The position numbers and the translations under genes were made by a program. The notes beneath the pieces were generated by a model. The model was not told where the DNA came from, did not search any database, and was given only the letters and a program-made list of their open reading frames with translations. From Vulcanimicrobiota bacterium (GTDB taxonomy: Bacteria > Vulcanimicrobiota > Xenobia > Xenobiales > JADMJV01): 64,000 nt of DNA. Location: positions 1-64,000 of the forward strand of contig JAHBVR010000024.1 in assembly GCA_019637395.1 (NCBI GenBank), given 5' to 3'. Shown in pieces: positions 1-64,000 of the stretch (the stretch's first letter is position 1; the number at the start of each line of letters is the position of its first letter).

Positions 1-463
1 GCATTCCCCCGACCTTTTGCTGACTCGCTGATTCTACAATTAAACTTGCGTTTCCTTTCGCCGTCCGGTGTGAAATATATTTCACACTTTGAGAAGCTGC
101 AAAGCCGCCGTTTCGTTAATCCCAGGATCTGGGGGAGTTGAGCCCGAGCCAACGGGATTTCTCTTGTCCGGATAACTCCGTGTCCATTTTGTTGGAGCAA
201 GGCGGGCTTTTGCACACCGCCCGCAAAGAAAGTCTCCGATTCTCGGGGCCTCTCCAGGCTCTCGCTTCCGGGCGTCAATCAGCCCATTCCGGAAGCTCTC
301 AAGCACCTCTTTCGATAGCAACTGAGAAGCATTGAGCCTGACTAATTTAGTCCCTAATGGAAACCCCCGGCTCGGCCGGGGGACCCTTAATGTTCGACTT
401 TTGCGGGAGTCCTGCAAAGGAAAAACTCCCTTCTGTGAACCGCTCAAAGTTCAAGAAGGGAGA
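1..463. other. Left-flank non-coding region
   Basis: No recognisable gene. Open frames here, including one of about 120 codons on the minus strand, lack family motifs and a ribosome binding site. A short palindrome (TGAAATATATTTCA) lies near 70-84. The right part probably belongs to the leader of the following IS200-type element. A decayed mobile-element fragment cannot be excluded. Confidence 0.4.
364..382. repeat. Hairpin at left end of IS200-like element
   Basis: CCCCCGGC, a 3-nt loop, then GCCGGGGG form an 8-bp perfect stem about 85 bases before the transposase frame. IS200/IS605 elements carry such subterminal hairpins, which TnpA recognises as single-stranded DNA. Position and composition match the CCTCCGGC/GCCGGAGG hairpin on the other side of the transposase (978-996). 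Confidence 0.5.
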
Positions 464-468
464 ATGTC

Positions 469-896
469 TTGTCGGACGTTGAAAGTCTAAAGCACACTAG
501 GTGGGAGTGCAAGTATCAAGTTGTGTTCATCCCGAAATACAGGCGGAAAGCCTTGTTCGGGGAGTTAAGGAAGGAACTCGGAGCAGTCTTCCGAGCACTT
601 GCCCAACAAAGGGAGAGTGTTGTGGTTGAAGGCCATCTTCTGCCCGATCATGTCCATATGCTATTGTCGATTCCGCCGAAGTACTTGGTCGCGCAGGTCG
701 TTGGTTTCATCAAAGGTAGAGTGCTATTCACATAGCCCAAACCTTCACAGGAAAACGGAGAAACTTCACTGGCGAGAACTACTGGGCGCGTGGATACTTT
801 GTGTCGACTGTTGGTCGGGATGAACAGACCATCCGTCAATACATACGTAACCAAGAGGCTGAAGACAAACGCCTGGACCAACTGCGACTGTGGTAA
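469..896 (+). pseudogene. tnpA: IS200/IS605-family transposase TnpA, frameshifted
   Basis: This would be the HUH single-strand transposase of an IS200-like element. The first frame (TTG start at 469) carries the N-terminal half ending near VGFIKG, with the metal-binding HUH motif as PDHVHML. After codon GGT at 715-717 the family sequence continues in another frame (SAIHIAQTF, then NYWARGYFVSTVG and a C-terminal DKRLDQLRLW) to a TAA at 894-896. One base appears to be missing near 715-720. The ends are otherwise intact, so the inactivation looks recent. No tnpB is visible. A programmed frameshift is possible but not usual for this family. Confidence 0.85.
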
Positions 897-899
897 GTG

Positions 900-996
900 C
901 CACCTTTAGGTGGCTCAAAGACGCCGCTCGTGAGCGGCTCCGATAATAAACCGCTTTGAGCGGTTCACATCAACAAGCCTCCGGCTTTGCCGGAGG
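900..996. repeat. Cluster of four hairpins at right end of IS200-like element
   Basis: Four compact inverted repeats follow the transposase stop: 900-913 (CCACCT/AGGTGG), 923-938 (GCCGCTC/GAGCGGC), 949-965 (AACCGCT/AGCGGTT) and 978-996 (CCTCCGGC/GCCGGAGG). The last mirrors the left-end hairpin at 364-382 and is the best candidate for the TnpA-bound right end. They could also block read-through into the neighbouring operon, whose last gene ends at 1033. Confidence 0.55.
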
Positions 997-1032
997 TGTT
1001 ATGACTTGAGTAACGTGGACAGGTGCCCATTT

Positions 1033-2145
1033 TCAGGCGCCGAGGGCTTCCAGGGGGTGGGTCTGGCCGATTTCCTGGTAGTTGGAGCGGGTGAGTTTCT
1101 CGCAGCCGTCGGCGGTGACCAGGACTGAATCTTCGACGCGGCAGCCGGTTTCGCCGGGGATGTAGACGCCGGGTTCGATGGTGATGACCATGCCGGGCTC
1201 GAGCACCACTTCCGAGGTACTGCGTACTCCGGGCAATTCGTGCACGGCCAGGCCGATGCCGTGTCCCAGGCCGTGGCTGAAATATTCGCCCAGGCCCACG
1301 TCGGTCAGGGATTGGCGGGCCACCGCGTCGATTTCTTTGCAGGTTTTGCCGGGCTTGACCGCGTCCACGGCTCGTTGCTGGGCGTCGCGCACGCTCTGGT
1401 AGAGAAAGCGGTTGCGCTCGTTTAATTGGCCCAGCCAGATGGTGCGGGTGATGTCGGAATTATAGCCGTCGCGGTAGGCGCCGAAATCGACCGTGATCAG
1501 CTCATGCTGTTGAATGACCCGGTCGGTCACGCCGGCGTGGGGGAAAGCCCCGTTGGGACCTGAAGCGACGATGCTGTCGAAGGCGGGCTTGCGGGCGCCT
1601 AATTTCTGCATTTGATATTCTAATTCCAGGCAGAAGTCGCGTTCTTTGATGCCGGCCTTGAGGCTTTCCAGGGCTTTTAAAAAGGCCCGGTCGGCCACCT
1701 GAGCGGCCTTGCGCATCAATTCCAATTCCGCCTCGTCTTTGCACTGGCGAATGTTCTCGACGCTGTCCTCGACCGATTGGACCGACCAGCCTTCCGGCAG
1801 GGCGCGCTGCAGGGCCTGGAAATCGGCTACCACCATGTGCTTGCCTTCGACTCCGAGCACTCCCGAATCTCCCTGGACCTGGGCGGCGGCGCATTCGATC
1901 AGGGACTTGAATTCTTCCAGGCGAAATTTGACCAGCTCCAGGTCCGGGCACTGGTCGGCGCACTGAGTCCAGTAGCGCCCGTCGGCCACGATCAGGTTGT
2001 ACTCGGGACCGAGCAATAAGTAGCCGGCTGAGCCGGAGAAACCGCTCAGGTAGCGGCGATTCTCGGAGGTGGCCACCAGCAGCGCATTGACCCCCTGGCT
2101 TTCCAGTTGTTGCAGCAGTTTCTGGCGGCGTTGCCTGGTCATCAC
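1033..2145 (-). CDS. M24 family metallopeptidase (Xaa-Pro aminopeptidase/dipeptidase)
   Basis: A cytoplasmic dinuclear-metal peptidase predicted to remove N-terminal residues before proline. The 370-aa protein has an N-terminal creatinase-like domain (about 1-130) and a pita-bread catalytic domain. Metal ligands are visible in DFGAYRDGYNSDITRT (two Asp), HGLGHGIG (His), TIEPGVYIPG (Glu) and the final VEDSVLV (Glu). The ATG overlaps the dapF stop as ATGA, so translation is probably coupled. It is the last gene of the minus-strand hfq/mutL operon and faces the IS200 hairpins. Whether the substrate is a dipeptide (PepQ) or a longer peptide (PepP) cannot be read from the sequence. Confidence 0.9.
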   Translation of the reverse strand: MMTRQRRQKLLQQLESQGVNALLVATSENRRYLSGFSGSAGYLLLGPEYNLIVADGRYWTQCADQCPDLELVKFRLEEFKSLIECAAAQVQGDSGVLGVEGKHMVVADFQALQRALPEGWSVQSVEDSVENIRQCKDEAELELMRKAAQVADRAFLKALESLKAGIKERDFCLELEYQMQKLGARKPAFDSIVASGPNGAFPHAGVTDRVIQQHELITVDFGAYRDGYNSDITRTIWLGQLNERNRFLYQSVRDAQQRAVDAVKPGKTCKEIDAVARQSLTDVGLGEYFSHGLGHGIGLAVHELPGVRSTSEVVLEPGMVITIEPGVYIPGETGCRVEDSVLVTADGCEKLTRSNYQEIGQTHPLEALGA

Positions 2146-2918
2146 GGTATTTCTCCTCTGAACACATTGCGGGCCGGGCCGGTCATGAGCACGCCGTCCT
2201 GGCAGTTCCAGTCGATTTCCAATTCGCCTCCGGGCAATCCGACCCGGCTGGCCCCCTGCACCCAGCCCACTCGAATGGCCACCACCAGGGCGGCGCAGGC
2301 GCCCGTGCCGCAGGCCTGAGTGGGTCCGGCACCGCGCTCCCAGACCAGCGCTTCCAGTTGGTTGGGGACTCCCGCTCGCCGGGCTACGAACTCCACGTTG
2401 ACGCCGCCCGGGAGGCTGTGGGTGAGTCGGGCGCCCCAGCGCTCGAAGTCGGCGCGCTCGGGCAGTTTCTCGGGACAGAGCACAACCAGATGAGGGTTAC
2501 CCATCGAGACGAAGTGGCCGGGCAGGCCGACTTCGGGTATGGGCAGGAGGTCGGCCGTGCCCTCGACTTTACCGGGCGGACCCATATCCACTTCTACTCG
2601 ATCGGCGCGCACCACCCGCAGGCGCCGCGTGCCGCTGTCGGTGGCCACTTCCTCCCAACGGTTGAGAGGCAGCAGGCCGCGCTGGTGGCGCCAGGCGCCC
2701 ACACAGCGCAAAGCGTTGCCGCAGGTGGCTGCGCGGGAACCGTCGCTGTTGAAAATGACCATGCGCGGCTCGTCGTTGAGATAGACGAGTCCATCGGCGC
2801 CGATGCCGGTGCGCCGATGGCACCATTGGACGGCCAGGGCTTCCGCTTGTGGCGGTGGGTCGCCGGCAACGAAGAGAAAGTCGTTGCCCAGGCCTTCCCA
2901 TTTGGTGAAGTTCAACAT
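2142..2918 (-). CDS. dapF: Diaminopimelate epimerase
   Basis: Converts LL- to meso-diaminopimelate for lysine and peptidoglycan synthesis, without a cofactor, using two cysteines. Both are visible: ATCGNALRCVG in the N-terminal half and ACGTGACAALV in the C-terminal half. The start MLNFTKWEGLGNDF is the canonical family N-terminus and the length (258 aa) is normal. It lies downstream of hfq on the same strand, separated by about 85 bases filled with hairpins (2919-3003), and overlaps the M24 peptidase by 4 nt. Its presence implies meso-DAP cell wall. Confidence 0.95.
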   Translation of the reverse strand: MLNFTKWEGLGNDFLFVAGDPPPQAEALAVQWCHRRTGIGADGLVYLNDEPRMVIFNSDGSRAATCGNALRCVGAWRHQRGLLPLNRWEEVATDSGTRRLRVVRADRVEVDMGPPGKVEGTADLLPIPEVGLPGHFVSMGNPHLVVLCPEKLPERADFERWGARLTHSLPGGVNVEFVARRAGVPNQLEALVWERGAGPTQACGTGACAALVVAIRVGWVQGASRVGLPGGELEIDWNCQDGVLMTGPARNVFRGEIP

Positions 2919-3016
2919 TGGAGCTACTGCGTAGCTCCGTCGAGTCGCGTGGAACTCGCTTCGCGAGGTCCCGACGACTCGCGGTGAATTTGCTCAGGCA
3001 AATTCACCGGACCAGC
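2919..3016 (-). repeat. Three-hairpin intergenic element between hfq and dapF
   Basis: Three stems are packed together. GGAGCTAC/GTAGCTCC has a 3-nt loop, directly upstream of dapF. A nested stem follows, outer CGAGTCG/CGACTCG and inner GGAACTCGC/GCGAGGTCC with one mismatch. The third is GGTGAATTTGC/GCAAATTCACC, a perfect 11-bp stem that contains the hfq stop codon. None ends in a T-tract, so these look like mRNA processing or stability elements or mobile palindromes rather than terminators. Confidence 0.6.
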
Positions 3017-3270
3017 GGACTCTTCTTCTCGGTGGAGTCCTTGAAGGCGTCGCGCAGGAAGGCGTCGCTGGTATCGCGGGTGGGGCTGACGGTGGTGATG
3101 GAATGCTTATAAACCATCTGCATGCGGCCGTCCTGATCTTCCAGGAAGATGGTGAAGTTGTCGTAGCCGCGGATGATTCCCTTGAGCTGCACGCCCTTGG
3201 CCAGGAAGACGGCCACAACCTGGCCCTCTTTCTTTAGTTGGGAGAGAAAAGCGTCTTGCAGGTTCAACAT
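3004..3270 (-). CDS. hfq: RNA chaperone Hfq
   Basis: A hexameric Sm-like RNA chaperone that helps small RNAs pair with mRNAs. The 88-aa product starts MLNLQDAFLSQLKKEG and contains the Sm1 region (VAVFLAKGVQLKGIIRGYDNFTIFLE) and Sm2 region (MVYKHSITTVSP); the usual Sm2 motif is Y/FKHAIST. I chose the ATG at 3270 rather than an upstream in-frame codon because it matches the family N-terminus and the upstream codons overlap miaA. The miaA-hfq neighbourhood is conserved in many bacteria. The C-terminal tail is short. Confidence 0.95.
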   Translation of the reverse strand: MLNLQDAFLSQLKKEGQVVAVFLAKGVQLKGIIRGYDNFTIFLEDQDGRMQMVYKHSITTVSPTRDTSDAFLRDAFKDSTEKKSPLVR

Positions 3271-3304
3271 GTGTCTGTCCAATCCATCAGGTCCCCCGCC
3301 AAGT

Positions 3305-4198
3305 TTATTTGTCTGTGGGGGTTTGTAGCTGTTCCCAAACGCGCTCGACCAGGGCCGGATCTTGTGCGTCAAACCACTCCACGCCCGCCTCGGAACGTCC
3401 CCAGGTGCGCTGTTTTTTGACCAGCCGCCAGGTCGATTCGCTCACCCGTTCAGCCAGCTCGGAGTCGTCTGTCGCCAGCTCCAGTCCCTCGACCACTTCC
3501 GGATATCCGATAAAGCGCATCGACAGCAGCCAACGTTGCAGACCTTTCTCACACAAGCGTTTGACTTCCTTTCGGAATCCATTCAAGAACATGGCTCGAG
3601 AGCGCTCGGAGATACGGGATTTGAGCCAATCGGGAGCCGCCTGTAACCCAATTTTACGCACCGGCTCGGGGCGCGGTTGGCGGCGATAGTGTTCGGAGAA
3701 GAGTTTGCCGCGGCGGCACACTTCCAGGGCGCGGATCACCCGGCGCCCATTGGCCAGGTCGACGATGTTCAAGGCCTGGGGGTCCCGGTTTCGCAGCTCT
3801 TGAATGAGCTGATCGAGAGGCTGCTGATCAGCCCATTGCCGGAATTCCGGGTCGGGGGCCACTTCGCTGAGCTGGAAGCCTTGCAAAAAGGCGCGCAGGT
3901 AAAGGTAGGTGCCCCCCACCAGAATCGGTTGCCGGCCCCGCGCCCGCACCTCCAGCAAAGCCGTTTCGGCGCGCTGTAAAAAGTCGGCCAGGGTGAATTC
4001 GGCGCCGGCTTCCACCAGATCAAGCAAATGGTGCGGGGCCTGCGCCTGTTCCTCGGCCCTCGGCTTGGCGGTGCCGATGTCCAGCCCGCGATAGACGGTG
4101 GTGGAGTCAAAGCAAAGCAGTTCTCCGCCGCTGCGCCGCGCCAGTTGCAGGGCCAAAGCGCTCTTGCCGCTGGCGGTGGGTCCGGCGATGACCCACAG
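3305..4198 (-). CDS. miaA: tRNA dimethylallyltransferase MiaA, apparent CTG start
   Basis: Adds a dimethylallyl group to A37 of tRNAs reading UNN codons. The P-loop GPTASGKSA, the DSTTVYRGLDIGTAKP region and GGTYLYLRAF are all present, and the length of 297 aa is normal. The P-loop lies upstream of the first ATG/GTG/TTG codon, a TTG at 4156. Between that TTG and the in-frame stop at 4237-4235 the only NTG codon is CTG at 4198-4196 (L-W-V-I-A-G-P-T). That codon sits 5 nt after the mutL stop, so translation is probably coupled to mutL. An unusual initiator or a sequencing error are the two explanations. Confidence 0.9.
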   Translation of the reverse strand: MWVIAGPTASGKSALALQLARRSGGELLCFDSTTVYRGLDIGTAKPRAEEQAQAPHHLLDLVEAGAEFTLADFLQRAETALLEVRARGRQPILVGGTYLYLRAFLQGFQLSEVAPDPEFRQWADQQPLDQLIQELRNRDPQALNIVDLANGRRVIRALEVCRRGKLFSEHYRRQPRPEPVRKIGLQAAPDWLKSRISERSRAMFLNGFRKEVKRLCEKGLQRWLLSMRFIGYPEVVEGLELATDDSELAERVSESTWRLVKKQRTWGRSEAGVEWFDAQDPALVERVWEQLQTPTDK

Positions 4199-4203
4199 GG
4201 CGC

Positions 4204-6003
4204 TTACCTGTGAAACAGGCGCTCCAGGGCGCGGTCATCCAGTTTGACGCGGGTGGGCCGGCCGTGGGGACAGTAATTGGAGTGCTCGACCGTGAGCATT
4301 TCGCGGATCAGGCTTTCCATTTCGTCCACCGAAAGCGGATCGCCGGCTTTGATGGCGGCTTTGCACGAGACCATGGCGCGCAGTTTCTCGCGCACGACTT
4401 CCTGAGGGTGGTTGCGCAGGCTGACCTGCTCCGAGGCCATCTGCTCGACCAGATCGCGCACGATGCCGGCCGCCCGGCCCGGCTTGACCCCCAGGGGCAG
4501 GCTGCGCATCTGAAAAGTATTGCCGCCGAAAGGCTCGATTTCAAAGCCGAAGGAGCGGATCTGCTCGAGAGAACCTTCCAGCAGGGCGGCCTGGGCCAGC
4601 GGAAATTCCATGATTTCCGGCACCAGCAGCCCCTGCTGGGGTCCGTCCAGCGGCTGCAAATGGCCCAGTTTTTCATACCAGATGCGCTCGTGGGCGGTGT
4701 GCTGGTCCACGATCCACAGCTCGCCGTCGACCTGGGCCACGATGAAAGTGCGGTAAAGCTGGCTGAGCACCTTGACACGCGCTCCTTCGGGAGCCGCTTC
4801 CAGAGGCTTGAAGAGTTCCAAGGTGGCCGCCAAAGGTGGGGGAGTGGGACGGTAGGGAGGCAGCGGGCGGGCCGTTGGTCGAGCGGGCGCGGAGTATACG
4901 GGGGCTTGCGGTTCGCGCGCCTGGATGGCGGCCGATGGTTCCGGCACAAAGGGCGCTTCGTCAATCAAGTCCCAGTGTTGGGGCTGCACGCTGTCGGCCG
5001 AATGTTCTTCCAGGCTGCGGGCGATACTGCGATAGATGGCCCGGAACGGCGAGCGGGCTTCGGCAAAGCGCACTTCCGCCTTGGTGGGATGCACATTGAC
5101 ATCGATCAGGCTGGGGTCGATGTCCAGACGCAACAGCGCCACCGGATAGCGGCCCTTGCTGACCAGCGGCGTGAAGCCTTCCAGCACGGCCTGAGACAGA
5201 CTGGCGCTTTTGATGATGCGCCCGTTCAGGCAAAACAACTGGTGGTTGCGGGTGGGCCGGGCGTGCTGCGGTTTGGCCACCCAACCGCGCACCTGCACTC
5301 CCTGCACCTCCCCTTCCACTTCCACCAGATCTTCCAGCGGAACTTTCCAAAGCTGAGCCATGCGCTGGGGCAGCGTCATTTTGGCGGTGACCAGAAAGAC
5401 TTCGCGCTGATTGGAGCGCACCTGGAAATGCACTTCCGGCTGGGTCAGAGCCATGCGGGTGAGCAGGTCGATCACCTGGCTGGTCTCGGCGGCCGCACTC
5501 TTGAGGAATTTCAGGCGGGCCGGCGTGTTGTAGAAGAGATCTTCCACGGTCACCCGCGTGCCCGCTTGTGGGGGGGCGGGGCCTTCTTCCGCGATCACGC
5601 CGCCCTCCACCCGGATACGCGTGCCTGAGCTGGCTCCTGGTTCGCAGGTGGCGATTTCCAGCCGCGAGACGGCCGCGATGCTGGGCAGCGCCTCGCCGCG
5701 GAAACCCAGGGTGGAAAGTGAGTCGAGATCTTCCCACTGGGTAATTTTGGAGGTGGCAAAGCGCTCCAGTCCCAGCTTGACGTCTTCCGCGCTCATGCCG
5801 CAGCCATCATCAATGACGCGCAGCAGATTGATGCCGCCGCCCACCAGTTCCACCGTGATCTGGCGGGCCCCGGCGTCCAGGCTGTTCTCCACCAACTCCT
5901 TAACGGCCGAGGCGGGCCGCTCGACCACTTCGCCGGCGGCGATGCGTTCGGCCACCAGCGGGTCCAGCCGCTGCACCCTGGCTCTAGATTGCCCCCCGCC
6001 CAT
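4204..6003 (-). CDS. mutL: DNA mismatch repair protein MutL
   Basis: A GHKL ATPase that links mismatch recognition to strand removal. Visible motifs: IAAGEVVERPASAVKELVEN (ATP/Mg site), DDGCGM, FATSKI and GFRGEALPSIAAVS. The C-terminal domain keeps the metal-dependent nicking motif as DQHTAHERIWYE (family DQHA-x2-E-x4-E, A replaced by T), plus ACKAAIKAG and CPHGRPTRV, so this is the endonuclease type found in bacteria without MutH. I chose the ATG at 6003 (599 aa). The frame stays open to an ATG at 6114, which would add 37 residues made partly from palindromic DNA. miaA follows immediately. Confidence 0.93.
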   Translation of the reverse strand: MGGGQSRARVQRLDPLVAERIAAGEVVERPASAVKELVENSLDAGARQITVELVGGGINLLRVIDDGCGMSAEDVKLGLERFATSKITQWEDLDSLSTLGFRGEALPSIAAVSRLEIATCEPGASSGTRIRVEGGVIAEEGPAPPQAGTRVTVEDLFYNTPARLKFLKSAAAETSQVIDLLTRMALTQPEVHFQVRSNQREVFLVTAKMTLPQRMAQLWKVPLEDLVEVEGEVQGVQVRGWVAKPQHARPTRNHQLFCLNGRIIKSASLSQAVLEGFTPLVSKGRYPVALLRLDIDPSLIDVNVHPTKAEVRFAEARSPFRAIYRSIARSLEEHSADSVQPQHWDLIDEAPFVPEPSAAIQAREPQAPVYSAPARPTARPLPPYRPTPPPLAATLELFKPLEAAPEGARVKVLSQLYRTFIVAQVDGELWIVDQHTAHERIWYEKLGHLQPLDGPQQGLLVPEIMEFPLAQAALLEGSLEQIRSFGFEIEPFGGNTFQMRSLPLGVKPGRAAGIVRDLVEQMASEQVSLRNHPQEVVREKLRAMVSCKAAIKAGDPLSVDEMESLIREMLTVEHSNYCPHGRPTRVKLDDRALERLFHR

Positions 6004-6006
6004 GCG

Positions 6007-6103
6007 GTCGCTCGCAGCAAGCTGCTTCGACTCCCGCGTGCTGTCAGTGGGGCAATTGGGAGCACAACCAGGTGAGCGGCTATCCCGCTTCGCGGGACTA
6101 GCC
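6007..6103 (-). repeat. Two palindromes at the deacetylase/mutL junction
   Basis: 6078-6103 is GGCTATCCCGC/GCGGGACTAGCC around TTC, and contains the deacetylase stop codon. 6007-6031 is GTCG..GCAGC/GCTGC..CGAC, just before the likely mutL start. Both resemble the palindromes between hfq and dapF in size and in their CTTCG-type centres. The DNA between them is open in the mutL frame. Confidence 0.5.
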
Positions 6104-6889
6104 ATTCGATTCATCCAGGCGCACGAATAGATAGTTCTTCTCTTTGAGTCGGCGGATCAACTGGCGAGTGGCTTCGATGGTTTGACTGCGGCTGGCCAAC
6201 CCGTCGTGAAGCAGGATGATCACTCCCTTGTCCATGGCCTCCAATGTGCGAGAGACGATGACCTCCACTCCGGGATCCTGAAAGTCGCGCGGGTTGACTG
6301 TCCACAGAGCGGCGCGCAAACCGAGTTGGTCGGCCGCCGATTGGGTCCAGGGCGAGCGAAAGCCGAAGGGAGGACGCCAGAAAGTGGGTTTCTGGCCGGT
6401 CAATTCCTGAATCTGTTGCTGCACCCGCTCCAGCTCGCGGCGCGTGCGTCCCGGGGTGCAGATCATCAAGTTGGGATGCGAGTATGTGTGATTGCCCAGT
6501 TGATGGCCGTCGGCGACAATACGCCGAACGACCTCGGGGTATTTTTCGACCTGCCGGCCGATCACGAAAAAGGTGGCCTTTACGCCCTCTTCTTGCAATA
6601 GATCCAGAAGGGCGGGGGTGTCCTCGGAAGGCCCATCATCGAAAGTCAGCGCCACGCCGGCCGGCAACCGGCTCAAAGCCGCGCCATAGACCTGGCGGTA
6701 AGGATTGACGCAGGGCTCCAAAAGCGCGCCCACCAGGGCGCAGCCGAGCCAGGCATAGATGGTCCGGGCAGGATCGGGGAAAAACAGGCTCTGGCACAAC
6801 ACCGCCGTACCGGCCAGATAGGCCCAGTGGTAGTTCTCGTAGGTCCAGTCGCGAATCTTGAGGAGTTGCCCGGTGAGCGGATCATTCAT
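6098..6889 (-). CDS. Polysaccharide deacetylase (NodB/CE4 domain), membrane-anchored
   Basis: A CE4 carbohydrate esterase, predicted to remove N-acetyl groups from peptidoglycan or another polysaccharide. The N-terminus (about residues 15-65) has two hydrophobic stretches (YLAGTAVLCQSLFF and IYAWLGCALVGALLEP), probably anchoring it to the membrane. The NodB motifs follow in order: TFDDGPSEDT (catalytic Asp and metal Asp), NHTYSHP (metal His residues), RPPFGFRSPW and IILLHDG. At 263 aa it is complete. Its start overlaps the end of the DUF423 gene by 8 nt, so it belongs to the same operon. The substrate is not evident. Confidence 0.9.
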   Translation of the reverse strand: MNDPLTGQLLKIRDWTYENYHWAYLAGTAVLCQSLFFPDPARTIYAWLGCALVGALLEPCVNPYRQVYGAALSRLPAGVALTFDDGPSEDTPALLDLLQEEGVKATFFVIGRQVEKYPEVVRRIVADGHQLGNHTYSHPNLMICTPGRTRRELERVQQQIQELTGQKPTFWRPPFGFRSPWTQSAADQLGLRAALWTVNPRDFQDPGVEVIVSRTLEAMDKGVIILLHDGLASRSQTIEATRQLIRRLKEKNYLFVRLDESNG

Positions 6890-7223
6890 GCTTGAGCGCC
6901 TCGCGTCCCAGCAAGAGCCAGCCGGCGATCATGGCCAGTCCTCCCAGCGGCGTGATGGCTCCCAGCCAGCGCAGGCCGGTCAGGCAGAGCAGATAGAGGC
7001 TTCCCGAGAAAAGCAGCCAACCCAGGGCCAGGAACCACACCGGCCTGTGCGAGCCCTTTTGCAGGCAGCCCAGTTGGATACCGAAGGCCGCGTACATCTG
7101 ATAGCGCACGGCCGTCTCCCAGGTGTTGAGAAGCTCGGGGCTGAGGCTGCCCTTGAGAGCGTGGGCGCCAAAAGCTCCCAGGGCGATGCCCAGGGCCGCC
7201 AGCAAAAAACCAAAAGCCCTCAT
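6882..7223 (-). CDS. DUF423 family small membrane protein
   Basis: A 113-aa protein with four hydrophobic helices and the family signature near the N-terminus (LGAFGAHALKGSLSPELLNTWETA). Members are widespread inner-membrane proteins of unknown function. The ATG overlaps the upstream stop as TGATG, and the 3' end overlaps the deacetylase start by 8 nt, so all three genes are probably translated from one mRNA. No catalytic residues can be pointed out. Confidence 0.88.
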   Translation of the reverse strand: MRAFGFLLAALGIALGAFGAHALKGSLSPELLNTWETAVRYQMYAAFGIQLGCLQKGSHRPVWFLALGWLLFSGSLYLLCLTGLRWLGAITPLGGLAMIAGWLLLGREALKHE

Positions 7224-8506
7224 CAGTCGCGACGGCCGAAGAGGCTTCCCCAGCCTTTGGGACGTTCACCCGGACCGGGCGGGGGAGGCGCCTGCTGCTG
7301 TTGATGGTCACTCATCTGCTTGGCCGCCACCTGAGCGGCCAGCTGACCCCACTCGTCCTTCAGGCGTTCGTGGCGTTGCTGCAGCTCATAATGGCTGCGC
7401 TGGACGGCGTCGAGTTTGGAGCGCAGCTCGCCGATTTCCGCATAGGTCTGATTGACCAGCTCGTTCTTTTCGGCCATTTCCGCCTGGGCTTCGGCCAGCC
7501 GTTCCACCAACCGCCGTGATTCTTCCGGGCTGGTGCCGGTGGCGCCGCTGCCGGCCATTTGTAGTTTGTAAGTCAGGCTGGTGACTTGCTCGCGCAAGCG
7601 GCGAATCTCATCGTCGCGTTCGCGCAAGACCTTTTCATGGTCTCCGCCGCTCTGCTCCAGCTCGCGTTTTTGTTGCTCCCACGATTCTTGCATGCTGGTC
7701 AGACGATCGATCTCGCCTTGCAGGGAGCGGTTTTCCAGGCTCCAGCGGGCCCGTTCGGCGTCCATGGCCAGGCTGGAAGACTGCAGTTCTTCGATTTCCG
7801 CGCGCAGACGTTCTGCGTGGTCGGCAGCTTCCTGGCGCAGTTGGCGCTCCAGGGCGACTTCTCTGGAGAGGCGCTGGAGCAGTTGCTGAGTTCCGTCATC
7901 GTGCTGCTGCGCCTGGCGGTTCATTTGCTCCAGGTCGTGGCGGGCGCCTTCTGACTCCTGCAGGCGCTTTTCCAGCTCGCGCCGGGCGGCTTCCAGCTCC
8001 TGCCGGAGGCGCTCCGATTCTTCCAGGCGCTGGCGGAATTCTTCGCGAGCCAGGTCCTGATGCCGGAGCTGCCCTTCCAATTCCAGAATGCGTTGTTCCA
8101 GGACTTCAATTTCATAGGGATGGCTGACCGGCTCCGCGACGGCGGCCGGAATGGGCCGAAATTGCTCCATGGCGGCACCGATGGCCGATTTGATCTCCTG
8201 GTGCAAGATTTCCAGGGTAAAGTCGCTGGCGCGCCGGCCCATGCGCCGGCGGCGGTCCCGTTCCCCCGCAAAGGTATCGGGATTCTTCTCGCTGCGCGGG
8301 GGCAGGACCCGGGGGCGTTGGACTGGTGCGGCCTCTTCCGCGGAGGGGGGGGAGTGGCGCAGACGGTCTACCTCTGAGGGGCGCAGCAGATAGTCGCCAC
8401 CACGGCGTGTGGCGCGCGCCAGACCGCGTTTGATCCAGGAACGCAATTGTCCATCGCTCACACCGAGTTGCTCGGCGCTTTCCTCGAGGCTGAGAAAGTC
8501 AGACAT
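7223..8506 (-). CDS. HTH-domain protein with long coiled coil
   Basis: The first 50 residues form an excisionase/MerR-type DNA-binding domain (LSLEESAEQLGVSDGQLRSWIKRGL, then YLLRPSEVDRLR). A Pro-rich linker and a basic RRRRMGRRASDFTLEI segment follow. From about residue 125 to 395 the protein is almost continuous Glu/Arg/Gln-rich coiled coil, and it ends in a short Pro/Gly tail. Total length is 427 aa. It is the first gene of the leftward operon and may be a regulator or a nucleoid/cell-structure protein. No specific family is recognised. Confidence 0.75.
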   Translation of the reverse strand: MSDFLSLEESAEQLGVSDGQLRSWIKRGLARATRRGGDYLLRPSEVDRLRHSPPSAEEAAPVQRPRVLPPRSEKNPDTFAGERDRRRRMGRRASDFTLEILHQEIKSAIGAAMEQFRPIPAAVAEPVSHPYEIEVLEQRILELEGQLRHQDLAREEFRQRLEESERLRQELEAARRELEKRLQESEGARHDLEQMNRQAQQHDDGTQQLLQRLSREVALERQLRQEAADHAERLRAEIEELQSSSLAMDAERARWSLENRSLQGEIDRLTSMQESWEQQKRELEQSGGDHEKVLRERDDEIRRLREQVTSLTYKLQMAGSGATGTSPEESRRLVERLAEAQAEMAEKNELVNQTYAEIGELRSKLDAVQRSHYELQQRHERLKDEWGQLAAQVAAKQMSDHQQQQAPPPPGPGERPKGWGSLFGRRD

Positions 8507-8589
8507 TCCGGGCGCTTCGCCCAGTACGCGAGCGGATCCTGGAGCGCTCTGGCAGGAGTCTGTGGAGCACGACGGAAAGCCCAGCAGCT

Positions 8590-9069
8590 ATGAAGAAGAC
8601 TTTGGCACTCTGCTTATTGACGTTGCTGTGCGGATGTTCGCAGCCCGCCCCGCCCGCGGCTTCGGGCACACCGGTGGCAGCCACGCCGGTCACTCAAGAC
8701 TTTTCCACCTTGACGGGTAAGACCGTCAAAGATTTTACCATCGCTCCTTTTGGCGGACTGAGTAAGGACCTGTCCACGCTGGTGGGCGCCAAGTTGGAGG
8801 CGGGCAAAGGGGCTTATGTTCCTTTTATCGAGCCCAGTTCCGGCAACAAATTCGTAGTTGCTTTCATACCCGGGGCGGACCCGGCCGAGGTCGACTCGCG
8901 CGCCGCCGGCCCCTTGAAAGTTTCCGGCCAGTTCAAGTCTATCGAGGACGGTGCGCTGGCCAAGTCTTTGGAAGGTAAGCTGGGGGGCAGCCTGTTCCAA
9001 CAGGACGGCAAGCCGGTCTATTTATTGCTGGACAGCGATCCCTGGCCCGCTCCGAAGGGAACCCCCTAG
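8590..9069 (+). CDS. Putative lipoprotein
   Basis: The 159-aa product starts with a type II signal peptide (MKKTLALCLLTLLCGCSQ; probable lipidated Cys at 16) followed by a Pro/Ala linker. The mature part repeats a Lys/Thr-rich TLTGKTVKDF / STLVGAKLEAGKG pattern and ends in hydrophobic strands (KPVYLLLDSDPW). No known family is recognised. Its stop codon (9067-9069) directly abuts the GTG of the FlhA_C-like gene, so the two are co-transcribed and probably co-translated. It is divergent from the HTH/coiled-coil gene. Confidence 0.75.
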   Translation: MKKTLALCLLTLLCGCSQPAPPAASGTPVAATPVTQDFSTLTGKTVKDFTIAPFGGLSKDLSTLVGAKLEAGKGAYVPFIEPSSGNKFVVAFIPGADPAEVDSRAAGPLKVSGQFKSIEDGALAKSLEGKLGGSLFQQDGKPVYLLLDSDPWPAPKGTP

Positions 9070-10377
9070 GTGGCCAGAAACCGAGCCGAAGAGGAGCTGC
9101 AGGAACTTCACGTTTTGCGCGTGGGGGAGGTGTTCGAGCCGTTTGCGCCCTGGCGCCGGAACGAACAGGGTAAGCAGGTCTACATCAAGCTGTCTCGCAA
9201 CGAGGAGGTTTCTTACCTCTACGTGGGCTCTCAGTTAAGTGTGCGGGCTGAGTTGCAACAGGCTCTGATGCGGCTGGTCAATGACGGCTGGATGGTCGAA
9301 GGGGAGGTCGTCGTCCAATTCGACGGCCGCAGCGAGCCCGGCACCGATCCTTATGTCTACCGTGAGCCTTTGATGCTCGAGTTGGGTAAGGCTTTATTGC
9401 CTCTGGTCGATCCTCAAAACGGCTCCCCGCTGGTGCCCAAGGTGGAGCAGATTCGTGAAGAGGTCGCCCGCGAGGTCGGCCTGGTCATTCCGCCGTTGCG
9501 GATTTCCGACAATCTGCAATTGGAAAATCAGTATTTGCTGCGCATCAAAGATGCCCCGGTAGCGGTGGGCGAAGTCTACCTGGATCGCATGATGGTGCTG
9601 GGAAATCTGGATCTTTTGGGACAATTGGAGGGCGGCATCACCCAGGACCCGGTGCACCGCCTGCCGGCCAAGTGGATTCAGGGTGAACTCAAGGAAAAGG
9701 CGGAGAATTTGGGCTGTCCCGTGCTCGGTCCGCTGGCCGTCATGGTGGCCCACTTGAAGGGCCTGATTATGGGCGCCTGTCCAGAGTTGCTGGGTTTGCA
9801 GGAAACTTACGATCTCATTCATCGACTGCGCAGCTCGCACCCGGTAGTGGTCGAGGAATTCCTCAATGACCGCCGCCTGTTGCGGCGGGTTCGCAAAGTT
9901 CTTCAGGGTTTGCTGGAGCAGCGCGTGGCCATTCGCGATCTGGTGACCATTATGGAGATCTGTGGCGACCATGTCGACCTTCTTGATAACGTCGAAGAGG
10001 TGACCGAGCGCTGCCGGGTGGCTCTGGCCCGCCAGATCTGCGCTTCGGTGGTAGACCGCGAAGGCGGCCTGCGGGTGCTGGCGCTGGGCCCGGTGGCCGA
10101 GCAGGCCATCCGCGAAAGCTTGCTGAGCGGCAAAAATTGGAGTCATGACCAGGTGGAGCAATTGGAGCGAGCGGTGCGCAAGGCGCGCGACGAACACGAT
10201 CATCCACCGGTTTTGATCACCGATCCTCCGACCCGGCGGGTAGTCCAGCGTTGGCTCCAGCATGCGCTACCGGATTTGACCATTTTGTCGACCGAAGAAT
10301 TGGTGGCCGGTTTCAAGGTGGAGGTGGCCGCCATGGTGGAGCTGCACTCCGCTCCCACTCCCTCGGGAGTGGCCTGA
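9070..10377 (+). CDS. Soluble protein homologous to the FlhA/SctV cytoplasmic domain
   Basis: In flagella and type III secretion, FlhA/SctV forms the nonameric export gate: an N-terminal membrane domain plus a cytoplasmic domain that docks chaperones and substrates. This 435-aa protein matches only the cytoplasmic part. Visible matches are LGKALLPLVDPQNG (about 105-118), EVGLVIPPLRISDNLQL (135-151), DPVHRLPAKWI (193-203), VMVAHLKGLI (224-233), LLEQRVAIRDLVTIME (281-296) and the terminal PTRRVVQRWLQHALPDL and LSTEELV. Residues 1-95 are a distinct N-terminal domain with no membrane helix. No flagellar or secretion genes are nearby. It begins with GTG right after the lipoprotein stop. Function unknown; a scaffold or decoy role is only inference. 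Confidence 0.75.
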   Translation: MARNRAEEELQELHVLRVGEVFEPFAPWRRNEQGKQVYIKLSRNEEVSYLYVGSQLSVRAELQQALMRLVNDGWMVEGEVVVQFDGRSEPGTDPYVYREPLMLELGKALLPLVDPQNGSPLVPKVEQIREEVAREVGLVIPPLRISDNLQLENQYLLRIKDAPVAVGEVYLDRMMVLGNLDLLGQLEGGITQDPVHRLPAKWIQGELKEKAENLGCPVLGPLAVMVAHLKGLIMGACPELLGLQETYDLIHRLRSSHPVVVEEFLNDRRLLRRVRKVLQGLLEQRVAIRDLVTIMEICGDHVDLLDNVEEVTERCRVALARQICASVVDREGGLRVLALGPVAEQAIRESLLSGKNWSHDQVEQLERAVRKARDEHDHPPVLITDPPTRRVVQRWLQHALPDLTILSTEELVAGFKVEVAAMVELHSAPTPSGVA

Positions 10378-10414
10378 GGCGCAACCTTTCCCGGGGTGGC
10401 CGGTTAGACGGCCT

Positions 10415-12145
<1,731 letters not shown>

Positions 12146-12154
12146 CGAGAATTT

Positions 12155-13396
12155 ATGTGGAGTCGTCGCGCTTTTCTACGCACCAGCGGATTATCGGTAT
12201 TCGGTTTGACCCTGGGTGGAGTGCCTGGTTTTCTGACGCGCGCGGCCCACGCCGCTCCCGGCGGTATCCAGGCCAGGCGCCCCATCCTGGTGACGATTTT
12301 TCAGCGGGGAGCCATGGACGGCTTGATGGCGGTGCAACCGCTGGCTGACAAGGATTTGGCCCAGTTGCGGCCGGGATTGATGTTGCCTCCCGGTGGTGAG
12401 AACGGCTTGATTCAGCTGGACGGCCGCTTCGGCATTCACCCGCGCGGCGGTGCCCTGGCCGATCTTTACAAGCAGGGCCGGCTGGCGGTCGTGCATGGGA
12501 TAGGATCACCCGAGAAGAATCGCTCTCACTTTGACGCTCAGGACTACATGGAGACGGGCACACCCGGTGTCAAGAGCACTCAAAGCGGCTGGTTGAACCG
12601 GGCGGTGGGCCTGACCGGCCACGAGCATTCGGCTTATCAGGCGGTGGCCATGACTTCGAGCATGCCGCGTTCCTTGTCGGGCAACATTCCGGCCCTGGCC
12701 GTCGGCAATTTGGAGGAATTCCAGGTGCGCGCCGGAGCCGGTGCCGATTCCTTGGAAAGCCTGTATGCCCAGGCTACCGGTGGTAAGACCGGGCAGTTGT
12801 TATCCAAGCGCGGCACCGAGGCCTTTGAGGCTACCAGAGTTCTTTCGCCCGATAATATTCGTAGTTATCGCCCTGCTAACGGGGCTGTTTACCCGGCCGG
12901 TGTGCTGGCTCGCGGATTGCGCCAGGTGGCTCAGTTGATCAAGACCGAAGTGGGGCTGGAAGTGGCTTTCGTGGAGAGCAACGGCTGGGACACCCATGTG
13001 GCCCAGGGTACGAGTCAGGGGAACTTTGCTCGACTTTTTGGTGAACTATCGAATTCGATCGCGGCTTTCTGGAAGGACCTGGGTCCGGATTACCAGCAAC
13101 GAGTCACCATCATGACCATGACCGAGTTCGGCCGAACCGTTCATCAGAACGGCTCCAACGGCACCGACCATGGCCGCGGATCCTGCATGTTCGTGCTCGG
13201 CAATGACGTCAAGGGTGGCAAGGTTTACGGCAATGTAGGCGCTTTCGCCAAAGAGGCCCTGGAGGACGGCCGCGACTTGCCCGTCAGCACCGACTTTCGC
13301 TCGCTTTTCTCCAACGTGGCCACCGGCCACCTCAAACTGGCCAGCGGCGGCGACCTCTTCCCCGGCTGGCAGGGACCCTCCCTCAGCGTGGTCTAG
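12155..13396 (+). CDS. DUF1501 domain protein with Tat-like signal
   Basis: A 413-aa partner of the preceding DUF1800 protein. The N-terminus MWSRRAFLRTSGLSVFGLTLGG resembles a twin-arginine signal (RRAFLR). Family features are TIFQRGAMDGLMAVQPLAD, IGSPEKNRSHFDAQDYMETG, ESNGWDTHVAQG and the C-terminal TMTEFGRTVHQNGSNGTDHGRG, which resembles the alkaline phosphatase/sulfatase fold with possible metal ligands in GTDHG. A GGAGG ribosome binding site lies 12 nt upstream. Export folded through Tat suggests a cofactor or metal, but the substrate is unknown. Confidence 0.92.
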   Translation: MWSRRAFLRTSGLSVFGLTLGGVPGFLTRAAHAAPGGIQARRPILVTIFQRGAMDGLMAVQPLADKDLAQLRPGLMLPPGGENGLIQLDGRFGIHPRGGALADLYKQGRLAVVHGIGSPEKNRSHFDAQDYMETGTPGVKSTQSGWLNRAVGLTGHEHSAYQAVAMTSSMPRSLSGNIPALAVGNLEEFQVRAGAGADSLESLYAQATGGKTGQLLSKRGTEAFEATRVLSPDNIRSYRPANGAVYPAGVLARGLRQVAQLIKTEVGLEVAFVESNGWDTHVAQGTSQGNFARLFGELSNSIAAFWKDLGPDYQQRVTIMTMTEFGRTVHQNGSNGTDHGRGSCMFVLGNDVKGGKVYGNVGAFAKEALEDGRDLPVSTDFRSLFSNVATGHLKLASGGDLFPGWQGPSLSVV

Positions 13397-13400
13397 GGGC

Positions 13401-13426
13401 AAAAAAAGACCCTCTTGCGAGGGTCT
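13401..13426 (-). terminator. Rho-independent terminator of the phasin-like gene
   Basis: AGACCCTC/GAGGGTCT stem (13407-13426) with a 4-nt loop, followed on the minus strand by seven T (13407-13401). It is oriented for the gene ending at 13492 and may also slow read-through from the DUF1501 gene ending at 13396. Confidence 0.8.
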
Positions 13427-13491
13427 GGCTACGTGACGGGTGGGACTTCCGTAGAGGTCCCGGGGTTGGGTCATGCGATTGGGAAGAAAAC

Positions 13492-13815
13492 TTACTGCTT
13501 GCTGAATTGGGCGACTTGCTTGTTGAGTTGTTCGACCGAGGCTTTGCTGGCCTGCTGGTAGCTCTGCACCTGGAAGGAGAGCAGCTTGTCGAACAGATCG
13601 GCGAAGAGGCGGGTGGACTGCTTGATTTGCTCGCCGGCCTGCTCGATGAGCTTGACGCTCTCTTCGCGGTTTTTCTTGTTGAATTCGATGATCTGAGCGG
13701 CGGTCTTCTCGCCTTGCTCGGCCACTTTCACCCAGTTGTGCAGCGCCTTGACGCTCTGGTCGAGGATCAGCTCGCTGACTTGGAAGGGGTTGACGGGAAA
13801 TTTAATCTGGCTCAT
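13492..13815 (-). CDS. Phasin-like protein
   Basis: A 107-aa all-helical protein (MSQIKFPVNPFQVSELIL...). The body resembles phasin-family proteins that coat polyhydroxyalkanoate granules: SVKALHNWVKVAEQGEKTA, then Asn/Lys/Glu-rich amphipathic helices. The ATG at 13815 has an AAAGGA site upstream; the frame stays open further upstream, but the extra sequence is Arg/Pro-rich and not protein-like. It is monocistronic with its own terminator. No PHA synthase lies in the window, so a granule role is inferred from family resemblance only. Confidence 0.65.
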   Translation of the reverse strand: MSQIKFPVNPFQVSELILDQSVKALHNWVKVAEQGEKTAAQIIEFNKKNREESVKLIEQAGEQIKQSTRLFADLFDKLLSFQVQSYQQASKASVEQLNKQVAQFSKQ

Positions 13816-13966
13816 TTTCGTGTGTCCTTTGCGTTGTCGATGGACGGACAATAGACGGGACCTGTTGCACTTTCGCTGCGCAACCGTTTTGCAATCGTAA
13901 CACCTTGGTCCGCGGGAGATTCGAGGCTTTTTGCAGAAGGCAGGGGAAACAAAGGAGGTCGGAGCG

Positions 13967-14506
13967 GTGAAAGTACACGACGGTGGCTCGGTCCAATGGC
14001 AACCTGGTCGGAACCAGGGCGTTCGCAGGGAATCTTCTGATGTGCCTAAGGAGACGTTCGTCTCCGGTGGAAATGACTGGGCTCCGGTTAAGCCCAACGT
14101 TACTGCGGCAGTCAGCCACAAGCCCTCGGCCTTGCGGAATTTCACCGGCGCTATGACACTGGCTCTGGGATTGGCTCTGACCCTGGGCGCCACCGGCTGC
14201 GCTTCGGTGGCTACCGCCCAGGCGGCTGAAAAGACCCCGATCGTGCAGACCCAGACCAGGCCGGCTCAGCAAGATAGCACCAAAGCAAGCGCCTCCTATC
14301 AAATCGGCAAAGGCCTCCATGAGATCGGTAAGGGCACCAAAGAAGCTGCCCGGCCCGCCCTCGACAAAGGCAAAGAAGTTGGCAAAGAGATTGGTAAGGC
14401 CGGCAAAGAGGTCGGGCAAGAAATCGGCAAAGCCGGCAAAAAATTTGGGTTGGGTGTGGCCAAGGAAGCCAAATCTTTTTGGAAAGGCCTTACCGGTAAA
14501 GAATAG
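13967..14506 (+). CDS. Putative membrane-associated protein with Lys/Gly/Glu repeat tail
   Basis: GTG start at 13967, preceded by an AAAGGAGG site 8 nt away, giving 179 aa. About 60 polar residues precede a hydrophobic segment with a lipobox-like end (MTLALGLALTLGATGCAS). After that comes a repetitive amphipathic tail built from GKEVGKEIGKAGKEVG-type units. A second start at 14153 (ATG) would give a conventional lipoprotein signal, but its ribosome binding site is weak. The tail resembles LEA-like or membrane-surface helices. No family is recognised. It ends one base from the convergent msrB gene. Confidence 0.6.
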   Translation: MKVHDGGSVQWQPGRNQGVRRESSDVPKETFVSGGNDWAPVKPNVTAAVSHKPSALRNFTGAMTLALGLALTLGATGCASVATAQAAEKTPIVQTQTRPAQQDSTKASASYQIGKGLHEIGKGTKEAARPALDKGKEVGKEIGKAGKEVGQEIGKAGKKFGLGVAKEAKSFWKGLTGKE

Positions 14507-14507
14507 C

Positions 14508-14957
14508 CTACCTGGCCGCCGGTTTGAATTTCAAGCTGATCGAATTGATGCAGTAGCGCAGTCCGGTCGGCTGAGGGCCGTCTTCGAAGACATGGCCGAG
14601 ATGGCTGTTGCAACTGGCGCAACGTACTTCGATGCGATGCATCCCGTGGCTATCGTCCTTGAGCAGCAACACTCGGTCCTTGGCGGCTACGGCGAAGAAG
14701 GAAGGCCAACCGCAGCCGGAGTGAAACTTGGTGTTCGATTTGAAGAGCTCGTTGCCGCAAGCGGCGCAGTAATACGTGCCTTTTTCCGTGGTGTCGGTAT
14801 ATTCTCCCTGGAAGGCCGGCTCGGTAGCAGATTTGCGGAGTACCTCGTACTGTTCCGGCGTCAACTGTTTCTTCCACTCCGCCTCGCTTTTCACGACTTT
14901 GGGCGGAGCGGCCAGAGCCAGCAGGGGGAGCAGCAGTGCAATCAGAGTTTTCTTCAT
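14508..14957 (-). CDS. msrB: Peptide-methionine (R)-S-oxide reductase, exported
   Basis: Repairs methionine-R-sulfoxide in proteins. The 149-aa product has a signal peptide (MKKTLIALLLPLLALAAP), so it works outside the cytoplasm. Family motifs are LTPEQYEVLRKSATEPAF, the two zinc-binding CxxC pairs (CAACG and CASCN), HSGCGWPSFF, HLGHVFEDGP and the catalytic Cys in RYCINSISLKF. It needs an electron donor such as a periplasmic thioredoxin-like protein; the TlpA-like gene at 23545 is a possible but unlinked partner. Confidence 0.95.
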   Translation of the reverse strand: MKKTLIALLLPLLALAAPPKVVKSEAEWKKQLTPEQYEVLRKSATEPAFQGEYTDTTEKGTYYCAACGNELFKSNTKFHSGCGWPSFFAVAAKDRVLLLKDDSHGMHRIEVRCASCNSHLGHVFEDGPQPTGLRYCINSISLKFKPAAR

Positions 14958-14995
14958 AGCTCGCCCAATGCGGCCGGCTACCTTCCAGTTCCCCG

Positions 14996-15859
14996 ATGAC
15001 TCCGCCGGCTTTAGGGCTTCTGTTGATAGCTGCCTGTCTTCACGCCGGATGGAATTTTCGTTTGAAGTCCTGCCGGGAGCGCCTGGTGGTGTTGTGGTGG
15101 TCCCTGGCGTTCTCGGCTCTGGCGGTTTTGCCCGTGTTGCTTTGGGTTCCGTTGCCGCAGGGGCGTGCCTGGACTTTCGTGCTGGCCAGCGCGGCGGCTC
15201 AGGCGGCCTACCTGGCTCTGCTCAGCCTGGCTTATTCTCTGGCCGATTTTTCGCTGGTTTACCCGGTGGCGCGTGGCAGCGCTCCCCTGTTTTTGCTGCT
15301 CTGGTCCACTCAATTGCTGCATGAACCCCTGCAGGTTCAGGGATTGGTCGGAGTGGGGGTGCTCAGTCTGGGGCTGATGGGCATGGGGTTGAGCGGAATC
15401 CTCGGCTCGGGGACCCGGTTACGCCCGGGTCAGCAAATGGCGGCTTTGTTGGCTGCCTTAGGCGTGGCCTGCACCATTTCCATTTACACCGCCATCGACG
15501 GCTATGCGGTCAAGGCTACTCCGGCCCTGTCTTACTTCGTGGCCCAGTGGTGTCTCAGCGTGGTGCTGGCACTGCCGCCGCTGCTGCTGCGCAATCGTTG
15601 GAGTTCCCTGGTCGAGGTCTTGAAGTGCGAACGAGCCGGCGTAGCCTGGGTGGGATTAGGAAGCGCGCTGGCTTATTTTCTGGCCTTGCAGGCCTACACT
15701 CTGGCACCGGTCGGCTATGCCGGCGCGGTCCGCGAGGTCAGTGTGGTATTGGGCGCTTTTCTAGGCTGGCGCTTCGGCGGTGAGCCCGGCGGTCCGGCCC
15801 GATTATTCTCGGCCGTGGTGATTTTTTGCGGAATCTTGCTGGTGGCCACTTCGCGCTGA
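14996..15859 (+). CDS. EamA/DMT-family transporter
   Basis: A 287-aa protein with about ten hydrophobic helices in two similar halves, as in the drug/metabolite transporter superfamily. The first half ends near YPVARGSAPLFLLLWS and the second near APVGYAGAVREVSVVLGAFLGW, both typical EamA segments. It is transcribed divergently from msrB. The last 57 nt overlap tail-to-tail with the creatininase-like gene. The substrate cannot be told from sequence. Confidence 0.88.
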   Translation: MTPPALGLLLIAACLHAGWNFRLKSCRERLVVLWWSLAFSALAVLPVLLWVPLPQGRAWTFVLASAAAQAAYLALLSLAYSLADFSLVYPVARGSAPLFLLLWSTQLLHEPLQVQGLVGVGVLSLGLMGMGLSGILGSGTRLRPGQQMAALLAALGVACTISIYTAIDGYAVKATPALSYFVAQWCLSVVLALPPLLLRNRWSSLVEVLKCERAGVAWVGLGSALAYFLALQAYTLAPVGYAGAVREVSVVLGAFLGWRFGGEPGGPARLFSAVVIFCGILLVATSR

Positions 15860-16927
15860 CCAGAGCTCTCGCCAGGCGCCTTCCACCCAGCCTTGCCGGC
15901 GCCGCTGCTGACGACGTCGCCATTGCTCATGCAGTTCGGCGATGTGCAGCTGGATTTCGGCTACGGCTGCCGCCATCCAGAGTTTTCCCTTGGCGGCTGT
16001 GCCCAGGCTGGGGTGGCCGTAGCTGCCGGTGCGAGTGTCGTCCGACCAGGGGGGATTGAGGATCAGAGCGCCCTCTCCGCTCCAGTCCATCTTGTAGTTG
16101 GCCGTTTCCAGAAAGTCGGGCTCGTCGACCACCCATTCCATGCGCACCTGCTCCGGTTTGAGGTGCAGCAGATAGCTGGTCTCCAATTCACAGGCGTGAC
16201 CCATGATGCGGCTTTGCCTATGTTGGCGCAGACTTGCTTCGGCTTGACCGGAAGCGGTGTGCAAAAACGTGGTGGCCGTGAGCGCCTCGGGTAGCTGTTC
16301 ACCAGCGAACTTACAGATGTTGACCAGGAAACTGTGATTGCCGCCGTGGCCGTTCAGAAAGTAGATGACCGAGTGTTGGCGAGCCAGACGGTGGGCCAAT
16401 TCGGTGAATAAGTCTTCGAAAATTCGAGGATCGAGGGAGAGCGTACCCGGGTATTGGCGCCGATGAGTGCTCACGCCATAAGGCCAGACCAGCAGCCGGG
16501 TGGGTCGGGGCTCTAACTGAAGTTGGCGGGCCAGCCCGTCGGCAATGAGGCTGTCGGTGGACAGGGGCAGGTGAAAACCGTGTTGCTCGGTATGGCCGAT
16601 GGGCACGATGGCGGTGGTTCCGTTGATGTGCATGGGCGGAGGCTGATAGGGGATGACCGGCAGGCCGCAATAGCTGCGCGGACCCAGCAGGCGGACGTCA
16701 TGGAAGCCGTCCTCCCGGAGGATATCCACCAGAGACGCGATCATCGGTTCGAGATTCAGTTCCAGGGGAGCGGCAAATCCGTAGGGGATGGAGGGGAGCA
16801 GGACGACATCCAGCCCGCCCACGACTTTGACATGACCGTTGCGGCAGCCCCCCAAGGGGAGGACGACCGGAAGGTCGCGCGAGAGTTCTTCCACCTGCGG
16901 AAAGACCAGATCTTCATAGTGAATCAT
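15803..16927 (-). CDS. Creatininase-family amidohydrolase with extra N-terminal region
   Basis: Creatininase-family enzymes hydrolyse cyclic amides or formamides with metal ions. Residues about 107-330 carry the family core: VPIGHTEQHGFHLPLSTDSLIA (metal His/Asp), VSTHRRQYPGTLSL, FLNGHGGNHSFL and HACELETSYLL. The first 100 residues (VVLPLGGCRNGHVKVVGGLDVVLLPSIPYGFA) look like a degenerate copy of the same start, with the metal ligands lost. The last 20 residues come from DNA antisense to the EamA gene and may be a read-through extension. Total 374 aa. The substrate is unknown. Confidence 0.8.
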   Translation of the reverse strand: MIHYEDLVFPQVEELSRDLPVVLPLGGCRNGHVKVVGGLDVVLLPSIPYGFAAPLELNLEPMIASLVDILREDGFHDVRLLGPRSYCGLPVIPYQPPPMHINGTTAIVPIGHTEQHGFHLPLSTDSLIADGLARQLQLEPRPTRLLVWPYGVSTHRRQYPGTLSLDPRIFEDLFTELAHRLARQHSVIYFLNGHGGNHSFLVNICKFAGEQLPEALTATTFLHTASGQAEASLRQHRQSRIMGHACELETSYLLHLKPEQVRMEWVVDEPDFLETANYKMDWSGEGALILNPPWSDDTRTGSYGHPSLGTAAKGKLWMAAAVAEIQLHIAELHEQWRRRQQRRRQGWVEGAWRELWSARSGHQQDSAKNHHGRE

Positions 16928-16969
16928 GGTGCCCCATAGTTAACCGACTGTACACAATTTGGAGTTAAT

Positions 16970-16998
16970 TTGTAACATGAGCAACAGTCCTGTTACAA
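16970..16998. promoter_or_regulatory. Inverted repeat, possible operator
   Basis: TTGTAACA (16970-16977) and TGTTACAA (16991-16998) are perfect inverted 8-mers with a 13-nt spacer. They lie in the 172-nt gap between the divergent creatininase-like gene and the gene at 17100. The centre-to-centre distance of 21 nt (two helical turns) suits a dimeric regulator. No recogniser is known. Confidence 0.4.
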
Positions 16999-17099
16999 CT
17001 TTGCCCCCACAACGGCAGTCAATTTAAGGATAATTTTAGTGGGCCCGGTAAACAAAACAAACGGGTGCCGCAAGAAATGCAGAGAGGAGTAACCGACCG

Positions 17100-17870
17100 A
17101 TGAGCAACTACGCAGCCGAAGTAGCCAGCCGCACCGGCGCCGTTCAGACGGCCGCCCAGTCGGTTGCCCCCAAGCAGACCTCCGCCAAGACCAGCCGCGA
17201 AGCCGAAGATGCTCGTGGTTTCACCTTCAGCGAAGAAGACGCCGCCGCTTTCGGCAACAACGTCACCGCTTTCGCCCCTCCCGAGAAGACCCGCAGCCGC
17301 CGCGAAACCAAGCGCCGCCGCCAGGCCGAAGTCGAAACCCGCCGCACCGAAGAGGGCCGCGAGGTCGAGGGCCGCAAAAAGACTTCTGACACCGAGAAGG
17401 TCGGCAAAACCGAGAAGAAGTCCAAGGCTCTTCTCCGCCGCGCCGCCAACTGGACCCCCGACCGCGGCTACAAGACCGCTCAGGCCGTCCTCAATCAGCA
17501 GAGCCTGCTGCAGCAGGCCAGCATCAAGTTCGAGCAGAACCGCCCCGCCGACCAGGGCATGATGTCCCCCTTCGGCCAGCAGCAGGCGATGCTGGACAGC
17601 CTCATCAACATGACCGAGATGCTGTATCACCAGCATACCGGCGACAAAGCCGGCGAAATCTACAACCGTCCCGCCACCCGCCAGATCCTGACCGCCCTCA
17701 AAGGCCTCAAGGACGGCGCGATGGGCACCGAAGAAGTCGCTCCGGTTCGCGCCCCCAAGCGCAAGAAGCGCGAATTCATGGCTCAGATGGCCCGCATCGA
17801 GAAGACCCAGCAGAAGCTCGAGCCCCAGGTCTTCCCGGCCGACTACGAGCCCCTCGACCTGGTCGCCTGA
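17100..17870 (+). CDS. Hypothetical charged, disordered protein
   Basis: A 256-aa protein with no signal peptide. Residues 1-60 are Ala/Thr/Ser-rich and 65-115 are dominated by Arg/Lys/Glu (SRRETKRRRQAEVETRR), so both are probably disordered. Residues about 120-215 form a more ordered helical part (SLLQQASIKFEQNRP, MLDSLINMTEMLYHQHTGDKAGE, RQILTALKGLKDG). A basic KRKKREFMAQMARIEK segment follows. It has a good ribosome binding site (GAGGAG) and a well-defined upstream region, so it is a real gene, but the family is not recognised. Confidence 0.65.
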   Translation: MSNYAAEVASRTGAVQTAAQSVAPKQTSAKTSREAEDARGFTFSEEDAAAFGNNVTAFAPPEKTRSRRETKRRRQAEVETRRTEEGREVEGRKKTSDTEKVGKTEKKSKALLRRAANWTPDRGYKTAQAVLNQQSLLQQASIKFEQNRPADQGMMSPFGQQQAMLDSLINMTEMLYHQHTGDKAGEIYNRPATRQILTALKGLKDGAMGTEEVAPVRAPKRKKREFMAQMARIEKTQQKLEPQVFPADYEPLDLVA

Positions 17871-17895
17871 TCCTTCCGCGCTTATAGTGCCCGGT

Positions 17896-18441
17896 CTACT
17901 TGAGGGCGGCTTCGATGGCGCTCGTGAGTTTAGGATCGTCGGGTTTAGTGGTGCTGCCGAAGAAGGCGACCAGTTTCCCTTGTTTGTTGACCAGGTACTT
18001 GCCGAAATTCCAGCTGGGAATGTCGCCGTGGGAGCTGAGGAACTTGTAGACGGGCGCCTGGCCGGCTCCCACTTTGACCGTCACCTTTTCAAACATGGGG
18101 AAAGTGACGTGGAACTTACTCGAGCAGAACTGCTTGATTTCGGCTGAGCTGCCTGGTTCCTGGCCGCCGAAATCGTTGCTGGGAAAGCCCAGCACGACCA
18201 GGCCTTGCTTTTGATACTTTTCGTAGAGCTTCTCCAGTCCCTCATACTGCGGAGTAAAGCCGCATTGGCTGGCCGTGTTGACCACCAGGGCCACCTTGCC
18301 CTGATAGGTTTTGAGCGGGACGGGCTTACCGTCGATCGAGTTGACGGTGTAGTCGTACAGGCTGGCGGAGGCGGCCAGAGCGCCGAGCGGAAGGGCCAGT
18401 AGCGCGAGCGCGACCCAACGAGTTGCGGTTTTCATGACCAT
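17896..18441 (-). CDS. Glutathione peroxidase-like thiol peroxidase, exported
   Basis: Reduces hydrogen peroxide or organic peroxides. From the ATG at 18441 the protein has 181 aa: a signal peptide (RWVALALLALPLGALAASA), then the core with catalytic Cys (VNTASQCGFTPQY), Gln (FPSNDFGGQEPG) and Trp (PSWNFGKYLV). It has Cys rather than selenocysteine, as is usual in bacteria, where such enzymes mostly take electrons from thioredoxin. The frame is open further upstream, but the Arg-rich extra residues are not family-like and precede the signal peptide. It is predicted to be periplasmic. Confidence 0.92.
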   Translation of the reverse strand: MVMKTATRWVALALLALPLGALAASASLYDYTVNSIDGKPVPLKTYQGKVALVVNTASQCGFTPQYEGLEKLYEKYQKQGLVVLGFPSNDFGGQEPGSSAEIKQFCSSKFHVTFPMFEKVTVKVGAGQAPVYKFLSSHGDIPSWNFGKYLVNKQGKLVAFFGSTTKPDDPKLTSAIEAALK

Positions 18442-18487
18442 GGCTTTGCCCCGAGAAGCTGCCCACCTGCGCCTCGGGCATTTCCGC

Positions 18488-18519
18488 AAAAAAGGCCCCC
18501 GGCGAGCCGGAGGCCTTTT
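18488..18519 (-). terminator. Rho-independent terminator
   Basis: GGCCCCCGGC..GCCGGAGGCC stem flanked by six A on the left and four T on the right. On the minus strand the stem is followed by TTTTTT, so it terminates the Gly/Gln-rich gene ending at 18538. Confidence 0.8.
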
Positions 18520-18537
18520 CAAGGAACTGGCTGGAGC

Positions 18538-19656
18538 TTAGCGAGCGTTGGTATCGAAGAAGCTGAGGTCCTGGTTGAACGCGCCACCCGACACATAGCC
18601 GATGATCTGCTGGTAACGATCCATATTGTCGATCGTGCCGCTGGCGAGGACATCCTGGAGCGAGAGCTGACCGCTGTTGAGCGCCTGGGTGATGGCACCG
18701 ATGGTCTGCACGTCCGTCTCGCCAACGCCCGGCTGGTTGGCCAGGTTGCCCAGGCCGCGGCTCTGTAGCAACTGCTTGAGACCGGGATTGTCGTAGTTGC
18801 CGGGACCGCCGAGCAGGTTGCCCTTGAAGACCGAGGCGACCTGAGTGAACAACTTGGCGTCGGGTGACATCTGGTCGAAATTCTGAGCGGCGAAGGCCAG
18901 ACCCTGGGGTGAGAGAGCGTCCTGCCCCATAGCCTGAGCGGCAAATTGATAAGCGTAGTTACGGGCCACTGAGGCGTTCCAGGCCTGACTGTTCTGCACC
19001 GAGCCGAAACGAGTACCAGGAATGGCGTCGCTCTGCCGGATGGTGGTCTGGCCGTTGAGGGCGCCGCCCAAACGCTGAGCCTGCAGGTAGCTGGCGAAAT
19101 CGTTGGGGTCGGTGGGGTAGGCCATCAGGCGGCCGGGAATGCCCGGGAAGCCTGGCTGGGTGGGATTGAACTGCTGACCCTGCGGAATGAAGTTGCCTGG
19201 ACCGGTATACTGGGTGCCGCCATACTGGCCGGTGCCTTGTGGCACGAAACCGCCGCCGCCATAGGGGAAGCCGCCGCCGCCGTAGACGGGCTGTTGGACG
19301 CCGCCATAAGGGAACTGAGCGGGCGGATACTGGGCGGGGACGAAGCCGCCGCCACCCGGGTATTGTTGCGAAATCGCGGCCCCGGTGGCGTTGAACTGCT
19401 GCAGCGCTTGCTGAGCATAGGCGTTGAAGGCGGCCGATTGCGGATTCTGCTGCGGAAAGCCGGGCTGACCACCCAGCGCTCCCGCCCAGCCACCGGCCAG
19501 TTGCGAGAGACTCTGCATCAGCTGTTGAAGGACTTGAATAATTTGTGCCGGTCCGTTAACGGCCGGAAGAAATTGCTGAAAGTTTGCTTGCGCAGCGCCG
19601 GAGGCGAAGCTCTGCTGCGGGATGAAAGGCGTATTCGGATTGAATTGAACGGCCAA
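18538..19656 (-). CDS. Hypothetical Gly/Gln/Pro-rich protein
   Basis: A 372-aa protein from a TTG start with a GGGAGAA site. It has no signal peptide; the first 30 residues are Asn/Gln/Phe/Pro-rich (FNPNTPFIPQQSF). A short helix (IIQVLQQLMQSLSQLAGG) follows, then a 90-residue low-complexity region of YGGGGFPYGGGGF-type units. A C-terminal folded-looking region of about 170 residues follows (NDFASYLQAQRLGGALNG, SPDAKLFTQVASVFKGNLLGG, NPGLKQLLQSRGLGNL). No family is recognised. It has its own terminator. The lack of a Sec signal plus low-complexity composition leaves location open. Confidence 0.65.
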   Translation of the reverse strand: MAVQFNPNTPFIPQQSFASGAAQANFQQFLPAVNGPAQIIQVLQQLMQSLSQLAGGWAGALGGQPGFPQQNPQSAAFNAYAQQALQQFNATGAAISQQYPGGGGFVPAQYPPAQFPYGGVQQPVYGGGGFPYGGGGFVPQGTGQYGGTQYTGPGNFIPQGQQFNPTQPGFPGIPGRLMAYPTDPNDFASYLQAQRLGGALNGQTTIRQSDAIPGTRFGSVQNSQAWNASVARNYAYQFAAQAMGQDALSPQGLAFAAQNFDQMSPDAKLFTQVASVFKGNLLGGPGNYDNPGLKQLLQSRGLGNLANQPGVGETDVQTIGAITQALNSGQLSLQDVLASGTIDNMDRYQQIIGYVSGGAFNQDLSFFDTNAR

Positions 19657-19682
19657 GGCGTTTCTCCCATTCTGTGTGAGAC

Positions 19683-19721
19683 AACTTTATCTCATGTCTA
19701 AACTAGTTTTAACATAAAGTT
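19683..19721. promoter_or_regulatory. AT-rich inverted repeat upstream of the Gly/Gln-rich gene
   Basis: AACTTTAT and ATAAAGTT are perfect inverted 8-mers 23 nt apart, in the AT-rich gap between divergent genes starting at 19656 and 19810. The first copy also sits inside a small GAGA..TCTC palindrome. This is plausibly promoter and operator DNA, with no known binding protein. Confidence 0.3.
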
Positions 19722-19809
19722 CAGGCGATCTGAAGAATGCTTCTGTGAAGAACTGCTAATGATTCCTGCCGGAGAGGCGGCAGGCGGTCCGATTACGAAG
19801 GGCCGGCCC

Positions 19810-20853
19810 ATGAAGCGGTCTGAATTCCTCCGCGCCGGCGCCCTTCTGGGCCTGTCCGCCCTGTTTCCGCGCCCGTCCGTCGCGAAAACTCGCCCCCTGC
19901 ATTTCGTTCAGTGGAGTGATGTGCATTGGGGCAATGACGAGGATGCGCCGGACGCCTGGCGAGAAGCCCTGGAGCGTGGGTTGGCGGAGAAGTCGCCGCT
20001 GGTGGTGTTCACCGGGGACCACGGAGATAATGGTCAGGGCCGCGGTGACTTCGCCGAGCGCACGCGCGGGTTCTGGGGCACGGCCCGCGAGCGGCTGGGG
20101 GAAAAACCGCTGCTGCTGACCCTGGGCAATGCGGATTTTCGCGAGAACTACCAGACCGACCCCGCCAATCTGGCCGAGACCGAGAAGCTCTACCGCGAGA
20201 TCTGGGCTGATGGCTACTATCTGGATACCCTCGGCAATGGTTGCCGAAAATACGAAGGCCTCCATTGGATCAGCCTCAATACTCAGGTTTTCTCCTATAA
20301 GAACCGCTATCCCAAAGCCGACCAGCAGGCCCAAGCCAGTCTGGACTGGCTGGCTCAGCGCCTGGGAGAGGCGCAGGGCGGCTGCATATTGCTGCTGCAT
20401 ATTCCTCCCACCGTGGATCTTTTCAATGGCCGGCAGGCCTGGCGTGCCGAGCCGCTCGAGCGTTTCTGGTCGGTGCTGACGGCTCATGCAGGGCCGGTCA
20501 CCATCTTAGGCGGGCACTTTCACCGTAACGAAGTGCATGCGTTCAGGCGCCCGCAGGGAGAAGTTTGCGTGCTGGTGACCAGCTCGCTCTCCCGAAAATA
20601 CGGTTACTTTCCTAATTGGCGCAGCAATCGCTGGAGTCTGGATGAGCGGGGCCAGTTGCTGAGCGCCGACTACGACCTTCTCTATCCCGGACACGCGAAT
20701 TTTCGTAGCCATTACAAGCTGGAGCGCCCCCAGGATTTTCTCACGCAGGTGGATCGCATTGCTTATTTGAACGACCTGTTCGCCCATCATCCGCAAATCA
20801 AAGACCGTTGGAAGGAGCTAACGGAGCAGTTTTGGATAAGAGGGGGGTCCTAG
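19810..20853 (+). CDS. Calcineurin-like metallophosphoesterase, exported
   Basis: A 347-aa phosphoesterase from the ATG at 19810 (GAAGGG site upstream). The start MKRSEFLRAGALLGLSAL resembles a Tat/Sec signal. Dinuclear-metal motifs are visible: WSDVHWG (Asp, His), FTGDHGD (Asp), TLGNADF (Asn-Asp in place of the usual GNHD/E), LLHIPP (His) and GGHFHRNE (GHxH). The TLGNADFRENYQTD segment resembles acid-sphingomyelinase-type phosphodiesterases. The natural substrate is not clear. Its last codons and stop are built from a palindromic repeat (20841-20956), so the C-terminus may have been changed by insertion. Confidence 0.85.
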   Translation: MKRSEFLRAGALLGLSALFPRPSVAKTRPLHFVQWSDVHWGNDEDAPDAWREALERGLAEKSPLVVFTGDHGDNGQGRGDFAERTRGFWGTARERLGEKPLLLTLGNADFRENYQTDPANLAETEKLYREIWADGYYLDTLGNGCRKYEGLHWISLNTQVFSYKNRYPKADQQAQASLDWLAQRLGEAQGGCILLLHIPPTVDLFNGRQAWRAEPLERFWSVLTAHAGPVTILGGHFHRNEVHAFRRPQGEVCVLVTSSLSRKYGYFPNWRSNRWSLDERGQLLSADYDLLYPGHANFRSHYKLERPQDFLTQVDRIAYLNDLFAHHPQIKDRWKELTEQFWIRGGS

Positions 20854-20956
20854 GGGGAGACGCAGTCCCCCCTAGATCCCTTGAAGAGGGGGGTCCTAGG
20901 GGGACGGACGTAGTCCGCGCGGCGTAGCCGCTCAGTCCCCCCTAGATCCCTTGAAG
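20841..20956. repeat. Two tandem G-tract palindromes
   Basis: Two copies of a palindromic unit, AGGGGGGTCCTAGGGGGA..TCCCCCCTAGATCCCTTGAAG. Copy 1 is 20841-20886 with a 7-nt centre (GACGCAG). Copy 2 is 20887-20956 with a longer centre that contains its own small palindromes (GGAC..GTCC and GCGGC..GCCGC). Each copy folds into a long hairpin. The repeat begins inside the end of the phosphoesterase gene. It looks like a mobile or amplified intergenic palindrome. Confidence 0.75.
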
Positions 20957-20984
20957 AACTGACATCCGTTTTCGAAATACCATC

Positions 20985-22208
20985 ATGCTTGCCGTCTATA
21001 TCACCCCGTTTTTCACCGAAAACGCCCTGATCTTTCTGGACCATTTGAGCGGCATCGAAGGAGCCCGGCTGGCCGTGATCAGCCAGGAGCCGCAGGAGAT
21101 TTTGCCGGAGCGGCTGCGCTCGCGCTTCGCCGGCCATTGGCGCGTGCCCGACTGCCTGGAAACCGAGCAAATCCGCTGGGCCGTCGAGGGCCTGCAAAAA
21201 AGCCTGGGCAAGGTCGAGCGCATTCTGGCCGCCAACGAACACATCCAGGTCCAGGTGGCTCAGGTCCGCGAACAACTGGGAATCCCCGGTATGGACTCGG
21301 CCACGGCCCTCAAATTCCGCGACAAGAACAAGATGAAGAAAGCCTTCCGCGAAGGCGGCGTGGCCTGCGCCCGTAGCGCGGCCGCGCGCAATGAACACGA
21401 AGCCTGGGCTTTCGTGGAGCAAGTCGGCTACCCGGTCTGCGTCAAGCCGGTGGACGGTGCGGCCACCCAGTCCACCTTCAAGGTGGAGGACGCCTCGGCC
21501 ATGCGCGACGTGCTGCGCGGCAGCGGTCCCAGCCCGGAACGCCCCCTGCAGATCGAAGAGTTTGTGGTCGGCCAGGAGCACTCTTTCGAGACTGTCAGCA
21601 TCGACGGCAAGCCCCTGTGGCACTCGCTGACCCACTACATTCCCGGGCCCCTGGACGTGGTGCGCAATCCCTGGATTCAATACCAGGTCATCCTGCCGCG
21701 CGAAGTAGACAGCAAAAAATACGATGATATCCGTAAATGTGGGCGCCAGGCTCTGAAGGCGCTGGGCATTCAGACCGGCCTGTCGCATATGGAGTGGTTC
21801 CGCCGTAACGATGGCAGCATCGCCATCAACGAGGTGGCTGCCCGCCCCCCGGGAGTGCAGATCATGCCGCTCATCAACCGCGCCCACGATATCGACTTTT
21901 TCAGCGCCTGGGGCCGTTTGATGATGTTCGACGAATTCACTCCCCCCAAAGAACGCAAGTACGCGGCCGGCTGCGCTTTTTTACGCGGCCTGGGCGAGGG
22001 CCGGGTCAAGGCGGTGCACGGACTGGATGAGGTCTTGCGCGATCTGAGCCACCTGGTCACCGACTACAAACGGCCCGCTCTGGGCACTCCCAAAGCCATC
22101 AGTTACGAAGGGGAAGGCTACGTGATCGTGCGCCATCCCGAGACCAAAGTGGTGGCCGAGGCACTCCAGGAAATCGTCAGTAACGTCCGTGTCGTCTTGA
22201 TGGACTAA
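20985..22208 (+). CDS. ATP-grasp domain protein
   Basis: A 407-aa enzyme of the ATP-grasp superfamily, which activates a carboxylate with ATP for attack by an amine or thiol. Residues 1-100 form the pre-ATP-grasp Rossmann-like part. ALKFRDKNKMKKAFREGGVACARS and VGYPVCVKPVDGAATQST are the ATP-binding region, LQIEEFVVGQEHSFETVSIDG the central sheet, and MEWFRRNDGSIAINEVAARPPG carries the Mg-binding Glu and Asn. No partner gene reveals the substrate. Its end overlaps the convergent hydroxyacid oxidase by 4 nt. Confidence 0.85.
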   Translation: MLAVYITPFFTENALIFLDHLSGIEGARLAVISQEPQEILPERLRSRFAGHWRVPDCLETEQIRWAVEGLQKSLGKVERILAANEHIQVQVAQVREQLGIPGMDSATALKFRDKNKMKKAFREGGVACARSAAARNEHEAWAFVEQVGYPVCVKPVDGAATQSTFKVEDASAMRDVLRGSGPSPERPLQIEEFVVGQEHSFETVSIDGKPLWHSLTHYIPGPLDVVRNPWIQYQVILPREVDSKKYDDIRKCGRQALKALGIQTGLSHMEWFRRNDGSIAINEVAARPPGVQIMPLINRAHDIDFFSAWGRLMMFDEFTPPKERKYAAGCAFLRGLGEGRVKAVHGLDEVLRDLSHLVTDYKRPALGTPKAISYEGEGYVIVRHPETKVVAEALQEIVSNVRVVLMD

Positions 22209-23467
22209 CGCAGTAGCCGGTGGGCGCGAACTTCCTCCAAGTTGCAGCACCCGGCCAGAGCCATGGTCAGGTCGAGTTCAGCCAGGGTGTTTTCAATCAC
22301 TTCCACCACGCCTTCTTCTCCGGCCAGCCCCAGAGCCAGAGCAAAGGGCCGTCCCAGGCCCACCGCCGTGGCGCCCAGGGCCAGTGCTTTGAACACGTCC
22401 GCTCCAGCCCGGATGCCGCTGTCAAAGAAGACGGGAACGGCGCCCTTGACTTCGGCCACCACTTCCACCAGAGCGCTCAGAGAGGTCCGCGCTCCGTCCA
22501 CCTGACGGCCGCCGTGATTAGATACCCAGATGCCATCCATTCCGGCATCCAGCGCCAAACGGGCATCCTCAGCGCAGAGAATGCCTTTGAGCACGATGGG
22601 TAGCCGGGTGTGTTGGCGCAGAAACTCCAGGTCCGCCCAGACCAGATCGGTGCGCGAATAGATATCGATAAACTGCTGCACGGCTTTGAGGGGACGGCGG
22701 GTGCGCAGATTTTGCCACAAGCTGCCGCCATAATTGCGGCAGGCTTCGTAGAAAACCTGGAGCGCAGCCAGCGTGATGGGCCCGCCGGGACGGAGTTGGA
22801 CTTCGTCCAGGTAACTTTGAAAGACCGGATCGCTGAGGTATTGGGCCAACCCGATAGCCCGCGCAAAGGGCAGGGAACCGAGTTGGAGATCGCGGGGGCG
22901 CCAGCCCAGCAAGGGGGTATCCAGCGTCACCACGATCGCTTCGCAGCCGCAGGCTTCCGCTCGCGACACCAGACTGGCTACCAGTTCCTGGGATTTGCTC
23001 CAATAAAGCTGAAACCAGCGTGGACTGTCGCCTAGCAGAGAAGCACAGGTTTCCATTTTCACCGAAGCCTGGTTGGAAAAGACCATGGGCGTGCGGCAGC
23101 GGGCGGCGGCCCGCGCCACCAGGGCGTCGGCTTGCTCGCGCACCAGTCCCAAGGCTCCCACCGGGGAGAGCATCAGGGGGGCTCGCCATTCTCTGCCAAA
23201 AATGGTGAGCTTCATCGTGCGCTCCGATACGTCGCGCAGCATCTTCGGTTGAATGTGCCAATCTTCGAAAGCCCGCCGGTTGGCGCGTTGGGTGCTTTCC
23301 TGGCCGGCGCCTCCGGCCACGTAGGCAAAAGCGCGCGCCGGCAGTTGTTGACGGGCTTTGGCCTGCAGTTCCTCAAAGTGCATCGGCACCCGAGGGTTTT
23401 GCCCGCGCGCTCCCCGTTGGTAGATCTCGCGCTGATAAGGGGGGACGCTATCGACGTGCTCTTTCAT
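22205..23467 (-). CDS. FMN-dependent alpha-hydroxy-acid oxidase/dehydrogenase
   Basis: Oxidises 2-hydroxy acids such as L-lactate or glycolate with FMN. From the ATG at 23467 the product is 420 aa. Family features: FAYVAGGAGQESTQRANRRAFEDW, APLMLSPVGALGL, WFQLYWSKSQE, the LKGILCAEDARLALDAGMDGIWVSNHGGRQVDGA segment with catalytic His-Gly-Gly-Arg, and DSGIRAGADVFKALALGATAVGLGRPF. An upstream ATG at 23524 is possible but would sit in the promoter of the divergent TlpA-like gene. The substrate and electron acceptor cannot be fixed. Confidence 0.9.
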   Translation of the reverse strand: MKEHVDSVPPYQREIYQRGARGQNPRVPMHFEELQAKARQQLPARAFAYVAGGAGQESTQRANRRAFEDWHIQPKMLRDVSERTMKLTIFGREWRAPLMLSPVGALGLVREQADALVARAAARCRTPMVFSNQASVKMETCASLLGDSPRWFQLYWSKSQELVASLVSRAEACGCEAIVVTLDTPLLGWRPRDLQLGSLPFARAIGLAQYLSDPVFQSYLDEVQLRPGGPITLAALQVFYEACRNYGGSLWQNLRTRRPLKAVQQFIDIYSRTDLVWADLEFLRQHTRLPIVLKGILCAEDARLALDAGMDGIWVSNHGGRQVDGARTSLSALVEVVAEVKGAVPVFFDSGIRAGADVFKALALGATAVGLGRPFALALGLAGEEGVVEVIENTLAELDLTMALAGCCNLEEVRAHRLLR

Positions 23468-23544
23468 CGTGGCTGGTTTGCCCGAGCGGAACCTTTCCCC
23501 TGTCCCGGGCATTGGGGTCTTCATTAAGTCCTTAAGGAGTCTTC

Positions 23545-24033
23545 ATGAAAAAGTACTGGGTCAGCGCCAGCCTTGCCCTGGCTACTCTCGCGCTCTTGAT
23601 CGTTCCCTCGCAGGCGCGCAGCGCATCAGACCATGTCGGCAAGCCGGCCATCGAGATTAACGCGGGCAAGTGGCTGAACACGCAGCCGTTGAAATTATCC
23701 GCTTTGAAGGGGAAAGTGGTGGTGGTCGAGTTTTGGGCCACCTGGTGCGGACCCTGCCGGGCTTCCATTCCCCACCTTAAGGAGCTGAACGCCAAATACG
23801 CTTCGAAGGGTCTGACGCTGGTCTCCCTTACCGACGAGCGGGCCGAGGTAGCCGAGCCGTTTGTCAAACAGAACGGGATGAACTACCCGATCGGAACCGA
23901 TAGTAGCACCAGTAACGATTACGGCGTGACGGGCATTCCGCACGCGGTGGTGGTGGGCAAAGACGGCAAGGTGGCCTGGGAAGGCCATCCCATGAACGGC
24001 CTGGATCAGGCTATCGAAGCCGCTCTTAAGTAG
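23545..24033 (+). CDS. TlpA/ResA-like thiol-disulfide oxidoreductase
   Basis: A 162-aa exported thioredoxin-fold protein with AAGGAG upstream of the ATG. A signal peptide (ASLALATLALLIVPSQARS) is followed by the thioredoxin domain with active site FWATWCGPCRASIPHL and the cis-Pro region TGIPHAVVV. Such proteins reduce or exchange periplasmic disulfides, for example for cytochrome c maturation or methionine sulfoxide repair. It is divergent from the hydroxyacid oxidase, and the end overlaps the convergent kinase gene by 8 nt. Confidence 0.92.
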   Translation: MKKYWVSASLALATLALLIVPSQARSASDHVGKPAIEINAGKWLNTQPLKLSALKGKVVVVEFWATWCGPCRASIPHLKELNAKYASKGLTLVSLTDERAEVAEPFVKQNGMNYPIGTDSSTSNDYGVTGIPHAVVVGKDGKVAWEGHPMNGLDQAIEAALK

Positions 24034-24952
24034 CCTGCAAAGCCGCCTGAACCTGGGCCAGATCGGCGAAACGATCTTCCGGCTTTTTGGCCATCATCTT
24101 CAACGTGACTTTTTGCCAGAGTCGCGGCACATCGGGACGTAAATCCTGGATGGGCGGCGGCTCTTTTTGTAGATGCATCATTCCCAGGTCCATGGGGTTG
24201 CTGGAGTGGAAAGGGGCTTTCCCGGTCAGCATTTGGTAGAAGACCACCCCCAGCGCGTACTGATCGGTCTGGGCGTTGCACACGCCTTTGGTGAGCATTT
24301 CCGGGGCCATGTGGCTGGGCGTGCCCATGGAGAAGCCCACGCTGGTGAAGCGAGTCTGTCCTTCGCCGATGGCCAGGCCGAAGTCGAGGATCTTCACACG
24401 GGCGTCCCGGCTGATCATGATGTTGGCGGGTTTGATGTCGCGATGAAACATGTGTTGGGTATGGGCGAAGTGCAGTCCGGCCAGCAACTGGCCGGACAGC
24501 TTTTGGAAGAGGTCGAGCGGCACCGGGCCCCGTGTCAGAAGCACCTCCAAGGGCTTACCGTCCACGAATTCCATGATCAGACACATCTGGCCGTCGAGTT
24601 CGCAAGCTTCGTAAGCGATCACCAGGTTAGCGTGCTGTAGTTGCTGCGACAGTTCCACTTCGCGCTGGAAGCGACGGTGGAATTCGCGGTTGTCGCGGTG
24701 CTCGGGGCTGATCACCTTGAGTGCCACGATATTGTTTAGATCGCGGTGGCGCGCCTTGTAGACGGTCGCCATGCCCCCCTTGCCCAGCTCGGAGAGCAAC
24801 TCGAAAGGCCCCAGGTACCCCTGGGCGACTTCCGCTGCGGCCGGAGGCAGAGAGACCTGAAGCGGAGCTTTCTTGGCCGGCTTGCTTGGGCGCGTGGCGG
24901 CCCAACCCACGCCGACCACCAGACAAACCCCAACCACAATGGCTAAGAGCAT
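24026..24952 (-). CDS. Membrane-anchored Ser/Thr protein kinase
   Basis: A Hanks-type kinase of 308 aa. A single N-terminal membrane helix (LLAIVVGVCLVVGVGWAA) is followed by a short basic linker and the kinase domain: GKGGMATVYKA (Gly loop), ALKV (Lys), HRDIKPANIM (catalytic Asp), DFGLA and GTPSHMAPEM. No PASTA or other sensor domain follows, so the kinase faces the cytoplasm with almost nothing outside. The frame stays open far upstream, but the first plausible start is the ATG at 24952; upstream codons run through the G-tract repeat. The target is unknown. Confidence 0.9.
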   Translation of the reverse strand: MLLAIVVGVCLVVGVGWAATRPSKPAKKAPLQVSLPPAAAEVAQGYLGPFELLSELGKGGMATVYKARHRDLNNIVALKVISPEHRDNREFHRRFQREVELSQQLQHANLVIAYEACELDGQMCLIMEFVDGKPLEVLLTRGPVPLDLFQKLSGQLLAGLHFAHTQHMFHRDIKPANIMISRDARVKILDFGLAIGEGQTRFTSVGFSMGTPSHMAPEMLTKGVCNAQTDQYALGVVFYQMLTGKAPFHSSNPMDLGMMHLQKEPPPIQDLRPDVPRLWQKVTLKMMAKKPEDRFADLAQVQAALQAT

Positions 24953-24986
24953 GGCGAGCCATGCGTGAGAAAGGCGTGGACTCCTG

Positions 24987-25071
24987 CCAAGGGGGAGGCG
25001 CGTTAGCCCCCCCCCCTTGGGACATGAAGTGGGGGGTCCAGGGGGGAGGCGCGTTAGCCCCCCCTTGGGAC
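24987..25071. repeat. Duplicated G-tract palindrome
   Basis: Two copies of AGGGGGGAGGCGCGTTAGCCCCCCCTTGG, the first at about 24989-25020 and the second at about 25040-25068, separated by GACATGAAGTGGGGGGTCC. Each is a palindrome with a GCGCGTTAGC centre. The element sits between the Ser/Thr kinase start and the divergent ScdA-like gene. Overall design (G-tract arm, short centre, C-tract arm, tandem) resembles 20841-20956, though the sequences differ. Confidence 0.7.
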
Positions 25072-25140
25072 AATAGTACTGATCACGAGGGACTGGAGTA
25101 CATAGGCGGAATTCTAGTAAAGACAAGGAGGGTGTGAGTT

Positions 25141-25800
25141 TTGTTCTTTCCCGACAGTTTAGTGGTCGATATCGTCGGCGGCCATCCAGGGCTATCCGTA
25201 GTCCTAGAAGAGTGGGGCATTGATACCGGCCGCGCGGGCGGCCAGACTCTGAGGGCCGCCTGTCAGTCTCTGCAGTTGGACCTCGACGAGATCTGCCGGC
25301 AGCTCGAACGGGCCCGCGAAGCCTGTCCCGAAGGTCTGGCCGGATTGTCCCGAGCCGAATTGATGGCCCACGTGCGCCAGGTACATCATGGCTACTTACG
25401 CCGGCATCTGCCGGGCCTGCAGAAAACCGCGCGGGATGCGGCCCGTATCTACGGGGCGGAGCACAAGCAACTGCGTCACGTGGATCAGATCTTTCGTCTG
25501 CTGGCCGAGGAATTGCACCAACACCTGGCCCGCGAAGAGCAATTCGCATTCCCCTGGCTGGGTTCGCAAGCCCTGAGCCCGCTCGATTTGTGGATGCTCG
25601 ACAGCCTGGCCGAATATAGGCGCAAAACCGTCTTTAGACTCAACTGTTTGCGCTTTTTGACCAACCACTACACCTTGCCCGAAAGCGCCGGCGAGTCTTT
25701 GAGGAAGCTATACAACGGCCTCAAGGACTTGGACCGAGACTTTCAGCGCCACGCCTACGTCGAGGAACGGTATCTGTTCCCCCGGCAATTGGCGGCTTGA
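25141..25800 (+). CDS. ScdA/RIC-like di-iron protein (DUF542 plus hemerythrin)
   Basis: RIC/ScdA proteins repair iron-sulfur or di-iron centres after nitrosative or oxidative stress. The 219-aa product starts with TTG, spaced 9 nt from AAGGAGG. Residues 1-60 resemble the DUF542 domain (VVDIVGGHPGLSVVLEEWGIDTG), but the usual vicinal cysteines of the CCGG motif are replaced by GRAGG. Residues about 75-215 form a hemerythrin-like helical bundle with candidate ligands HVRQVHHGYLRRHLP, LRHVDQIF, LHQHLAREE and YVEERYLFP. Its stop overlaps the next start as TTGA. Repair activity is doubtful without the cysteines. Confidence 0.8.
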   Translation: MFFPDSLVVDIVGGHPGLSVVLEEWGIDTGRAGGQTLRAACQSLQLDLDEICRQLERAREACPEGLAGLSRAELMAHVRQVHHGYLRRHLPGLQKTARDAARIYGAEHKQLRHVDQIFRLLAEELHQHLAREEQFAFPWLGSQALSPLDLWMLDSLAEYRRKTVFRLNCLRFLTNHYTLPESAGESLRKLYNGLKDLDRDFQRHAYVEERYLFPRQLAA

Positions 25801-26759
25801 AACCTCTGGCTCCGTCCGAAGAGCTCAAACCTTATCTCCACCGCATTGAAAGGGCCCTGGGACTGGAGCTGACCTGGAGCACCTGTGAGCGTCTGGGCGG
25901 TTTGACCAATCGTAACTTCCGCTTGGATTGCCCTCAGGGCTCCTTTGTTTTACGCATCGCCGGTGAAGGTACGGCCGACTATCTCAATCGGGCCCATGAG
26001 GAGATCAACGCGCGCGTCGCCAGCCAGGCCGGCGTCAATGTGGAAATTCTCTTCTTCGATGCTGAGGACGGCACGTCGCTATGCCGTTTTTTGCCGGAAG
26101 CCAGAACCATGGACCGCGAAGCGTTCCGTGATTCGCAGGCGCTTCGCCGAGCCGGCCGCCTGTTGCGGCAATTGCACTCCTGTGGGCGGGAGTTTGCCAA
26201 CCGCTTCGAGTTATTTGAACAGATCGACCGGTATCAAGCGGTTTTGCGGGAGAAGGGAGCGGATTTGCCACCGGGCTACGCGCAGGTGCAGCAATGGGCC
26301 CAGCGGGTGCGGCGGGCGCTGGCGGGCCACAGCCTTCCCTCGGCCCCCTGTCACTGCGACCCGTTGGCGGAGAATTTTCTGCACGACGGCCAGCGGATGT
26401 ATCTCATTGATTTCGAGTATTCCGGCAATAACGATCCGATGTGGGATCTGGGGGATCTATCCGTGGAAGCGCACTTCACGGCGGAGCAGGACGAAGAGCT
26501 GTTGAGGGGCTATTTTGGCGGCCCGGCTCCGCTGCTGGAGCGGGCGCGCATGGTGATGTATCAGGCCATGTGCGATTTGCTTTGGACCCTGTGGGGCGTG
26601 GTCCAGCACGCCAACGGCAATCCTGCCGACGATTTCTGGGCTTACGCTGTGGGCCGACTGGAGCGTTGCCGGAGACTCATGGCTCAACTGGCTTTTGAAG
26701 AGTACCTGGCGTTTTTGGAGGCGCCGGTGGCGGAGCCGCGAACGAACCAGCCACGATGA
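25797..26759 (+). CDS. Choline/aminoglycoside kinase-family phosphotransferase
   Basis: A 320-aa kinase-fold protein of the LicA/choline kinase type. ERLGGLTNRNFRLDCPQGSFVLRIAG is the N-lobe, CHCDPLAENFLHDG corresponds to the Brenner catalytic loop (HxDxxxxN), and LIDFEYSGNNDPMWDLGDLSVE carries the metal-binding Asp. The FEYSGNNDP signature is closest to choline/ethanolamine kinases. It starts at a TTG within the previous stop (TTGA) and ends overlapping the next ATG (ATGA), so three genes are translationally coupled. Phosphocholine decoration of surface glycans is one possibility, not shown. Confidence 0.85.
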   Translation: MKPLAPSEELKPYLHRIERALGLELTWSTCERLGGLTNRNFRLDCPQGSFVLRIAGEGTADYLNRAHEEINARVASQAGVNVEILFFDAEDGTSLCRFLPEARTMDREAFRDSQALRRAGRLLRQLHSCGREFANRFELFEQIDRYQAVLREKGADLPPGYAQVQQWAQRVRRALAGHSLPSAPCHCDPLAENFLHDGQRMYLIDFEYSGNNDPMWDLGDLSVEAHFTAEQDEELLRGYFGGPAPLLERARMVMYQAMCDLLWTLWGVVQHANGNPADDFWAYAVGRLERCRRLMAQLAFEEYLAFLEAPVAEPRTNQPR

Positions 26760-27463
26760 AAGAAGATCTCCTTCCCGAAGGTCTGGAAGATTTTATTGTT
26801 GAGGACGGCGAGAAGCGTCCCGGTTTCCTGGAGCACTTCGAGGACAAACTCAGTAACGAAGAATTTATCGAGCGTTACGCCCTGGCCGGCCGGGTAGGAC
26901 TGGTGCAGGGCGCCAGCATCATCGACCAGGTGATTCAGACGGCCACCGGTAAAGTGAGCGCCCGCCAGCGTCGGGGTGAATGGTCGCACGCCTGGGTTTT
27001 TCAGGGACGTCGCCGCGATGGTCATCATTGGATTATCGAATCGGATCTCGACGCCGGTCTTAAGCACCGCCGTTTAGGAGTGCAGGAGAATCGCGCCAGC
27101 AAATTCTTCTGCGAAAACGAGTGTCCGCGCCTGGGCATTCTCGATTTCGGCCTGACCGCGGAGCAGGTGGACATCGTGCTGACCGAGTGCCTGGAGCTGG
27201 TGGCCAACCAGGCCACCTATTCCTTGATGGAGATTTTGGGCACGGCTCTGGCGCTGCAGACCGGGCGATCGCGCAACCGCAAAAATTTGCTGGCCAAAAA
27301 GAGTTCGATGTATTGTTCGGGCCTGGTCCAACACGTTTTTGCCAAGGCGGGCGTGGACTTGATTCCGAACGTGCACTCTTCGTTGGGCACGCCCGAGGAA
27401 CTCTCTCGCAGCCCCCTGATTCGCCAGGCCTACTGGCAGCGCCGAGCCATCCCCTGGCGCTGA
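26756..27463 (+). CDS. Permuted NlpC/P60-like (YiiX-type) protein
   Basis: A 235-aa papain-like protein with the permuted order: His first (EWSHAWVFQG, about residue 80) and Cys late (MYCSGLVQHVFAKAGVDL, about residue 183), followed by PNVHSSLGTPEELSRS. Permuted NlpC/P60 proteins act as cysteine hydrolases or acyltransferases on lipids or peptides. There is no signal peptide. It is the last of three coupled genes with a di-iron protein and a choline-kinase-like enzyme, which hints at phospholipid or membrane-linked chemistry. Confidence 0.75.
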   Translation: MKEDLLPEGLEDFIVEDGEKRPGFLEHFEDKLSNEEFIERYALAGRVGLVQGASIIDQVIQTATGKVSARQRRGEWSHAWVFQGRRRDGHHWIIESDLDAGLKHRRLGVQENRASKFFCENECPRLGILDFGLTAEQVDIVLTECLELVANQATYSLMEILGTALALQTGRSRNRKNLLAKKSSMYCSGLVQHVFAKAGVDLIPNVHSSLGTPEELSRSPLIRQAYWQRRAIPWR

Positions 27464-27543
27464 CTCCAACATTTTGTGAAGAAAAGAACTAGCAAAAACC
27501 AAGCCAAATAAGGCTTCCAGCCTCTTCCAATTGATCCCGGAAA

Positions 27544-27566
27544 GGCGTAGTATCTAGATACACGCC
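27544..27566. promoter_or_regulatory. 23-bp palindrome upstream of an exported protein gene
   Basis: GTATCTAGATAC (27550-27561) is a perfect 12-bp palindrome extended by GGCGT on the left and ACGCC on the right. It lies 24 nt before the ATG at 27591, overlapping where a promoter or leader would be. It looks like a dimeric operator; a small hairpin in the leader is the alternative. Confidence 0.45.
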
Positions 27567-27590
27567 ATAGGAGAGAATGAAGGGGGTCCG

Positions 27591-28205
27591 ATGTTTCCCA
27601 GGATCGGAGTATTTCTTCTCATCGCGGTCTTTTTGATGTGTCTCGGGCGCTCTTCGGCGCTGGAACTTTCCTCGCTGAGTTGCTACGGGGTGAATTCGCA
27701 AATGACCGCGCCGCAGTTACGGGCCATCCTGAACGAGCAGGGATTTCAGTGTCACGAGGCCCGGCTTCCAGGCGGCGGCGACAGTCGACAGTTGGTTTTC
27801 ACGCGAGGGGATACCCAGCTCTTGGTATTGACCTATGGCCCTCAGGTCCTGGAGATCTTTACCCCCGAGGTGGCCATCCGCGGGCACCACCTGTGGCTCG
27901 GGATGGAGCGCCGACAATTGATCGCTCAGCTCGGGCTACCTAATGCGGTGGAAAGAGCCGACGAAGTGGAATTGCTCTATTATCGCAGCGCCAGCGGCGA
28001 ATTTGGAGTTCAGATGCGCCAGGGCAAGGTCGACTTGTTCCGCCTTTCTCCTGCTCAGAGTCCCGCTTTGATGACCCTGCCCGGTGTCCACGAAAGTACC
28101 GACACCGTGCCCCGCAGTGCGGTGGGAATGTGTATTTTAGGACTGGCCCTGTTGGCCCTCAGCAAAACGCTGCACCTGGCCCGCGCCCGCTTCAGCCATG
28201 CATAA
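27591..28205 (+). CDS. Hypothetical exported or bitopic protein
   Basis: 204 aa with a signal peptide (GVFLLIAVFLMCLGRSSA) and a C-terminal hydrophobic helix (AVGMCILGLALLALSKTLHL) followed by a basic tail, so it is probably anchored with most residues outside. The middle part contains MTAPQLRAILNEQGFQCHEARLPGGG and GMERRQLIAQLGLPNAVERADEVELLYYRS; the latter resembles the SmpA/OmlA-like pattern of a short helix and GxP turn before strands. No firm family. It converges with the STAS gene. Confidence 0.65.
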   Translation: MFPRIGVFLLIAVFLMCLGRSSALELSSLSCYGVNSQMTAPQLRAILNEQGFQCHEARLPGGGDSRQLVFTRGDTQLLVLTYGPQVLEIFTPEVAIRGHHLWLGMERRQLIAQLGLPNAVERADEVELLYYRSASGEFGVQMRQGKVDLFRLSPAQSPALMTLPGVHESTDTVPRSAVGMCILGLALLALSKTLHLARARFSHA

Positions 28206-28216
28206 AGCCGGGGCAC

Positions 28217-28594
28217 TCAGTCAACGGCCTGGCGGGCCTTGCGCTGAATGGCATCGAGATAGTTATCCAACTCGGCCTGGCTGGTGAAAACGCTTTCACT
28301 GGGCAGGGCTTTGACGACGTCGAAAACCTTCTGGACCTGGGGCTGGGGATGGACGACCAGGAATTGCCCGCCGACGCCGCTCAGCTTTTTCTTAGCGCGG
28401 AAAAGGCTGCGCAGACCGGCACTACTGATGTATTCCAGGTCCGCTAGATCCACGATTTGAAGCGGGTGACTGGCGGGATCCAGGGCTTCGAGTTTCTCAT
28501 CCAGTTGCTCGGCCGTATGAGTGTCCAGGCGGCCTTTCAGTTCGATTCGGCATTTTCCGGACTCGCTTTTGAGAACTTCAATATTCAGGGCCAT
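28217..28594 (-). CDS. STAS-domain anti-sigma factor antagonist
   Basis: A 125-aa SpoIIAA/RsbV-like protein. The STAS fold shows GRLDTHTAEQLDEKLEAL, IVDLADLEYISSAGLRSLF (the Ser phosphorylation site in SSAGL) and a C-terminal helix. In partner switching, the unphosphorylated antagonist binds an anti-sigma kinase and frees a sigma factor or other target; a PP2C phosphatase restores it. The upstream gene on the same strand encodes both a SpoIIE-type phosphatase and a HATPase kinase domain, so the module is nearly complete here, without a linked sigma factor. Confidence 0.9.
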   Translation of the reverse strand: MALNIEVLKSESGKCRIELKGRLDTHTAEQLDEKLEALDPASHPLQIVDLADLEYISSAGLRSLFRAKKKLSGVGGQFLVVHPQPQVQKVFDVVKALPSESVFTSQAELDNYLDAIQRKARQAVD

Positions 28595-28639
28595 TTGGGT
28601 CTCTCCTCACTATGGGCTTGAGCGCTTCGCTGTGCAAAA

Positions 28640-30292
28640 CTAAATTTCCCGTTCCCGGCGTAGTAGGGTAATTTGATTGATGTCCCCGATGCGCTGGTAC
28701 TCGAATTGCTCCATTAAAGTCTTGATCAAGGGAATGCCCCAACCGCCCACTTTGTCCTCTTCGCGTTCCTCGGCTTGGAGCGGATTGAAGGCGATACCGT
28801 TGTCGCGCAGGACCAGATGAACGTGATAAGCGTCCGCCCACAGGGACACTTCGATGCTGGCCTGCTCGCTTCCATCGGGATAACCGTAGCGGATAGTGTT
28901 GACCAATAATTCTTCGGTGACCAGGTCCAGGTCGTGCAGGCAATCCTCGCTGCACCCGGCGGCCAGCAGGCTCCGGTGCAGCGACCGGGTGAAATCCATC
29001 AAGGCTTCTAGCCGGCATGGGATGTCCCAATGGTAATGCTGGCTGGTGCCGGGTTGGATGGCCAGCAAGGTCAGGTCATCGCTCAATTCCGCGCCGGCGG
29101 TGAAGCCTTCCACGGCTCCCAGACAGGCTTCCACCAGTGTGGCCGGGTTGCAATCCTGGATCGAACCCAGGCTCTCCAGCAGACGCTGGCCGCCAAATTC
29201 GCGGCCGGCCGCGTCGTTCGCCTCGGTTACGCCATCGGAGAGCAGCACCAAACTTTGCCCGCGCTTGAGCGTCCAACGGTGAGCGGGAAACTTGGAATCC
29301 TCGTAAAGTCCCAGGGCCGGCCCGCCAGCCACGTTCAGCGGTTGGGCCGGTTGTCCCGGAGTTACCAGGATGGGCTCTTCATGGCCGCCGCTGGCATAGA
29401 GGATCTCCCCTTTATCCAGGTCGGCCAGGCCGCAGCCTAAAGTGACGAACATGCCGGCGTCATTATCGAGGCAGAGGGCCTTGTTGAGCGATTCGAGCAG
29501 CTCGGAAGGGTGGCTGGAAGTCGGGGCCAGCCAGTGTAGCAGGGTGACCACGCGTACCATGAAGAGAGCGGAAGCCACTCCTTTGTCGGAAACGTCGCCC
29601 AGAGTGAAGAGCACCTTCTGCGGACTCAGATGTAGATAATCGTAGAAGTCGCCGCCAATGGCGCGGGCCGGGCGGAGCACCGTGGCGATGTCGCACCCGC
29701 CCATTTGGGTGGAGTGATAGCGGGCCGGCGGTAGCAAGGACAACTGCAGCTTGAGAGCCAACCGCAAGTCGTTTTCCAGCATGGTGCGAGCCAGCGTGGC
29801 CTGCACCAGTTCGCGGCTACGCCTTTGCACTTCTTGTTCCAGGTTATCGCGGTGCCGTTTCAGCTCGATATGGTTGTTGACGCGCGCTTTGACCAGCTCC
29901 GGATGAAACGGTTTGGTAATGTAGTCGACGGCGCCGGCGGCCAGTCCCACCCGCTCTTCTTCAGCGCTGCTCAAGCCGGTCACGAAAACGATGGGAATGT
30001 TGGCGCAGCCCGGTGTTCTTTTAAGAATTTCGCAAACCGCGTAGCCGTCCATATCAGGCATGCAAACGTCGAGCAGGATCAGGTCGGGATGAGGCGTCTG
30101 GGTCGCTATGGCCAGCGCCTCGCCGCCGTTGCTGGCGGTGGTCAGTGCATAGCCGTGCTTGAGGGTGGCCGAGAGCATGAAGATGTTCTCGGGCGTATCG
30201 TCCACGATCAAGACTCTGGGCCGGTCTTCCATATCGGGAGGGTGCTTCGCCTCAGGCGGATTTCCTTCGCGGGGGCGCGAATCGAGCTGCAT
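28640..30292 (-). CDS. Response regulator with SpoIIE phosphatase and RsbW-like HATPase
   Basis: 550 aa from the ATG at 30292, which has GGAGAAGAGG upstream. Domains in order: REC (VLIVDDTPEN; phospho-Asp in LILLDVCMPDMDGY; Lys in DYITKPF), a coiled-coil linker, a PP2C/SpoIIE phosphatase ([62 protein letters not shown]) and a C-terminal HATPase_c like RsbW (DLVTEELLVNTIRYGYPDG, DNGIAFNP, GGWGIPLI). Phosphatase and anti-sigma-type kinase are thus fused under a receiver. It is head-to-head with the GAF sensor gene, the two start codons sharing bases, and upstream of the STAS gene, its likely substrate. Confidence 0.92.
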   Translation of the reverse strand: MQLDSRPREGNPPEAKHPPDMEDRPRVLIVDDTPENIFMLSATLKHGYALTTASNGGEALAIATQTPHPDLILLDVCMPDMDGYAVCEILKRTPGCANIPIVFVTGLSSAEEERVGLAAGAVDYITKPFHPELVKARVNNHIELKRHRDNLEQEVQRRSRELVQATLARTMLENDLRLALKLQLSLLPPARYHSTQMGGCDIATVLRPARAIGGDFYDYLHLSPQKVLFTLGDVSDKGVASALFMVRVVTLLHWLAPTSSHPSELLESLNKALCLDNDAGMFVTLGCGLADLDKGEILYASGGHEEPILVTPGQPAQPLNVAGGPALGLYEDSKFPAHRWTLKRGQSLVLLSDGVTEANDAAGREFGGQRLLESLGSIQDCNPATLVEACLGAVEGFTAGAELSDDLTLLAIQPGTSQHYHWDIPCRLEALMDFTRSLHRSLLAAGCSEDCLHDLDLVTEELLVNTIRYGYPDGSEQASIEVSLWADAYHVHLVLRDNGIAFNPLQAEEREEDKVGGWGIPLIKTLMEQFEYQRIGDINQITLLRREREI

Positions 30293-31682
30293 GACCTCTT
30301 CTCCGGCCGCAGGCTGCAACCAGAATAGCATCCAGCGCTACAGTCGCAATCTGGTCGTCTTTCTCGGCATTTTGACGGTGCTGACCCTGGGCTGCGGATT
30401 CCAGGCCCTGCATTTGCGCACCCTTCAGGAAGGGGCGGCGCGAGACCGTGAAGAGGCCCTGCTCCTGTCCGATCAATTGGCGCTGGGCAGCGACCGGCTC
30501 ACCTCCGCCGTGCGCGGCTACGCGGCCAGCGGTGACAAGCTCTTTCTGGATGAGTTCCACCGCGAACTCGAACGGGATCGCAATCGTGAAGTGGCTATCG
30601 AACGTCTGAAGAAGCTGGGCTTGACCGTCACGGAAAGGGACCTCTTGCAGCGAGCCAAGAAGAACTCCGACGAGCTGGTGCAATTGGAAAACCAGGCGAT
30701 CGCCTGGGCCGACCAGGGACAGTTGGATAAAGCCGTGCCGCTGGTCTTCGGGCCCCGCTATCGCCAGTTCAAGACTTCCATCATGCAGCCGATCCAGCAG
30801 TTCCGCGACTCGCTCCGCGACCGTTATGGAGAGCAAGTCGAGCTGCTTTCCCAAGAAGCGCGCGATTGGGCGGCCGGCGGGTTATCCCTGCTGGTGCTCA
30901 ACTCGCTGGCTACGGGAGCGGTGTTGACTTTGTTTTTCTGGCGGCGGGTGGTCCAGCCTCTGACCAGTATCAACGGCAGCCTGCGCGCGCTGCTGACCGG
31001 TCAAAAGAACGTGGTTATCGGCTATCAGGAGGAAGCCAGCGAGGTCGGCGACATTGCCCGGTCTCTCGAACGTTATCGCCAGGCCAGCGATGAAGCCGAA
31101 CGCCAGCGCTGGATGAAGAATCAACTGGCCGAGATCGCTGACGCGCTTCATCAGGCCGAAACGCCGGAACATTTCGCCGGCTGCCTGCTCTCCAAATTGG
31201 TGCCGCTACTGGGCGGTGGCTATGGGGCCTTTTACTGCTGGCAGGAACAGGAAGGACAACTGCGCTGGTGGGGCGGCTTTGGAGGGGCGGAGCACTGTGA
31301 GACCTGCTTCGACCCCGGCCAGGGACTGGTCGGCCAATGCCAGTTGGAGCAGCGTCTCATTGTCATGAGCGACTTGCCGGATGGCTACGTCCAAATTACT
31401 TCCGGCTCGGGAGCCGCTGCGGCGCGCAGTTTGGTGCTAATTCCGGTGATTTCCAACGGAGAAACGCTGGCTGTGGTCGAGTTGGCCGCTTTCCATGCGC
31501 CTTCTCCTGAGCAGCTGGAAATCTTGGAAGCGGTTTCGCCCACCGTATGTCTCAATCTGGAAATTCTGCAGCGCAACCTCAAGGCCCAGAAACTGGCGGT
31601 GGAGTTGCAAGGCTATCGCACCTCCCTGCGCTTCTCCCAAGAACAAGCCGAGCGCCTGCTCTTTTCCGAGGATCGGGTCTGA
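30291..31682 (+). CDS. Membrane sensor with CHASE3-like, HAMP-like and GAF domains, no output domain
   Basis: 463 aa from the ATG at 30291. TM helix 1 (LVVFLGILTVLTLGCGF), a helical extracytoplasmic region of about 150 residues resembling CHASE3/four-helix sensors, TM helix 2 (LLVLNSLATGAVLTLFF), a HAMP-like segment, then a GAF domain (LLGGGYGAFYCWQEQEGQL, GLVGQCQLEQRLIVMSDLPDGYVQITSG) and a short coiled coil. The protein ends there. The same module opens the 1563-aa kinase downstream (shared VVELAAF and LEILQRNL), so they are paralogues. Its stop overlaps the CheB-CheR start as TGATG. No strong ribosome binding site is visible, so the start is tentative. Confidence 0.82.
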   Translation: MTSSPAAGCNQNSIQRYSRNLVVFLGILTVLTLGCGFQALHLRTLQEGAARDREEALLLSDQLALGSDRLTSAVRGYAASGDKLFLDEFHRELERDRNREVAIERLKKLGLTVTERDLLQRAKKNSDELVQLENQAIAWADQGQLDKAVPLVFGPRYRQFKTSIMQPIQQFRDSLRDRYGEQVELLSQEARDWAAGGLSLLVLNSLATGAVLTLFFWRRVVQPLTSINGSLRALLTGQKNVVIGYQEEASEVGDIARSLERYRQASDEAERQRWMKNQLAEIADALHQAETPEHFAGCLLSKLVPLLGGGYGAFYCWQEQEGQLRWWGGFGGAEHCETCFDPGQGLVGQCQLEQRLIVMSDLPDGYVQITSGSGAAAARSLVLIPVISNGETLAVVELAAFHAPSPEQLEILEAVSPTVCLNLEILQRNLKAQKLAVELQGYRTSLRFSQEQAERLLFSEDRV

Positions 31683-33052
31683 TGCCGCTCTATTTGGCCG
31701 GAATCGGCGCCTCGGCGGGAGGACTGGAGGCGGTGCGAGCCTTACTGGCTCATTTGCCGCATACGCGCAAAGTGGCCTACGTGGTAGCCCAACATCAAGC
31801 GGCCGATTCTAACGCCCAGAAGCTGGTCGATCTGGTGCAGCCCAACTGTCCCCTGCGCGTGGAGGTGGCTCGCTCCGGTCGCCCCCTGGCCCCCGACCAT
31901 GTCTATTGGATTCCGGCCGGGCAGGACGGCCGCATCGACGGTCAGATCCTCTTGCTGGCTCCAGGGGCCAGTCTATCCAAGCCTTCGGTGGACCGGTTAT
32001 TCCAATCCGTGGCCAACAACTTTGGTTCGCGCTCCGCCGGCCTGGTTCTTTCCGGGGCGGGCGGTGACGGGGCCCGGGGCTGCCGGGCCATCCAGGCCGC
32101 CGGCGGTTTGACCATGGCCCAAAGCCCCGAATCGGCGCGCTTTCCCGGCATGCCGGAAACGGCTATCCAGGCGGGGGTGGTGGATCGGGTGCTGGCTCCT
32201 GAGAAGATGGGGGCGCTGCTGATGCAGCGACTGTCGGACCGGGAAGCTCCGCCGGGTATGGCGACCTTGCTCGAGCTGGTGCACAGAGCCACCGGGGTGG
32301 ATTTCCGCGGTTACAAGGAAGAAACGTTGCAGCGCCGCCTGCAACGCCGTCTTTCCGGCCTCAAGTTGCCGGGAGTGGACGCCTACCTGGAGTTAGTGCG
32401 GCGCCAGCCGGAAGAGTTAGGTCAATTGCAACAAGACTTTCTGGTCTCGCTCTCGGGTTTTTTCCGCGACGCGGAATGCTTCGCGGCGCTGGCCCAGGAG
32501 TTAAAGGCCTGGCTGACCCACCATCGCGGCCCGGTGCGAGTCTGGGTGCCCGCTTGCGCCACCGGGGAGGAAGCCTATTCGCTGGCCATGTTGTTGGTGG
32601 AATTGCTGGGGGCCGAACAGGCCTCGCAACGGTGCTCTATAGAAGCTTGCGATCTCAACGGTCAGGCGCTGGAAGTCGCCCGGCGCGGAATTTATAGCGT
32701 CGAGGCTTTGGAGAAGCTCGAGCCGACTCGTCGCCAGCGCCATTTCGTCGGCACAGGCAACGGCTACCGAGTTAGCGAACTGTTGCGCTCGATGTGCCGC
32801 TTTCAGTTACAGGATGTACTTACCGGATCCATTCCCGAACGATTGGATTTGATCAGCTGCCGGAATTTGCTCATCTATCTGCAGTCCGGCCTGCAGGGAG
32901 AATTGCTGCGGCGCTTTCGCAACAGCCTGCGCCCGGGGGGCTTGCTCTTTTTGGCTCCTTCGGAAACGACCGGCACGCTGGGGGCCACCCTGTTTACTCC
33001 GGTGGATAAGCAACACCGGCTCTACCGACGCCGCGGAGGCTTAAGCGCGTGA
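31682..33052 (+). CDS. CheB-CheR fusion: methylesterase plus methyltransferase
   Basis: 456 aa. Residues 1-185 form a CheB-type methylesterase without a receiver domain: [20 protein letters not shown] (catalytic Ser), VAQHQ (His), [12 protein letters not shown] (Asp). Residues about 195-450 form Che[47 protein letters not shown] (SAM-binding), [12 protein letters not shown] and [10 protein letters not shown]. In chemotaxis these reverse and add receptor methyl groups. Here no methyl-accepting protein, CheA or CheW is encoded nearby, and the gene is coupled to a GAF sensor and a hybrid kinase. The substrate may be one of those membrane sensors (inference). Confidence 0.93.
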
Positions 33053-36000
33053 GCTACTGGCGACACGCGATTCAAAAGTTGACCTTGCGCCAAAAATTGG
33101 TCATGGGCTTTGGCTACCTGCTCTTCATTTTGCTGGTGGTCGACCTGCACGCCATCGAGACCCAGCGCCGTCTGAGCGAGCAGACGCAGATGCTGGTGGA
33201 GCGCGAATTGATGGGACTTTCCCATCTCAAAGAGGCCAATCTCAATCTGGTTCGTATCGGACGTTCGCTACGTCAGATGATGCTGGCGCCGGATGAAGCT
33301 GCGCGCTTGCTGGCCAAGGAAGAGGTGACCAAGGCCAAGGACAATCTGGAACTGGAGCTGGCCGAGGGCAAAAAGCGCCTTTTCCACGATGACAATAAGC
33401 AGACTCTGGTGCGCTTCGAGGATGATTGGCGGACCTATCAACGCAAAGTCGATGACGCGGTCGATCTCATCGAGAAGCAGCCCTACACCAGGGGCGCCCC
33501 GCAGACACTCTTGAACGACGAGGCCTTCCGGCAGGTCTTCGAGCGTGTCGACACCTCTCTGTCGGAGGTAGCCCGGGGGAAAGAATTGGAAGGACGGGAA
33601 GTCGGCGAGCAGGCGCGCCGGATTTTCGAGACCAGCCGGCATTGGAATCTGGTGCTGGCCGTGCTGGGACTTCTGGGTCTGCCGTTTGGCTATCTGGTGA
33701 GCACCTCGATTCGCCGCCCGGCCGAGAATCTGCGCCATGTGGTCGAGAGCCTGGCGGTAGGCGAGCTGGAGGTCTCGGTTCCCTATACCGATTATCCTAA
33801 TGAAGTGGGAGCCATGGCGCGTTCTATCGAGGTCCTGCAAAGCGGAGCCCGTCAGACCGAATCCCAACGTTGGGTAAAGACCTACGTGGCCGAGGTCTCA
33901 GGAAAGTTGCAGCAGGCTACCGATTTCCCTGAACTGGCCCAGGCGTTGCTCTCGCAGGTCGCCCCGCTGCTCAACGTCGGCCAGGGGCTTTTTTATGTCT
34001 ACGATGAGTCGGAGCGGCGTCTGATTTTGATGGGCAGCTACGGCTTTCGCGAGCGCAAGAGTTTGGCGCAGAGCTTCGCCCTGGGCGAAGGTCTGGTGGG
34101 CCAGTGCGCCCGCGAAAAGAGCCCGATCACCCTGACCAATCCGCCCGAAGACTACATCAAAATCGGTTCGGGATTGGGAGAGGCCGTCCCCAAAGCCATC
34201 GCCGTCCTGCCCGTGCTGCACGGAGGCGATCTGCTGGGGGTGGTCGAGCTGGCCGCCTTCAAGCCCTTTGGAGATCGGGAGCACAACCTGCTGGATAGTC
34301 TCATGCCGGTGGTGGGCATGTCGCTGGAGATTCTCCAGCGTAACCTGGAAACACAGGTACTTCTTAAAGAGACCCAGGAACAGGCTCAGCGCATGGAGGT
34401 TCAGGCGGCTCAATTGGAAGAGCAGACGGTCGAACTCGACGCCCAAAAAGCCGAGCTCAAGATGACCGAAACCTGGTTTCGCAGCATTATCGAATCCGCT
34501 CCCGACGGCCTGCTGGTGGCTGACGAGGGTGGCGTCATTCTGCTCTCCAACCCCAATGCCGAGCACATCTTTGGATACTCGCACGGCGATTTCTTGGGGA
34601 TCCACATGGACCAGTTGGTGGCCGGTCTGGCTTCGGGGGTGGAGGGCCGGGTCAACGGCAAACGCAAAGACGGCAGCCACTTTCCCTTGGAGGTCGGCAT
34701 CAGTAAGCTGCCCAGCCTGGGTGGCAACGGCATCTGTTTTTGCGTGACTCTGCGCGACATTACCTCGCGAGTGCAGCTCGAAGAGCAGATTCAACGCTCC
34801 CATTTCCTGGCCGACACGGCTTTGGAGTTGAGCCACGCCGGCTACTGGCATATGCCCCTGGACGGCAGCCAATACCTTTATGGGTCCGAGCGTACGGCCG
34901 CCATCTTCGGTCAGGAGCCCGCCCCGGATTGGCGGTATCATGTCGTGAACGAGTGGTACGTGCAGGCCAAGAAGGCCGATCCGGGCACCGCCGGAGCCGC
35001 TCTCAAAGCTTTCCACTCCGCCTGGAACGGTCAAAGTGAGAAGTTTGAATCGACCTATGCCTTCCTGCGTCCCAGCGACGGCCGGCGCGCCTGGATTCAC
35101 GCGGTGGCCAACGTGGTGCGCGATCGGGACGGCCAACCGAATGCGATGTACGGAGTGGTGCGCGACGTCACCGCCCAGCGCGCGGCCGAAGAGCGTATCA
35201 AAACCAGCGAGAAGCAAGTCCGCTATATGCTGGAGTCGAGCCCGGTTTCGGTCGGATTGGTCAACGTGCAGAGCGGACTGCTGGTTTTCGCCAACGAGTC
35301 GCTGGCCACCATGCTCAGTGGCGATCTGGAGAATATGATTGGTTACCCGCTGGCTTTGAATGCCAGCGTGGCGGAAAACTTCGAAGAAATTCGCGACCGC
35401 CTGGTGGAAGGCGACAATCTGCTGAACCTGCCTATCGAGCTGGTAACTTTTGACAAGCGCACCATTTTCGTGCTGGCCTCTTACGTGCACGTGATTTACG
35501 AGAACGAGCCGTGCATCCTGTGCTGGATGTTCGACGTCACCGAGTTGCGCCAGGCCAAGGAGCTGGCCGAAGGCGCGACGCGGATGAAATCGGATTTCCT
35601 GGCCAATATGAGCCACGAGATTCGCACTCCTATGAACGCCATTATCGGCATGTCCCACCTGGCTTTGAAAACCGATCTGACTCCGCGCCAGCGTGATTAT
35701 GTGCGCAAGATTCAGCAGTCGGGCCAGCACTTGCTGGGGATCATCAACGATATTCTCGACTTCTCGAAGATTGAGGCCGGCAAGCTCTCTATGGAGGAAG
35801 TCGATTTCGAGCTGGATCGTGTGCTCGATAATCTGGCCAACCTGATTGCGGACAAGGCAGCCGCCAAGGGTCTGGAGTTGATTTTCGACGTGGACAGTCA
35901 GGTGCCCAAGTTGTTGCGCGGGGATTCGTTGAGGTTGAGCCAGATTCTCATTAACTACAGCAACAACGCCGTCAAGTTTACCGAGCAGGGCGAGATCGTC

Positions 36001-37740
36001 ATTTCCGTGCGCGTGCTCGAAGATGTCCGCGACGAAGTGCTGCTGCGCTTCGCCGTGCGCGATACCGGGGTCGGCCTGACCCCCGAGCAGGTAGGGCGGC
36101 TCTTCCAATCTTTCCAACAGGCCGACACCTCCACCAGCCGCAAGTATGGCGGGACCGGCCTGGGATTGGCCATTTCCAAGCAACTGGCTAATCTCATGCA
36201 GGGCGAGGTGGGGGTGGAAAGTGAGCCGGGTCAGGGCAGTACTTTCTGGTTCACGGCCCGTCTGGGCAAGGTGCGCGGCATGCCCCAACGCCGCCTGCTG
36301 GCCCCCGATCTGCGCGGCTGCCGGGTGCTGGTCATGGATGATAATGAACTTTCTCGCGGCGTGCTCCACGAAATGCTGACCACCATGCATTTCGACGTGA
36401 GTGAGGCGGCCACGGGACGTCAGGCCTTGCAACTGGCCGAGGAGAAGACCTTTGAGATCGTTTTCCTGGACTGGAGAATGCCGGACATGGACGGTTTTGA
36501 AGTGGCCCGCCGCTTTCAGGCCATGGAGCCAAGACCACGGCTGGTCATGGTCACCGCTTACGGACGCGAAGAAGTGCTGCGCGAAGCGGAAGGCGCGGGT
36601 CTCGATGGCGTCTTGATTAAACCTGTGAATGCTTCCGTTCTCTTTGATACGGCCGTGCGCGTGCTGGGAGGCGGCCACGTCGAGGAGCGCACCTGCGCTC
36701 GAGACAACACCGATTTGAGCGAAGAGCTGGCCACCATCAAAGGCGCCCGTATTTTGTTGGTGGAGGACAATGAACTCAACCAGGAAGTAGCCGTAGGCCT
36801 GCTCGGAGAGGCGGGGCTGGAAGTCGATCTGGCCGACAACGGCCAGATCGCCCTGGACAAGCTGGAGGCTCAGGCCTATGACCTGGTCTTGATGGATATG
36901 CAGATGCCGGTGATGGACGGGATCACCGCTACCGAGAAGTTGCGCGCCCAGCAACGCTTTGCCCGACTGCCCATCGTAGCCATGACGGCCAATGCTATGC
37001 CCCAGGACCGCGAACGCTGCGCTCAAGCCGGTATGAACGATCACGTGGCCAAGCCCATCGAGCCTACCGAATTGTTCCGGGCCCTGTTGCGCTGGATTGA
37101 ACCACGCCACCAGGTGGTGGTCAGAGTCCCAGAACTGGAGCCTCTTCCTGAGGCCGAGCTGGGCTTACCCCGTGTGGCCGGGCTTGATTCCTCTCAAGGC
37201 TTGCGGCGCGTGCTGGGCAAGAAGCAGCTCTACATGAACATGTTGCGCAAGTTCGTTTCCAATCAGGCCAGTACCGTCAGCGATTTGCAGCAGGCCCTGG
37301 CGGCCGGCGACCGGGTTACGGCCGAACGGCTGGTCCACTCCACCCGGGGCGTGGCCGGCAATATCGGGGCGGCCGGGCTGCAAGCGCTGGCCGAGCGGTT
37401 GGAGAAGCTCATCCGCGCTGGCTCTCCTTTCGATCAAGCGCTGGAGGACTTCGGCCAGGCGCTGGAGGAGCTATTGATCAACCTGCGCGAGGCGCTGCCA
37501 CCCGAGAAGACGTCCAACGGCGCTCCGCCCGCCGATCCGGAAAAGGTAAAGCAGATCCTGGAGCGCCTGGGAGAGCTGCTGAGCAATGACGACAGCGAAG
37601 CCGGCGACTGTCTGGAAGAGAACCTGGACCTGTTGCGCCAGGCCCTGGGAGCCGAAGTCTTCGCTCGCCTGGATCAGGCCATCAAGCAGTTTGACTTCGA
37701 GAAGGCCCTGGAGCAGTTAGCGGGCGCCCGCCGTGAGTGA
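33049..37740 (+). CDS. Multidomain hybrid sensor histidine kinase
   Basis: 1563 aa, GTG start overlapping the CheB-CheR stop as GTGA. Order: TM1 (about 17-37), CHASE3-like helical sensor, TM2 (about 204-223), HAMP, GAF (about 290-430), coiled coil, three PAS-like domains (about 480-845), HisKA with phospho-His856 ([11 protein letters not shown]), HATPase ([38 protein letters not shown]), REC1 with Asp1141 ([12 protein letters not shown]), REC2 with Asp1283 ([12 protein letters not shown]), Hpt with His1430 ([13 protein letters not shown]) and a C-terminal helical segment. All phosphorelay residues are present, so it can pass phosphate internally and probably to the next two REC proteins. Confidence 0.95.
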
Positions 37741-38932
37741 ACGGCCCAGCATTCTGGTGGTGGACGACACTCCGGACAATCTCTCTTTGATGAGCGGTCT
37801 GCTCAAGGAGGATTATCAGGTCAAGGTGGCTCCAAGCGGCGAAAGGGCCCTGCGCATCGCCAGTTCAGACAAGCCTCCAGACTTGATTTTGCTCGATGTG
37901 ATGATGCCCGAGATGGATGGCTATGAAGTTTGCCGGCGCTTGAAGGACGATGAAAGAACACGAGAAATACCGGTGGTTTTTTTGACCGCCAAAAGCGAGG
38001 TGGCGGACGAGACGTTGGGCTTTTCCCTGGGGGCCGTTGACTATATCACCAAGCCGATCAGCCCTCCCATCGTGCTGGCCCGGGTGCGCACTCAGCTGGC
38101 TCTGAAACGGGTCTCCGACTTTCTACGCGATCAGAACGCCTTTCTGGAAACCGAGGTGCAGCGGCGCACCGAGGAGCTGCTGGCCACCCGTCTGGCGCAT
38201 CAGGTGGTGGAGCGCGACCTGAAGCTGGCCCTGCGTTTGCAACGATCGATGCTGCCGCCGGCCCGGTTCGAACTGCAGGGGTGGGGCGTGAGCGCCCATC
38301 TGGAGCCGGCCCGAACCATCGGCGGTGATCTTTATGATTACTTTCGCCTGGGAACGGACCGCCTGCTTTTCGCGGTGGGCGACGTTTCCGATAAGGGCGT
38401 GGCCGCAGCCCTGTTTATGGTGCGCGTGCTTACCCTGCTGCGTTGGCTGGCCAACAGCTGCGCTGATCCGTCCCAGGTCTTGCGCCAGTTAAACGAGGCT
38501 CTGTGCAAAGACAATGACGCCTGCATGTTCGTGACCCTGGGCCTGGGCGTTGTGCATTTGCAGACGGGGGAGCTGGTTTACGCGCACGGAGGCCACGAGG
38601 CTCCCGTGCTGGTCACCCCCGGGCAGGCTCCGCGCTTGCTGGAGCTGGCCAGCGGCCCGGCTTTGGGCTTAACGGACGAGGGCGAATACCCGCTGCATTG
38701 CTTGCACCTGGAGGTCGGCCAGCAGTTACTGTTGGTTTCCGACGGGGTAAACGAGGCGAATAATCCGGTCCAGGACCAGTTTGGTGAAGAGCGTCTGTTG
38801 AAAGTTTGTGCTCAAGGGGGAAGTGATCTGGTGCACCGTTGCCAGGAAGCGGTGAGGCGCTTTGCCGATGGGGCGGAACCCAATGACGACGTGACCATTC
38901 TGCTTTTGTCCCATGGAGGTGGTGTTGGCTAA
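37733..38932 (+). CDS. Response regulator with SpoIIE-type PP2C phosphatase
   Basis: 399 aa, GTG start overlapping the kinase gene by 8 nt. REC domain ([51 protein letters not shown]), coiled-coil linker, then PP2C/SpoIIE ([64 protein letters not shown]). Unlike the minus-strand paralogue it has no HATPase. It is a likely acceptor of the hybrid kinase Hpt and may dephosphorylate the STAS protein at 28217, so both sides of the island would meet there (inference). Confidence 0.93.
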
Positions 38933-40055
38933 AGCAACGATTCTGGTGGTGGACGATACCCCGGATAATCTGGCCTTGATGAGCGGTTTGCTCAAGGACG
39001 AATATGTGGTCAAAGTGGCTAACCACGGCGAGAAAGCCTTGCGCATCGCCAGCGGAGAGAATCCGCCCGATCTAATTTTGCTCGACATCATGATGCCGGA
39101 CCTGGACGGCTACGAGGTGTGCCGCCGCCTCAAGGCGGAGGCGCGCACGCGGGACATTCCGGTGATTTTTCTCACCGCCAGGAGCGAGACCAGCGATGAA
39201 ACTCTGGGCTTGTCGCTGGGGGCGGTGGATTATATTACCAAGCCCATCAGTCCGCCCATTGTGCTGGCGCGGGTCAAGACCCATCTGTCGGTTAAGAAAA
39301 TGGGCGACGCCTTGCGCGACCAGAATGTCACGCTGGAAGCCGAAGTCGAGCGCCGCACGGCCGAGGTGGTGGCCATTCAGGACGTGACCATTCACGCCAT
39401 GGCTTCGCTGGCCGAGACGCGCGACAGCGATACCGGCAATCACATTCGGCGCACCAAGCACTACGTGCGGTTGCTGGCCGAGAAGCTGCGCTTTCATCCA
39501 CGCTTTGAGCATTTTCTGGGAGATGAGCGCAATATCGACATGCTCTACAAGTCGGCGCCATTGCACGACATCGGCAAAGTAGGCGTGCCCGACCGCATCC
39601 TGCTCAAGCCGGGGCGCTTCGACAGCGACGAGATGGAGATCATGAAAACCCACACCACTCTGGGGCGCGACGCGATTCTACAGGCCGAAAGGGAGCTGGG
39701 ACTGGAGATGCCCTTCCTGCAGCACGCCAAGGAAATCGCCTACTGCCATCAGGAGAAGTGGGACGGTAGCGGCTATCCTCAGGGCCTGGCCGGTGAGGAG
39801 ATTCCGATTTCGGCCCGTCTGATGGCCGTGGCCGACGTCTACGATGCCCTGATCAGCAAGCGGGTCTATAAGGACGGCATGAGCCACGAACAGGCCGTCC
39901 AGATCATGAGCGACGGCGCCGGTAGCCATTTTGATCCGGATGTCATCGCGGCTTTTCTGGAGCTGCAGAGCGAGTTTCAGGACGTGGCCGTGCGCTACGC
40001 CGACTCCGACGACGAACTCGGCGCCAAGGCGGCCCACCTCAGCAAATTTCAGTAA
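38925..40055 (+). CDS. Response regulator with HD-GYP c-di-GMP phosphodiesterase domain
   Basis: 376 aa from TTG at 38925, placed 5 nt after GGAGG; an ATG at 38913 lacks a binding site. REC ([48 protein letters not shown]) is followed by [39 protein letters not shown] (HD), [23 protein letters not shown] (GYP), [17 protein letters not shown]. All metal and GYP residues are intact, so it should hydrolyse c-di-GMP. Its REC is nearly identical in the first 30 residues to that of the preceding gene, indicating recent duplication. It is the last gene of the run. Confidence 0.94.
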
Positions 40056-40155
40056 AGGCCTGGTGGGCATTCGGTTGGGATCGGGTCTGGTGCCGAACCA
40101 CCCCCCTCAGCCCCGCGCGTTCAGGTTGAGAGGGGTCTTCAGCAGCCTTTCAGGC

Positions 40156-42648
40156 TTAGAACATCGAGAACATCATCAGCGGGAAGGACAGGCTGCTGAT
40201 GAGGCTGGAGGCGGCGAACATTTTCATGGTGAAGTCCATGCCGCCGCCGCCCATGCCATACATGCCGCCCAGGCCATACATGCCGTTCATGCCACCCATT
40301 CCCATGCCGCCCCAACTGTTCCAGCCGCCACCGGGCATGCCCCCGTAGTTGGTGGGCGGGTAGGACATGTAATTGGGATAGCTGTTCATGTAGGGCATCA
40401 TGGGCTGCTGAGGCATCCAGGCTTGCGGATAGTATCCGTAGTTGGGGGTGCCACCAGCGTAGCGCATGTAGTCCATGTAGCCAGGCGCCACCGGCTGTTG
40501 CGGCTGACCCGGCTGCTGCGCGGCTTTGGGATCGACGCTGGCGCCGGAGGGCCAGGTCAGGTTGGTGTCGCCCATGCATTGCCGGATCAGGGAATTTTGC
40601 CCGGGTGAAAGGTTCTGGGGATGGCTCTGAAGTTGAATCCGCAGAGAGGGGTCGTCGGCCGAGGTGGTGCAGGCGTGATAACCATTGACCCCACCCTGAG
40701 CGTTGCCGACCACCGCGGCCACGCCCTGCCATCTCTTGGGATCGTCGCTGGCCACACGGTATTGCACGTAAGTTCCGTCGCTTTGGCCGTAGCCGTCGGT
40801 GGGACGGGCGGTGAGCTGGTAATCGTTTTTGCCGATGGTCGACATCATGGTGTAGTTGATGCCCTGGTAGCCTTGCTGCTTCAGATCATTGCTGATGTCA
40901 TTGTTTCTCCAGCTGAGGTGGGTACAGACCTCGCCGTCTTTGTCGAAGGTGACCTGCAGCGCACCGGGTTGCTGATAGCGTCCGGCCGTGTTGCCGATGC
41001 GGCTCTGGCATTCGGCCACTTCGGCCCGGGCTTTGGCTACCGCCTCTTTGTCGTTGGGATTGGCGTTGATCTCTTTGAAGAGTTGGCGGATGCGTCCGAC
41101 GTCGCTTTCCAGCGACTCCAGATCGGCTTTCTGACCAGGGGTAAGCTGACTGCGCGCTTTGGTCAACTGCATTTCGGCCAGGGGATCGGAGAATTGCTTG
41201 AGACTCTGGGTAGTGGCCGTGCCGGGCATTTCGGCGGTGGGGAAGGGGCCGTCCGTCTTGATGACGGTGGCCGCTTCTGCGGCCGCGCCTGTGGCTTTGG
41301 CTTCCTGAGTGGCCTGAGTCTCTTGAGTCGCCTGAGCGGCGGCGGGCTCGGTGTGTTTCTCCAGGCCTTTGGTCGCTTCTTGATAGTGGCGGGCGCCGTC
41401 ATCCAGGTGCTTGAGGTTGGCGGCGTCCAGTTTCAGGTCTTTATCTCCGCCAACCGCTTTCAGCGAACCGGCCGGATCGTCGACGAAGCGGCGTGAAGCC
41501 TCGGCCATCCAGCCGGTTTCGATATCGGCCTTCTCGTCGGGACCGGCCTGGCGATAGCGCACGGTGGCGGTGGGATCTTCGTTGAACTCGGTTTTGACTT
41601 TATCCAGGTGGCTGTGCACTGCTTGCTGAGCCACCGCCGGTAGTTCCTCGTAAGCGGCCATGAAGCGTTCCTGGGCGTTGTTGCGCACCGCTTCATAGCC
41701 GTCGCGTTGGGGTACGGTATTCCCGTTGACCGTCAGTGCGCCGGCCTCAAGTTTGGAGAGGATGCGGTCGTTCTGGTCGGTCTCGATCTGTGCGTCCTGC
41801 ATGGCTTTGCTGGCAGGGGCGGCTTCCGCTGGGGGAGCGGCCGACCCGCCCGGAATTCCGCCCGCAATCATGGCTTCTTCCTGATAACTGCCGGAGGCCA
41901 GTTCGGCGGCCGCCTTTTCAGCCGCCACCTGGTGCGTTTCCAGAGGCAGCTCCAACTGGATCGGCTGCATTTTCGGGTCGTTGGTGGTGTCGCGGATGTC
42001 CATCGGCTCGACCAGCAGGGAGGTCGGCTCCATCTCCATGGTTTCGGCCACGGCGTCGATCTTGGGATCGGTCTTGAGCACGGCCACCTTGCTGACGCCC
42101 TGGGCCATCTGGGTGTCCATCACGGCGCTGGCGGCTTCCAGATTCCCGGGCGGTATGTCGTCGAGCAACTGGGCGTCGGTGAAGTCCGGGTCATCCATCT
42201 TCTGGGTCAGATACTCGTGGTCTTCGACCTTCAGGACCTGGATGGTGCCGTCCGGAGCGGCCATTTTCATGCCTTTACCGTCGGCGGTGGGGCCTTCGGC
42301 CAGCAACTCCTGATCGCGGTCGTAGCCGCGCTTGCGTTGCAGTTCCGCCTGTTCGTGGTCGTCCTCCGGTACATCCAGGCCGGCCTGATGGGCCATTTCG
42401 TTGCCGTGTTCGGCCATATGTTCGGCATGTTGCGCCTGCTCGGATTTGAGGGCCTCACGGGCGGCGGGGCTGAGGTTCGAACCCTCTTCGGCGATGTTGC
42501 CCCCCCGTTTGACGGTGGTTTTCTTGGCGGTATGGGTGACGCCGCTCTGGTTGCGCAGATTCTCGGCGGTCTTACCCTCTCCGCGACCCAATTGGTTCGC
42601 AAACTGCTGGTTGATGTTGAAGCCGCTATTGCCGACTGAAGACGCCAC
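40156..42648 (-). CDS. Large hypothetical protein with Met/Gly/Tyr-rich C-terminus
   Basis: 830 aa from a GTG start with an AGGA site; no signal peptide. The N-terminus is Asn/Gln/Ser-rich (MASSVGNSGFNINQQFANQL). Residues about 40-560 are acidic, Ala/Glu/Lys-rich and mostly helical or disordered. Residues about 570-700 look folded, with Trp, Tyr and two Cys (VTFDKDGEVCTHLSWRNND, YQLTARPTDGYGQSDGTYVQYRV). Residues about 735-805 are low complexity (MPQQPMMPYMNSYPNYMSY, GGMGMGGMNGMYGLGGMYG), and the last 25 residues are hydrophobic, ending in Phe. No family recognised. The lack of a Sec signal with low-complexity surface-like sequence recalls 18538-19656. Confidence 0.7.
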   Translation of the reverse strand: MASSVGNSGFNINQQFANQLGRGEGKTAENLRNQSGVTHTAKKTTVKRGGNIAEEGSNLSPAAREALKSEQAQHAEHMAEHGNEMAHQAGLDVPEDDHEQAELQRKRGYDRDQELLAEGPTADGKGMKMAAPDGTIQVLKVEDHEYLTQKMDDPDFTDAQLLDDIPPGNLEAASAVMDTQMAQGVSKVAVLKTDPKIDAVAETMEMEPTSLLVEPMDIRDTTNDPKMQPIQLELPLETHQVAAEKAAAELASGSYQEEAMIAGGIPGGSAAPPAEAAPASKAMQDAQIETDQNDRILSKLEAGALTVNGNTVPQRDGYEAVRNNAQERFMAAYEELPAVAQQAVHSHLDKVKTEFNEDPTATVRYRQAGPDEKADIETGWMAEASRRFVDDPAGSLKAVGGDKDLKLDAANLKHLDDGARHYQEATKGLEKHTEPAAAQATQETQATQEAKATGAAAEAATVIKTDGPFPTAEMPGTATTQSLKQFSDPLAEMQLTKARSQLTPGQKADLESLESDVGRIRQLFKEINANPNDKEAVAKARAEVAECQSRIGNTAGRYQQPGALQVTFDKDGEVCTHLSWRNNDISNDLKQQGYQGINYTMMSTIGKNDYQLTARPTDGYGQSDGTYVQYRVASDDPKRWQGVAAVVGNAQGGVNGYHACTTSADDPSLRIQLQSHPQNLSPGQNSLIRQCMGDTNLTWPSGASVDPKAAQQPGQPQQPVAPGYMDYMRYAGGTPNYGYYPQAWMPQQPMMPYMNSYPNYMSYPPTNYGGMPGGGWNSWGGMGMGGMNGMYGLGGMYGMGGGGMDFTMKMFAASSLISSLSFPLMMFSMF

Positions 42649-42848
42649 GTTAAATCCTACCTTGGGTAAACTTCGGACCTTTAAGCTTCTCGTTCCCGGG
42701 CAGTCTTCCTACCAGTTGAGAGGTCAGCTTGAGTTGGGCCCAATGGGCAAAATCATCGTTACCTTACGGGGTTGAACTTGGAAGCCTGGCGTAGATAAGG
42801 GGGGAGGCTCTATGTTAAGAATTTCCCTTTGATTGCGCCGGCGGTCAC

Positions 42849-43286
42849 TCAGGGCTGGTTCTGGTGAGGGAATCCGCCGGCCGGCGCATAGGCGGGGACG
42901 TTGCGCAGCTTGCCCAGGTTGGGTCCATTCTCCGGGGGTCCGCCGACGCCGCCCGGGCTGGGCCATACGCCTTTGCGGGTGAAGTAGGGCAGATTGACGC
43001 CCTGCGTCTGATAGGCGGCCGAGTCCTGGAGGTTGCCGATCAGCTCCACCAGTCTGGTGGGGCCCAGTGCGCCACGCACGCGGTAGACGAGCACGCGTCC
43101 CTTGAGGGCATCCAGGCTTCTCGAGGTGCGGTTCTGGCAGCCTGTGGTGAGTTGGCCCGTCCAGAGGTGGCCGGCCCCGTCCTCGACCGTGATGCTATCG
43201 CCGTTAACGGCGCGCAACTTGCCTGAGCAGGTCGGTTGGGCCAGAGCCACGCTGGCGGTGAGGAGTAGCAGAACGATAGTTTTCAT
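42849..43286 (-). CDS. Hypothetical exported protein
   Basis: 145 aa with a clear signal peptide (MKTIVLLLLTASVALA). The mature part has two Cys (QPTCSGKLRAVNGDSITVEDGAGHLWTGQLTTGC) in an OB-like strand pattern, YRVRGALGPTRLVELIGNL, and a Pro/Gly-rich disordered tail. The Cys pair may form a disulfide. No family recognised. It is divergent from the SDR gene at 43405. The 200-nt gap on its 3' side (42649-42848) holds nothing recognisable. Confidence 0.65.
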   Translation of the reverse strand: MKTIVLLLLTASVALAQPTCSGKLRAVNGDSITVEDGAGHLWTGQLTTGCQNRTSRSLDALKGRVLVYRVRGALGPTRLVELIGNLQDSAAYQTQGVNLPYFTRKGVWPSPGGVGGPPENGPNLGKLRNVPAYAPAGGFPHQNQP

Positions 43287-43323
43287 GGGTTGACTCTAAG
43301 CCAGGTTGGTGTCGCTTCCGTGG

Positions 43324-43350
43324 GAAGTTGTTGCCGAATTGCTACCGTCG
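43324..43350 (+). promoter_or_regulatory. Candidate ECF-type sigma promoter for the SDR gene
   Basis: GGAAGTT followed after 16 nt by CGTCGT resembles the GGAACTT/CGTC promoters read by extracytoplasmic-function sigma factors. It lies about 55 nt before the SDR start. A related CGTCGTGGACGC block lies before the subtilase fragment at 50849. Spacing there differs by 2 nt, so the assignment is tentative. Confidence 0.3.
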
Positions 43351-43404
43351 TGGACGCTTCAGCCTCAGGGGGAGGAGGAGGTTGGGGCCGGGAAGCCACC
43401 TGAT

Positions 43405-44127
43405 ATGAAGTGGGTTTTAGTGACCGGGGGCAGTCGGGGGATTGGAGCGGCCATCGCGCGCCTGGCGGTGGCTCGTGGCTACGCGGTGGCCGTCAATTAT
43501 CGAAGACGGGCCGAAGAGGCGGAGAAGCTGGTGGCGGAATTGGGCGGCGCTGCCGTGGCCCTGCCGGCCGACTTGAGCCGGGAGTCGGAAGTGGTGCGTC
43601 TTTTCGCGCAGTTGGACAAGTTGGGCCCGCTCTGCGGACTGGTCAATAACGCCGGCATTCTGGAGCGGCAGAGCGATATTCTGGGCATGGACGAAGGGCG
43701 GTTGCAGCGAGTTTTCGCCACCAATGTCTTCGGGCCGATTTTGTGTTGCCGCGAGGCGGTGCGCCGTATGTCCACCCAGGGCGGCGGAGCGATCGTCAAC
43801 ATCTCTTCCATCGCCGCCCGTCTGGGGTCGCCGGGTGAGTACGTCGATTACGCGGCCTCCAAGGGCGCCCTGGATACGTTCACTATTGGATTGGCCAGGG
43901 AAGTAGCTTCTCGCGGCATTCGCGTCAACGGCGTGCGGCCGGGCGTGATTCATACCGAAATCCACGCTTCGGGTGGGGAGGCCGGACGAGCCGAGCGACT
44001 CGGCCCCGGCGCACCCCTGGGCCGCTCCGGCCAGCCCGAGGAGATCGCCGGCGCGGTGCTCTGGCTGTTGTCGGAGGAGGCCTCTTACACCACCGGGGCG
44101 ATTCTGGACGTGAGCGGCGGTCGATAA
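43405..44127 (+). CDS. Short-chain dehydrogenase/reductase (FabG-like)
   Basis: An NAD(P)-dependent oxidoreductase of 240 aa. The start [22 protein letters not shown] carries the TGxxxGIG cofactor motif; [13 protein letters not shown] suggests NADP preference. [32 protein letters not shown] (catalytic Ser, Tyr and Lys) and the C-terminal [16 protein letters not shown] complete the family pattern. The ATG at 43405 is the only start that keeps the canonical N-terminus. Substrate unknown. Confidence 0.93.
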
Positions 44128-44278
44128 GGGCACGGCTACGCGGCCGCAGGCTCTTTCAGGCGACACCACTTCCACGAACACTGGATTGGCAACGCCCGCC
44201 AAATCTGGCAGAGCCATGATTAATGTCACACCCGCGATCTGGCACAGGACGGTTTGCGGCCGGAACGAAAGGCCGGCG

Positions 44279-45394
44279 ATGAGCAAAGTTCGCATTCTGG
44301 CCGGCACTCGCAAGGGGGCCTTCATTCTGACGTCCGACGCGCGGCGCGAGCAATGGGACATTCAAGGACCACATTTTCCCGGTTGGGAGATTTATCACGT
44401 CAAGGCTTCGCCGGTAAATCCCGACCGTATCTATGCTTCGCAGACCAGCGGTTGGTTCGGGCAGGTGATTCAGCGTTCCGACGATGGCGGCGAGAGCTGG
44501 CGGGCGGTGGGCAATCAGTTCGTTTACGAGGGGGTGCCGGGCACGCACCAGTGGTATGACGGCACGCCCCATCCCTGGGAGTTCAAGCGGGTCTGGCACC
44601 TGGAGCCGGATTTGCATGATCCCGAAATGGTCTATGCGGGCGTTGAGGACGCGGCTTTGTTTCGTTCCTCCGACGGCGGCCAGAGCTGGCAGGAGCTGGC
44701 CGGTCTGCGCGGCCATGGCAGTGGGCCGCATTGGCAGCCGGGAGCGGGCGGTATGTGTTTGCATACGATTTTGCTCGACCCCAAGACAGCCGGGCGCATT
44801 TACGTGGCCATCTCGGCGGCGGGCGCCTTCCGCAGCGACGATCACGGGCAGAGCTGGAAACCCATCAACAAGGGCCTGGTCTCGGAGTTCATTCCCGAAC
44901 CTACGGCCGAGGTCGGCCATTGTGTACACCGCCTGGCCATGCATCCGTCCCGGCCCGAGGTGCTCTTTATGCAGAAGCATTGGGACGTCATGCGCAGCGA
45001 TGACAGCGGCGATTCTTGGCGGGAAATCAGCAATAATCTGCCGAGTGACTTCGGTTTTCCCATCGAAGTCAACGCGCACGACCCCGAGACGATTTACGTG
45101 ATTCCGCTCAAGAGCGATTCGGAGCGTTATCCGGTGGACGGCAAGCTGCGCGTCTATCGCAGTCGCAATGGAGGAGGAGAGTGGGAAGCCCTGACCGAGG
45201 GACTGCCGCAGAGCGATTGCTATGTAAACGTACTGCGCGACGCCACTTGCGTGGACAGGCTTAATCCTTGCGGTATCTACTTTGGCACCACCGGCGGCCA
45301 GATCTACTGCTCGCCCGATGGCGGCGAGCATTGGAAGACGGTAGTGCGCGACTTGCCCGCGGTGCTGTCGGTGGAAGTGCAGACGCTATCTTGA
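44279..45394 (+). CDS. BNR/Asp-box beta-propeller protein (sialidase/VPS10-like)
   Basis: 371 aa from the ATG at 44279 (AAAGG upstream). At least six Asp-box repeats are spaced through the protein: [40 protein letters not shown] and SPDGGEHW, as in six- or seven-bladed propellers. No signal peptide, so probably cytoplasmic, and the catalytic residues of true sialidases are not evident. Its stop overlaps the start of a MoaD/ThiS-like gene (TTGA), implying the two work together. Confidence 0.88.
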
Positions 45395-45687
45395 TCCGCC
45401 TGATGCTGCCGGGGCCGCTCCGCCTGCTGGCCAAGATCGACGGTGAGGTCGAATTGGAAGTGGCCGCTCCGGTTACGCAGCGGCGCCTGTTGGAGGAGCT
45501 GGAGCGACGTTACCCGGTCCTGCTGGGGACTGTGCGCGATGCTCAGACGGGCAAACGCCGCGATTTCATCCGTTTCTTCGCGGAAGGCCAGGACCTGTCG
45601 CATAAGCCCCCTGACGACCCGCTACCCGAGTCGGTGGCGGCGGGTCGCGAGCCCTATCTGGTGGTGGGGGCCATCGCCGGCGGCTAG
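45391..45687 (+). CDS. MoaD/ThiS-like ubiquitin-fold sulfur carrier
   Basis: 98 aa from a TTG start inside the previous stop (TTGA). The pattern [40 protein letters not shown] and the C-terminal VGAIAGG fits the beta-grasp fold of MoaD/ThiS, which is activated at the terminal Gly-Gly to carry sulfur as a thiocarboxylate. [16 protein letters not shown] is the family insert. No MoeB/ThiF, moaE or thi genes lie nearby, and the partner is the BNR propeller, so it may serve a pathway other than molybdopterin or thiamine synthesis. Confidence 0.82.
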
Positions 45688-45710
45688 CGCCTGAGTCACT
45701 TTGGGAAAAC

Positions 45711-45743
45711 TTCACGGTTGCTCCCGAGTCTCTGAGGTATAAA
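45711..45743 (+). promoter_or_regulatory. Promoter-like motif TTCACG-N21-TATAAA
   Basis: The same arrangement, TTCAC(A/G) then 21 nt then TA-rich hexamer, occurs at 49331-49363 before the matrixin-type protease and at 48812-48844 before the gene at 48851. The spacing is too long for a standard sigma-70 pair, so the TTCAC box may be an activator or alternative sigma site. Confidence 0.3.
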
Positions 45744-45801
45744 GTGAGCAGGTGCTCCGAACTTGGACGGTTCGACTGCTCCCCTGACCCGGAGGACCTA
45801 C

Positions 45802-45930
45802 ATGGCCAGTGCCGCTCTGGCACCAGGTTTCCGCCCTGCAGATTTTGCAGTCCCGCCCGCAATGCCACCCGGCGTTCGGGCCTGGCGCCGAAAGAAACTC
45901 AGGCCCCGGATGAATCCGAGGCCTGAGTGA
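45802..45930 (+). CDS. Possible 42-aa protein or peroxiredoxin remnant
   Basis: ATG preceded by GGAGGACCTAC, a good ribosome binding site, and by a promoter-like motif. The product starts MASAALAPGFRPADFAVPPA, which recalls the N-terminus of AhpC-type peroxiredoxins (PGxxAPDFxLP), then becomes basic (RAWRRKKLRPR). The last codons form a strong hairpin (45897-45928). It may be a decayed gene start, a small protein or a leader peptide. Evidence is slight. Confidence 0.35.
   Translation: MASAALAPGFRPADFAVPPAMPPGVRAWRRKKLRPRMNPRPE
45897..45928. terminator. Strong hairpin, possible terminator or attenuator
   Basis: ACTCAGGCC..CGGAT/ATCCG..GGCCTGAGT forms a 14-bp stem with one mismatch and a 2-4-nt loop. 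There is no T-tract on the plus strand. It lies inside the end of the 42-codon frame. Confidence 0.4.
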
Positions 45931-46169
45931 CGTTCCCAACTGGTAGTTACGAAATTTCCCGAGGTGTCTGGAAAGGTGCCCACGGTGTCAACCGGGTGGA
46001 GCACCAATCTGACTGGTCCATTTTTGTTCGTCTCCGTGGTCGGGACCGTTTTTGGTCCAAGCCCGTGGGGGCTTCCTCCGATTCTAATCGGCCAGGTCTA
46101 CCAAAAAGAGTGATCCGGATACTTTCCGCTGTGGTCAGGATCGGGGTTGGTATCTATGGTAGAAACATG

Positions 46170-47162
46170 CTACCGAAAAGCGAGCAGGACGGGGTAGGGG
46201 CCGGGCACGGCCAGCCACTCGAAGCGGGTGAAGCCGGCTTCGCGCCCCATTTCCTCCATCTGAGTAGCACTGAAGACGGTTCCGTCTTCAGTCCACATCA
46301 GCATGTTGAGGTCAAACAGGTTGGAGAAGACGTCAGCCGCGCGCGGGGTTGAAGCCACCATCTCGGCGATGACCAGCACTCCGCCGGGATTCAAGCCATC
46401 GTGAACGCGCTTGAGCAAAGTGCGCGAGGCGGCTTCGCCTTCGCTGTGCAGAATATGGCCCAGAAAGACCACATCGGATTTGCCCAGGTCGACGTCGCGG
46501 AAATTGCCGGCCCGATACTCATAGCGCTCAGAACAACCCATGCGCTCGGCGAAGACCCTGGCCACCGTCTCCAGCACCAACTTGCGATCGACGGCCACCA
46601 CCTTGAGTTCGGGCTGGGCCTGAGCCAGGGCCAGACTCCACACGCCCGAGCCGCAACCGATGTCGACGGCCGTCCGGGCGGGCGGCAGCGCGCGGGCCAC
46701 CGCCTGGGCGGCCGGCCAGTTGAGATTGAAGAGTGAATCCACGAAGGCGGCAAAGAAGGCGCCATCATCTTGATCGCCTTCCACCACCGTGCCGGGCGGC
46801 TTGCCCTGGCGCACGGCCTCGGGCATTTGGGCCCAGGCGCCGATCAGCCTGGTCTGGTGGGCGATGACCCCACCCAGGTAGGCCGGGCTGCCGGGTAGCA
46901 GGAACATGCGAGTATCGGGGGCCAGGCGGAAATGGTCGCCCGCCTGCTCCAACAATCCCAGTCCGGCCAGGGTATAGACCAGCGGTTGCATCCCACGTTC
47001 TTGACAGCCGCAGGCGGCTGCCAGTTTGGCGATGGTATTGTGGCCCTCGGCGACGGCCGCGAAGATTCCCAATTCGATGGCGGAATAGACGGCCACGCCG
47101 GGCACAAAGCCAAATGCGAACTGCATGATACGTTGGGGATTGGGTGCGACTTGGGTTTCCAT
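46170..47162 (-). CDS. SAM-dependent O-methyltransferase (hydroxyindole/acetylserotonin type)
   Basis: 330 aa from the ATG at 47162, with AAGGAG upstream. The N-terminal winged-helix dimerisation region (AIELGIFAAVAEGHNTIAKLAAACGCQERGM) is typical of plant-type small-molecule O-methyltransferases. It is followed by the Rossmann core: TAVDIGCGSGVWSLALAQAQPEL (SAM motif I), VVAVDRKLV, DVVFLGHILHS (catalytic His) and GLNPGGVLVIAEM. It lies 11 nt downstream of the TylF-like gene, so the two probably modify the same metabolite. Confidence 0.88.
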   Translation of the reverse strand: METQVAPNPQRIMQFAFGFVPGVAVYSAIELGIFAAVAEGHNTIAKLAAACGCQERGMQPLVYTLAGLGLLEQAGDHFRLAPDTRMFLLPGSPAYLGGVIAHQTRLIGAWAQMPEAVRQGKPPGTVVEGDQDDGAFFAAFVDSLFNLNWPAAQAVARALPPARTAVDIGCGSGVWSLALAQAQPELKVVAVDRKLVLETVARVFAERMGCSERYEYRAGNFRDVDLGKSDVVFLGHILHSEGEAASRTLLKRVHDGLNPGGVLVIAEMVASTPRAADVFSNLFDLNMLMWTEDGTVFSATQMEEMGREAGFTRFEWLAVPGPYPVLLAFR

Positions 47163-47173
47163 GAGCGTTCTCC

Positions 47174-48058
47174 TTATATGTGTGGCGGAAGTTTCCGCCA
47201 AAAGTGGATCTGATGATCGACCTGTACCAGCGGGTCGGTGATGCTACGGGCAGCGCGGAAATCGTTGACGGCCGCGTAGGCACCGATCACCGGGTTGTAA
47301 TCGTCGATGATGATGAAGCCGCCCCAGGAAACCTTGTCGTAGAGGTGCTCGAGAGCGGTGTAGGTGGACTCGTACCAATCGCCGTCGAGGCGCAGTAGGG
47401 CCAGCTGGCCTTGCCAGGAGGGCAGCGTATCGGCGAACCAGCCGGGTAGGAAACACACCCCTTCGTCCAACAGGCCGTAGCGGGCGAAGTTCTGGCGGAC
47501 TTCCTCGAGCGAGACCGAGAAAGAGCCGGTTTCCTTCAAGTAGGCGTGCAACACAGCGTCCACCAGTTGGTCCGGTTGAGGTAACCCTTGGAAGGAATCG
47601 GCTACCCAGGTGCGCCGCCGGCTGCCCACGCCCAATGCGTTCTGGATGGCGCGCAGCAGGATACAGGCCCCCCCGCGCCAGGTTCCGCACTCCATAAAAT
47701 CCCCCGGAACGCGTAGCCAGATGGCCTGGCGGGCGCAATTGCGCAGACTGGTCAGAGCTTCCTGACCCAGTAAAGTATGCCCGACCGGAGAATTGATGCG
47801 CAGTAGACGGGCCACATCCTCGGCCTGAAAATCCAGCAGCAGGCCGCGCAGAGTGGTCAGGGCCGGCTCAGACAAAGCCAGTTGATTTTTCTTGAGGGCG
47901 CGCACTTCGGGGGCAAAAATCGATCGGACTCGCCGTGTCAACGCGCGGGCGCGGAGCAGTTCCTGCTTGGAAAAGGGAAGGTCAGGCGGGTTGCAAAGCC
48001 CGCCGCCAATGGCGGTCTGGACCAGATCCAGATAGGCTTGTTCCAAGTCGAAGGCCAT
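47174..48058 (-). CDS. TylF/MycF-type macrocin O-methyltransferase family
   Basis: 294 aa from the ATG at 48058. Core features: GDFMECGTWRGGACILLRAI (SAM binding), TWVADSFQGLPQPD, LLRLDGDWYESTYTALEHLY (metal and sugar site) and GGFIIIDDYN. TylF-family enzymes methylate sugar hydroxyls of macrolides and cell-surface glycans, needing Mg. The first 70 residues are helical and family-variable. The frame stays open further upstream but enters the divergent promoter of the GST gene. It pairs with a second methyltransferase; no glycosyltransferase or polyketide genes are near. Confidence 0.88.
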   Translation of the reverse strand: MAFDLEQAYLDLVQTAIGGGLCNPPDLPFSKQELLRARALTRRVRSIFAPEVRALKKNQLALSEPALTTLRGLLLDFQAEDVARLLRINSPVGHTLLGQEALTSLRNCARQAIWLRVPGDFMECGTWRGGACILLRAIQNALGVGSRRRTWVADSFQGLPQPDQLVDAVLHAYLKETGSFSVSLEEVRQNFARYGLLDEGVCFLPGWFADTLPSWQGQLALLRLDGDWYESTYTALEHLYDKVSWGGFIIIDDYNPVIGAYAAVNDFRAARSITDPLVQVDHQIHFWRKLPPHI

Positions 48059-48187
48059 GGCCCAGGGCGTTCGCTCCGCGGCCAGGGAACCTCTTCTCTC
48101 ATAAATGCGATTTATGACTTCCCTGGGAATTGTATTGGACGCGTGGTCTCGCCACCGCTTACGATGCCAGGACAGGAGGATCGAACC

Positions 48188-48808
48188 ATGCTCAAACTTT
48201 ACAATGCCGACATTTGCCCCTTTGCCCATCGTGCCCGTCTGGTGCTGAGCGCCAAGGGAATCGAACACGAGCGGATCGCCATCGATCTGAAAGAAATGCC
48301 TCAGTGGTATAAGGAACTATCCCCCAATCAGAGCGTTCCCTTTATTCAGCACGACGAAAAAGGCGTGCCCGAGTCGTGGATCATTATGCAGTATCTGGAT
48401 GAAGCCTTCGGGGGCTTGAAACTGACTCCCGAAGATCCTTTCCAGCGCGCCAAGATGCGCCTGGCTTTCGAGACCATCGGGTCGAAACTGGTCAGCCTGA
48501 CCTCGCCGGCCTTCAAGCATCCCGACTACCAGTTGCCCCCGGATGAGGAACTCTGGGGCCCGCTGGAGGCCTCCTTAGATGCTGAAGGTCCTTTCTGGCT
48601 GGGAGCCCAACTGACGCTGGCCGACCTGGCCGCCTACCCGTGGTTCGAACGCTGGGCCATCCTGGAACAGCGCACCGGTCGCAAGCTGAACCTGCCGCCT
48701 AAGCTGAAGCGCTGGCTGCAGGCCGTCTCCACCCAACCGGCCGTGCTCAAAGAGGCCCACCCCGACGAATTCTACCTGGAATATTTCCAGCAACCCAGCT
48801 TGAGGTAA
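48188..48808 (+). CDS. Glutathione S-transferase family protein
   Basis: 206 aa from the ATG at 48188, with AGGAGG 6 nt upstream. The N-terminal thioredoxin-like domain starts MLKLYNADICPFAHRARLVLSAKG with CPFA in the active-site position, as in omega/DHAR-like GSTs that use Cys, and QSVPFIQHDEKGVPESWIIMQYLDE binds glutathione. The C-terminal helical domain has AQLTLADLAAYPWFERWAIL. It is divergent from the methyltransferase pair. Probably a glutathionyl or dehalogenase-like detoxification enzyme. Confidence 0.93.
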   Translation: MLKLYNADICPFAHRARLVLSAKGIEHERIAIDLKEMPQWYKELSPNQSVPFIQHDEKGVPESWIIMQYLDEAFGGLKLTPEDPFQRAKMRLAFETIGSKLVSLTSPAFKHPDYQLPPDEELWGPLEASLDAEGPFWLGAQLTLADLAAYPWFERWAILEQRTGRKLNLPPKLKRWLQAVSTQPAVLKEAHPDEFYLEYFQQPSLR

Positions 48809-48811
48809 AAT

Positions 48812-48844
48812 TTCACGGTGCCAGTCGGCCCGGATCCGTAAACT
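48812..48844 (+). promoter_or_regulatory. Promoter-like motif TTCACG-N21-TAAACT
   Basis: Lies directly before the gene starting at 48851. Same layout as 45711-45743 and 49331-49363. Confidence 0.25.
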
Positions 48845-48850
48845 CAGAAA

Positions 48851-49321
48851 ATGCTACAGCGTTTGATGTATTTCTACGGGTTCCGGGCCGAACTCTTGGA
48901 ACACGGCCCTCTTCACCAACTCTTTCCTCGTGGGCAACACGGCGACTTGCGCTGGGCGGCTCAGGCCTGCGCAGCGCGGGCCCGTGAGCATCAGTCCGAC
49001 CACTTTGGCCTCTACTGGTTACCCGAGCTGGAGACGTTCTTGCTGGTCTTCAGCCTGGACGGCGACTGGGTGCGCCTTTTCGAAGATCGTCCTAATCTGA
49101 CGGATGTGGCTCGCTGCCTGCGCCAGACGCTGACCGGCGTCACGCTGGCCAGTCGCACGCCCTATATTCCCAGTGGTTCTTTGGATGCCGGTTGGGATGA
49201 GCTGGAAAAGGCGGTCCGCCTGTGGTGGTGGGGCCGGCTAAAACACAACCTCAACCGGCCCGTGGAGGACCCCGACGACTGGCCCCAGCGCTGGGCTGAC
49301 CTGCTGCACACCCTCGATTGA
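48851..49321 (+). CDS. Hypothetical protein, 156 aa
   Basis: Starts MLQRLMYFYGFRAELLEHGPLHQLF. It contains HFGLYWLPELETFLLVFSLDGDWVRLFEDRP, an alternating strand pattern rich in aromatics, and ends with a Trp-rich helix (VRLWWWGRLKHNLNRP, DDWPQRWADLLHTLD). No signal peptide or membrane helix. No family recognised. It lies between GST and the matrixin-type protease with its own promoter-like motif. Confidence 0.65.
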   Translation: MLQRLMYFYGFRAELLEHGPLHQLFPRGQHGDLRWAAQACAARAREHQSDHFGLYWLPELETFLLVFSLDGDWVRLFEDRPNLTDVARCLRQTLTGVTLASRTPYIPSGSLDAGWDELEKAVRLWWWGRLKHNLNRPVEDPDDWPQRWADLLHTLD

Positions 49322-49330
49322 GTAACCCAC

Positions 49331-49363
49331 TTCACAGAAACATTCGGCCTCCGCCTGTATAAC
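49331..49363 (+). promoter_or_regulatory. Promoter-like motif TTCACA-N21-TATAAC
   Basis: Precedes the matrixin-type protease gene (ATG 49370). The TATAAC is so close to the ATG that the transcript would be leaderless or nearly so, if this is a true -10 box. Confidence 0.25.
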
Positions 49364-49369
49364 AGGCGA

Positions 49370-50209
49370 ATGAAATGGTTTGCTTCGTTCGCCTTAGGCT
49401 TGACTCTGGTGCTACCCGCCGGCGCTCAGACGGGAGGAGGCGCCGTGAACTTTCTAGACCTGATGCAAACCACGATGCAGCGGGCCGGTGTTCCAACCTC
49501 GGGCTGGATGGACACCCTGCGGAATATACCGGAACTTCAGCAACTGACCTTCCCGGCCGGTTACTCGATTCCTGACCTGCCTCTCATTCCTGGTCAGTTG
49601 AATCTGCCTACCGGTGTGAATTCTTACCACCCCTCGCCTTTGCCGGGCGCGCTGCCCGTCGAAATCAAGACCAGCGATTTGCCCGGTCAGCCCGTGGAGA
49701 ACTACGGTTGCATGAGTTCAGGTGGCTATCCCTGCCGTTTCCCCAGTGACATGCTGCCTCTGCGGGTCTATTCACCACTGCCGGAACGGCGCGCCATCGT
49801 GGAAAAATCCCTGGCGGTGTGGAACGCCACCGGCCAGAAGGCGCTCAAGACCAAGCTCTTCCGCCAGGTGAGCGAGCCTGACCAGGCCCAAATCAAGATC
49901 GATTGGATGGGCGTCAATGTTCCCGAAGGCGCCGGCGGGGTAACTACCTTCCGGGTCTACAGCAACCGGGTTCAGGTCGGGGAGATCGGAATTCTCGACA
50001 AACCCCAGTTTAGCGAAGCGGATCTGGGGGCCTTCCTCAGTCATGAATTGGGGCATGCGCTGGGACTCGACCATTCCAACCAGCCTGCCGACTTGATGTA
50101 TACTGCTCACACGGTCAACAGCAGTCATGGCGACATTTTGACGCAGCGTGATGCCTGGATGCTGGGCTGGCTCTACTCCCAGAAGTCGGCCATTCCATTA
50201 GTTCTGTAA
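49370..50209 (+). CDS. Matrixin-like (M10A) zinc metalloprotease, exported
   Basis: 279 aa with a signal peptide (FASFALGLTLVLPAGAQT). A Pro-rich propeptide-like region (about 25-120) contains two Cys in ENYGCMSSGGYPCRFPSD, near where a cysteine switch could sit. The catalytic domain has PLRVYSPLPERRAIVEKSLAVWNATG and the zinc motif SHELGHALGLDHSNQPADLMYTAH (HExxHxxGxxH plus Met-turn). It is predicted to be secreted. It converges and overlaps with the membrane protein gene at 50198 by 12 nt. Confidence 0.92.
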   Translation: MKWFASFALGLTLVLPAGAQTGGGAVNFLDLMQTTMQRAGVPTSGWMDTLRNIPELQQLTFPAGYSIPDLPLIPGQLNLPTGVNSYHPSPLPGALPVEIKTSDLPGQPVENYGCMSSGGYPCRFPSDMLPLRVYSPLPERRAIVEKSLAVWNATGQKALKTKLFRQVSEPDQAQIKIDWMGVNVPEGAGGVTTFRVYSNRVQVGEIGILDKPQFSEADLGAFLSHELGHALGLDHSNQPADLMYTAHTVNSSHGDILTQRDAWMLGWLYSQKSAIPLVL

Positions 50210-50722
50210 CACCTGGCGGCGCAGCAGGCGGAGCACTCCGTTGACCAGCATCATCACCGCGAGCAGGCTCAGCCAGGCCAGCATTCCTTGAGCCAGGTGC
50301 TCGGGTCGGGAGCCGGGGTCTATGCCGTAGCCGTAGCCGTAGCCGATCAATAGTCCCGAGATTACGGAACTTTTTACCATTTTTCTCAGGGTCAGGCTAT
50401 TTCCGGCGGAGAAAACCACGGTGAAATAGTAGGCGATCCAGAAGAAAAGGCAGATACTGTCAGAGCCGATGGCCGGCATGGAATAAATCAGGGCCACCAT
50501 GGAGAGGAAGGCCAGCCAACCCGCCGGCCGGGTGAAGCCCAGCAGCACGGTAAACCCGAGGCCGAGTCCGGCGGCAATGGTCGTGGTTTCCCGCCAGTAA
50601 GCCACATGAGCGGGGGGAGTGTAGCCCTGGCAAATGAAAAACCAGAAGACCGACAGCGCCAACCAGAGCCCGAGCAGCCAGACATCGGGAAGATCTGGAT
50701 CCTTCTGCGCGGGCAGGGCCAT
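50198..50722 (-). CDS. Hypothetical membrane protein, paralogue of 54261-54800
   Basis: 174 aa with five or six hydrophobic helices. Conserved with the protein at 54261: YWRE after the first helix, FTVLLGFTRPAGWLAFLSM (FTVL-G-RPAGW), SYFTLFFS-like IAYYFTVVFSAGNSLTLRKMVK, and an LVNG motif before the basic tail. A Gly-Tyr run (IGYGYGYGIDPG) is encoded by a short repeat. No known family. Only these two copies are visible, 4 kb apart and on opposite strands. Confidence 0.7.
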   Translation of the reverse strand: MALPAQKDPDLPDVWLLGLWLALSVFWFFICQGYTPPAHVAYWRETTTIAAGLGLGFTVLLGFTRPAGWLAFLSMVALIYSMPAIGSDSICLFFWIAYYFTVVFSAGNSLTLRKMVKSSVISGLLIGYGYGYGIDPGSRPEHLAQGMLAWLSLLAVMMLVNGVLRLLRRQVLQN

Positions 50723-50848
50723 GAATAGGAGTTTCTATCTTGGCCCGGGACGGACCTGGGGAGGCCCGACGGGAAAATGTAACAAGTTGTTTCCTTTTGG
50801 AAGGCAGGTTTTTGGAATCGTTTCGTCGTGGACGCCTAGCCTCTAACT

Positions 50849-51469
50849 ATGAAGATTTCCGAAAAGCCCCCCAAGTTCTCTGCCACTCGCGTCGACCTGG
50901 CCGCCCCCGGCCGCGACATTTCCTCCACGGTGCCGGATGACCGCTATCAGCCGCTATCCGGCACCTCTATGGCCACGCCCTGTGTCTCCGGTATGGGGAT
51001 GATGATGTACGCACTGGGCTCAGGCGCCAGTCCCGACCAGATCGAGGGTGCCCTGCGCCATGCTGACGCCATGGCCATCCTCAGCGGTAAGTCGGAGTTT
51101 CGTAGCGAGGAAGAATATGTCAGGCTGGACGCTCGGGATATCCTTAAGCAAGCGGCTACGGAGGGGATCAGCGTGCTCGAACAGTTGGAAAGACGCTACC
51201 CGGTGCAGGACGAGATGCCCATGGCATTCAGCAGCGACGCCAAGCGTGATGAGTATTTCCAGGGGCGCGTAGACGATCGCGCCAAGCGGGTGGAAGCTCT
51301 CAAGGCTCTCGAAGGCGAACCCGGCTACAGCGGTCCAAAAACCGATTGGTCCGGCGAGAAGGCCGTACAGATCAGCCAGCTCGAGCCCGCCGAGAAAGCG
51401 GCCTTCTACGCGAAACTCGACTCTCTGAATCAGGCCTACTACGGCAGAGTCATCGCCATGCTTACCTGA
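50849..51469 (+). pseudogene. C-terminal fragment of a subtilisin-like protease
   Basis: 206 aa. Residues 8-55 match the end of an S8 peptidase domain: VDLAAPGRDISSTVPDDRY then LSGTSMATPCVSGMGMMMYAL with the catalytic Ser. The catalytic Asp and His domains are missing, and the DNA upstream belongs to another gene's antisense, not to a frameshifted remainder. The remaining 140 residues (SPDQIEGALRHADAM, LLQQ-free acidic helices, VISQLEPAEKAAFYAKLDSLN) are a C-terminal extension. There is no ribosome binding site. It is most simply a gene remnant; a repurposed non-catalytic protein is possible. Confidence 0.65.
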
Positions 51470-51472
51470 TTC

Positions 51473-52939
51473 TCAGGGCCAATAGCGCTTGAGGTGGGGG
51501 CTGTCTTCCCAGCCGCCGTAGATGGTCACCGGAGTGCCTTCTTTCAGCATGTCATAGAGGGCTTCCACATCGTAGATGTGCATGCGCAGGCAGCCGTGCG
51601 AACTGGCCGAGCCGATGGACCAATCGGCGTTGGTGCCGTGAATGCCGACGCTGCCCCAGGACAGGCCGATCCAGCGCGTGCCCAGGGGGTTGCTGGGACC
51701 CGGGGGAATGGTTTCGGCTTCGCGGGCCCAGGGGGAGTCGGGAGGAATCCAACTGGGGTCTTTGACTTTTTCGGCCACTGTGAAACTTCCGGTCGGCGTA
51801 GGGTAGGCCGGCTGGCCGCAGGCCACCGGAAAGCGTACCGGCTCTTCTCCGGGACGGTCCAGCACCAGCTCGAAGCGGTTCAGGTTCACGAAGATGCGTG
51901 GGCCCAGAGCGGCCAGGGTGAGCTGGGCCACGCGACCGGTGGAGGGTAGGCCCTCGCGCTTCTGAAACTCCTTGACGGCTGACTCGGTGGGGGCGTCGAA
52001 TTCGCCGGTGATCTGCTCGTCTTTGAGCACGCCGGCATCCACCAGGCGGCGTTGCAATTGAACGATGTCCTGACCGCGGGCTCCCGGGGTCAGCATTTTG
52101 TTGCCCAGTTCTTCGCTGGAATCCACCAGGAAGTCGGCTTCCTCGCTGACCCTGCGGCCGGCCTGGTCGACCACCTCAAACTCCAGTTTACGACTTCCTT
52201 CCGGAAGATTGCGCAGGGGGAAGAGAGCCTGCCAGCTCTGGCTCTGGAAACTCAGGGCGGGCTTTTGCCATTTGCCGCCGTCCAGGCGGTAGCGTAGAGC
52301 GGCGATGCCGCTGTCATCCTGCATGAGCACGCGCACACGGAAACTGTCCTTGGGGCTGTCTTTGGCTCGCAGCGGCTCGGAGCTACCGTCGGGCAGCAGG
52401 CGTTCCAGCGACAGGCTGGGAGATTGGCGATCGGAGAAGAGGCGGCGCTTCAGGCGGGATTCATTGCCGGCGGCATCTCGCGCCACAAAGTGGATTTCGT
52501 TCCAACCGGCGCCCAGGGCCAGATTCATGCGGAACGGTCCGTCGGCGGATCCACGTATCGTGACCGAATCCGCCGCCAGAGCCGCTCCCTCGCCAGGGCT
52601 TTCGATAGAAAGCTTGGGAGGAATCGAGTCCACCTGGAGCTGGCAGTTCCAGCCCTGGCCACGCAAGCCGCCCAGCTCCACCACCAGAGGGATACTACCG
52701 TCGGCCTGATCTTCCGGTACAGCCAACCGAAAACCGTGCCAATCCCTCGCCACCGGCACTTCTCGTCCGTCAATGCGGGCCTTGACCCACCAGGGCACCC
52801 CGCTCAGGCCGAGGCGGATTTCCTGGCCGGGCCGACAAACCAACTGCGCAGGTCCCTTTTGCACGTGGGCGGGCCAGGCCAGAGCCACCAGGCCCAATCC
52901 CAATCCTCCCGCCATGAGTGCCGCTTTCGCCCTGTGCAT
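51473..52939 (-). CDS. L,D-transpeptidase with peptidoglycan-binding domain
   Basis: 488 aa from the ATG at 52939 (a TTG at 52960 is the alternative). A signal peptide (KAALMAGGLGLGLVALAWPAH) is followed by about 240 residues of beta-rich, Ig-like segments, then a PG_binding_1 domain (GARGQDIVQLQRRLVDAGVL, TESAVKEFQKREGL) and the YkuD catalytic domain: FPVACGQPAYPTPTGSFTV and HGTNADWSIGSASSHGCLRM with catalytic His, Ser-His-Gly and Cys. It cross-links peptidoglycan 3-3 or attaches proteins to it. The last base lies 3 nt from the subtilase fragment. The domain order is complete. Confidence 0.92.
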   Translation of the reverse strand: MHRAKAALMAGGLGLGLVALAWPAHVQKGPAQLVCRPGQEIRLGLSGVPWWVKARIDGREVPVARDWHGFRLAVPEDQADGSIPLVVELGGLRGQGWNCQLQVDSIPPKLSIESPGEGAALAADSVTIRGSADGPFRMNLALGAGWNEIHFVARDAAGNESRLKRRLFSDRQSPSLSLERLLPDGSSEPLRAKDSPKDSFRVRVLMQDDSGIAALRYRLDGGKWQKPALSFQSQSWQALFPLRNLPEGSRKLEFEVVDQAGRRVSEEADFLVDSSEELGNKMLTPGARGQDIVQLQRRLVDAGVLKDEQITGEFDAPTESAVKEFQKREGLPSTGRVAQLTLAALGPRIFVNLNRFELVLDRPGEEPVRFPVACGQPAYPTPTGSFTVAEKVKDPSWIPPDSPWAREAETIPPGPSNPLGTRWIGLSWGSVGIHGTNADWSIGSASSHGCLRMHIYDVEALYDMLKEGTPVTIYGGWEDSPHLKRYWP

Positions 52940-53006
52940 GTTCGTTTGAATAGTTTTCAAGAACCCACGGTTGGGTCCTGGTCATCCTCTCTGGGTGTTC
53001 GAAAAA

Positions 53007-53405
53007 TCATGAAGGCGAGGTTTTTTGCCAGGCCTCGGACAGGCCCACCAGGGCCACGCCGGCCGCGATCAGGAGGACCCCGGCCCAACGGGTAGGGGTC
53101 ACCGTCTCATTCAGCATCATGGGAGCCAGCATAGCATTGAGCACATAGGTCAAGGCTGTGAAAGGCAACACAAAAGTCAGGTCGGCGTAAGACAAAATGG
53201 ACGTCCAGATGAAGAAGAAGGTGGCCATTCCCGATACCGCCAGCCAGAAGCGCGGGGTGGAGAGCACACGGCCTATCAGCGAGAAGAAATCCCCCGGGCT
53301 GGAAATCCTGATCTCTCCCAAACCTTTCATGGTTTGGGACATCCAGATGTCCCCAAAGGTCACGGCCACAATGGCTATGAACAACAACACAATGGTCTTT
53401 CCCAC
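53007..53405 (-). CDS. Small EamA/DMT-family membrane protein
   Basis: 132 aa with four hydrophobic helices: IVLLFIAIVAVTFGDIWMSQTM, FWLAVSGMATFFFIWTSIL, LPFTALTYVLNAMLAPMMLNE and WAGVLLIAAGVALVGL. The ALTYVLNAMLAPMMLNETVTPTRWAGVLLI segment is the standard EamA half-repeat, so it is a half-size transporter that would dimerise. Transcribed divergently from lepB. Substrate unknown. Confidence 0.8.
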   Translation of the reverse strand: MGKTIVLLFIAIVAVTFGDIWMSQTMKGLGEIRISSPGDFFSLIGRVLSTPRFWLAVSGMATFFFIWTSILSYADLTFVLPFTALTYVLNAMLAPMMLNETVTPTRWAGVLLIAAGVALVGLSEAWQKTSPS

Positions 53406-53472
53406 GCTGACTTCCTTCTGTCCTTGAACGGCTTGAGCAGGGAGGGTTCAATGGCAGCAAGAAGCCGCCGAA

Positions 53473-54081
53473 GTGACCGAGACTCACCTTTTTATCGCTC
53501 TTTACGCGTTGACTTTTGCTCGCCTGGTGATTTATTTCCAGCCGAAGCTTATATCCGAACCCCTCAAGCGTCGAAACGTCAACGAGTTCATCGACTCGAT
53601 TGTACATGCCGGGGTGAGCGCCTTGCTGCTCATCCACTTTATCGTGCGTAGCTACTACATTCCCTCCGGGTCGATGATCCCGACCCTGCTGGTCAAAGAC
53701 TACATCCTGGTCAACGAACTGCAGTACCGCTTCGCCAAGCCGGCGCGCGGCGACGTGGCCGTTTTTCATCCGCCCGACACCTACCACGGCAACAAGGAAG
53801 ACCTGATCAAGCGCGTGGTGGGCATCGAAGGGGATCTGATCGAGGTCAAGGGCGGCAAGCTCTATCGCAACAATGAAGTCGTCGAGGAGCCGTTCATCAA
53901 AGAAGCCATCAACGAGCCCTTCGAGCAGTATCGAGTGAAAAAGGGCTGCGCCTTCATGATGGGCGACAATCGCAATGACTCGTTCGATTCTCGCTACTGG
54001 CATGATGTGCCCCTGGACCACTACGTGGGCAAAGCCGAATTTATCTTTTGGCCACCCCATCGGGTGGGTCGAATTCGCTGA
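53473..54081 (+). CDS. lepB: Signal peptidase I
   Basis: Cuts signal peptides from exported proteins at the outer face of the inner membrane. 202 aa from a GTG start (ATG-type starts are out of frame). Two N-terminal hydrophobic stretches (LFIALYALTFARLVIYF and GVSALLLIHFIV) precede the catalytic domain: SGSMIPTLLVKDYILVN (catalytic Ser), DLIKRVVGIEGD (catalytic Lys) and MMGDNRNDSFDSRYWHDVPL. It ends just upstream of the tRNA-Ala promoter. Confidence 0.94.
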   Translation: MTETHLFIALYALTFARLVIYFQPKLISEPLKRRNVNEFIDSIVHAGVSALLLIHFIVRSYYIPSGSMIPTLLVKDYILVNELQYRFAKPARGDVAVFHPPDTYHGNKEDLIKRVVGIEGDLIEVKGGKLYRNNEVVEEPFIKEAINEPFEQYRVKKGCAFMMGDNRNDSFDSRYWHDVPLDHYVGKAEFIFWPPHRVGRIR

Positions 54082-54085
54082 CGCC

Positions 54086-54114
54086 TTGACCCTCGCGGCT
54101 GAGCGGAGTATACT
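54086..54114 (+). promoter_or_regulatory. Sigma-70-type promoter of tRNA-Ala
   Basis: TTGACC (-35) and TATACT (-10) separated by exactly 17 nt, with the -10 ending 12 nt before the tRNA 5' end. It is the clearest housekeeping promoter in the window. Confidence 0.85.
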
Positions 54115-54126
54115 CCCCACAGTCTT

Positions 54127-54202
54127 GGGGATATAGCTCAGCTGGGAGAGCGCTTCGTTCGCATCGAAGAGGTCAGGGGTTCGAGTCCCCTTATCTCCAC
54201 CA
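54127..54202 (+). tRNA. tRNA-Ala (anticodon CGC)
   Basis: 76 nt, folding as a standard cloverleaf. The acceptor arm GGGGATA/TATCTCC contains the G3-U70 wobble pair that marks alanine tRNAs. D stem GCTC/GAGC, anticodon stem CTTCG/CGAAG with loop TTCGCAT (anticodon CGC, reading GCG), T stem AGGGG/CCCCT with TTCGAGT loop. The 3' CCA is encoded. Confidence 0.95.
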
Positions 54203-54214
54203 AGAAACAAAACA

Positions 54215-54236
54215 AGCCCGCTTAAGCGGGCTTTTT
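54215..54236 (+). terminator. Rho-independent terminator after tRNA-Ala
   Basis: AGCCCGCT/AGCGGGCT stem with a minimal TA centre, followed by TTTTT. Confidence 0.9.
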
Positions 54237-54260
54237 AGATCGGCGGCGAAGCTTTCCAGG

Positions 54261-54800
54261 GTGGAAAAGCAGCCGGAGTTCAAAGACAAGTGGATCCTGG
54301 CCTGGTTTGCGGTCTGGTTCCTTCTTTTTCTGCCGTTGGGCATGAGCTCGGTGCCCGAGACGCACGGCGCCTACTGGCGCGAGGTCCTGATCCTGCCCCT
54401 GGTGATGGGAACCATCTTCACCGTGCTGGCGGGGTTGGCGCGGCCGGCCGGCTGGATCTCCATTGCGGGCTTGTATATCATGGCTCGCTTTCTCCCGGAG
54501 CTGGATTCGCGCAATCTGCAGGCCTATTTCTTGGTCGCTTCCTATTTTACGCTATTTTTCTCGGTGGGCGAGCGCCTGACGCTGGGCAAGCTCCTGAAGG
54601 TGGCGGGGATGGCAGGGGGGGCGCTGACCTTCGCCTACTTCCTGGATCCCGGGCTGGACCGGGCCGGCTTCGGCCAGGGGATGTGCAACTGGCTGGTCTT
54701 GATTCTGGCTCTGGTGGTGGTAAACGGGATGCAGCGCGTGGCGACCTCGCTTTTCAAGCGCAAGGAGGCCAACCGACTGGACTGGATCGATACGCAGTAA
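54261..54800 (+). CDS. Hypothetical membrane protein, paralogue of 50198-50722
   Basis: 179 aa from GTG at 54261, with five or six hydrophobic helices. It shares with the protein at 50198 the AYWREVLIL motif, [39 protein letters not shown] and VVNGMQRV near the end. The tail is basic ([10 protein letters not shown]). It lies between tRNA-Ala and clpP. No known family; function unknown. Confidence 0.7.
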
Positions 54801-54910
54801 ATTTAGGGCTACCCAAATGGGCAGATTGTGGAGGCTTTGTCTCCTCAAGGAAGGGTTGGGTAGTGGGGCTGCGAAGGCGCGGATCACAAACAAATCCGGC
54901 AGGAGAAAGC

Positions 54911-55510
54911 ATGTTCCAGAATACTCTCATTCCCTACGTGGTCGAGCAGACGGCGCGCGGCGAGCGCAGCTACGACATCTACTCGCGCCTGCTCAAGAAC
55001 CGCATCATCTTCATCGGAGATGCCATCGACGACCACATTGCCAATCTGGTCATCGCCCAACTTCTCTTCCTGGAACAGGAAGACCCGGACAAGGATATCG
55101 ACGTCTACATCAACAGCCCCGGTGGTTCGGTCACCTCGGGGTTGGCCATGTATGACTGCATGCAGTTGGTCAAGCCGGATGTCTCCTGCATTTGCATGGG
55201 CATGGCCGCCTCGGCCGCGGCCGTGTTGCTGGCCGGTGGAGCCAAAGGCAAGCGTTACGCTCTGCCCTACAGCCGCATTATGATTCACCAACCCTGGATC
55301 GGTCAGATCGGCGGTCAAGCCACCGACATCGACATCCACGCCCGCCAGATTCTCAAGACGCGCGCTCTGCTGAACCAGATCCTGGCCGACCACACCGGCC
55401 AGCCGCTCGACCGCGTCGAAAGAGACACCGAGCGCGACTACTACATGTCGGCGGCCGAGGCGGTGGAATACGGCCTGATCGACCAGGTTATTACCCGCGA
55501 CGCACGCTAA
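54911..55510 (+). CDS. clpP: ATP-dependent Clp protease proteolytic subunit
   Basis: Tetradecameric serine peptidase working with ClpX/ClpA/ClpC. 199 aa from the ATG at 54911, with GGAG upstream; longer readings of this frame are not family-like. Catalytic triad: Ser in [14 protein letters not shown], His in IMIHQPW, Asp in [41 protein letters not shown] is the standard N-terminal loop and handle. No clpX follows; the next gene, 4 nt away, is hemE, an unusual pairing. Confidence 0.96.
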
Positions 55511-55514
55511 AGGA

Positions 55515-56543
55515 ATGGAGACCCTGTTCCTGCGGGCCTGCCGCAACCAGCCAATCGAGCGCGTGCCGGTCTGGTTGATGCGGCAGGCCGGCCGCTACAT
55601 GGCGGAATACCGTGAGTTACGGGCCCGCCACTCTTTTTTGGAGCTGTGCAAGCAGCCCGATCTGGCCGCCGAAGTCACTTTGCACGCCCGCCAGGTGTTG
55701 CAGGTGGACGCGGCCATTTTGTTTGCCGACATTTTGCTCATCGTCGAGTGCCTGGGGCTCAAGTTGACCTTCGCCAAAGGCGACGGGCCGGTCATCAGCG
55801 AGGCTGTGCGTACGCCCGAAGCGGTTTCCAGGTTGCCCAGGCAGATCGAGGTGGGCGAGCTGGACTACGTCTACAAAGCCGTCAGCCTGATTCGCCAGGA
55901 GTTACCCCCCGAGATCTCTTTGATCGGCTTCGCGGGCGCCCCTTTCACGGTCGCCTCTTATTGTGTGGAAGGCGGGAGCTCCCGAGAGTTTCTGCACACG
56001 AAGCGGCTCATGTACTGCGATTTCCAGGCCTGGGACCGCTTGATGAGCACGCTGGCCGAAGCCACCGCCGAATATCTGAAGCGCCAGATCGAGGCGGGCG
56101 CGGATAGCGTTCAGCTCTTTGATTCCTGGGCGGGATGCCTGTCGCCGGCCGACTATCGCAAATATGTCAAGCCCTACAGCACAAAGGTCCTGCAGAGTCT
56201 ACCTGCCGATATCGTGAAGATCCACTTTGGCCGCGGCACCGCGCTGCTGCTGCAAGACATGGCCGAGTGTGGCGCCGACGTGGTGGGCGTGGACTTTATG
56301 ACCCCGCTGGCCTGGGCCCGCCAACAGGTGGGCGGTAAAGCGCTGCAGGGCAATCTGGACCCGGCCGTCTTGCTCACCGACCGCGAAACGGTGCGCAACG
56401 AAGTGGAAGAGGTGCTGCGCCAGGGCGGCGGCCAGGGACATGTCTTTAATCTGGGTCATGGAATTGTTCCCCAGACGCCGGTAGACCTGGTGAAATACCT
56501 GGTGGAAACGGTACGGGAACAATCGAGTGTCTCATTCTTATGA
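55515..56543 (+). CDS. hemE: Uroporphyrinogen decarboxylase
   Basis: Decarboxylates the four acetate side chains of uroporphyrinogen III to give coproporphyrinogen III. 342 aa. Signatures: PVWLMRQAGRYMAEYRELR, LFADILLIVECLGLKLTFAKGDGPVI, GFAGAPFTVASYCVEGG, LFDSWAGCLSP, HFGRGTALLLQDMAECGADVVGVDF and GHGIVPQTPVDLVKYLVE. The active-site Asp normally in FSDIL is kept as FADIL. It starts 4 nt after clpP and overlaps the next gene by 17 nt. Confidence 0.96.
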   Translation: METLFLRACRNQPIERVPVWLMRQAGRYMAEYRELRARHSFLELCKQPDLAAEVTLHARQVLQVDAAILFADILLIVECLGLKLTFAKGDGPVISEAVRTPEAVSRLPRQIEVGELDYVYKAVSLIRQELPPEISLIGFAGAPFTVASYCVEGGSSREFLHTKRLMYCDFQAWDRLMSTLAEATAEYLKRQIEAGADSVQLFDSWAGCLSPADYRKYVKPYSTKVLQSLPADIVKIHFGRGTALLLQDMAECGADVVGVDFMTPLAWARQQVGGKALQGNLDPAVLLTDRETVRNEVEEVLRQGGGQGHVFNLGHGIVPQTPVDLVKYLVETVREQSSVSFL

Positions 56544-57888
56544 TCTGATCATCGTGGGCGGCGGCCTGACCGGGCTGACGGCCGCCTACCGCGCTCAGCA
56601 ACGCGGCTGGAAGTTCTTGCTGCTGGAAGCCTCCGAGCGTCTGGGCGGCTCGCTGGAAACGCTGCACTCCGACGGCCTGCTCCAGGAACTGGGCGCGGAA
56701 TCGATGGTCACGGCCAAACCGTGGGGTAAGGATCTCATTCTCGAGTTGGGACTGGGTGACCAACTGGTCAGCCCTCAACCTGAGTTTCACAAAACTCTGA
56801 TCGTGCGTGGCGGCCAACTGGTGCCCATTCCGGAGGGTCTGCGCTTGCTGGCGCCCAGTCAATGGATTCCTTTCCTACGCTCGCCGGCCGTGAGCTGGTT
56901 GGGCAAGCTGCGCATGGGTCTGGAGTTTTTTGTCAAGCCGCGCCAGGATGTTCGCGATGAATCACTGGCTTCTTTCGTGCGCCGGCGCCTGGGCAAAGAG
57001 GCTCTGGAGCGCATTGCCCAGCCGATGGTGGCGGGCATCTACACGGCTGATCCGGAAACGCTCAGTATGCGGGCTACCTTGCCGCAGTTTCTCGAGTACG
57101 AGCGCAAGTACGGCAGTGTCTGCCGGGGCTTGCTGCTCAGTCCGGAGGCGCGCGCCAGCCGGGGTCCACGTTATCATTTATTCAACAGCCTCAAAGGCGG
57201 CTTCGGCCAGTTGATTCAGGCCCTGCGCGCCCGCTTGCCGGACGAAAGCATCCGCTGCGGACGGCCGGTAGGGCACATTCGACCGCTCGAGGACGGCTGG
57301 CAGGTGGACGGGGAAACGGCTCCGCGCTTGTTGCTGGCCGCACCCACCTACGCCATGGCCGACCTGCTGCGCCCTTTCGACGCCCCGGCCGCCAGTTTGC
57401 TGCAGAAGCAGGAGTACCTTTCTTCGGCCACCGTGAATCTTGGTTATCCACTGACCGCCGCCGACGCCGCCACCCGAGGCTACGGTTTTGTCGTGCCGGC
57501 GGTGGAGGGTCGCGACATTTTGGCCTGCACTTTCAGTCACCGCAAATATCCCGAGCGCACTCCTCCCGACATGGCCTTGCTGCGCACTTACGTAGGGGGA
57601 GCCTCTCGGCCCGAGGCCATGGCCTGGAACGATGAGGAGATGATTGCCCGCAGCCACATGGAGCTGTCGCGTTTGCTGAAGATTGGAGAGCCTCCCATAA
57701 GCGCCGTGGTCAAGCGCTATGTACGCGCCATGCCGCTCTATCGGGTGGGTCACCTGGAGTGGTTGAGCACGCTTGAGGATTGCCTGGCGCGTTGGCCGGG
57801 CCTGGGATGGGCCGGCAACGCTTACCGCGGGGTAGGCATCCCCGACTGCGTCCGGTCGGCTAATGAGGCGGTAGCACGCCTGGGCTGA
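56527..57888 (+). CDS. hemG: Oxygen-dependent protoporphyrinogen oxidase (HemG/HemY type)
   Basis: FAD-dependent oxidation in late haem synthesis. 453 aa from GTG at 56527, overlapping hemE by 17 nt. The FAD-binding motif is DLIIVGGGLTGLTAAYRAQQRG, followed by FLLLEASERLGGSLETLHSDGLLQELGAESM. ESLASFVRRRLGKEALERIAQPMVAGIYTADPETLSMRA is the central family region, and LGWAGNAYRGVGIPDCVRSANEAV the C-terminal FAD site. The earlier enzyme HemN/HemF and ferrochelatase are not in the window. In some bacteria, homologues oxidise coproporphyrinogen instead. Confidence 0.92.
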   Translation: MSHSYDLIIVGGGLTGLTAAYRAQQRGWKFLLLEASERLGGSLETLHSDGLLQELGAESMVTAKPWGKDLILELGLGDQLVSPQPEFHKTLIVRGGQLVPIPEGLRLLAPSQWIPFLRSPAVSWLGKLRMGLEFFVKPRQDVRDESLASFVRRRLGKEALERIAQPMVAGIYTADPETLSMRATLPQFLEYERKYGSVCRGLLLSPEARASRGPRYHLFNSLKGGFGQLIQALRARLPDESIRCGRPVGHIRPLEDGWQVDGETAPRLLLAAPTYAMADLLRPFDAPAASLLQKQEYLSSATVNLGYPLTAADAATRGYGFVVPAVEGRDILACTFSHRKYPERTPPDMALLRTYVGGASRPEAMAWNDEEMIARSHMELSRLLKIGEPPISAVVKRYVRAMPLYRVGHLEWLSTLEDCLARWPGLGWAGNAYRGVGIPDCVRSANEAVARLG

Positions 57889-58507
57889 AGGCCGAGGGGC
57901 AGAGGCTGGCCAGGCAGCAATCCGGGCAACGCGGCTTCTTGGCCAGGCAGACGTAGCGTCCGTGCAGAAGCAAACGCGAGGACCCCTGGCTCCAGTCTTT
58001 CTTGGGAAGCAGCTTTTGCAGGTCCTTCTCGACTTCCTCGGCCTCCTGCTTAGCGGTCAGTTGCAGACGCCGGGCCACCCGGCCGACGTGCGTGTCCACG
58101 ATGATACCGGGTTTGCCGAAGCATTCCCCCAAGATCAGATTGGCGGTTTTGCGGCCCACTCCGGGCAGGCTGGTGAGTTCTTCCATCGTCTCAGGCACTG
58201 TGGAGCGAAAGCGTTCCACCAGGTGGCGGCTGCAGGCCTGGATGGATTTGGCCTTGTTGCGGTAGAAGCCGGTAGGCCGGACCACTTCTTCGACTTCCTC
58301 GGGTAGGGCCTGGGCCAGCGCGGTCGGGTCGGGCCAGCGTTGAAAAAGCAGGGGAGTGACCTGGTTGACGCGCTCGTCGGTGCACTGGGCGGAGAGAATG
58401 GTGGCGATAACCAGTTCAAAGGGACTGGAATGCTTCAGCTCGACGGCCGGATTGGGAATGCTGGCCCGTAGCCGTTTGAGTATTTCGCTGGCTCGGTTTT
58501 TACTCAC
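57860..58507 (-). CDS. nth: Endonuclease III
   Basis: DNA glycosylase/AP lyase for oxidised pyrimidines. 215 aa. SPFELVIATILSAQCTDERVNQVTPLLF, the helix-hairpin-helix LPGVGRKTANLIL (catalytic Lys), VDTHVGRVARRL (catalytic Asp) and the 4Fe-4S ligands C-x6-C-x2-C-x5-C in the CLAKKPRCPDC region are all present. The 3' end overlaps the convergent protoporphyrinogen oxidase gene by 29 nt. It starts 3 nt after the FlhA_C-like gene, so they share an mRNA. Confidence 0.96.
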   Translation of the reverse strand: MSKNRASEILKRLRASIPNPAVELKHSSPFELVIATILSAQCTDERVNQVTPLLFQRWPDPTALAQALPEEVEEVVRPTGFYRNKAKSIQACSRHLVERFRSTVPETMEELTSLPGVGRKTANLILGECFGKPGIIVDTHVGRVARRLQLTAKQEAEEVEKDLQKLLPKKDWSQGSSRLLLHGRYVCLAKKPRCPDCCLASLCPSAFSPGVLPPH

Positions 58508-58510
58508 CCG

Positions 58511-59626
58511 CTAGTTCGGCCAGCGGTTGGTAGGATAGGGGAGGTGCGAGTTGGCGGCGCCACTGAATTTTAGCATGGAGTCGAGCGTATCCAGTCGGAT
58601 TTCCGGGGGTTTGTCCTCGAGGGCCAGCACCGTGACCTGCTGACTACCCGAGCGCATCAGTTCGGCCCAGGCACGCCGGTAGCGCGAGGCCACCACGAAG
58701 GTGGGGAAGGCCTGTTGCTCACGGAAAGCGGCCAGACGCGAGTAACCCAGGTGTAGAGCCTGCTGCTTCTGGCCTTCGCCGCCCACCGCCAGAGCCGCCT
58801 GAGTCTCATCGATTTTCCACACCAGCAGTGTTTCCCGGCCGTCGGCGGCCTTCTGGTAAAGCACCGGGGCCAGACGGCGGCGCACAAAGTCGAGCAGCAC
58901 CAGGGGAGCGGTTTTGACCGGTTCGTGCAGGGCTAATTCCAGCAGCACCGCGTCCAGATCGCGAATGGAGACGCGCTCGCGCAAAAGCATGCCCAGGATG
59001 GAACGTAGCTTGGCCTCGGTCAAGCCGGCCTGGCGGGCCTGGCGCCAGGCTTCCTGGGATTCGAGCAAGAGCGCGTCCAGGGGAGAGCGGGCGAAGATCT
59101 CCTGGGCGTGAATGCGGGCTACTTCGGTCAGGTGGGTGGCGATGACGGCTTTGGGCGTAAAGCGCATGTGCAGATCGCTGGGCTCCACCACCTCCTCGTC
59201 GGGAATCCAGATCGAGGGCATGGAGTAAACCGGATCATTGACTGAGGTGCCGGTGGGATAGCCTTGACGCAACGCGGTCAGATGAGGGCCATGAGCGAAA
59301 AAGAGCGTCTGGCGGGGAAAAACCTGGCCGCGCGCGGCCAGATATTCGCCCACCGTAATTTCATAGGAGTTCGCCGGTAGAGTCACTTTGTTGCGGAAGC
59401 GCACCGAAGGTAGATAAAAACCTAGCTCCATGTAGATGTGGCGGCGAATGGACTTGCAAGACTCCAGCAACGCCGCGTTCTCACCTTCGACCAAAGGGAT
59501 CAAGGCGTTGCCCAGCAGAACTTCCACGGTGGAGAGTTTGAGGGGTCCGAACTGTTTGTGAATCTCGTCGGGGTCTTCGGCCAGGGGGTTGACGGCCAGT
59601 TCTTCGGGTTCGCCTGCTTGGTCCAT
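58511..59626 (-). CDS. Second soluble FlhA/SctV cytoplasmic-domain-like protein
   Basis: 371 aa, no membrane helices. Matches to the FlhA cytoplasmic domain in order: LLGNALIPLVEGEN (37-50), YMELGFYLPSVRFRNKV (65-81), NDPVYSMPSIWIPDEEV (130-146), VIATHLTEVARIHAQEIFA (161-179), LRERVSIRDLDAVLLELAL (215-233). From about 255 on it departs from FlhA (ETLLVWKIDETQAALAVGG) and ends in a flexible tail. Unlike the 435-aa relative at 9070, the N-terminal extra domain is short and acidic. It is upstream of nth in a two-gene unit. No other export-apparatus gene is present. Function unknown. Confidence 0.72.
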   Translation of the reverse strand: MDQAGEPEELAVNPLAEDPDEIHKQFGPLKLSTVEVLLGNALIPLVEGENAALLESCKSIRRHIYMELGFYLPSVRFRNKVTLPANSYEITVGEYLAARGQVFPRQTLFFAHGPHLTALRQGYPTGTSVNDPVYSMPSIWIPDEEVVEPSDLHMRFTPKAVIATHLTEVARIHAQEIFARSPLDALLLESQEAWRQARQAGLTEAKLRSILGMLLRERVSIRDLDAVLLELALHEPVKTAPLVLLDFVRRRLAPVLYQKAADGRETLLVWKIDETQAALAVGGEGQKQQALHLGYSRLAAFREQQAFPTFVVASRYRRAWAELMRSGSQQVTVLALEDKPPEIRLDTLDSMLKFSGAANSHLPYPTNRWPN

Positions 59627-59876
59627 CCGTCTATGTTAGCAGATAAAGCGAAGTTGGAGAATGCCGGTGGGGATGATACGCAGGGCCTGGAGTTTAGCCT
59701 TTGAGAATCTTTCAGGCCGTGAGCTGGCCGAAGCATACCGTGTGGCGTGGTTCTTCAGGACGGCGCCTGGGGTTCGGGACGAGGTCAAGAAGTCCCTGAG
59801 TCCCAGTACGCCCTTCCCTACACCCTGAGGTCCGTCTGCGGTGTAATGGACTCCAATGAAATTTCTGGAGGACATT

Positions 59877-60248
59877 ATGAAACGCTGGATGATGCTGGGC
59901 TTCGCGGCCTTTACCTTGATGGGGGTGGCTCAGGCCTTGCCCGGGCGAGACGGAATGAACAGCCCGCTGTGGCCGAGCACCTGGGCCCGCTACGACACCA
60001 ATGGCAATGGTAAACTGGAAGACGGCGAGTGGAAGATTCTCCAGGAAAAGGAAAACGAAGGTGACCTTCACCTCTGGAGCCGCTTTGATCTCGACAAAGA
60101 CGGCCAGGTTGAGGACAACGAGATCGCCGACGCTCGTTTGGACTATGAACGCTGGGCTAAAAAGTCGCAGGCTGCCTACGATAGGAATGGTGACGGTGAA
60201 CTCGACGACCGCGAGCGCCTCGAATGGCGCCGTAGCTGTCCCCAATAA
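59877..60248 (+). CDS. Exported EF-hand calcium-binding protein
   Basis: 123 aa from the ATG at 59877, with TGGAGG upstream. A signal peptide (MMLGFAAFTLMGVAQA) is followed by three canonical EF-hand loops: DTNGNGKLEDGE, DLDKDGQVEDNE and DRNGDGELDDRE, each with Asp/Asn at 1, 3, 5 and Glu at 12. Such small proteins bind Ca2+ outside the cytoplasm; a partner is not evident. The 250-nt gap upstream (59627-59876) holds no gene I can see. Confidence 0.9.
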   Translation: MKRWMMLGFAAFTLMGVAQALPGRDGMNSPLWPSTWARYDTNGNGKLEDGEWKILQEKENEGDLHLWSRFDLDKDGQVEDNEIADARLDYERWAKKSQAAYDRNGDGELDDRERLEWRRSCPQ

Positions 60249-60264
60249 AGAGGCGTGGGTCTGC

Positions 60265-60627
60265 CTAACTCCAGGCGGGCGCAGATACGAAGAAGCTGAG
60301 ACCCCAATTCACCAAACCCAACACCAGTGCGCCCATGAAGCCGGAGAACCATCCGTCCACTTCAAAGTCGGACACCATCTTGCCGGCCAGCCAGAAACAG
60401 AATCCCAGAATGACTACGTAGAACAGACCCAAAGTGACCAGTAGGAAAGGAAGGCTGAAAAAGACGACCAGCGGTTTGATGAAGAATGCCACAAATCCGA
60501 GTGCCAGGGCCCCCCACATGGCGCCGGAAAACTTGTGGATACGTACTCCGGGAACGATGGCGGCGGTTACCCAGAGGGCTACGGCGTTGAGAACCCAGGT
60601 GATGAGAAAAGCGACGACTGGATGCAT
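60265..60627 (-). CDS. Phage holin family IV-like membrane protein
   Basis: 120 aa with four hydrophobic helices, matching the widespread chromosomal family annotated as mycobacterial-type phage holin superfamily IV: VAFLITWVLNAVALWVTAAIVPGV, GALALGFVAFFIKPLVVFFSLPFLLVTLGLFYVVI, KMVSDFEVDGWFSGFMGALVLGLVNWGLSFF. Despite the name these are usually not phage lysis proteins, and no phage genes are near. Function unknown. Confidence 0.85.
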   Translation of the reverse strand: MHPVVAFLITWVLNAVALWVTAAIVPGVRIHKFSGAMWGALALGFVAFFIKPLVVFFSLPFLLVTLGLFYVVILGFCFWLAGKMVSDFEVDGWFSGFMGALVLGLVNWGLSFFVSAPAWS

Positions 60628-60776
60628 GGAACCTCCATTAACTTAAATGTACCTTCCCACCCATGATCCAGATACAAACTGTTCAGAAGAAACTTTCAAG
60701 CAGATAGGCGGAACCACCAGCTTTCAGGGCGTGGCGGGCCGCAGGAATTTCAAACTGCGCTGGGAAATCTCGCGGG

Positions 60777-61433
60777 ATGAAACGCCTGCTTCTTCCCGCC
60801 CTCTTTCTGGCAATCAGCCTCGTGAGTGGAGCCGAACCGGCCGCCTCGAATCGCGATGATTTGTTAAAGCGAGCCCGAACGGCTCTGGCCGAAGTTTCTA
60901 AGGGACCGCAAATTTGGACTGCCAAGATCCGCGAATCTCCCGATTACGGCCTGCAGGCCGACAATTTCAGCTTCGATGGGGACGGAGACGAAGGTACTTT
61001 TTACCTCAAATTTCCCGGCAAGTACCGCATTCGTTGGTCAGCCAACAACGAGGCTTATTGCTACGATGGTCAGGAAATCCACATCTGGAGCGGTGGCTCC
61101 GAGGGAACTCCCCTCAAACTGTCAGAAACGGCCTTCTCCTCGCTCGTCCCGGGTCAACTTGACGGCTCCATCCACGTAGCCGCCGTTTCTCAAGAAGAGC
61201 TGCGCTTTGAAGGAAAAAAACAGCCGATCATCTTTCTCGACCTCGAATCCGCTCAAGATCCCAAACGGGACACCACCGTGCGGGTTTACATCACCGGCAG
61301 CGGAACCCCACGCATCATTGGTTTCCGCATCCCCACCGAACGCCGCTCCGGCTATCGCCCGGATTACGTGAACTACTGGTTGCGCGACTTCCACCCCGAG
61401 ATAATGGATAGTTCGGTCTTCAAGCCACACTGA
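60777..61433 (+). CDS. Exported protein, possibly LolA-like fold
   Basis: 218 aa with a signal peptide (MKRLLLPALFLAISLVSGAEPA). The pattern of a helix (DDLLKRARTALAEV), then TAKIRESPDYGLQADNFSFDGDGDEGTFYLKFPGKYRIRW and DGQEIHIWSGG resembles outer-membrane lipoprotein carrier (LolA/LolB-like) proteins, which have a half-barrel starting this way. The resemblance is weak and the C-terminal half is not recognised. It is followed by a bidirectional terminator. Confidence 0.6.
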   Translation: MKRLLLPALFLAISLVSGAEPAASNRDDLLKRARTALAEVSKGPQIWTAKIRESPDYGLQADNFSFDGDGDEGTFYLKFPGKYRIRWSANNEAYCYDGQEIHIWSGGSEGTPLKLSETAFSSLVPGQLDGSIHVAAVSQEELRFEGKKQPIIFLDLESAQDPKRDTTVRVYITGSGTPRIIGFRIPTERRSGYRPDYVNYWLRDFHPEIMDSSVFKPH

Positions 61434-61457
61434 CGTGGGGCGCCGTTGCCCTCAATA

Positions 61458-61490
61458 AAAAGGCGGGTGCCTGAAAAGCACCCGCCTTTT
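61458..61490. terminator. Bidirectional rho-independent terminator
   Basis: AAAAGGCGGGTGC/GCACCCGCCTTTT with a CTGAAAA loop, between converging genes ending at 61433 and 61501. Both strands carry a T-tract after the stem. Confidence 0.92.
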
Positions 61491-61500
61491 GGGGAACAAA

Positions 61501-61965
61501 TTAGTCGTGCTTGACGGGGGAGGCGCAGCCGCCTTTGCCTTTACAGGAGTTCTTGCCGGCGCAACCGTTGTCGCCGGATTTGCAGCCTCCTTGAGCTTTA
61601 CAGCCATTCTTGCCCTTGCAGTCGTGCTTGGCGGTGGCGCAGCCGCCTTTGCCTTTGCAAGCGTTTTTGCCGGCGCAGGTGTTGTCGGCGGATTTGCAGC
61701 CGCCCTTGCCTTTACACGAGTTCAGGCCTTTACATGCGTGCAGGTCTTGGGATTCGGCTTTACAACTGGCTTTGGCCTGGCAGCCGTCCTTGCCCTGACA
61801 GCCGGCCTTGTCCATGGCCAGATAAATACCGCTGGGATGCAGGTCTACACCCGTCAAAGTGTTCTCGGCTCCAGCCGTCTGGACTGCCTGGGCCGACTGA
61901 GCCCCGCCCAAAAGAAGTCCGGCCATCACCGCAGTCATCAGGTGATTGGTGCTCTTCTTACTCAT
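61501..61965 (-). CDS. Bufferin-like (BufA2-type) Cys-rich periplasmic protein
   Basis: 154 aa from the ATG at 61965 (GGAG upstream). A signal peptide (LMTAVMAGLLLGGAQSAQA) is followed by a mature part with repeated Cys units: CKGKGGCK, CAGKNACKGKGGC, CKGKNGCKAQGGC, CAGKNSCKGKGGC. This pattern matches BufA2-type bufferins, ribosomally made peptides that BufB/BufC modify into copper-binding thiooxazoles. Neither bufB (DUF692) nor bufC (DUF2063) is adjacent, so whether it is modified is open. It could bind metal through thiols without modification. Confidence 0.75.
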   Translation of the reverse strand: MSKKSTNHLMTAVMAGLLLGGAQSAQAVQTAGAENTLTGVDLHPSGIYLAMDKAGCQGKDGCQAKASCKAESQDLHACKGLNSCKGKGGCKSADNTCAGKNACKGKGGCATAKHDCKGKNGCKAQGGCKSGDNGCAGKNSCKGKGGCASPVKHD

Positions 61966-62119
61966 AGTTCGGTAATCTCCATTCAAATCTTGAGAACTGA
62001 CCCAGGCTGGGTAGCCTGGGCCAGTTGCTTCTCCTAAAGCAAATTTACTATCCTGCCTGGCCGCCACCGAAACGCAAACCGTCCGGGGGAGATGTGAACG
62101 AGTTGTAAATGAATTGTTG

Positions 62120-62665
62120 CTAGAGTGTGAACTGGTTCAGGCGGGTGATCAGCTCCTGGGGCGTGGCGGTGACCCAGAGGCGCTCTCGATCGAGCGCATG
62201 GTAGAAACCGCATTCTACGGTATGATCCAGTAGATGGAGGAAGCTTTCGTAAAATCCCAGGGTGTTGAGCACGGCTACCGGCTTCTTGTGGATCTCCAGT
62301 TTTTGCCAGGCCAGCGCTTCACAAACTTCGTCCAGAGTGCCGATGCCGCCGGGCAGGGCCACGAAGGCATCACAACGGTCGTGCATGCGCTGCTTGCGCT
62401 GGTGCATGGTCTCGACCACGTGCAGGTCGGTCAGGCTGTTGTGGGCCCATTCGCGCAAAACCATGGAGTGGGGAATGACTCCTTCCACATGGCCGCCGCG
62501 GCTGAGCGCGCCGTCGGCCACGGCCAGCATCATGCCCTGGCCGCCTCCTCCATTCACAATGCCCCAGCCGGCGTCGGCGCAAAGTTCTCCGAGTTGGCGG
62601 GCGTGCTCCATAAAAAGGGGATCTCGACCCGGCGAGGACCCCGCGAAAACACAAAGCTTTTTCAT
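62120..62665 (-). CDS. LOG family protein (Rossmann fold nucleotide-binding)
   Basis: 181 aa. Signatures: LCVFAGSSPGRDPLF, GIVNGGGGQGMMLAVADGALSRGG, MHQRKQRMHDRCDAFVALPGGIGTLDEVCEAL (PGGxGTxxE). LOG enzymes hydrolyse cytokinin riboside monophosphates or AMP to base and ribose phosphate; in bacteria the role is often nucleotide salvage. The length is typical for the short bacterial class. It is divergent from the gene at 62806. Confidence 0.95.
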   Translation of the reverse strand: MKKLCVFAGSSPGRDPLFMEHARQLGELCADAGWGIVNGGGGQGMMLAVADGALSRGGHVEGVIPHSMVLREWAHNSLTDLHVVETMHQRKQRMHDRCDAFVALPGGIGTLDEVCEALAWQKLEIHKKPVAVLNTLGFYESFLHLLDHTVECGFYHALDRERLWVTATPQELITRLNQFTL

Positions 62666-62672
62666 GAACCGG

Positions 62673-62777
62673 CCTTTCGCAGGGGTCTTTTAAAGCCCTG
62701 GCCGCCGTTTCTCCCAATGTGCAGGCCGGGCCCGAACGGACAGGAGCCGGCACATCATCCATCCTTTCGCAGGGGTC
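62673..62777. repeat. Direct repeat CCTTTCGCAGGGGTCT, two copies
   Basis: Exact 16-bp copies at 62673-62688 and 62762-62777 in the gap between divergent genes starting at 62665 and 62806. The distance of 89 nt between starts is too long for one dimer site. Possible duplicated regulatory sites or a deletion/insertion footprint. Confidence 0.45.
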
Positions 62778-62805
62778 TGGCCAGGAGCTTGCAAATCAAT
62801 CGCTT

Positions 62806-63894
62806 ATGCTCGAGACATTGGACGATTTTGACGGCGGCCCGGCGGCCCGCCAGCGTGTGTTGCAGGCTTTTCAAGCCGGCCTGGCCGGCCCTCATCAGGA
62901 GCGGAGCCAGGTGGATCATTGGGAGGCGGATGTGGAGGCAGACCCCTCCGCCGCTTTTCGGCTGGACGAAGCCGGGATGGCCTGGTTGGGGGAATTGGCA
63001 GCCGGACGTTTTCGCTGCCGCAGTTTGCGGGATATGCGCCCCTCCAAGGGCGGCGGCCGACTGAGCCTGTGGGTTTTGACCGGTGCTCACGCGGTCACCG
63101 ACATCGGCGCTCTCCAGGCCTGTGCACCGCCCGATAGCCTGTTTCAAGTAGCCTCCCAGTTCAACTGCCTGGAGTCGCCCGGGGCTTACCTGGTGCGAGT
63201 GGCTGACTATTTTTATGATCCCACCCAGGGACCGCGCGCCTCGATTTCTGCTTATCCCGGCACTCTGCTGCGCCACTATCGCGCTCCCGACCAGGCCGGG
63301 GGGCATTTTGTGCAGACTCAGGCCGGACCCCAGCTTAATTTGCTGCACGCGGTGGAAGCACCGGTGCAGAGCGGGTACTTGACCTCCCGCGATTTGGTCC
63401 GGCCGGCCGAGTTTGCCGAGCGATTGGAACAGGACTTTGATTTGCTCGAGGTGGGCGTGCACGAAGCGGTGCAGGTGGTGCTGGGGGCTCAGTGGGACGG
63501 TCCGGTGCGTCCTGGCACCAGAATTTCACAGGTATTTACTTCCACGCTGGCGGCCGGCGGCTATGGGCGCATCGAATCGGTGCATTTAAACATCTGTCGG
63601 CAGTTGTTGCGGGCGGCCTACCTGGGCACGCTTTTGGCGGCGGCTTCGTTGCGCCAGCGCCGGGCGGTGCTGACCCTGATCGGAGGCGGTGTTTTTGGCA
63701 ATCCGCTGCCCTTGATTTGGGAGTCGATCGGGTGGGCTCTGGAGCAGGTGGAGCCTTATCTGCAACAGGATTTGACGGTCATCGTCAACGGGCGCAATCT
63801 GATTCCCGAAGTGGATGAGGAAACGGTACGCCGCGAGGTGCGCCGGCGGGGCGGTGAGGTTCTTTTCTGCTATGACTCGGGCATTCGCTTCTGA
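62806..63894 (+). CDS. Hypothetical protein, possible macro-domain-like
   Basis: 362 aa from the ATG at 62806. The middle part (LFQVASQFNCLESPGAYLVRVADYFYDPTQGPRASISAYPGTLLRHY, residues about 110-160) resembles a family of macrodomain-like proteins that share the SQFN-LE and DPTQGP-a-ac-pGT-yR-Y patterns. I recall the pattern but cannot name a verified function. The C-terminus (LTLIGGGVFGNPLPLIWESIGWALEQVEPYL) is also macro-like, with a GGGVFGN glycine loop. No signal peptide. Its stop overlaps the next gene's CTG as CTGA. Confidence 0.5.
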   Translation: MLETLDDFDGGPAARQRVLQAFQAGLAGPHQERSQVDHWEADVEADPSAAFRLDEAGMAWLGELAAGRFRCRSLRDMRPSKGGGRLSLWVLTGAHAVTDIGALQACAPPDSLFQVASQFNCLESPGAYLVRVADYFYDPTQGPRASISAYPGTLLRHYRAPDQAGGHFVQTQAGPQLNLLHAVEAPVQSGYLTSRDLVRPAEFAERLEQDFDLLEVGVHEAVQVVLGAQWDGPVRPGTRISQVFTSTLAAGGYGRIESVHLNICRQLLRAAYLGTLLAAASLRQRRAVLTLIGGGVFGNPLPLIWESIGWALEQVEPYLQQDLTVIVNGRNLIPEVDEETVRREVRRRGGEVLFCYDSGIRF

Positions 63895-64000
63895 GCCTGC
63901 CGCGCGGATCCTGGCTTTTCCTTTTCGCTCATCCAGATGATGATGTGCTCATCGCCGGCACCGTATACACTTTGGTGGAGCGGGGCGATCGGGTGGATCT
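63891..64000 (+). CDS. PIG-L/LmbE-type deacetylase, N-terminal fragment at window edge
   Basis: The frame CTG AGC CTG CCG reads LPRGSWLFLFAHPDDDVLIAGTVYTLVERGDRVD. AHPDDDVLIAG is the metal-binding PHPDDE motif of PIG-L deacetylases (mycothiol or N-acetylglucosaminyl-phosphatidylinositol deacetylases and relatives). The upstream in-frame stop (TGA) leaves no ATG, GTG or TTG before the motif; CTG at 63891 overlaps the previous stop as CTGA, the same 4-nt layout as other coupled pairs in this window. The gene continues beyond the window. Confidence 0.8.
   Translation, partial: MSLPRGSWLFLFAHPDDDVLIAGTVYTLVERGDRVD

Follow-up and report, generated by a model that had tools for sequence, protein, structure and literature searches.

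The cytoplasmic domains of FlhA and SctV form a nonameric ring that docks chaperones, and that of FlhA, hereafter abbreviated as FlhA_C, is investigated as the ring on the cytosolic side of a secretion gate. The contiguous 64,000 nucleotides of Vulcanimicrobiota DNA analysed here (the window) contain a gene for a protein that firmly belongs to the FlhA_C fold (table 1). The search with the Pfam profile FHIPEP and coverage mapping, which the sequence-only reading of this DNA had proposed as a check, gave a highly significant match (E=1.8e-68; 232 bits against a cut-off of 29.1), in which residues 96-413 align to positions 328-654 of the 657 in the profile. This is the complete cytoplasmic half and nothing else, the N-terminal membrane half of FlhA/SctV (profile positions 1-320, with several helices) being absent. 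Sequence matches in the PDB are exclusively FlhA/SctV cytoplasmic domains, the best E-values being 2.7e-51 for 3mix and 1.7e-39 for Salmonella 7ctn, and an AlphaFold2 model built from 14 orthologues (mean pLDDT 77.9, pTM 0.70) has the FlhA_C structure 6ch2 as its top Foldseek match (E=1.1e-29; TM 0.84 by target length).

Compared with FlhA_C of the flagellar gate, the window protein has the same D1-D4 fold and length and is 30% identical to Salmonella FlhA_C when the two are aligned by structure, but it has neither the membrane half nor the FlhA linker and is encoded outside the flagellar operon; its orthologues add a new N-terminal domain and, in most cases, a C-terminal tail. The cytoplasmic domain of SctV (YscV, CdsV, MxiA, InvA) shares this fold with a weaker sequence match (hrcV, E=4.8e-32). 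The window protein is closer to FlhA than to SctV, from which it also differs in the missing membrane half, the new N-terminal domain and the lack of injectisome genes alongside. Its scores with the NCBIfam equivalogs lie below the cut-offs for both FlhA (236 bits versus 772) and SctV (111 versus 692), in the case of FlhA because the membrane half is missing. With neither a membrane half nor a gate locus, the protein is not a member of the export-gate family.

Table 1. Coordinates of the window gene, its neighbours and other proteins containing FlhA_C. Positions without an L prefix are those of the window.
Feature	Location	Strand	Remarks
Stand-alone FlhA_C protein	9070..10377	+	GTG start, 435 aa, intact ORF
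Novel N-terminal domain	9070..9357	+	residues ~1-96, conserved core 24-87
FlhA/SctV cytoplasmic domain	9355..10308	+	FHIPEP profile positions 328-654
HTH_17/MerR-like head + coiled coil + tail KGWGSLFGRRD	7223..8506	-	divergent neighbour, conserved in f1-f3
Small lipoprotein, lipobox LCGC	8590..9069	+	159 aa; stop codon abuts FlhA_C start
DUF1800 + DUF1501 gene pair	10415..13396	+	downstream; conserved in window genus only
Second stand-alone FlhA_C, without N-domain	58511..59626	-	371 aa; E=2.8e-39, highly diverged
FliG_N + FlhA_C	L010:2925-5522		window genome; over Pfam cut-offs
FliG_N + FlhA_C, relatives	L075:5848-8982; L125:7945-10182; L127:3-3146; L130:7654-9888; L134:2881-5388		over Pfam cut-offs
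FlhB_C + final portion of FlhA_C; membrane parts absent	L015:8530-9840	-	over Pfam cut-offs
AAA+ (ClpX-like) + FlhA_C beside FlhB_C-FlhA_C-DUF6745	L122:5145-10626	-	genome G177, outside phylum
Ankyrin + FlhA_C	L132		over Pfam cut-offs
TPR + FlhA_C	L120		over Pfam cut-offs; L120 and L121 are TPR-FlhA_C proteins of genome G246
Quinolinate phosphoribosyltransferase + FlhA_C	L124:1157-3523	+	genome G275

The 19-residue Kyte-Doolittle mean of the window protein peaks at 1.66 and the protein is therefore without a membrane helix, while the same scan detects six membrane segments in a full-length FlhA from its own genome. Upstream, the lipoprotein gene ends in a stop codon that abuts the start of the FlhA_C gene (...CCCTAG followed by GTG...), which leaves no missing upstream part. 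A frameshift or a lost membrane half was accordingly ruled out, the upstream gene being that of a lipoprotein and the FlhA_C gene being intact in relatives; this agrees with the earlier view that the gene is not a broken FlhA joined to a membrane domain by a frameshift. In the window a single TAG separates the two genes, which share a reading frame. A lipoprotein-FlhA_C fusion produced by stop-codon read-through was also considered and rejected, as the genes of close relatives have a one-base overlap (TAGTG) and the arrangement is not conserved.

The place of the FlhA linker is occupied by the novel N-terminal domain (N-domain), which spans about 95 residues, is kept in all 26 orthologues and is always fused to FlhA_C in the same open frame (26/26). 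Its signature in the alignment is F.PW.RGERGQQ.Y.KL ... LMRL.NDGW.VEGE...SFDG, and the secondary structure predicted by AlphaFold2 is beta-beta-alpha-beta. A profile of the N-domain only finds one copy in each of these 26 genomes and nowhere else among the 149 genomes of the phylum. The N-domain is more constrained than the rest of the protein, with dN/dS of 0.011-0.016 versus 0.030-0.045. Searches for relatives gave no match in Pfam, a best E of 0.9 with the PDB profile and a best E of 0.42 with Foldseek, the latter on a low-confidence model (pLDDT 66). The FlhA_C domain has here been separated from its membrane half and has gained a new domain at its N-terminus. The soluble, stand-alone FlhA_C with an added domain described in the sequence-only reading is borne out by profile coverage, by hydropathy and by the orthologues.

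Orthologues retrieved with the whole-protein profile are present, as a single copy each, in 26 of the 149 genomes of the phylum (Candidatus Eremiobacterota/Vulcanimicrobiota), the same 26 that the N-domain profile retrieves. They occur in 18/18 genomes of families f1-f4, in members of f5, f8, f11, f13 and f14, and in 5/5 genomes of the window genus; a narrow alignment scan gave 13 named loci from Candidatus Eremiobacterota, UBP9 and related MAGs. No relative was found among the viral contigs searched, and carriage by a virus was rejected. A tree built from 90 FlhA_C domains places the orthologues in a single clade (SH-aLRT 100) that is distinct from the flagellar FlhA of the same genomes, and this family evolves several times faster than flagellar FlhA_C. 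The dN/dS among close relatives lies at 0.027-0.040 (about 0.03), indicating strong purifying selection. The window gene encodes a paralogue of the FlhA/SctV cytoplasmic domain that stands alone, is ancient and has been inherited vertically. Genomes of the window genus carry many diverged copies, as would be expected if the gene were a decaying FlhA duplicate; such a view is refuted by the selection just described and by the presence of the gene in every genome of the genus and of f1-f4, and we consider it virtually untenable.

The chaperone-binding dimple of Salmonella FlhA comprises Asp-456, Phe-459 and Thr-490 (PMC8166844). Aligned positions in 21 orthologues are largely kept, with an acidic residue in 21/21, Tyr or Phe in 16/21 and Thr in 16/21; the window copy has Asp-193, His-196 and Ala-227, two of the three being changed. 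After a variable linker, 19 of the 26 orthologues end in a short hydrophobic-basic tail that is GxLGxLxx[KG]- or GF[WF]xx[KR][KR]-like (for example GVLGFLKGG, GLLGLFKK, GFWKTRKKKGE and GFFRPRRKKHE) and that the window genus has lost. In f1-f3 the HTH-coiled-coil protein next door has a conserved C-terminal GW..LF..R, similar to the tail that most FlhA_C orthologues carry, and a loose tail pattern gives 13 matches in the 267 called genes of the loci, all in FlhA_C orthologues or HTH-coiled-coil neighbours. We take the tails of the orthologues to be similar to MinD-type membrane-targeting tails, a likeness that serves as a lead only.

The genome to which the window belongs measures 7.66 Mb and is 97.9% complete; the window itself is part of contig 17. 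No flagellar genes, including FliP, FliQ, FliR and FlhB, lie beside the orthologue in any of the 26 loci, and no injectisome genes were found there either. The absence of an export apparatus claimed in the sequence-only reading thus holds for the locus and fails for the cell, which has FliO, FliP, FliR, FlhB, FlhA and FliQ together in a flagellar gate locus on contig 34. A second full-length FlhA is present on contig 21; with two such genes, one of them in the gate locus, the window gene is not the missing FlhA of a locus elsewhere, in keeping with that reading. The same genome encodes a membrane FlhA with a shrunken, degenerate C-domain (L011:8770-10329, minus strand; contig 1, C1:315249), adjoining the gene for a 1188-aa SecA-like protein (10421-13987, minus strand). 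It also has a second FliP (L019:16895-17689, plus strand; G000 contig 10, C10:109074), away from the flagellar gate locus and 8 kb from an FlhA_C-FliG_N-like protein.

These additional genes would provide partners if an export gate were split and the window protein supplied its cytoplasmic half, paired with the membrane FlhA of degenerate C-domain or with the extra FliP. We disfavour this arrangement as highly improbable, for the gene does not co-localise with a membrane half, and relatives in f3 and f11 (such as G009, G010, G024 and G028) have the orthologue together with one full-length flagellar FlhA, hence no spare membrane half was found in them.

The main rival interpretation is that the protein acts in trans in the flagellar export of its own cell, joining or capping the FlhA_C ring or competing for chaperone-cargo complexes, and so timing or filtering export. 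It draws on the retention of the dimple positions in most orthologues and on the genomes themselves: well-assembled genomes bearing the orthologue have a full-length FlhA, those checked have FliP or FliR, and the flagellar gate is present in every one checked. The incomplete genomes without FliP (G011, G014 and G035) are 69-85% complete and prove nothing. As FlhA is present almost throughout the phylum, co-occurrence does not count against such a helper. It seems rather unlikely that the protein takes part in flagellar export, given that the orthologue is never found in a flagellar locus, that flagellar-type FlhA occurs without it in f6, f7, f10, f12, f15 and f16, that its neighbours are lipoprotein, RNase PH, SIS and TPR genes, and that its sequence evolves several times faster than flagellar FlhA_C.

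A member of the lipoprotein family lies directly upstream in 16/26 orthologue loci (f1-f4), usually with a gap of 0-3 bases, and 10 of these 16 loci played no part in building the lipoprotein profile; the upstream neighbour singled out in the initial reading is therefore a conserved and closely coupled one. RNase PH (rph, PF01138) follows downstream on the same strand, again in 16/26 loci, which are spread over f3, f4, f5, f8, f11, f13 and f14, and in three loci the two genes overlap by 4 bp. The window genus has DUF1800 and DUF1501 in place of RNase PH; these are conserved in this genus only and thus probably lie outside the system. Upstream of the orthologue in f11 there is a SIS-domain-like gene, identified by eye.

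This conservation of operon partners, along with the erosion of the dimple in the window genus, could also reflect a scaffold, structural or regulatory, that serves the housekeeping of RNA or of the cell envelope through its operon with RNase PH or the lipoprotein and that no longer uses the peptide-binding surface of FlhA_C. We regard such a scaffold as improbable, since the dimple positions are conserved elsewhere in the family and no protein domain resembling an RNA or envelope factor was recognised with Pfam, PDB or Foldseek.

The interpretation that we favour, and which might equally well stand or fall, is that the FlhA ring domain has here given rise to a docking or scaffold protein with no part in secretion, working in the same pathway as the lipoprotein and with roles for the tail and the N-domain. 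By analogy with the flagellar ring, the protein would dock partners in the cytoplasm via its FlhA_C surface and possibly assemble into a ring. Client proteins would be held by short helices, as chaperones are by FlhA_C, and would not be pushed through an export gate. The N-domain may confer client or partner specificity, and the hydrophobic-basic tail might bring the protein to the membrane, or to a shared partner, in most lineages. The observed gene order suggests a common pathway with the co-encoded lipoprotein and, in other lineages, co-expression with RNase PH; since the lipoprotein is displayed outside the cytoplasm, its link to the FlhA_C protein must be indirect. What weighs against docking is that client, partner and oligomer are all putative and that two of the three dimple positions are altered in the window copy; the conserved gene order with rph may represent housekeeping synteny.

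FlhA_C-only proteins have undergone a wider expansion, of which no member is as well conserved as the window gene. This contradicts the previous statement that this domain is always tethered to the membrane half: untethered copies are many in the phylum and a few exist outside it. Large genomes hold a dozen or more such further versions. The FHIPEP search gives 14 cytoplasmic-only FlhA matches in the window genome, the second copy in the window among them, and some are fused to FliG_N, FlhB_C, HTH or zinc-finger-like parts. Other FlhA_C-only proteins likewise have no FlhA membrane half, but they do not carry the N-domain. Fusions of FliG_N with FlhA_C are recurrent, being spread over several of the phylum's families, and a number of them have predicted membrane segments; partial matches like L015 (profile ~456-656) are found in many genomes of the phylum, probably representing a second conserved group. 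In the window, a gene for an HhH-GPD DNA glycosylase (57860-58507, minus strand) comes directly after the second stand-alone FlhA_C. Elsewhere, two tandem FlhA_C genes (L013:8826-9893 and 9895-10974, plus strand) encode N-termini that by eye resemble Sec signal peptides, and are possibly exported FlhA_C domains. No shared partner was found among the neighbours of the other FlhA_C paralogues.

Outside the phylum, cytoplasmic-only copies were found in 3 of the 239 genomes sampled, with up to three candidates scored per genome, a rarity to be taken as a rough estimate because the sample is small. One of these genomes, G246, is 97% complete. It encodes FlhA_C-only proteins, and FliP, FliR, FlhB and full FlhA were not found in it; the domain can therefore serve without a gate. 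On the tree the other FlhA_C-only proteins have several separate origins, the placement of fast-evolving paralogues being uncertain because of their long branches. An ancient and conserved soluble FlhA_C, together with these further stand-alone versions, suggests that the domain has jobs unrelated to the flagellum. More tentatively, and with some leaning towards doubt, FlhA_C could serve this phylum and a few others as a docking or ring module of general use that does not depend on export. It would have been repeatedly detached, multiplied and recombined, both with further parts of the flagellar ring (FliG_N, FlhB_C) and with AAA+, TPR, ankyrin, HTH and enzyme domains, pieces of the type III secretion platform thereby building unrelated intracellular machines.

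We found no description of stand-alone FlhA_C proteins in the open-licence papers searched; selection has maintained the protein in its ancient stand-alone state, and the larger expansion is apparently undescribed. If true, a conserved, gate-free FlhA_C under strong selection would mean that the ring domain has a self-sufficient client-docking function, for which the window protein family offers a natural soluble model. The claim that FlhA_C can work in the absence of a gate becomes open to direct testing, the proteins of the gate-free genome G246 being one choice, and the wider expansion, if confirmed, would represent a secretion machine taken apart and reused.

Follow-up and report, generated by a model that had tools for sequence, protein, structure and literature searches.

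We found that a 371-aa protein encoded on the minus strand at positions 58511..59626 of the window, the whole 64,000-nucleotide stretch of Vulcanimicrobiota DNA analysed here, is almost certainly, in identity as well as in origin, a complete cytoplasmic domain of FlhA that has no membrane anchor. In flagellar export, FlhA serves as the gate protein, and its cytoplasmic domain (FlhA_C) is the docking platform. From its sequence, and with a probability that we put at about 0.4, the 371-aa protein may serve the clients of a filament-less export system as a soluble docking receptor or a regulator.

The gene starts with ATG and forms an intact ORF in which all five strings quoted in the earlier note are present, so that the gene described there is real. 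In Pfam, the product matches FHIPEP (E 1.6e-39) over profile positions 322-654 of 657, which represent the cytoplasmic half of FlhA; the membrane half (profile 1 to ~320) is missing, and the protein is thus not a full FlhA. It scores 133 bits against the NCBIfam FlhA model, for which the full-length cut-off is 772, and 50 bits against SctV, and its top PDB sequence matches are also FlhA. The comparison with FlhA and SctV proposed earlier identifies it as FlhA-like, and an origin from SctV was rejected on these sequence scores. An AlphaFold2 model computed from a 60-row alignment (pLDDT 84.6, pTM 0.81) covers domains D1-D4, the only longer stretches with pLDDT <50 being residues 1-15, 28-30 and 353-371. 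The best Foldseek matches of this model in the PDB are FlhA cytoplasmic domains (6ch2, 6ch1, 7ctn and 3a5i; E ~1e-20 to 1e-19; 2e-20 for Salmonella FlhA_C), and TM values of ~0.73-0.84 against 6ch2 and 3a5i indicate the same four-domain cytoplasmic fold.

The FlhA_C-like core D1-D4 (residues 31-352; 58571..59536, minus strand), recognized by Pfam, AlphaFold2 and Foldseek, is flanked by an acidic N-terminal segment at the position of the FlhA linker (residues 1-30; 59537..59626, minus strand) and by a C-terminal tail (residues 353-371; 58514..58570, minus strand), both modelled with low confidence. Among orthologs, only 1 of 30 positions varies in the former and 1 of 19 in the latter. This low variability may be suggestive, yet a significant over-conservation of the two tails was rejected (2/49 variable positions vs 39/322 in the core; p 0.14, not significant). 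D4 is the most eroded domain, with 12 of 47 lineage-invariant positions retained. The different C-terminus claimed previously is therefore correct as far as this erosion goes, but D4 can still be aligned and is predicted to fold. No effector domain is fused to the protein, and a sigma-70 promoter scan of window positions 57700-60300 found none.

We located orthologs at the same locus in three relatives (G001, G002 and G004), with 92-95% amino acid identity and, together with the window's own genome, an intact frame of equal length in all four species. The gene is under strong purifying selection, tighter than the adjoining nth gene: dN/dS amounts to 0.038, 0.041 and 0.042 in the three ortholog comparisons, as against 0.086, 0.122 and 0.095 for nth and ~0.026 for hemE. 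G003 and G005, both of which keep FlhA1, yielded no copy of the gene; all compared genomes except the window's own are drafts of differing quality, and this absence is provisional. At 3 bp downstream lies nth itself (endonuclease III; Pfam HhH-GPD; 57860..58507, minus strand). The association with nth, to which the earlier note drew attention, recurs in G004 and G002 but not in G001, where another ORF separates the two genes, and G003 nth has a different neighbourhood with no such gene alongside; as a functional clue, an nth operon was thus rejected as weak. The neighbourhood further comprises hemY, hemE and a gene for an EF-hand protein, none of them an export gene. A protein with many repeated Cys/Lys/Gly motifs (CKGKxGCK) is encoded at 61501-62067 (minus strand) of the window, and its gene adjoins the 371-aa gene in G001 and G002 too. 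A divergent ORF with weak alpha/beta-hydrolase matches is found upstream of the 371-aa orthologs (L010:6986-7966 and L011:6962-7966); its place is occupied by a short ORF in G004 and by none in the window.

The window's other orphan FlhA_C protein (435 aa; 9070..10377, plus strand; Pfam FHIPEP E 1.8e-68) matches profile positions 328-654, so that the two window proteins share one domain, as had been claimed. The N-terminus of the 371-aa protein is indeed short, with ~30 residues before the domain vs ~95 in the 9070..10377 protein. The latter belongs to a different orthogroup, distinguished by a conserved N-terminal domain of ~95 aa. Aligned over 197 aa, the two proteins show 25% identity (E 6e-11), and same-clade relatives of the 435-aa protein were detected in G001, G002, G003, G005, G010, G016 and G140.

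The suggestion that two such proteins point to a family understated their number, although the family itself exists, is conserved in relatives and occupies varied gene neighbourhoods. When further copies were sought in the window's genome (G000), the PF00771 search detected 17 genes: two full FlhAs (712 and ~705 aa), one 519-aa protein made of the FlhA membrane half and a reduced C half, and 14 orphans that lack the FHIPEP membrane half, other membrane segments being recognized by eye in several of them. The 371-aa protein, with its FHIPEP C half and no FHIPEP membrane half, belongs to the proposed orphan family. FlhA_C is joined to FliG_N in an 865-aa protein (Pfam FliG_N E 1.8e-9) and in a 617-aa one (E 8e-5, just below the Pfam cut-off), to the DNA-binding HTH_3 domain (Pfam) in a 380-aa protein (G000 C5:67748-68890; L070:5749-6891), a version that four genomes from two genera share, and to C2H2-finger-like segments, with finger scores under the Pfam cut-off, in proteins of 784 and 237 aa. 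In turn, a tandem FlhA_C pair of 355 + 359 aa (G000 C2:299825-301973; L067:5826-7974) carries Sec-type signal peptides, recognized by eye in three species for the 359-aa type and in two for the 355-aa type, a third ORF of the latter type having an uncertain start. A gene for an FlgE/F/G-like protein (G000 C35:270719-273955; L075) is positioned 1.2 kb from the 237-aa orphan with the weak C2H2-finger-like segment.

For most of the 14 orphans, a reciprocal best ortholog is present in at least one sister genome. In the set compared, G001 alone has that of the 237-aa protein and G002 alone that of the 865-aa protein, and none was found for the 563-aa orphan of contig C32. We assessed the term lineage-specific, used in the earlier note, within the host phylum. 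The counts of this survey are lower bounds, at most ~7 candidates being scored per genome: at least several C-half matches each are present in G001, G002, G003, G005, G010, G016, G019 and G140, C-terminal-only or re-fused matches occur in several families of the phylum, and many small genomes have at least one or two PF00771 matches, mostly full-length. G010 encodes a protein of 1941 aa in which TPR repeats occur together with three FlhA_C-like stretches (C9; L094:6489-12314). None of the open-licence PMC papers that our literature searches returned describes such an orphan family, as judged by title and abstract. FlhA_C seems to be a general-purpose docking module in this bacterium, mostly outside secretion gene clusters.

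The parent export system is represented in the window's genome by a flagellar-type cluster with FlhA1 (G000 C34:96353-113845; L150, L062), which also contains genes for FlgC-like, FliF, FliG, FliH, FliI, FliJ, transglycosylase, FliK-like, FlgE/F/G-like, FliM, FliO, FliP, FliR, FlhB and FliQ proteins; export gate, ATPase, MS-ring and rotor genes are thus all present. Flagellin_N, FliS and MotB_plug were undetected in G000, G010 and G140 with Pfam profiles, which could miss divergent versions, and all three were found by Pfam in G001, G003 and G005. It follows that the orphan family persists without a detectable filament, filament chaperone or stator.

In a maximum-likelihood tree of 61 rows, the 38 orphans that it covered all group with FlhA1/FlhA2 in one clade (bootstrap/SH-aLRT 100/99). 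Neither the flagellin-linked FlhA3 of G001, G002, G003 and G005 nor any other sampled FlhA of the phylum belongs to this clade. The tree did not take in the most divergent orphans, which a quick tree of 84 rows also places with FlhA1/FlhA2, with unsure joins. By these sequence comparisons, the well-aligned orphans share an FlhA1/FlhA2 origin. Derivation of the 371-aa protein from the motility-flagellum FlhA3 was rejected (AU p 0.011 for the grouping). Neither outcome named earlier as speaking against the family was encountered. The AU test marginally rejected a single clade of all orphans (p 0.039) and did not reject a clade uniting the two window proteins (p 0.12), which costs 9.4 log units. 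The position of the 371-aa protein varies by tree, either with a G015 protein or with the FliG_N/membrane group, and its identity to the FlhAs of the genus is 28-34%.

In Salmonella FlhA, chaperone-substrate complexes are bound by a D1/D2 dimple formed by L438, I440, P442, D456, F459, L461, V482, V487 and T490 (PMC5932034, PMC10965912). Using the residue list from these reports (sites 438, 440, 442, 456, 459, 461, 482, 487 and 490 in E. coli numbering), we placed the equivalents in the 371-aa protein at L108, F110, H112, D131, Y134, M136, F156, V161 and T164 (59135..59305, minus strand). The conserved dimple (E. coli D456, F459, L461, T490 and others) is present, and 7 of the 9 residues are identical to those of the lineage's own FlhA1/FlhA2, the changed sites being I440 and P442. 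Against a background of 79 of 191 lineage-invariant positions kept (41%), this suggests a weak enrichment at the nine sites (p 0.03, uncorrected, for one of twelve rows tested). Elsewhere, retention ranges from 9/9 in the 359-aa signal-peptide protein to 2/9 in the 9070..10377 protein and 1/9 in the 355-aa partner. The claim that the family broke away from secretion very probably applies to some relatives, namely the HTH-fused and Sec-signal proteins, but is less well supported for the 371-aa protein, with its seven pocket residues kept.

A docking receptor is favoured for the 371-aa protein by its C-half-only FHIPEP match and FlhA_C fold, its FlhA-like scores, its low dN/dS, the 7/9 dimple sites kept as in the FlhA of the lineage (2/9 in the 9070..10377 protein), the clade shared with FlhA1/FlhA2 and the C34 cluster in a genome with no flagellin, FliS or MotB detected. 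FlhA_C would have been duplicated away from the gate and then reused as a soluble docking module, whose D1/D2 dimple would bind export clients, their chaperones or a mimic peptide in the cytosol; next to the gate, the protein could then serve as a carrier, as a reserve or as a regulator of timing, with both nearly invariant, probably disordered tails as putative partner contact sites. Counted against docking are the weakness of the dimple enrichment, the position of the gene near no export gene, the changes at dimple sites I440 and P442 and the eroded D4. In addition, G003 and G005 keep FlhA1 without the gene, which would make it dispensable for the FlhA1 system. The same absence, together with the lack of export genes nearby and the conservation across species of HTH_3 + FlhA_C and signal-peptide + FlhA_C relatives, would suit a protein that left secretion entirely and now binds partners or provides a scaffold in some unrelated process, a role that is probable for the HTH-fused and the Sec-exported relatives. 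We regard this as somewhat unlikely, since the cargo dimple is preferentially kept and the protein has no fused effector domain.

FlhA_C natively assembles as nonameric rings (PMC8213127), and with its fold kept and both FlhA1 and FlhA2 in the genome, the 371-aa protein could also be an accessory subunit of the FlhA1/FlhA2 cytoplasmic ring, entering it in a putative mixed nonamer or capping it, and would then alter the selectivity of the gate or block the gate. Yet only 28-34% identity to the genus FlhAs and a different N-terminal linker-contact segment render such a subunit improbable. A role in regulating flagellin/FliS export of the motility flagellum, conceivable in view of the binding of FliS/FliT-substrate complexes by Salmonella FlhA_C (PMC5932034), deserves very little credence: the window's genome keeps the gene although flagellin, FliS and MotB are undetected there, and the grouping with flagellin-linked FlhA3 is rejected. 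The missing membrane half and the eroded D4 might also be taken for signs of a functionless, decaying FlhA fragment, but the frame is intact and equally long in all four genomes, and this, with dN/dS ~0.04, reduces the chance of such decay to nearly nil and led us to reject both a pseudogene and a loss of the membrane half in a single strain.

The docking reading preferred for the 371-aa protein would belong to a wider picture, possible if rather doubtful, in which the lineage took a type III export gate, that of a filament-less and stator-less flagellar-type secretion system, and made its docking domain a general adaptor, represented by at least a dozen soluble, membrane-bound, Sec-exported, DNA-binding and FliG-fused proteins, the 371-aa one being the bare cytosolic reader of the gate's client signals. 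FlhA_C occurs 14 times without the gate in one genome and is strongly selected where measured, and the orphan architectures would fit roles in gene regulation, in the cell envelope and at the rotor. This would show a part of a secretion machine turning into an interaction domain that can be used again elsewhere. It also points to an uncultured lineage whose flagellar-type export system has neither filament nor stator detectable; the HTH fusion may further suggest the idea of the gate domain as a sensor of export clients.

Compared with known systems, the 371-aa protein shares with FlhA_C (TIGR01398 and the C-terminal half of PF00771) the fold, the order of D1-D4 and most dimple residues. In contrast to FlhA_C, it has no membrane domain, carries another linker segment and lacks export-gene neighbours, and its identity to most solved FlhA_C domains is 22-24%. 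The superfamily fold is also common to the cytoplasmic domain of the SctV/LcrD gate, to which the match is weaker and from which the protein differs by its flagellar-type dimple. Finally, its likeness to the fused and Sec-signal orphans of the same genome lies in a common FlhA1/FlhA2 origin, for the well-aligned ones, whereas unlike them it is a bare domain with conserved tails.
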